Shown here: piece after piece, positions 1 to 15,865 of the stretch | Layout: every line of letters begins with the position of its first letter | Position numbering within the stretch: position 1 is the stretch's first letter | DNA from: Dehalococcoidia bacterium | GTDB lineage: Bacteria; Chloroflexota; Dehalococcoidia; JACPQF01 | Assembly (NCBI GenBank): GCA_030650265.1 | Contig: JAUSEJ010000224.1 | Span: forward strand, 1-15,865 | Length of the DNA: 15,865 bases | Reading direction: 5' to 3' | Translations under genes and position numbers: made by a program | Notes under the pieces: generated by a model | Told to the model about the DNA's origin: nothing | Seen by the model: the letters and a program-made list of their open reading frames with translations, nothing else | Database searches by the model: none

Positions 1-1645
1 TTGGCTGCACGATTAGGGGTTTGTCGCTGGGCTCCGGTGGGGGGGCGCCATCAGGAGCGTCCAGCGCCCAGCCGCCCATCGCGGTTAGACTTAGACAGAG
101 GGAACCGGTCGACTCCGCCGACATTCTTGCCAGCGAAACCAGGCCAATCCAGTGGAGAGGGAAGGCCAGCACATTTATCACAAAAGTGAGGATGGCTTTG
201 TCGAGTTCGTTCTTATTCAGGAAGCCAATTCTCCTCATCTCGCCCAGGGTTGCCTGTCCCCCGAGAAGTTCCCGGTCGCTGCTAACAATTAGCTCGGCGA
301 GAGACTGGACATAGTACCATTCGCCTACCTTACAATTGGCCGTGAGATGCTTTAGGATGCGCGTACGGGCATTAGGCCAACTGATGCGGGAGCTGAAGTA
401 GTCCAGGCCAGGGGGCACCTCGAAGCGTGGCGAACCAAGCCAGACGTTGATGATCCGCTTCACCTGCTCGGCAATGCTGAGTTGGACCCACTGATCGATG
501 CTGTCGCCGGGCACGATCTTCTCCCCGGTTCCCCTGACGAGGCCCAATCTATGGGCGCAGTCGAGGACAAAGGTGAACCGGGGGCTCTGAGGATTGGCGT
601 CCTTCTCGCCGACCAACAGGGCAAGGAGCTTGGTCAGAGTTCTCTGGGGAATAGAGCTCGCCGTGGTCAATTCGATGCTGTTGCCGATTATGAAATTCAT
701 GAGGGTGTTCAGGTCCTCGACTAAGAGCAGATGGCTATCATCGATTTCGCCGGAGGGCTGCACGGGAGCCAATGTTGTTCGTTCCAGTGCTTTTTCGTCA
801 GCCATTGCGGCGAGGATATCGCGGGGAATAAACAGGAACCGGCGGCCATCGATATAGGTTTCCTCCAACATCATAGCGCTGTTTAGATCCATGTAGGTCT
901 GACGGAGTTCCTCCGCCTCGAACTCAGATTTGAGGTCGGCGACTGCTGCCTTGCCGCCCTTCTCCCGAATTCTACCCAGCACTTTCGTCGTTTGAGGGCT
1001 GTACCATTGGCTTGCGGTCCACGTGCCGGGGCCTTCGGTTATCGCCTCCATCAAACGTTGAATCAGATTCTGCTTGGAGAGGGAGTGCGGTCGGGGAATG
1101 TTCCAGCGGAGGGCCACCGATTGTAGTTCCCGCGCCTTGGTTGCGTCGAGAAAAGCCAGCACGGGGTAGTGAGAGTAGTCTCCCTGGTCCATGGCGTCGT
1201 TAACAGCCTCGATCTCGGGCACTAGCTCGGCAGGCAATGCCAGGGCTGGTTCTCCCCGTTCTGGCTGAGGGTACCTTGTGAGGCGTCGCAGAGGCGATAG
1301 GCTTTTCTGGAATTCCTGCCAGTCGTCAACGAGAATCAGGCCCGATCTAGCCAGGTTCTCGACACATTGTGAGGCGTCGTAGCCCTCAAGTCGAGCGTAG
1401 GTTTCCACCTCACTTAAGGTAAGCCAGTGGTCGAAGGAATCGGCGAGGTGAAACAGTATCTGCCTCTCGGCTTTGCCTAGCTCTTCCAACTTGCATCTTA
1501 GGTGCCAGCGATCCAGCATTTTCGTCAGAATCGTCCGTATGAGCAGGCGATTATCGCTTCCTGAGGCATCGATTCCCCAGGCATTCGCCAGTGAATGAAG
1601 TAGTTCGTTGTTTGCCCGGTTCAAAGTGCCTACTAGGCTCGCCAT
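1..1645 (-). CDS. XPB/Ssl2-type helicase-associated domain protein (3' end outside window)
   Basis: A continuous open frame runs from an ATG at 1645 to the left edge: 548 complete codons without a stop. The start has a purine-rich ribosome site (GTGAGGGG) overlapping the stop of the preceding gene, 7 bases away. The protein begins MASLVGTLNRANNELLHSLA and is mostly helical. It includes winged-helix-like segments (around residues 55-110) such as LGKAERQILFHLADSF. At the far end of the visible part, around residues 520-548, it reads LSLTAMGGWALDAP followed by a Pro-rich linker and KPLIVQP. That pattern typically opens the helicase-associated domain found next to XPB/Ssl2 helicases in Chloroflexota and Actinobacteria. 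No Walker A or DEAD/H motif is visible, so the visible part is not itself a motor. The role is unknown; DNA-repair or nucleic-acid binding is inferred from the domain family only. Alternative: a large uncharacterised DNA-binding protein. Confidence 0.75.
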   Translation of the reverse strand, partial: MASLVGTLNRANNELLHSLANAWGIDASGSDNRLLIRTILTKMLDRWHLRCKLEELGKAERQILFHLADSFDHWLTLSEVETYARLEGYDASQCVENLARSGLILVDDWQEFQKSLSPLRRLTRYPQPERGEPALALPAELVPEIEAVNDAMDQGDYSHYPVLAFLDATKARELQSVALRWNIPRPHSLSKQNLIQRLMEAITEGPGTWTASQWYSPQTTKVLGRIREKGGKAAVADLKSEFEAEELRQTYMDLNSAMMLEETYIDGRRFLFIPRDILAAMADEKALERTTLAPVQPSGEIDDSHLLLVEDLNTLMNFIIGNSIELTTASSIPQRTLTKLLALLVGEKDANPQSPRFTFVLDCAHRLGLVRGTGEKIVPGDSIDQWVQLSIAEQVKRIINVWLGSPRFEVPPGLDYFSSRISWPNARTRILKHLTANCKVGEWYYVQSLAELIVSSDRELLGGQATLGEMRRIGFLNKNELDKAILTFVINVLAFPLHWIGLVSLARMSAESTGSLCLSLTAMGGWALDAPDGAPPPEPSDKPLIVQP

Positions 1646-1652
1646 CGTCCCC

Positions 1653-4600
1653 TCACTTCTCTCCGAGGCTTCCACGTGTAAGATGACGCGCTCTTGCCAG
1701 TCCGAAACCAAACCTTAGGCTCTTGGTTAGACCGATCGCCCCAATCGCTATGCCGCAGATGGACAGGGCGATGCCGCTCGTCCAGAGCCCTGTTCGCAAT
1801 GATTCCGGCTGGTAGGTAAACTCCACCCTGTGCTCCCCTTCCGGGACGGGCAGCGCTCTAAACATATAATTTGCTCTCAAAATTGGCGATGGCTTGCCGT
1901 CGATGGTAGCCTGCCAGCCGGGATAATAGGCGTCGGTCAGAACGAGAAGGCCGGGAGCCGCCAAATTGATATTAATCTTAACCAGTTCTGGCTGGTAGGA
2001 TTGAATAGTTACCTCGTCAGTAGTCGATGGTGAGGGGGCAGCAGCCATCGAAGACATGGCCTGCTGGCTCATGGGTGGCACGGCCTCCAGAACCAACTTG
2101 TCTCGTCCGTTCCTGAGAGACGCGTCGAGTGCGGCATCGCCTTTGGCTACTTCGAATTGACGGACCAAATAGGCGCGAGGAAGCCAGTCCAAATTCTCGT
2201 AGATCTTTATGTCGCCGCTATGAACTAGCTTGAGGTGCTGGTTCAAGACGACGGACTCGCTGTTATACGTGCGGTCGTCAACGAGGCTGAGGCCACGCAG
2301 TTTGAGTTCGACGCCAGCCGTCATCAGAGACGTGAATGAGATCTCCTTTGGATACATTACCCCTTTCAGATCAATCTTGGTAATGTAGTTGTAAGCTTGC
2401 GGATTGCCCTTCCACAAGGAGGAGATCTTCGCCTGCTTGTGGTTGACATTGGCCGAGGGGCGATTATAGTCACCCTCGGCGGTATCGATTCCCGCTTGTA
2501 GCGTCGAGGTGAAAGTCTTGCCTGTGCTGTCGGTAATCACGACTGTGGCGACCGGGGTAGTGGTTGTCAATCTCTCGGACCCCGACAAATATGATATCAG
2601 TCCGATCGAAGTTGTGGCAAATGATGGCAGGTTCGTCAAGCGTTGCGGGCTTGCCTTGTTCACCGTCAATGTTGTTCCCACGTCGTAGTAAACGTTATCG
2701 ACCCACGGATCGTAAGCCTTGTCGGCGATGATGTATTTGACGTTCAGCATACCGATGAAACGGGTATCCGGAATGCCATCAAGCTGTTCGCGTAGCAAGC
2801 CGTCGGCCTGCTCAAAGTTGCCCGCCTGTGACCGGGCAAGTGGGCTCGGTTCGCTGTTGATAATCAAGCGTTTGAAATCGGCGTAGTCTTTAAGTGGTAG
2901 GATGCCTCCATCGTAGCCGTCGATCGTGGGAATCTGGTACAAAAGGGGAAGGTTGGGTGTAAGAATCTCCTTGTACTTAGTTGCCACGATGTAATCTGCT
3001 ATGCGCTCGGGAGGTAACTGGTCCCGCAGAATGCGCTTCAGGTCGGGCATGTCTCCCGGATCGAATGATCCGACGGAGACGCTGAGAATCCGGAAGACAC
3101 TATTGTCGAGCTTGATCTGGAGAATGCTTGGTCTTAGAGAGGAAAAAGCCTGGGGAGGAACAGGATGATTGAGGTCCAGGTCGCTTTGCGCATAGAAAAG
3201 CTCCATGGCGACAAGGACCAACACACCAAGAGTTAGCTTGGCATCGGGGGCCCACAGTAGACCGATCAGAACAAGAGCCACACTCAGGCTGATAAGGGGA
3301 ATCCAGATGGCGAGGATTTCCCCACGAGGAAACTTGAGCAGCGGGTTGGTTAGCCATACGAGGCCGAATACCAGTAGAAGACTTAGAACGATCCAGAATT
3401 GTCTGTTACGCACGGAACTTAGGAAATCCCGGGCCGACAGTCTATGCAAGGCTGGCCGTACAAGACAGTCCATGCCAATTCCCGCCAGCGTGGCCGCGGC
3501 AAAGGTGTAAACGAGAAGCCAGCGAGCGGGGACGCGGAAAAGACTCAGTCCAGGGACCAGTTTGAAAGCGATGCCATAAAGCGGATTGAAGCCACCGAGG
3601 GCGAAGAAGATGGCCACGATGCCCAGCGCTACTGAGAACAGGGTGTAAGGGTTTTTCTTTCGGACGGCGAAGGCCAGAATGGCCAGAGAGATGGGAATGA
3701 ATCCCACATAGCCAACAAACTCGCTGAAAGGATTCTCAATGAAGCCCGGGAGTAAAGCGCGAAGAATCTCCCATGGCGGCAATGAGAATGACGTTGCGTC
3801 GCGCAAAGATAAACCGCCACCTCTAATCGACAGAGCCGACAGTTCGTAAGTTGGCAGGAGCTGAACGGCAGCCAATCCGACACCCAGGGCAACTACGGCG
3901 ACAAAGATTCCCGTGATCAGACCGACCTCTGTAAGAGAGCGGGATAGCATTCGTCCCGTGACGAACAGGTGGGGCCTCAAGCCAATGACTGAGGTCGCGC
4001 CAAGATCAAAGGCCCTCCCGATCCCAAGGAGAAGCTGGAGCAGATAGAACAGACCCAATGTGAACAAAGTCAGGTAGGATTCCTGTGAATGTCCGGCGAA
4101 GAATTGGACACCTATGGCCAAAGCGGTGAGGCAGGTGCACAAGGTGCTCTTTCGACGACAAGCCAGGTCGAAGAGTAGAAGGATGGTAGGTATCCAGGCG
4201 GCGGCGTTCTGCTGATTGATGTGCCCGACCTGCTGCGAAAGGAAACCGCTAAACATGTAGACAATAGCGGCCAATAAGGCGCTGGGATGATCGAGACGAA
4301 CGGAGATCTTGGCAAATGCGTACATACCGAGGCCCGCCAGGAAGACGTGAAACAGAATCGAAACGTTGACACCGTGTGGCGCATCAAGGCCGAGGAGATA
4401 GACGAATATGTTGACAGGGTAGAAGACCGCGGTCTGGATATTGGCAAGGAAAGGTACGCCGACGAACAGGTAGGGATTCCATAAGGGAATGTGCCCGCTC
4501 TGCAGGATCTCCGCTGCATATGCCCTGTAAGGATAGAAGAAGGTGAACAGGTCGTAATTAACTAGTATGAGATTGCCAAAGGCGATCCGGTTGTAGAAAG

Positions 4601-4751
4601 CGAGCGTGAGCGCAGCGAGGAGGAGAACGCAGAACAGCCAGGTGAAAGGCGATCTAATCGCATCTGCAAAGCCTTGAAGTCGTTTTTGCCGTCCGATTGT
4701 CTTTATTTCTCCGGGGACGTTCGATTCTTCCTGGGGTAGAGTGCTTTGCAT
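1653..4751 (-). CDS. YfhO-family multi-spanning membrane protein (putative GT-C-like glycosyl transfer)
   Basis: A 1032-residue integral membrane protein. A cytoplasmic tail of about 35 residues is followed by a first membrane helix (about 36-53). The family's N-terminal signature comes next: NYDLFTFFYPYRAYAAEI, with Asp67 in the position of the presumed GT-C acidic residue, then GHIPLWNPYLFVGVPFLANI. Many hydrophobic segments follow to about residue 530, then a long soluble region. A beta-rich tail segment starts DAYYPGWQATIDG at about 940, and a final membrane helix lies near 988-1010. This layout is that of the YfhO family, whose Bacillus member transfers lipid-linked GlcNAc onto lipoteichoic acid. 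The start is 2 bases after the GT2 stop, implying translational coupling and a joint function. The acceptor here is unknown; decoration of a surface polymer or protein is inference. Confidence 0.88.
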   Translation of the reverse strand: MQSTLPQEESNVPGEIKTIGRQKRLQGFADAIRSPFTWLFCVLLLAALTLAFYNRIAFGNLILVNYDLFTFFYPYRAYAAEILQSGHIPLWNPYLFVGVPFLANIQTAVFYPVNIFVYLLGLDAPHGVNVSILFHVFLAGLGMYAFAKISVRLDHPSALLAAIVYMFSGFLSQQVGHINQQNAAAWIPTILLLFDLACRRKSTLCTCLTALAIGVQFFAGHSQESYLTLFTLGLFYLLQLLLGIGRAFDLGATSVIGLRPHLFVTGRMLSRSLTEVGLITGIFVAVVALGVGLAAVQLLPTYELSALSIRGGGLSLRDATSFSLPPWEILRALLPGFIENPFSEFVGYVGFIPISLAILAFAVRKKNPYTLFSVALGIVAIFFALGGFNPLYGIAFKLVPGLSLFRVPARWLLVYTFAAATLAGIGMDCLVRPALHRLSARDFLSSVRNRQFWIVLSLLLVFGLVWLTNPLLKFPRGEILAIWIPLISLSVALVLIGLLWAPDAKLTLGVLVLVAMELFYAQSDLDLNHPVPPQAFSSLRPSILQIKLDNSVFRILSVSVGSFDPGDMPDLKRILRDQLPPERIADYIVATKYKEILTPNLPLLYQIPTIDGYDGGILPLKDYADFKRLIINSEPSPLARSQAGNFEQADGLLREQLDGIPDTRFIGMLNVKYIIADKAYDPWVDNVYYDVGTTLTVNKASPQRLTNLPSFATTSIGLISYLSGSERLTTTTPVATVVITDSTGKTFTSTLQAGIDTAEGDYNRPSANVNHKQAKISSLWKGNPQAYNYITKIDLKGVMYPKEISFTSLMTAGVELKLRGLSLVDDRTYNSESVVLNQHLKLVHSGDIKIYENLDWLPRAYLVRQFEVAKGDAALDASLRNGRDKLVLEAVPPMSQQAMSSMAAAPSPSTTDEVTIQSYQPELVKININLAAPGLLVLTDAYYPGWQATIDGKPSPILRANYMFRALPVPEGEHRVEFTYQPESLRTGLWTSGIALSICGIAIGAIGLTKSLRFGFGLARARHLTRGSLGEK

Positions 4752-4753
4752 CT

Positions 4754-5470
4754 TCAGTCAGAGAACCGGCATCTGATGAGCGTTGAGAGGACGGTAAAGC
4801 CATCTTTCCAACTGATCTTCTTGCCCGCGAAAAACGCCCGACCCTCATAGGAAATAGGCACCTCCTGAATCCGGTACCCCATCTTGAGGATCCTTGCTGT
4901 TATCTCGGGATCAAAGCCCCAGCGGGGAGATTTGAGTTGAATACGCCTCGCCACGTCGGCCGAGATTGTCTTGTAGCAAGTCTCCATGTCCGTTAGCGCC
5001 GTGCCGTAGAGCAGGTTTGCTGCGAGGGTGAGGAACTTGTTGCCAAGTGCGTGGCCAAGGGACATCGACTGGCGATGTCCGAGAAAGCGAGAGCCGTACA
5101 CTACTTTCTGCTCACCCGCGATTATCGGCTCAACCAGTGCAGGGTAGTCCTGAGGATCGTACTCGAGGTCGGCGTCTTGAATAATAACTATGTCCCCGGA
5201 GAACTGCGCCAGGCCGGTTCTTACCGCCGCTCCCTTTCCCATATTGTGAGGGTGGAGAAGCACCGTCATGTTCGCATACATGCCCGCCTTGCTGGCGAGT
5301 ATTTCGCGACTTCCGTCCGTGGAGAAGTCGTCCACACAGATGAGTTCTATCTCCAGATCGACGGCCTGCACGCGATCTATGATCGCGGCAAGCGTATCTT
5401 CTTCGTTGTATACCGGCATTACGACAGAAAGCTTGACTGCGTCTCTCTTTGTCAGCTTGGCTTCTGTCAT
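4754..5470 (-). CDS. Family 2 glycosyltransferase, dolichyl/polyprenyl-phosphate sugar synthase type
   Basis: A 238-residue GT2 enzyme. It has the N-terminal nucleotide-sugar fold LSVVMPVYNEEDTL (14-27), the VDDFSTDGS motif (46-54), the metal-binding DAD within IIQDADLEYDPQDYP (97-110), VYGSRF (124-129), and the family segments LTDMETCYK (159-167), WGFDPEIT (184-191) and EVPISYEGR with KKISWKDG (203-224). These match the DPM1-like group that moves a sugar from a nucleotide donor to a polyprenyl phosphate at the inner membrane face. There is no membrane segment, unlike CsbB or GtrB. The ATG at 5470 is the only ordinary start in this frame, because a stop lies just upstream. Its own ribosome site is weak, and it may be coupled to a six-codon upstream reading frame. 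It probably supplies lipid-linked sugar to the YfhO-type protein encoded next. Confidence 0.9.
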   Translation of the reverse strand: MTEAKLTKRDAVKLSVVMPVYNEEDTLAAIIDRVQAVDLEIELICVDDFSTDGSREILASKAGMYANMTVLLHPHNMGKGAAVRTGLAQFSGDIVIIQDADLEYDPQDYPALVEPIIAGEQKVVYGSRFLGHRQSMSLGHALGNKFLTLAANLLYGTALTDMETCYKTISADVARRIQLKSPRWGFDPEITARILKMGYRIQEVPISYEGRAFFAGKKISWKDGFTVLSTLIRCRFSD

Positions 5471-5487
5471 CCCGTCACGGCCTGCAT
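5467..5487 (-). other. Six-codon upstream reading frame coupled to the GT2 start
   Basis: Between the ANTAR regulator and GT2 genes, the minus strand carries a strong Shine-Dalgarno sequence (GGAGG) four bases before an ATG at 5487. That ATG opens a frame encoding only MQAVTG. Its TGA overlaps the GT2 ATG in the ATGA arrangement (5467-5470), so ribosomes loaded at the good site could re-initiate at GT2. The sequence arrangement is clear; use in the cell is inference. Confidence 0.4.
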
Positions 5488-5503
5488 TCTGCCTCCATCG
5501 GGT

Positions 5504-6085
5504 CTAATCATCCGCTTCGTGAGCCAGTAGGATCGCTTCTGCGACTTCTCTCATAGTCTTGCGGGTATTCATCGACAGCTTCTGAATCTTGCGGAAGGCC
5601 TCAGTCTCCTTCAATCCCTGACCGTCCATTAAGACACCCTTTGCCCGTTCTACAAGTTTCCGGGTCTCGAGGGTCTCCTTCAGGTCGCCGACTTCCTTTT
5701 CGAGCGTCTTGAACTCCTTGAATCTGGCCAGAGCTACCTCAATGGCGGGGACCAGCTCGGATTCTCTGAAGGGTTTGACAATATAGCCTACGACTCCGGC
5801 CTCTTTGGCCCTTTCGATCAGTTCTTGTTGGCTAAAAGCCGTGAGCAGGAGAACAGGAGCGATTCTCTCCTCAGTCAGAATTCTAGCGGCGGCGATGCCA
5901 TCAAGTCCAGGCATCTTGATGTCCATGATCACCAAGTCTGGCCGCAATTGCCTTGCCAAGTCGACCGCTGTCAAACCGTCACCGGCTTCGGCGACGACCT
6001 CATAGCCTTGAGCTGCCAGCATTTCCTTCATGTCCATGCGGATTATTGACTCGTCATCGGCGATGATCAGTTTTGTCGTTGCCAA
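5504..6085 (-). CDS. ANTAR-domain response regulator, PdtaR-like
   Basis: A 193-residue two-component regulator. The receiver domain (about 1-120) has the acidic pair Asp10-Asp11, the phospho-acceptor Asp55 in VIMDIKMPG, Thr81 in LLLTAFS and Lys103 in YIVKPF. A short coiled segment leads to an ANTAR domain (about 130-190) with the typical run LVERAKGVLMDGQGLKETEAF and a following helix NTRKTMREVAEAIL. ANTAR proteins bind paired six-base-loop RNA hairpins and usually prevent transcription termination. The start is a TTG at 6085, chosen because a perfect AGGAGG lies seven bases upstream. The gene follows its kinase by 25 bases. The unusual start codon together with a very strong ribosome site is notable. 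Function is assigned with high confidence; its RNA targets are unknown. Confidence 0.94.
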   Translation of the reverse strand: MATTKLIIADDESIIRMDMKEMLAAQGYEVVAEAGDGLTAVDLARQLRPDLVIMDIKMPGLDGIAAARILTEERIAPVLLLTAFSQQELIERAKEAGVVGYIVKPFRESELVPAIEVALARFKEFKTLEKEVGDLKETLETRKLVERAKGVLMDGQGLKETEAFRKIQKLSMNTRKTMREVAEAILLAHEADD

Positions 6086-6110
6086 CCTGATTCCTCCTAT
6101 AGTTTCTCGG

Positions 6111-7592
6111 TCACGCCTGCGGCTTTCTGGCGCTAGTGGTAAGCTTAGGAAAGGTTACGCGGGCGGTAACGCCATGGCCGTTGGCGAACTCGAACCGGCC
6201 CTTAAGGTCTTCTTTGACCAATGTGTTGACTATCTGCAAACCAAGGTGACCATTGTCGCTGCCGTGAAAGGAGCCCGGGAGGCCGATTCCGTCGTCGGTG
6301 ATTTCGATGCTGATCTCATCTTCAGTTTCCAAGAGTCTCACGAAAATGGTGCCGGCCGACCTTCCCGAGTAGGCATGTTTCACGGCATTCTGCAGCAGTT
6401 CATTCACAATGAGAGCGCATGATGTCGCTTGCTGGGCAGGAAGGTATAGATTAGCCCCTTCGAGCTTCAGAGCGATGTTTTTGGACGGATCGATGATGGC
6501 GTGCGTCACCTCGTTCAGTATACTTTGGCAAACCTCGGTAATGTTAATCACGCTTTCCTGGTCGTGCGAAAGGAACTCATGGACCACAGCTATGCTGAGG
6601 ATTCTGTTGATGCTGCTATCTAGCATTACCTCGACTTCGGGAATGGTAGATCGACGGGCCTGAAGTCGAAGTAGCGCCGCGATCGTTTGAAGGTTGTTCT
6701 TTACCCGATGGTGAATCTCCTGAATCATCGCGGACTTGATCTTCAGAGCCTGCTCTTTTCGTCTCTCGTCCGTAATATCGTTTATGACGAGGAAAGCGCC
6801 CCCGTATTGTGGGTTTGCTCCAAAGCGAGTGGAGAGCCAGGGCGTGCTTTCGTCGCCATCCAGGGGGATCACCTTTGTAATCCAGATCTGGTCGTTCCTC
6901 TCGGTCTCGCGTTCGGCGCAACGGCCACTTTCGAGAAACTCGCGCAAGTCGCCGCCCTCCCGGTCGATGCCTGGCAACTGGATTCCCAGCAGAGCACCGT
7001 AGTAGCCAACCCGGCGAAAGATTGCCACTGCTGTTCTGCTGACGTACTGTATCTGTCCCATGCCATCGATGGCCACTAGCCCATCGTGCTCTCTTATAGG
7101 AGTTAGAGTTCCTGCCCCTTCAAACCGGCCGTTGATGGCCATTACCAGGATCGCGGCCAGAGCTTCTCTCAGTACATGGCTCTTTCTCTTGAGACGGTCA
7201 TGTTCTGCCAGATCGGCTTCGATGGTCAGGACTGCTACTATCCCCCCTTCCTGGCCCGCCAGGGGATGGGCTACCTGCGCTGTGCGGGCGCCGGTCGTAG
7301 GTAGGCAACGTGAGCCCCTGGTCGATCTGCCCCGCTTCAAGGCCTGAAAAACTAGCGGTTCGTTCTTCAAACCGACTTGTTTCCCCACCTGGGTGGAGGC
7401 ATAGACCGGCGCTGTCGTGTGGGGGCTTGCATGGGCGATAACAATTGCTGTATTTGGCTGGGTGCCAGGTGCGTACAGCAGAAGGTCGGAGTGCAGCAGA
7501 TCAGCAAGTATGGGTAAAGTCTCTTCCAAGTTGCGCAGATATTCTGCATCGCATCGGGAAAGGCTGCCTATTTCGTTGAGATACCTGTTCAT
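6111..7592 (-). CDS. Sensor histidine kinase, PdtaS-like (HisKA_2 type)
   Basis: Reading from a GTG at 7607 gives 498 residues; from the preferred ATG at 7592 it gives 493. ATG is preferred because family members begin only a few residues before this point, but neither start has a recognisable ribosome site. In the longer numbering, an N-terminal GAF-like sensor (about 20-155, with ILADLLHSDLLLYAP and HASPHTTAPVY) is followed by a PAS domain (about 172-280). Next come a HisKA_2 dimerisation helix with HHRVKNNLQ (299-307) holding the phospho-acceptor histidine, and an ATP-binding domain with N box NELLQNAVK (402-410), DDGIGLP (438-444) and GHLGLQIV (453-460). No membrane helices are seen, so the kinase should be cytoplasmic. 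It pairs with the ANTAR regulator encoded immediately downstream. The sensed signal is unknown. Confidence 0.93.
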   Translation of the reverse strand: MNRYLNEIGSLSRCDAEYLRNLEETLPILADLLHSDLLLYAPGTQPNTAIVIAHASPHTTAPVYASTQVGKQVGLKNEPLVFQALKRGRSTRGSRCLPTTGARTAQVAHPLAGQEGGIVAVLTIEADLAEHDRLKRKSHVLREALAAILVMAINGRFEGAGTLTPIREHDGLVAIDGMGQIQYVSRTAVAIFRRVGYYGALLGIQLPGIDREGGDLREFLESGRCAERETERNDQIWITKVIPLDGDESTPWLSTRFGANPQYGGAFLVINDITDERRKEQALKIKSAMIQEIHHRVKNNLQTIAALLRLQARRSTIPEVEVMLDSSINRILSIAVVHEFLSHDQESVINITEVCQSILNEVTHAIIDPSKNIALKLEGANLYLPAQQATSCALIVNELLQNAVKHAYSGRSAGTIFVRLLETEDEISIEITDDGIGLPGSFHGSDNGHLGLQIVNTLVKEDLKGRFEFANGHGVTARVTFPKLTTSARKPQA

Positions 7593-7609
7593 AATGCACC
7601 GACGCACGG

Positions 7610-7649
7610 GGCGAGGTCTGTCTCGCCGTAGGTGGCCACAGCGCCAACC
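7610..7649 (-). ncRNA. Candidate tandem hexaloop hairpins (ANTAR-target-like) in kinase leader
   Basis: On the minus-strand transcript, 7649-7631 folds as GGT/ACC plus GGC/GCC with one bulged T and a six-base loop GCTGTG. After a three-base linker (7630-7628), 7627-7610 folds as a perfect six-pair stem GGCGAG/CTCGCC with the six-base loop ACAGAC. Two short stems with six-base loops and a short linker are the architecture known for ANTAR targets, whose loops have A at position 1 and G at position 4. The second loop has both; the first has G at 4 but G instead of A at 1. A competing CAGCG/CGCTG stem (7639-7653) overlaps the first hairpin. No following terminator is evident. GC-rich leaders can form such pairs by chance. 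Confidence 0.38.
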
Positions 7650-7729
7650 GCTGCCGACTCACTTCAAGCCTGGACCACGTTAGTTCAAACCCGGGCACGA
7701 TAGATTGCCAGGGAAACAAGGCAAATCGG

Positions 7730-7758
7730 ATTATAGCAAAGGTCCGACTGATTTACAA
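7730..7758 (-). promoter_or_regulatory. Sigma-70-type promoter for the kinase/ANTAR operon
   Basis: On the minus strand, TTGTAA (7758-7753) and a perfect TATAAT (7735-7730) are separated by 17 bases. They lie just after the gpsA stop (7766). The predicted start of transcription, near 7723, gives a leader of about 130 bases before the kinase ATG. Position and spacing are read directly; activity is inferred. Confidence 0.65.
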
Positions 7759-7765
7759 GAGCGTA

Positions 7766-8764
7766 TCATTCGTGCCTGGCGTCACGGAGCATCAACTCGG
7801 CTACGGCCCGGCGCGGGTGAAGACCTTCGAAGAGTACGCAGTAAATCTGCTCGGTTAAGGGCATTTCCACGCCAAGGCCGCGGGCCATGTCTCTGGCTGC
7901 CACTGTCGTGGAGACGCCTTCCGCCACGCTGTGCATCGAGTCCAGTATTTCTTGTAGGTAGCGTCCTTTGGCAAGTTGCTCTCCGACGAAATGGTTGCGG
8001 CTCAAGGGACTGATACAGGTAACGATAAGGTCACCCATACCGGCCAGCCCGGCAAAGGTTAACGGATTGGCCCCGGCGGCAACGCCCAGACGGGCGATCT
8101 CGGTCAGGCCCCGGGTAATAAAAGCCGACTTTCCGTTGTCCCCGTAGCCCAGCCCGTCACTCATGCCGGCGCCAAGGGCGATGATGTTCTTGAGCGACCC
8201 ACCTAACTCAATGCCCACGACATCGGCGTTCGTGTAAACCCGGAAGGTAGGAGTCATGATAAGACGCTGGGCTACGGCGGCAACGTCCAGATCTTTGCAG
8301 GCCACAGCAGTTGCGGCCGGCAGCTCCATTATTATCTCCCTGGCCAGATTTGGACCGGACAGAGCGCAAACGCGGCTACGGAGTGCTTGAGGAATCTCCT
8401 CGCCAATGACTTCGGTCATTCGCTTTAAGGTGCCCAGTTCCAGTCCTTTAGCCGCGCTTACTATCACCACATTCGGTTGGAGAAACGGGGCAGCGAGCCT
8501 GATATTCTGACGCATCGACTGAGATGGCACGGCCAAGATGACGAGAGCCGCCGGGCCGATAGCCTTCTCGATGTTGCACGTGACCGATAAACTCTCAGGA
8601 AAGTCCACGTTTGGGAGAAAAGCTTGATTGTGCCGGCCCTTGCTCAGGATCTCTGCTTCTTCGGAGGTTCTTGCCCACAAAGTTACATCAATACCGTTCC
8701 GGGCCATCATGATAGACAGGCACGTCCCCCAGCTTGTCGTGCCAACCACTGCTACCTTGGGCAT
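7766..8764 (-). CDS. gpsA: NAD(P)H-dependent glycerol-3-phosphate dehydrogenase
   Basis: A 332-residue cytoplasmic enzyme that reduces dihydroxyacetone phosphate to sn-glycerol 3-phosphate for phospholipid synthesis. Visible family features are the N-terminal Rossmann segment VAVVGTTSWGTCL (4-16), SAAKGLE (103-109) with Lys106, ALSGPNLAREI (134-144), GGSLKNIIALGAG (188-200) with the expected catalytic Lys192, and the C-terminal substrate segment GLAGMGDLIVTC with SPLSRN (252-257). Length is normal for the family. The usual GxGxxG loop reads GTTSWG, with Thr in place of the second glycine. The ATG follows the plsY stop by a single base, so the two lipid genes are translationally coupled. Its product is the substrate of PlsY. 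Confidence 0.96.
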   Translation of the reverse strand: MPKVAVVGTTSWGTCLSIMMARNGIDVTLWARTSEEAEILSKGRHNQAFLPNVDFPESLSVTCNIEKAIGPAALVILAVPSQSMRQNIRLAAPFLQPNVVIVSAAKGLELGTLKRMTEVIGEEIPQALRSRVCALSGPNLAREIIMELPAATAVACKDLDVAAVAQRLIMTPTFRVYTNADVVGIELGGSLKNIIALGAGMSDGLGYGDNGKSAFITRGLTEIARLGVAAGANPLTFAGLAGMGDLIVTCISPLSRNHFVGEQLAKGRYLQEILDSMHSVAEGVSTTVAARDMARGLGVEMPLTEQIYCVLFEGLHPRRAVAELMLRDARHE

Positions 8765-8765
8765 T

Positions 8766-9407
8766 CTAGTTTCCTTTGGCCTCCAATTGCCCGCCCAGCT
8801 TGCGTTCTTTGCCGGAACGCAGGCGGATTATGTTGTCCCAGTGGGCGAAAATTACCAAAGGGCCGCCAATAAGGCTGTATGCAACGTATTCCACAGGCAC
8901 GGTACCGAACCACGGGAGATCGAGGCGGAGCAAGAACAGAATCACTAAAGCGAGGGCCGTGCAGGCTATGCCGATGATTGAGGCGAGGGAAACGTATCTC
9001 GTGACGATGATAATCGCCGCGAAGATGAAGACACCGAGTATTGTCACGGGAAGGTACATGGCGAGAATAGAGCCCATTGAGATCGACACCCCCCTACCGC
9101 CAAAGAAACGGATGTATACCGACCAATTGTGGCCAATTACTGCCGCAACCGCGGCGAAGACCTCCGCCGTGGGCGAATTGAAGAAATAGCGGGCCAGAAG
9201 GACCACAGCCACGCCTTTGCCTGCGTCGCACAGGAATACCAGGGCGGAGGACCGGGTCCCCAGCGTGCGAAGGGTGTTGGTGGCGCCGGTCTTGCCGCTG
9301 CCATGCTTTCGAACGTCGATCCCCTGAGCTTTGCCGACGATGAAGCCCCAGGGGATAGCACCGATAAGGTAGCTTGCTATAACTAAGACGATGTAGTTTA
9401 CGATCAC
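8766..9407 (-). CDS. plsY: Glycerol-3-phosphate acyltransferase (acyl-phosphate dependent)
   Basis: A 213-residue inner-membrane acyltransferase that transfers an acyl group from acyl phosphate to position 1 of glycerol 3-phosphate. About six or seven hydrophobic segments are visible. Conserved loops are HGSGKTGATNTLRTLG (35-50), DAGKG (61-65), GHNWSVYIRFFGGRGV (92-107) and HWDNIIRLRSGKERK (189-203). The first loop has Lys where many relatives have Asn (GSGN), and the third has GGRG where GGKG is usual. The start is a GTG at 9407, with a purine-rich stretch upstream but no clean Shine-Dalgarno core. A 75-base gap with a strong inverted repeat separates it from der. GpsA, encoded one base downstream, makes its substrate. 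Confidence 0.96.
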   Translation of the reverse strand: MIVNYIVLVIASYLIGAIPWGFIVGKAQGIDVRKHGSGKTGATNTLRTLGTRSSALVFLCDAGKGVAVVLLARYFFNSPTAEVFAAVAAVIGHNWSVYIRFFGGRGVSISMGSILAMYLPVTILGVFIFAAIIIVTRYVSLASIIGIACTALALVILFLLRLDLPWFGTVPVEYVAYSLIGGPLVIFAHWDNIIRLRSGKERKLGGQLEAKGN

Positions 9408-9441
9408 CGTTTTTCTTCTTCCCCCGCTATTCGAGACTTCA

Positions 9442-9472
9442 GACCGACTCGGTCTCTGAGACCGGGTCGGTC
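9442..9472. repeat. 15-base imperfect inverted repeat between der and plsY
   Basis: GACCGACTCGGTCTC (9442-9456), a single T, then GAGACCGGGTCGGTC (9458-9472). The arms match at 14 of 15 positions. Each arm also contains its own dyad (GACCG...CGGTC), so the unit is both a direct and an inverted duplication of a 13-base palindrome-like word. In the minus-strand transcript it begins about 10 bases after the der stop. No U-run follows, so it is not a standard intrinsic terminator. It may affect RNA processing, attenuate readthrough, bind a protein, or be a dispersed genomic repeat. Confidence 0.7.
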
Positions 9473-9482
9473 CAGGCCGGGA

Positions 9483-10808
9483 TCATTGTTTCCCTTTTTC
9501 CCTTGGTTTCAGGATCAGTTTGATCGGTGTGCCATCGAAGCCAAAAGCCTCACGCAGCTTGTTCTCCAGGTATCGCTGGTAGCTGAAGTGCAGCAGCTTC
9601 GGGTCGTTTACAAAGAAGACGAAGGTAGGGGGATTAACTTCGGCCTGCGTGGTGTAAAGCACCTTCAGGCGTCTGCCTCGAGCGGATGGTGGGCTGTGCC
9701 CCAACACTGCCTCTGTGACCGAAGTGTTCAGTTGGGCCGTTGGAATGCGCTTCTCCCTCTCATGCTTGACCTTCATAACCGCTGGCAGAATCTGGTCCAC
9801 GCCCTGGCCGGTCTTAGCTGAAATGAACAGAATCGGCGCACTTGGTAGGAACTTAATATCTTCTCTAATGTGGCGGGTGTAATCGTCGTGGGTCTCACCG
9901 GAATCGGCGACGAGGTCCCACTTGTTGACGACGATCACCATGCCCTTGTATGCCTCGTAGGCATAACCTGCAATGTGGGCGTCCTGAGCGGTCATGGCCT
10001 CGGCAGCATCCAATATAAGGAGCACTACGTCGGCGCGCTCGATAGCTCTTAGGGACCTCATCACGCTGTACTTCTCGACGCCGCCCTCGATCTTGCCCCG
10101 TCGTCGAATTCCCGCGGTATCGATTAGGAGAACCCGTTCACCTTCCCAATCGAGAACCGTGTCAATAGCATCGCGGGTAGTCCCGGGGACCTCGCTGACG
10201 ATAACTCTCTCCTCTCCGAGAAGACAGTTGAGAAGCATAGACTTGCCGACATTCGGTCTTCCGACGATCGCAATCTTCGCTGCCTTACCAATCTCCTCCT
10301 CTTCAAAGGCAGCCGGGAAATGTGAGACCAAAGTGTCCAGCAGGTCGCCCGTGCCCGTGCCATGAAAGGCGCTCAGCGTAATCGGCTCTCCCAGGCTCAA
10401 GGCAAAGAACTCCACCGCCTCGAGTCGGCGCTGCTCGTTGTCTACCTTGTTAACTCCCAGCAGCACCGGCTGGGTGGTGCGCCGGAGCAGATCCGTTATC
10501 TCCCGGTCTACCTCGGTCAATCCGTCGCGCGCATCAGTCAGGAAAACGATCACGTCTGCCTCTTCGATGGCTATCTCTACTTGCTCCCGAATCCTTTCTG
10601 CCCACTCGTCGGGTGAGCCAGGTTCCAATCCGCCGGTGTCAACCAGCGTAAACTCCTTGCCCATCCACTCGGCGTCGCCATAAAGCCTGTCACGGGTCGT
10701 TCCGGGAATATCCTCGACGATCGCTACTCTATGACCGACTATTCGATTGAAAAGAGTTGATTTCCCCACGTTGGGTCGGCCAACTATTGCTACGATAGGT
10801 TTTGCCAT
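9483..10808 (-). CDS. der: Ribosome assembly GTPase Der (EngA)
   Basis: A tandem-GTPase protein needed for maturation of the 50S ribosomal subunit. From the ATG at 10808 it has 441 residues, the usual family length. The first G domain has GRPNVGKS (10-17), GTTRD (36-40), DTGG (57-60) and NKVD (120-123). The second repeats these with GRPNVGKS (183-190), GTTRD, DTAG (230-233) and NKWD (295-298). A C-terminal KH-like domain (about 365-441) ends in the basic tail ILKPREKGKQ. An in-frame start 15 codons upstream was rejected because it lies inside the cdaR frame and extends past the family's normal N-terminus (MAKPIVAIVGRPN). The gene begins four bases after the cdaR stop, with a GGGGGA purine stretch upstream. 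Confidence 0.97.
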   Translation of the reverse strand: MAKPIVAIVGRPNVGKSTLFNRIVGHRVAIVEDIPGTTRDRLYGDAEWMGKEFTLVDTGGLEPGSPDEWAERIREQVEIAIEEADVIVFLTDARDGLTEVDREITDLLRRTTQPVLLGVNKVDNEQRRLEAVEFFALSLGEPITLSAFHGTGTGDLLDTLVSHFPAAFEEEEIGKAAKIAIVGRPNVGKSMLLNCLLGEERVIVSEVPGTTRDAIDTVLDWEGERVLLIDTAGIRRRGKIEGGVEKYSVMRSLRAIERADVVLLILDAAEAMTAQDAHIAGYAYEAYKGMVIVVNKWDLVADSGETHDDYTRHIREDIKFLPSAPILFISAKTGQGVDQILPAVMKVKHEREKRIPTAQLNTSVTEAVLGHSPPSARGRRLKVLYTTQAEVNPPTFVFFVNDPKLLHFSYQRYLENKLREAFGFDGTPIKLILKPREKGKQ

Positions 10809-10812
10809 GTTC

Positions 10813-12087
10813 TTATGGTCCCCCAAAATCGGTTTGTCTGATTTGTACGTCAACCTGATCGGGAGTTACAGTCACCAGCCTTAACCCGCCAGGTACACTA
10901 ACCTTGGGCGTCAGCTTGTGAGTTCCCGTAATGACACCGGTCAAATCGACGGACGCCGTGATCTCGGATACCTCGGTACTCTGCAGAAGGGGCACGGGCC
11001 CGGATACGACGATGTCAAGACTCCCGGAACTAGCCTGCATATCAGGCAGGAGACCGGTGAAACCGGGGTCTACGCTGTAGGACCTTCGCCCTTGCGTTGG
11101 CGCCACGGTGACCCTCACGGTGGCTTTCTGCGCACCGACGACCGATCCTCCTTGAGGCACGGTCAGCCCCACGGTTCTCACGATATCTGATTTGGCTCCA
11201 CCAACGTCTACCGATTCGGTGAATATGAAGTTGATGGTCTGCAGAGATTCCAGATCGCCAACGATCGTGATCGTAGAAGGGGATACAGAAACAGCAGCCA
11301 TCCAGTACCCGCTGGCGACGTTGCCGACGACCGACGGATTGATGGGGACGGTGACGTAATGCAGATCCTGCTGGATGGCTACTTCTGCAAGTGCCGTCTG
11401 CGGGTCTATCCTCACCCCTTCGACCGCTGTGCCCTGGGCATCGCGGGGCGTTAGCTGAGATGACTGGCTGATGCTGACCTTGGCTCCCTCTAGTTTGATA
11501 TCAGCTTCCGCCGCCTCGACCTGGTTGACCAGGGCCTCCGGTCCTGTCACCTTAACTTTGGCCGGCGTCGCATTCGGCGTCTTGAAACTATAGCCAAAGG
11601 GCACGGATTCGAGCAAGTTTATTCTCACTGGCACGGTCTTCTCCGTTACCATATCCAATCGCACGGGCACCTTCGATGGTATGACCTCTAGTACTCTAAC
11701 CTGCCTGTCCGCCGAGTCTACCCTGACCGAGACTTCCTGCATTCCCTGCGCCGAACGGGAGAGGTCAGCTACGGCTCTGAAGCTGCTTGGGCTCAGCCGA
11801 TTCCACGAATCCATGGGAGCGCTGATCTTCACTTTGACCGAATCCAGCGGACGAAACAGGCCCAGTCCGGGCGGTAAATTGACCGCTTCAACCGATATGT
11901 CGTTGGGAAGAACGTCAACCTTCGGTGGGTTCTGGTCGTTTGTTACTACTGTCCAGAGCGTCGCCGAAAGTAAAAGGGCGACCAATGCCAGACGCCAGTT
12001 GTCGCCAAGCGAGCCAATTGCTCCTCCCGCAATGGAGACAGTCAACGAAAGTATGCTGTTTAGCTCTCTTCTAACTTTACCGGTCAT
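10813..12087 (-). CDS. cdaR: YbbR-domain protein, CdaA regulator CdaR
   Basis: A 424-residue protein with an N-terminal tail of about 30 residues, one membrane helix (about 31-49, WRLALVALLLSATLWTVVT), then an extracytoplasmic region. That region contains about four YbbR-type beta repeats, roughly 60-140, 145-225, 235-310 and 325-415. Repeated cues are phrases such as KVPVRLDMV, KTVPVRINL and VTGPEALVNQV, where a VSGP/VTGP step precedes each new repeat. YbbR proteins encoded beside cdaA modulate diadenylate cyclase at the membrane in Firmicutes. The position 22 bases downstream of cdaA supports the same partnership. The N-terminal tail before the membrane helix is longer than in many relatives, and no strong ribosome site precedes this ATG, so a slightly different start is possible. 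Confidence 0.88.
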   Translation of the reverse strand: MTGKVRRELNSILSLTVSIAGGAIGSLGDNWRLALVALLLSATLWTVVTNDQNPPKVDVLPNDISVEAVNLPPGLGLFRPLDSVKVKISAPMDSWNRLSPSSFRAVADLSRSAQGMQEVSVRVDSADRQVRVLEVIPSKVPVRLDMVTEKTVPVRINLLESVPFGYSFKTPNATPAKVKVTGPEALVNQVEAAEADIKLEGAKVSISQSSQLTPRDAQGTAVEGVRIDPQTALAEVAIQQDLHYVTVPINPSVVGNVASGYWMAAVSVSPSTITIVGDLESLQTINFIFTESVDVGGAKSDIVRTVGLTVPQGGSVVGAQKATVRVTVAPTQGRRSYSVDPGFTGLLPDMQASSGSLDIVVSGPVPLLQSTEVSEITASVDLTGVITGTHKLTPKVSVPGGLRLVTVTPDQVDVQIRQTDFGGP

Positions 12088-12109
12088 CGCGTCGGCGGCC
12101 CTTTTCCCG

Positions 12110-12946
12110 CTAATTGTTCAATCCTTGCCTTACCTTCTCCCGCCAGCGGCCAGTCAGCGTAGGCTCGGCGGACAGGCGAAACAGATCGGCAAGAAGGCGC
12201 CGGAGCATAGCCTCATCCATGTTCCGCACCATCCGACCGTTGTTGCAAATCGAGATAATCCCTGTTTCCTCAGAGACTACGACAGACACAGCATCTGTGC
12301 GCTCGGTAATTCCCATAGCGGCCCGGTGACGGGTGCCGAGAGGATGGACCGAGGTAATGTTATCCGAGAGGGGCAGGACGCAACTCGAGGAGGCAACCCG
12401 GCATTCGCGCAGGATTACAGCTCCGTCGTGTAAGGGAGAGTTAGGATAGAACACGGACATAAGTAACTCGACCGATGGTGACGCATCTAGTTGCACACCG
12501 GAATCGGCGTATTCCTGCAAGCCAGTTTCTCTCTCTAGCACCATCAGCGCACCAAACCGCCGCTCGGAAAGTAAACGGGCGGCGCTACTAACGGTGTCGA
12601 TCACCTGCTCGATTGGTGTCCTCGTGGCTCCCGCGGAAAAGCTCGTCCTGCCAATCCGCTCCAGCGCTTTCCTAAGTTCCGGTTGGAATAGGACGGGTAT
12701 GACTATCAGCAAAGCGGAGAGCGAGTTCTTGAGGAGCCAGTTCAACATTGTCAACTGGAACACGTAGCCCAGAATCAAGGCGACGACGAACAAGGTTGTT
12801 ATACCCCGCAGGAGCGACATGGCAGTCGTTCCCTTAAGGAGGAGCAGAAGCCAGTAGAAAATAAAGGCAATGATGAGGATGTCCAGAATGCTCCAGACAC
12901 CCAGCCGCTCAATGGTCAATATGGCAAACTGAATGTAGTCTGTCAC
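12110..12946 (-). CDS. cdaA: Diadenylate cyclase CdaA (c-di-AMP synthase)
   Basis: A 278-residue membrane-bound enzyme that joins two ATP molecules into cyclic di-AMP, a messenger controlling potassium and osmotic balance and cell-wall homeostasis in many bacteria. Three N-terminal membrane helices are visible (about 20-38, 43-65 and 70-88), then LFQPELRKALERIGR leading into the DAC domain. Catalytic signatures are PLHDGAVI with Asp-Gly-Ala at 174-176 and GTRHRAAMGITE with Arg-His-Arg at 206-208; SEETG follows at 225-229. The start is a GTG at 12946 with a close AAGGAG site, and it overlaps the TPR gene stop by four bases. cdaR follows directly, but glmM, the common third partner in Firmicutes, is not in this window. 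Confidence 0.96.
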   Translation of the reverse strand: MTDYIQFAILTIERLGVWSILDILIIAFIFYWLLLLLKGTTAMSLLRGITTLFVVALILGYVFQLTMLNWLLKNSLSALLIVIPVLFQPELRKALERIGRTSFSAGATRTPIEQVIDTVSSAARLLSERRFGALMVLERETGLQEYADSGVQLDASPSVELLMSVFYPNSPLHDGAVILRECRVASSSCVLPLSDNITSVHPLGTRHRAAMGITERTDAVSVVVSEETGIISICNNGRMVRNMDEAMLRRLLADLFRLSAEPTLTGRWREKVRQGLNN

Positions 12947-13890
12947 TTCTCCTTATCCTGAGCGCCCAAATTGCCCTCCATTAATTGCAGCCGCGCCCGC
13001 GCCGGGGCGTTGTCCGGTTCAAGCTGAACAACCCGTTTGAGGGTCTTAATTGCGTCAACAGTCTTGCCTTGCTTTATCTGCAGTTCGGCCAAGGCCCGAT
13101 ATTCGGCCGCAGCCGCCCCTGCCATGCCGTCAGCGGCGCAGGCGTCACCCAATCTGAGGTAAGGCAGCGCCAATTCTGGCGCCAATTCCTTTATTACCCG
13201 GTAAAGATCGAAAGCCTTCCGGCGATTTCCCTTCGCTGAAAGAACGCCTGCGAGCCGGTCAAACGCGCTAATCGCACCGCCCGGATTGCCCTGCCGGAAG
13301 TGAGCTTCGGCCAGCTTCATGTATGTGGTGTCGTCGACCAGCCCTCTTTGCTCCATAGCTTCCAGCAAGCAGATGGCATCCGGCCAGTTTTGGTCGCCCA
13401 TGAGGCGATCGGCCACAGTCAGGCAGAATGAATGATCGACAATCCCGTTTTCTTCGATCGCGCGCCTGGCCTCTCCTGATCGGTACATTTGCAGAAGCGC
13501 CCCGGCCAATCGGCGTACTGGCCCGGCATCGTCAGCATCAAGCCCGACGATCTTCTTATATACTTCAATGGCCCCCTCAGGATCGTCCCGCGCCATGAAG
13601 AGGCTAGCAATGGCACTGTATTCCTCGATGGCATCGTCGATGCGACCACTTGCCGCGTAAATCTCGCCAATCCTCACGTGAATGGGAACATAGGTAGGAA
13701 GCCAGCCAATGGCCTCGTAGCACTCGTCCAAGGCAGCCGTATACAGGCCAAGATTCATAAATCTCTGGCTCGATTCGAGGGCCGCATCGAGCTTAGTCTT
13801 CAAGTAGGCAGACGGCTCAACTACCGTTGTCGATCCGGAGGTGGCACTTGTCCCCGCCATCGAAGACGGGTTTCTCTTGTCTGAGTGCAT
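12943..13890 (-). CDS. Tetratricopeptide-repeat protein
   Basis: A 315-residue soluble protein without a signal peptide or membrane segment. After a low-complexity Ser/Thr-rich head (about 1-26), it is a helical-repeat solenoid. TPR-like units are visible near 40-67 (MNLGLYTAALDECYEAIGWLP), 70-100 (RIGEIYAASGRIDDAIEEY), 104-120, 190-215 (KLAEAHFRQGNPGGAISAFDRL), 220-240, 245-270 and 277-300 (DAIKTLKRVVQLEPDN). Such proteins act as protein-binding scaffolds, and no enzymatic motif is seen. Its stop overlaps the cdaA start (GTGA), so the two are translationally coupled and their levels are probably matched. A role with the cyclase or in envelope assembly is inference only. Confidence 0.85.
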   Translation of the reverse strand: MHSDKRNPSSMAGTSATSGSTTVVEPSAYLKTKLDAALESSQRFMNLGLYTAALDECYEAIGWLPTYVPIHVRIGEIYAASGRIDDAIEEYSAIASLFMARDDPEGAIEVYKKIVGLDADDAGPVRRLAGALLQMYRSGEARRAIEENGIVDHSFCLTVADRLMGDQNWPDAICLLEAMEQRGLVDDTTYMKLAEAHFRQGNPGGAISAFDRLAGVLSAKGNRRKAFDLYRVIKELAPELALPYLRLGDACAADGMAGAAAAEYRALAELQIKQGKTVDAIKTLKRVVQLEPDNAPARARLQLMEGNLGAQDKEK

Positions 13891-13898
13891 TATCGCCC

Positions 13899-14849
13899 TT
13901 AGCTCCCCAAAATCAAGGCCAACACCGCTTTCTGCGCGTGAAGGCGATTCTCGGCCTGATCGAAGATCACCGCCTGGAAGGCCTCGAAAGTTTCGGCCGT
14001 GATCTCCTCCCCTTTGTGGGCTGGCAAGTCATGGAGCACGAGCGCGTCCGTCTTCGCCAGAGATACCAGCTCCCGATTTACCTGATACCCGACAAAGGCC
14101 TTCTGGCGCCGGTCGGTCTCCTCCTCCTGCCCCATGCTCGTCCAAACATCGGTGTAAAGGATATCCGCGTCCTTAGCGGCCAGTCGTACATCGTCGGTCA
14201 GTAGGAGTTTGGCTCCGCTGTTCTCGGCCAGCTTCCTCGCCGTTGCCACCGAGTTGGCGTCGATTTCGAAGCCAGCCGGTGAGGCGATGCGGAACTGCAT
14301 GCCTGTGATAGCGGCCCCGAGCATCAGGCTAGTGGACACGTTGTTGCCATCGCCGATAAAGGCCAGAACCAGACCGGCGAGGTTGCCCTTCTTCTCGTAA
14401 ATCGTCAGAAGATCGGCAAGGATCTGGCATGGGTGCTCCTCATCAGATAGGGCATTAATCACCGGCACAGTGGCGTAACGGGCCAGACTATCGATATCTT
14501 GCTGGCGGAACGTGCGGGCGACAATGCAATCGACGTAGCGGCTCAGAACGCGGGCCACGTCAGCCGGAGATTCCCTCTCGCCCAGGCCAACCTCCGGCGG
14601 GGAGAGATAAATAGCGTGACCGCCGAGTTCGGTCATTGCCACCTCAAAGCTGACCCTCGTTCGCAGCGAAGGCTTCTGAAAAACCATCGCCAGCTTCTTG
14701 CCGGCGAGCAGCGTGCCCACCCTCTGCCTCTTGAGGGCCATCGCCGTATCGAGTATTCGATAGATCTCTTCAGCCGACACATCCGTGATCCGCAGTAGGT
14801 CGCGCCCTTTCAATAGCAGTTCCTCTCTCATAGCTTCATAATTCAACAT
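13899..14849 (-). CDS. argF: Ornithine carbamoyltransferase
   Basis: A 316-residue cytosolic enzyme forming citrulline from ornithine and carbamoyl phosphate in arginine synthesis. Visible features are the carbamoyl-phosphate loop KPSLRTRVSFE (59-69), a second-site segment HPCQILADLLT (139-149), IGDGNNVSTSLML (165-177) and TDVWTSMGQE (233-242). The ornithine loop reads HDLPAHKGEE (273-282). The classic motif there is HCLP, so Asp274 replaces the usual cysteine, and SLRT replaces the textbook STRT. Otherwise the sequence is complete. Two starts are possible, ATG 14849 or ATG 14831 (residue 7). Neither has a clear ribosome site, and the first lies in a short AT-rich duplication, so the shorter form is plausible. 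No other arginine genes are in the window. Confidence 0.92.
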   Translation of the reverse strand: MLNYEAMREELLLKGRDLLRITDVSAEEIYRILDTAMALKRQRVGTLLAGKKLAMVFQKPSLRTRVSFEVAMTELGGHAIYLSPPEVGLGERESPADVARVLSRYVDCIVARTFRQQDIDSLARYATVPVINALSDEEHPCQILADLLTIYEKKGNLAGLVLAFIGDGNNVSTSLMLGAAITGMQFRIASPAGFEIDANSVATARKLAENSGAKLLLTDDVRLAAKDADILYTDVWTSMGQEEETDRRQKAFVGYQVNRELVSLAKTDALVLHDLPAHKGEEITAETFEAFQAVIFDQAENRLHAQKAVLALILGS

Positions 14850-14876
14850 TCATGATTCATAATTCAGCATTCAGCC
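14835..14876. repeat. Two tandem 21-base AT-rich units at the FAH/argF junction
   Basis: TTCATAATTCAACATTCA (from 14835) recurs as TTCATAATTCAGCATTCA (from 14856), 17 of 18 bases identical at a 21-base spacing. The repeat covers the FAH stop region, the whole intergenic gap and the first codons of the longer argF reading. It is more AT-rich than the surrounding coding sequence. Replication slippage or a small dispersed repeat could explain it. Confidence 0.75.
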
Positions 14877-15629
14877 AACCGGGTTTTGGAGAACGCCGAT
14901 GCCCTCGATCTCGACCTCTATGACATCGCCAACGCGGACGGGGCCGATCCCCTCTGGTGTGCCGGTCAGGATGACATCGCCGGGGTGCAAGGTCATTACC
15001 TGGGAGATGAAGCTGACAAGTTTCTCTACCTTGTGGACCATGAGTCCTGTCCTGCTCTTCTGCCTGACCTGGCCGTTCACCCGGCACTCGATGGCGAGGT
15101 TGCTCGCGTCAATGCCGGTGACAATGTATGGGCCGAGGGGGCAAAAAGTGTCGAAGGACTTGGCGCGCGTCCATTGGCCCTCTTTGCGCTGCACGTCCCG
15201 GGCCGTAACGTCGTTGCCGCAGGTATAGCCGAGAATGTATTCGCCAGCTTCTTCCTCGGCGACGTTCTTGGCCAACTTCCCGATGATGATGGCTAATTCA
15301 GCCTCGTGATCCACTCGCCGCGACATCTTCGGGTAGGCAATCGGCGATAGTGGCCCGATCACGCTGCTGGCCGGCTTCAGGAAGATTATAGGCTCTTCGG
15401 GGACTGGCTGGTCGGGGCGGGCTTCCTGCACGTGCGCAGCGTAGTTCAGTCCGACCGCGACGACCTTGCCCGGAACGACCGGCGCGAGAATGCGGGCTTC
15501 GCCCAGGCCACATACCCGCTCGCCAACGGAAAACTCGCCAAACAGGTCGCCAACCACAGCGAGGAGAGCGTCCCCCGCCACAATACCAAGGCTGGTCGTG
15601 CCTTCCCATTCAAAACGGGCGATCTTCAT
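14871..15629 (-). CDS. Fumarylacetoacetate hydrolase family protein
   Basis: A 252-residue cytosolic enzyme of the FAH superfamily, which hydrolyses or isomerises acylpyruvate-like substrates with a divalent metal. The start at 15629 is chosen over an ATG five codons upstream because GGAGAGG lies at ideal distance before it. In this numbering, visible features are GLNYAAHVQEA (60-70) with a conserved His, PIIFLKPASSVIGP (80-93), and DHEAELAIIIG (107-117) with metal ligands Glu109 and Glu111. GNDVTARDVQ (138-147) supplies Asp140, KSFDTFCPLGP follows at 157-167, and VILTGTPEGIGPVRVGD lies at 219-235. The exact substrate (acylpyruvate, oxaloacetate or a hydroxy-dienedioate) cannot be told from sequence. 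It is the first gene after the strong promoter and precedes argF by 21 bases. Confidence 0.92.
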   Translation of the reverse strand: MKIARFEWEGTTSLGIVAGDALLAVVGDLFGEFSVGERVCGLGEARILAPVVPGKVVAVGLNYAAHVQEARPDQPVPEEPIIFLKPASSVIGPLSPIAYPKMSRRVDHEAELAIIIGKLAKNVAEEEAGEYILGYTCGNDVTARDVQRKEGQWTRAKSFDTFCPLGPYIVTGIDASNLAIECRVNGQVRQKSRTGLMVHKVEKLVSFISQVMTLHPGDVILTGTPEGIGPVRVGDVIEVEIEGIGVLQNPVG

Positions 15630-15660
15630 TCTTGACCTCTCCATTGCGGGTTATGGTCGT

Positions 15661-15689
15661 ATTATACTCGACTAGCAGGGGCACATCAA
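15661..15689 (-). promoter_or_regulatory. Near-consensus sigma-70-type promoter for the FAH-argF-cdaA-der operon
   Basis: On the minus strand TTGATG (15689-15684) and a perfect TATAAT (15666-15661) are spaced by exactly 17 bases. The predicted transcript start near 15654 leaves about 25 bases of leader containing GGAGAGG before the FAH ATG. It is probably the main promoter for the long downstream gene run. Confidence 0.75.
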
Positions 15690-15752
15690 ATAATTTCGCC
15701 GCAGCCTCGACAATTCCGCGCCACAAACTCGTCGGATTTCCTGCAACGAATA

Positions 15753-15772
15753 TGTCAAATGTCTTGACATTT
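15753..15772. promoter_or_regulatory. Palindromic site upstream of the operon promoter
   Basis: AAATGTCTTGACATTT (15757-15772) is a perfect inverted repeat of seven bases around a two-base centre. It overlaps a second dyad, TGTCAA...TTGACA (15753-15769). It lies about 65-85 bases upstream of the -35 box and after the stop of the preceding gene. It could be an operator or activator site; as a terminator it is weak and lacks a T-run. Confidence 0.35.
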
Positions 15773-15784
15773 CCCGGATAGATG

Positions 15785-15865
15785 CTAGTCCGGATTGCTG
15801 TCCCCTGTTACCTCCCCGACGACGTAGGCACGCGCCCCCTGGTAGCGTATCATTCTCGAGACGAC
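15785..15865 (-). CDS. C-terminal end of an unidentified gene (5' part outside window)
   Basis: An open frame enters from the right edge and ends at TAG (15787-15785) after 26 codons, including RMIRYQGARAYVVGEVTG. The composition and codon choice look like a real protein end, but it is too short to assign to a family. An internal ATG would make only a 22-residue peptide. If real, it is the gene preceding the FAH operon, with a promoter-bearing gap of about 155 bases between them. Confidence 0.35.
   Translation of the reverse strand, partial: VVSRMIRYQGARAYVVGEVTGDSNPD

Follow-up and report, generated by a model that had tools for sequence, protein, structure and literature searches.

A PdtaS/PdtaR-like operon behind a conserved promoter and leader

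The window, by which we mean the entire 15,865-nucleotide stretch of DNA analyzed here, carries a minus-strand operon that consists of a promoter, a leader, and genes encoding a PdtaS-like kinase and an ANTAR response regulator (Table 1). A family 2 glycosyltransferase (GT2) and a YfhO-family membrane protein are probably encoded by the same transcript. The sigma-70-like promoter scores 10/12 in a consensus scan, in agreement with the initial annotation, which had placed a leader with a good promoter ahead of the kinase start. The same annotation saw no terminator beside the hairpins of this leader, and the consensus scan of positions 7450–7900 likewise identified no intrinsic-terminator-like site. 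Inspected by eye, the leaders of the window and its closest relative show no shared upstream reading frame. Over its full length, the leader does not exceed its shuffles in stability (z 0.49; local stretch, z −1.09).

Table 1. Positions of the operon genes and leader features in the window
Feature	Position	Strand	Basis or remark
YfhO-family membrane protein, gene 4 of probable operon	1653..4751	-	Pfam; 2 nt from GT2 gene; relatives
Glycosyltransferase family 2 (GT2), gene 3 of probable operon	4754..5470	-	Pfam; gene order; relatives
PdtaR-like response regulator, receiver and ANTAR domains, operon gene 2	5504..6085	-	Pfam; PDB matches 1s8n, 6wsh
PdtaS-like histidine kinase (GAF_PdtaS, HisKA_2, HATPase_c)	6111..7592	-	Pfam; N-termini at L001, L053 and L054
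5' leader, ~130 nt	7593..7723	-	Transcription start inferred from -10
Hairpin H3, GTGC-GTCGGT-GCAT, weak, beside start codon	7594..7607	-	AATGC-ATCGGT-GCATT in L001
Likely Shine-Dalgarno sequence GGTG, 4 nt 5' of ATG	7597..7600	-	Sequence
Hairpin H2, GGCGAG-ACAGAC-CTCGCC, 6-bp perfect stem, hexaloop with A1 and G4, proposed ANTAR site	7610..7627	-	
Hairpin H1, GG(U)UGGC-GCTGTG-GCCACC, bulged U, G4, no A1	7631..7649	-	Structure doubtful
Promoter: -35 TTGTAA (7753-7758), 17-nt spacer, extended -10 TGCTATAAT (TATAAT 7730-7735)	7730..7758	-	Consensus scan
gpsA, upstream neighbor of promoter	7766-8764	-	

The likely start of the kinase, ATG 7592, was chosen by eye from the N-termini of relatives at loci L053 and L054; Pfam domains were called on the frame opened from GTG 7607. 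This GTG is a less likely start, with no Shine-Dalgarno sequence seen before it. An in-frame alternative start 15 nt 5' of the likely ATG lies inside hairpin H3 and is GTG in the window and ATG in L001.

Locus L001, from a groundwater Chloroflexi genome, is the closest relative found, and IMG/VR, when searched with the kinase, yielded nothing closer. Gene order in its operon is the same as in the window, with 76% identity for the kinase, 93% for the ANTAR protein and 76% each for the GT2 and YfhO proteins. The promoter stretch CCTTTGCTATAATC is identical in the two. Upstream of the L001 operon there is no match to gpsA; another gene, cysteine synthase by eye, is found there instead. Because the promoter and leader of L001 align with those of the window despite this different upstream gene, the leader travels with the operon. 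Identity in the alignment is 44/82 columns from the −10 to H1, 18/20 in H1, 13/19 in H2, 13/17 from H2 to the ATG and 36/42 in the first codons.

Downstream of the ANTAR gene, GT2 relatives occur in L001, L002, L054 and L077, as in the window, and YfhO relatives in L001, L002 and L077; the latter did not appear at L054, where the locus is short. The presence of these two genes (1653–5470 in the window) hints at a link between cell-envelope glycosylation and the signaling pair.

A conserved hairpin upstream of the kinase start codon

Hairpin H2 extends from −35 to −18 relative to ATG 7592. In a whole-leader fold its pair probabilities are 0.97–1.0 in the window, and those in L001 are 0.93–0.94. 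Its loop has A at position 1 and G at position 4 (A1 and G4), and that of H1 has G4 only, exactly as first annotated. H2 displays what is expected of a single-hexaloop site, a stable hairpin with G4 in a hexaloop. Between the window and L001, one stem pair has changed both of its bases (G-C to A-U) and all others remain paired; loop positions 2, 3 and 5 differ, and A1, G4 and C6 are retained. The loop-closing pair is G:C in both. Sliding the partner strand as a control reduced pairing from 100% to 32%–63%. A pair-shuffle control on the window and L001 alone, in which 246/500 shuffles reached the same covariation, lacks power because it has only two sequences.

Two further relatives have a hairpin in the same place as H2, L053 (CTCGTTC-ACTGAC-GAGCGGG) and L054 (GCCGTTC-GCTGCT-GAACGGC). 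Since a MAFFT alignment of all four leaders misaligned both lineages, pair counts were made per lineage. Six inner pairs can be aligned between L053 and L054, the outermost seventh pair being excluded as it sits in a gap; two of these are altered on one side, none is broken, and there is no double change. The compensatory changes that the initial annotation suggested looking for in such alignments are therefore limited to the one double change between the window and L001, with none in the other lineage. The L054 hairpin has G at loop position 1 and pair probabilities of 0.35–0.36. Among the window, L001, L053 and L054, G4 is present in 4/4 and A1 in 3/4.

A G4 hexaloop hairpin that has at least six pairs, reaches −7 kcal/mol or lower and begins between −40 and 0 is found in 4/43 Chloroflexota kinase leaders, those of the window, L001, L053 and L054, with positions taken relative to query residue 1, which is not a proven start codon, and with a strength threshold picked after H2 had been seen. 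None of the other 39 leaders (0/39) has one at that strength. Relaxing the count to five pairs adds L223 (loop TAGGGC), and relaxing it to four pairs and −5 kcal/mol adds L008 (GACGAA); in three other leaders (L029, L018 and L026) a strong G4 hexaloop lies farther upstream. The leader set began with 36 rows. Of 16 further loci, L053 was already included, eight duplicates were dropped and seven were added, to give 43. Duplicate loci of the same kinases (L046, L047, L049, L051, L052 and L055) were excluded, as were kinase matches weaker than a tblastn E value of 1e-60, including 12 non-Chloroflexota loci (L034–L045).

A tree built from the 43 kinases places the four hairpin-bearing members in one clade with support of 94/83, just below the mark that the tool uses for well-supported groups, and each of its halves has support of 100/100. 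Adding L002 gives a five-member clade (100/98). L002 has gpsA upstream, the operon and an ANTAR protein 80% identical to that of the window, and has no such hairpin. The L053 locus stops soon after the kinase gene, and the ANTAR gene was not seen on the kinase contig. A different contig of that genome carries the gene for an ANTAR protein with 74% identity to that of the window, and genes for relatives of GT2 and YfhO come after it; adjacency of kinase and ANTAR genes in L053 is likely.

The operon's regulator shares most RNA-contact residues with EutV

The window ANTAR protein matches the ANTAR Pfam family with 80.2 bits and has a receiver Asp. Its best PDB matches are 1s8n (211.6 bits), deposited as a putative antiterminator, and 6wsh (151.6 bits). 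We take 1s8n to be Rv1626/PdtaR. The second structure, 6WSH, is EutV, for which 11 RNA-contact residues are reported (PMC8934654). The window protein has seven of the 11 and differs at the remaining four, with Phe for Tyr164, Arg for Lys147, Gln for Arg168 and Thr for Arg177; the numbering was transferred from the aligned 6wsh chain, which is two ahead of the paper's, and 11/11 residue types match after the shift. Tyr164 is the G4-stacking tyrosine of EutV, and the Phe in its place is likewise aromatic. The operon hence supplies a presumed cognate ANTAR protein that retains most of these residues.

The genomes of L001, L053 and L054 each encode a second ANTAR protein in which Gln and Asn replace EutV Met172 and Arg175, both loop-contact residues, and which possibly differs in RNA specificity. 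Because of these changes, a partner of H2 is better sought in the regulator encoded by the operon itself. Second ANTAR proteins with these replacements are recorded in the L001 genome, as part of a second kinase-ANTAR pair on contig C138 of G001 (L050, L069), and in genomes G067 and G007 (L075, L076).

A model for translational autoregulation

With moderate confidence, we propose that H2 is a single-hexaloop site for the ANTAR regulator of its own operon and limits translation of the pdtaS-pdtaR-like genes. The kinase would activate the regulator, which would then dock on the A1/G4 loop of H2 just 5' of the kinase start codon and block ribosome loading at the adjacent Shine-Dalgarno sequence, so that the operon would restrict its own translation. 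Blocked ribosome loading is the simplest reading because no terminator was found and H2 ends at −18. We presume this end to lie inside the ribosome footprint. We infer the binding of the regulator to H2, its dependence on phosphorylation and its sign (repression, not activation); the computed support consists of a predicted hairpin conserved within one clade, the A1/G4 loop, the position and the ANTAR contact residues. Tentatively, the operon of this one Chloroflexota clade may control its own translation through a single ANTAR hexaloop at the ribosome-binding region, in a closed feedback loop. Autoregulation through a hairpin RNA, as initially annotated, survives to the extent that an A1/G4 hairpin is kept near the ribosome-binding site in the closest clade, but its paired-hexaloop form is not supported.

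Several observations count against an ANTAR site. The hairpin occurs in only two separate lineages and its covariation is thin; the L054 loop has G at position 1, L002 is without the hairpin, and the closing pair is G:C. In addition, the regulon scan described below revealed no excess of similar hairpins.

Between H2 and the start codon lies H3, which covers the likely Shine-Dalgarno sequence. Its pair probabilities are 0.26–0.30 in the window and 0.84–1.0 in L001, and its window loop has G, not A, at position 1. We also considered a switch in which CACC of H1 pairs with the Shine-Dalgarno GGTG, and rejected it, as only four pairs would form.

Alternative readings of the leader

The alternative that fares best, although we regard it as unlikely, is that H2, though genuine and conserved as a hairpin, has another role in the leader, setting translation rate or mRNA stability or binding something else. 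Conservation backs a hairpin more firmly than it does a protein partner, and A1 is less constant in the clade than G4. The genome of L001 also gives no sign of other sites. We scanned 1.83 of its roughly 3.2 Mb (~57%) for hairpins of at least four pairs and −5 kcal/mol or lower, and at 1,388 gene starts A1/G4 loops showed no excess (39 observed versus 35.7 expected). Two A1/G4 dual candidates (L107 and L211) fall within reading frames. A covariance model of H1–H3 built from the window and L001 leaders (R1) had no match in this genome besides the leader itself. If H2 is an ANTAR site, it would be one of few, or the other sites look different. Against a hairpin of unrelated function stands the A1/G4 signature, which fits the regulator encoded on the same transcript. 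The retention of loop positions 1 and 4 while 2, 3 and 5 changed points weakly the same way: by hand calculation, random change at three of the six loop positions would spare both 1 and 4 in 4/20 cases.

It is improbable that H1 and H2 jointly form a dual-hexaloop target, as had been proposed at first. Both hairpins can indeed be drawn side by side at 7610–7649 with a 3-nt linker, the linker length is retained in L001, and the H1 loop has G4 in both genomes, with a C:G closing pair in the window. H2 is solid, but H1 hardly forms: its pair probability is at most 0.01 in the window and at most 0.02 in L001. In the window it is outcompeted by GCAGCG-GUUGG-CGCUGU at 7638–7654, with pair probabilities of 0.61–0.98. 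In L001, the H1 bases shift register and form TTGGTG with CACCAA (0.70–0.97 for five of six pairs), which consumes part of the H1-H2 linker; when the fold is limited to the final 65 nt together with 30 coding nt, the H1 stem forms with a four-base loop. That H1 does not win in L001 either lowered our estimate for the dual form. No other piece of the leader is as conserved as the H1 stretch, and yet its predicted folds differ between the two genomes.

The loop sequences, and less clearly the linker, speak against a dual site as well. Dual-hexaloop targets are defined by two hairpins of at least three pairs each, with A1 and G4 in both loops (PMC3369931, PMC8164766). H2 has both bases, but the H1 loop lacks A1 in the window and in L001, with G at position 1 in the window, and a pair scan for perfect stems found no partner hexaloop in L053 or L054. 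Linkers of 2–25 nt were accepted for actinobacterial targets and those of the E. faecalis eut RNAs measure 5–12 nt (PMC3369931, PMC8164766); the 3-nt linker of the window is within the former range and below the latter. In eutP, a linker trimmed to 3 nt brought a drastic loss of induction (PMC3369931).

Chance is similarly hard to credit as the source of H2, in the sense that GC-rich leaders often form hairpins and that the four-genome pattern reflects coincidence and shared ancestry. Any hexaloop hairpin of the strength of H2 arises in 8%–16% of shuffled leaders and a G4 version in 2%–8%, the thresholds were set post hoc, only two separate lineages are involved, and weaker look-alikes exist in L223 and L008. 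The A1/G4 form is much closer to 1% in dinucleotide-shuffled leaders (0.85% for the window, 0.5% for L001, 1.2% for L053 and 0.75% for L054), and it recurs at the same position in two separate lineages, that of the window and L001 and that of L053. Even with post hoc thresholds, such a recurrence by chance is unlikely. Pairing has also been kept under substitution. A strong A1/G4 hexaloop hairpin (at least six pairs, −7 kcal/mol or lower) occurs at 4/289 gene starts of the window and L001–L045, non-Chloroflexota loci included; two of the four belong to the window and L001 kinases, leaving 2/287 elsewhere.

Scanning the window against Rfam with E values up to 5 gave no match, and Rfam may not include an ANTAR family. 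In 70 genomes, the sole strong match to R1 is the L001 leader (87.8 bits), which is so by construction. The other 43 matches listed, treated as chance, reach at most 28.4 bits, with E values of 0.0039 or worse per genome under a rough calibration and stricter filters. R1 does not list the L053 and L054 leaders, and so it is a model of near relatives only.

Finally, it is very improbable that the regulator acts on transcription by preventing a Rho-dependent or unrecognized terminator in the leader: antitermination is the classical ANTAR mechanism (PMC3369931), but 7450–7900 contains no intrinsic-terminator-like site and with H2 ending at −18, a terminator would hardly fit in front of the gene.

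Comparison with known ANTAR systems

Single-hexaloop recognition, on which our proposal depends, has precedents. From the EutV-RNA structure, a minimal motif with one hexaloop was argued, and binding of EutV to P1 or P2, each a single hairpin, did not differ significantly from that to the whole motif (PMC8934654). For NasR, a lone hairpin is bound less tightly, at about 12 µM, and selection with NasR favored a C:G loop-closing pair (PMC7496416). Stem-loops near ribosome-binding sites in M. tuberculosis do not always have a dual motif, and the natural extent of single-hexaloop sites is said to need work (PMC8934654).

Translational control had been called unusual for this family in the initial annotation, a view we do not share. 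ANTAR-target matches near or over ribosome-binding sites were reported by Ramesh 2012 (PMC3369931), and Mehta and Ramesh 2021 found overlap with the ribosome-binding site or AUG for about 37% of 611 actinobacterial ANTAR targets (PMC8164766); translational control is therefore not unusual. In the window, H2 ends at −18, presumably inside the ribosome footprint, and only the weaker H3 covers the Shine-Dalgarno sequence. The proposed site is like those actinobacterial targets in its position in the ribosome-binding region and in the translational control proposed; they are dual hexaloops from actinobacteria, whereas the window, from Chloroflexota, has one good hexaloop in a kinase-regulator operon (PMC8164766).

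The EutV/eutP, NasR/nasF and AmiR/amiE systems share with the window an A1/G4 hexaloop hairpin in a 5' leader (PMC3369931, PMC8934654), and EutV is, like the window protein, a receiver-ANTAR regulator (PMC8934654). Unlike these systems, the window has no second proper hexaloop and no terminator that we found, including the one overlapping the second hairpin that marks ANTAR antitermination (scan of 7450–7900), and its proposed target is the regulator's own operon. Also comparable is the M. tuberculosis PPE1-5' RNA, three hairpins of which lie near the initiation codon, and which is bound by phosphorylated PdtaR (PMC8131098). Both cases involve a PdtaS/PdtaR-type pair and hairpins clustered at an initiation codon. 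For PPE1-5' RNA, titration of PdtaR in trans was proposed (PMC8131098), whereas we propose a cis site on the regulator's own mRNA.

ANTAR target RNAs have been described in Firmicutes, Proteobacteria and Actinobacteria (PMC3369931, PMC8164766, PMC8934654). A literature search for one in Chloroflexota, in which papers on ANTAR and Chloroflexi were judged by title, found none, and neither PMC3369931 nor PMC8164766 uses the word Chloroflexi in its main text. If our proposal is correct, H2 would be a natural cis target with one hexaloop only, and an RNA-binding two-component system would here regulate itself through feedback. With its short leader, a single good A1/G4 hairpin and the kinase and presumed binder encoded alongside, the operon offers a compact test system.

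A different arrangement was seen upstream of other PdtaS-like kinases. In five of the seven Chloroflexota loci checked (L004, L007, L009, L012 and L030), a tRNA-Pro(GGG) gene lies directly 5' of the kinase gene; there is none at the remaining two, L011 and L018. In loci with the tRNA gene, the kinase may be transcribed from the tRNA promoter.
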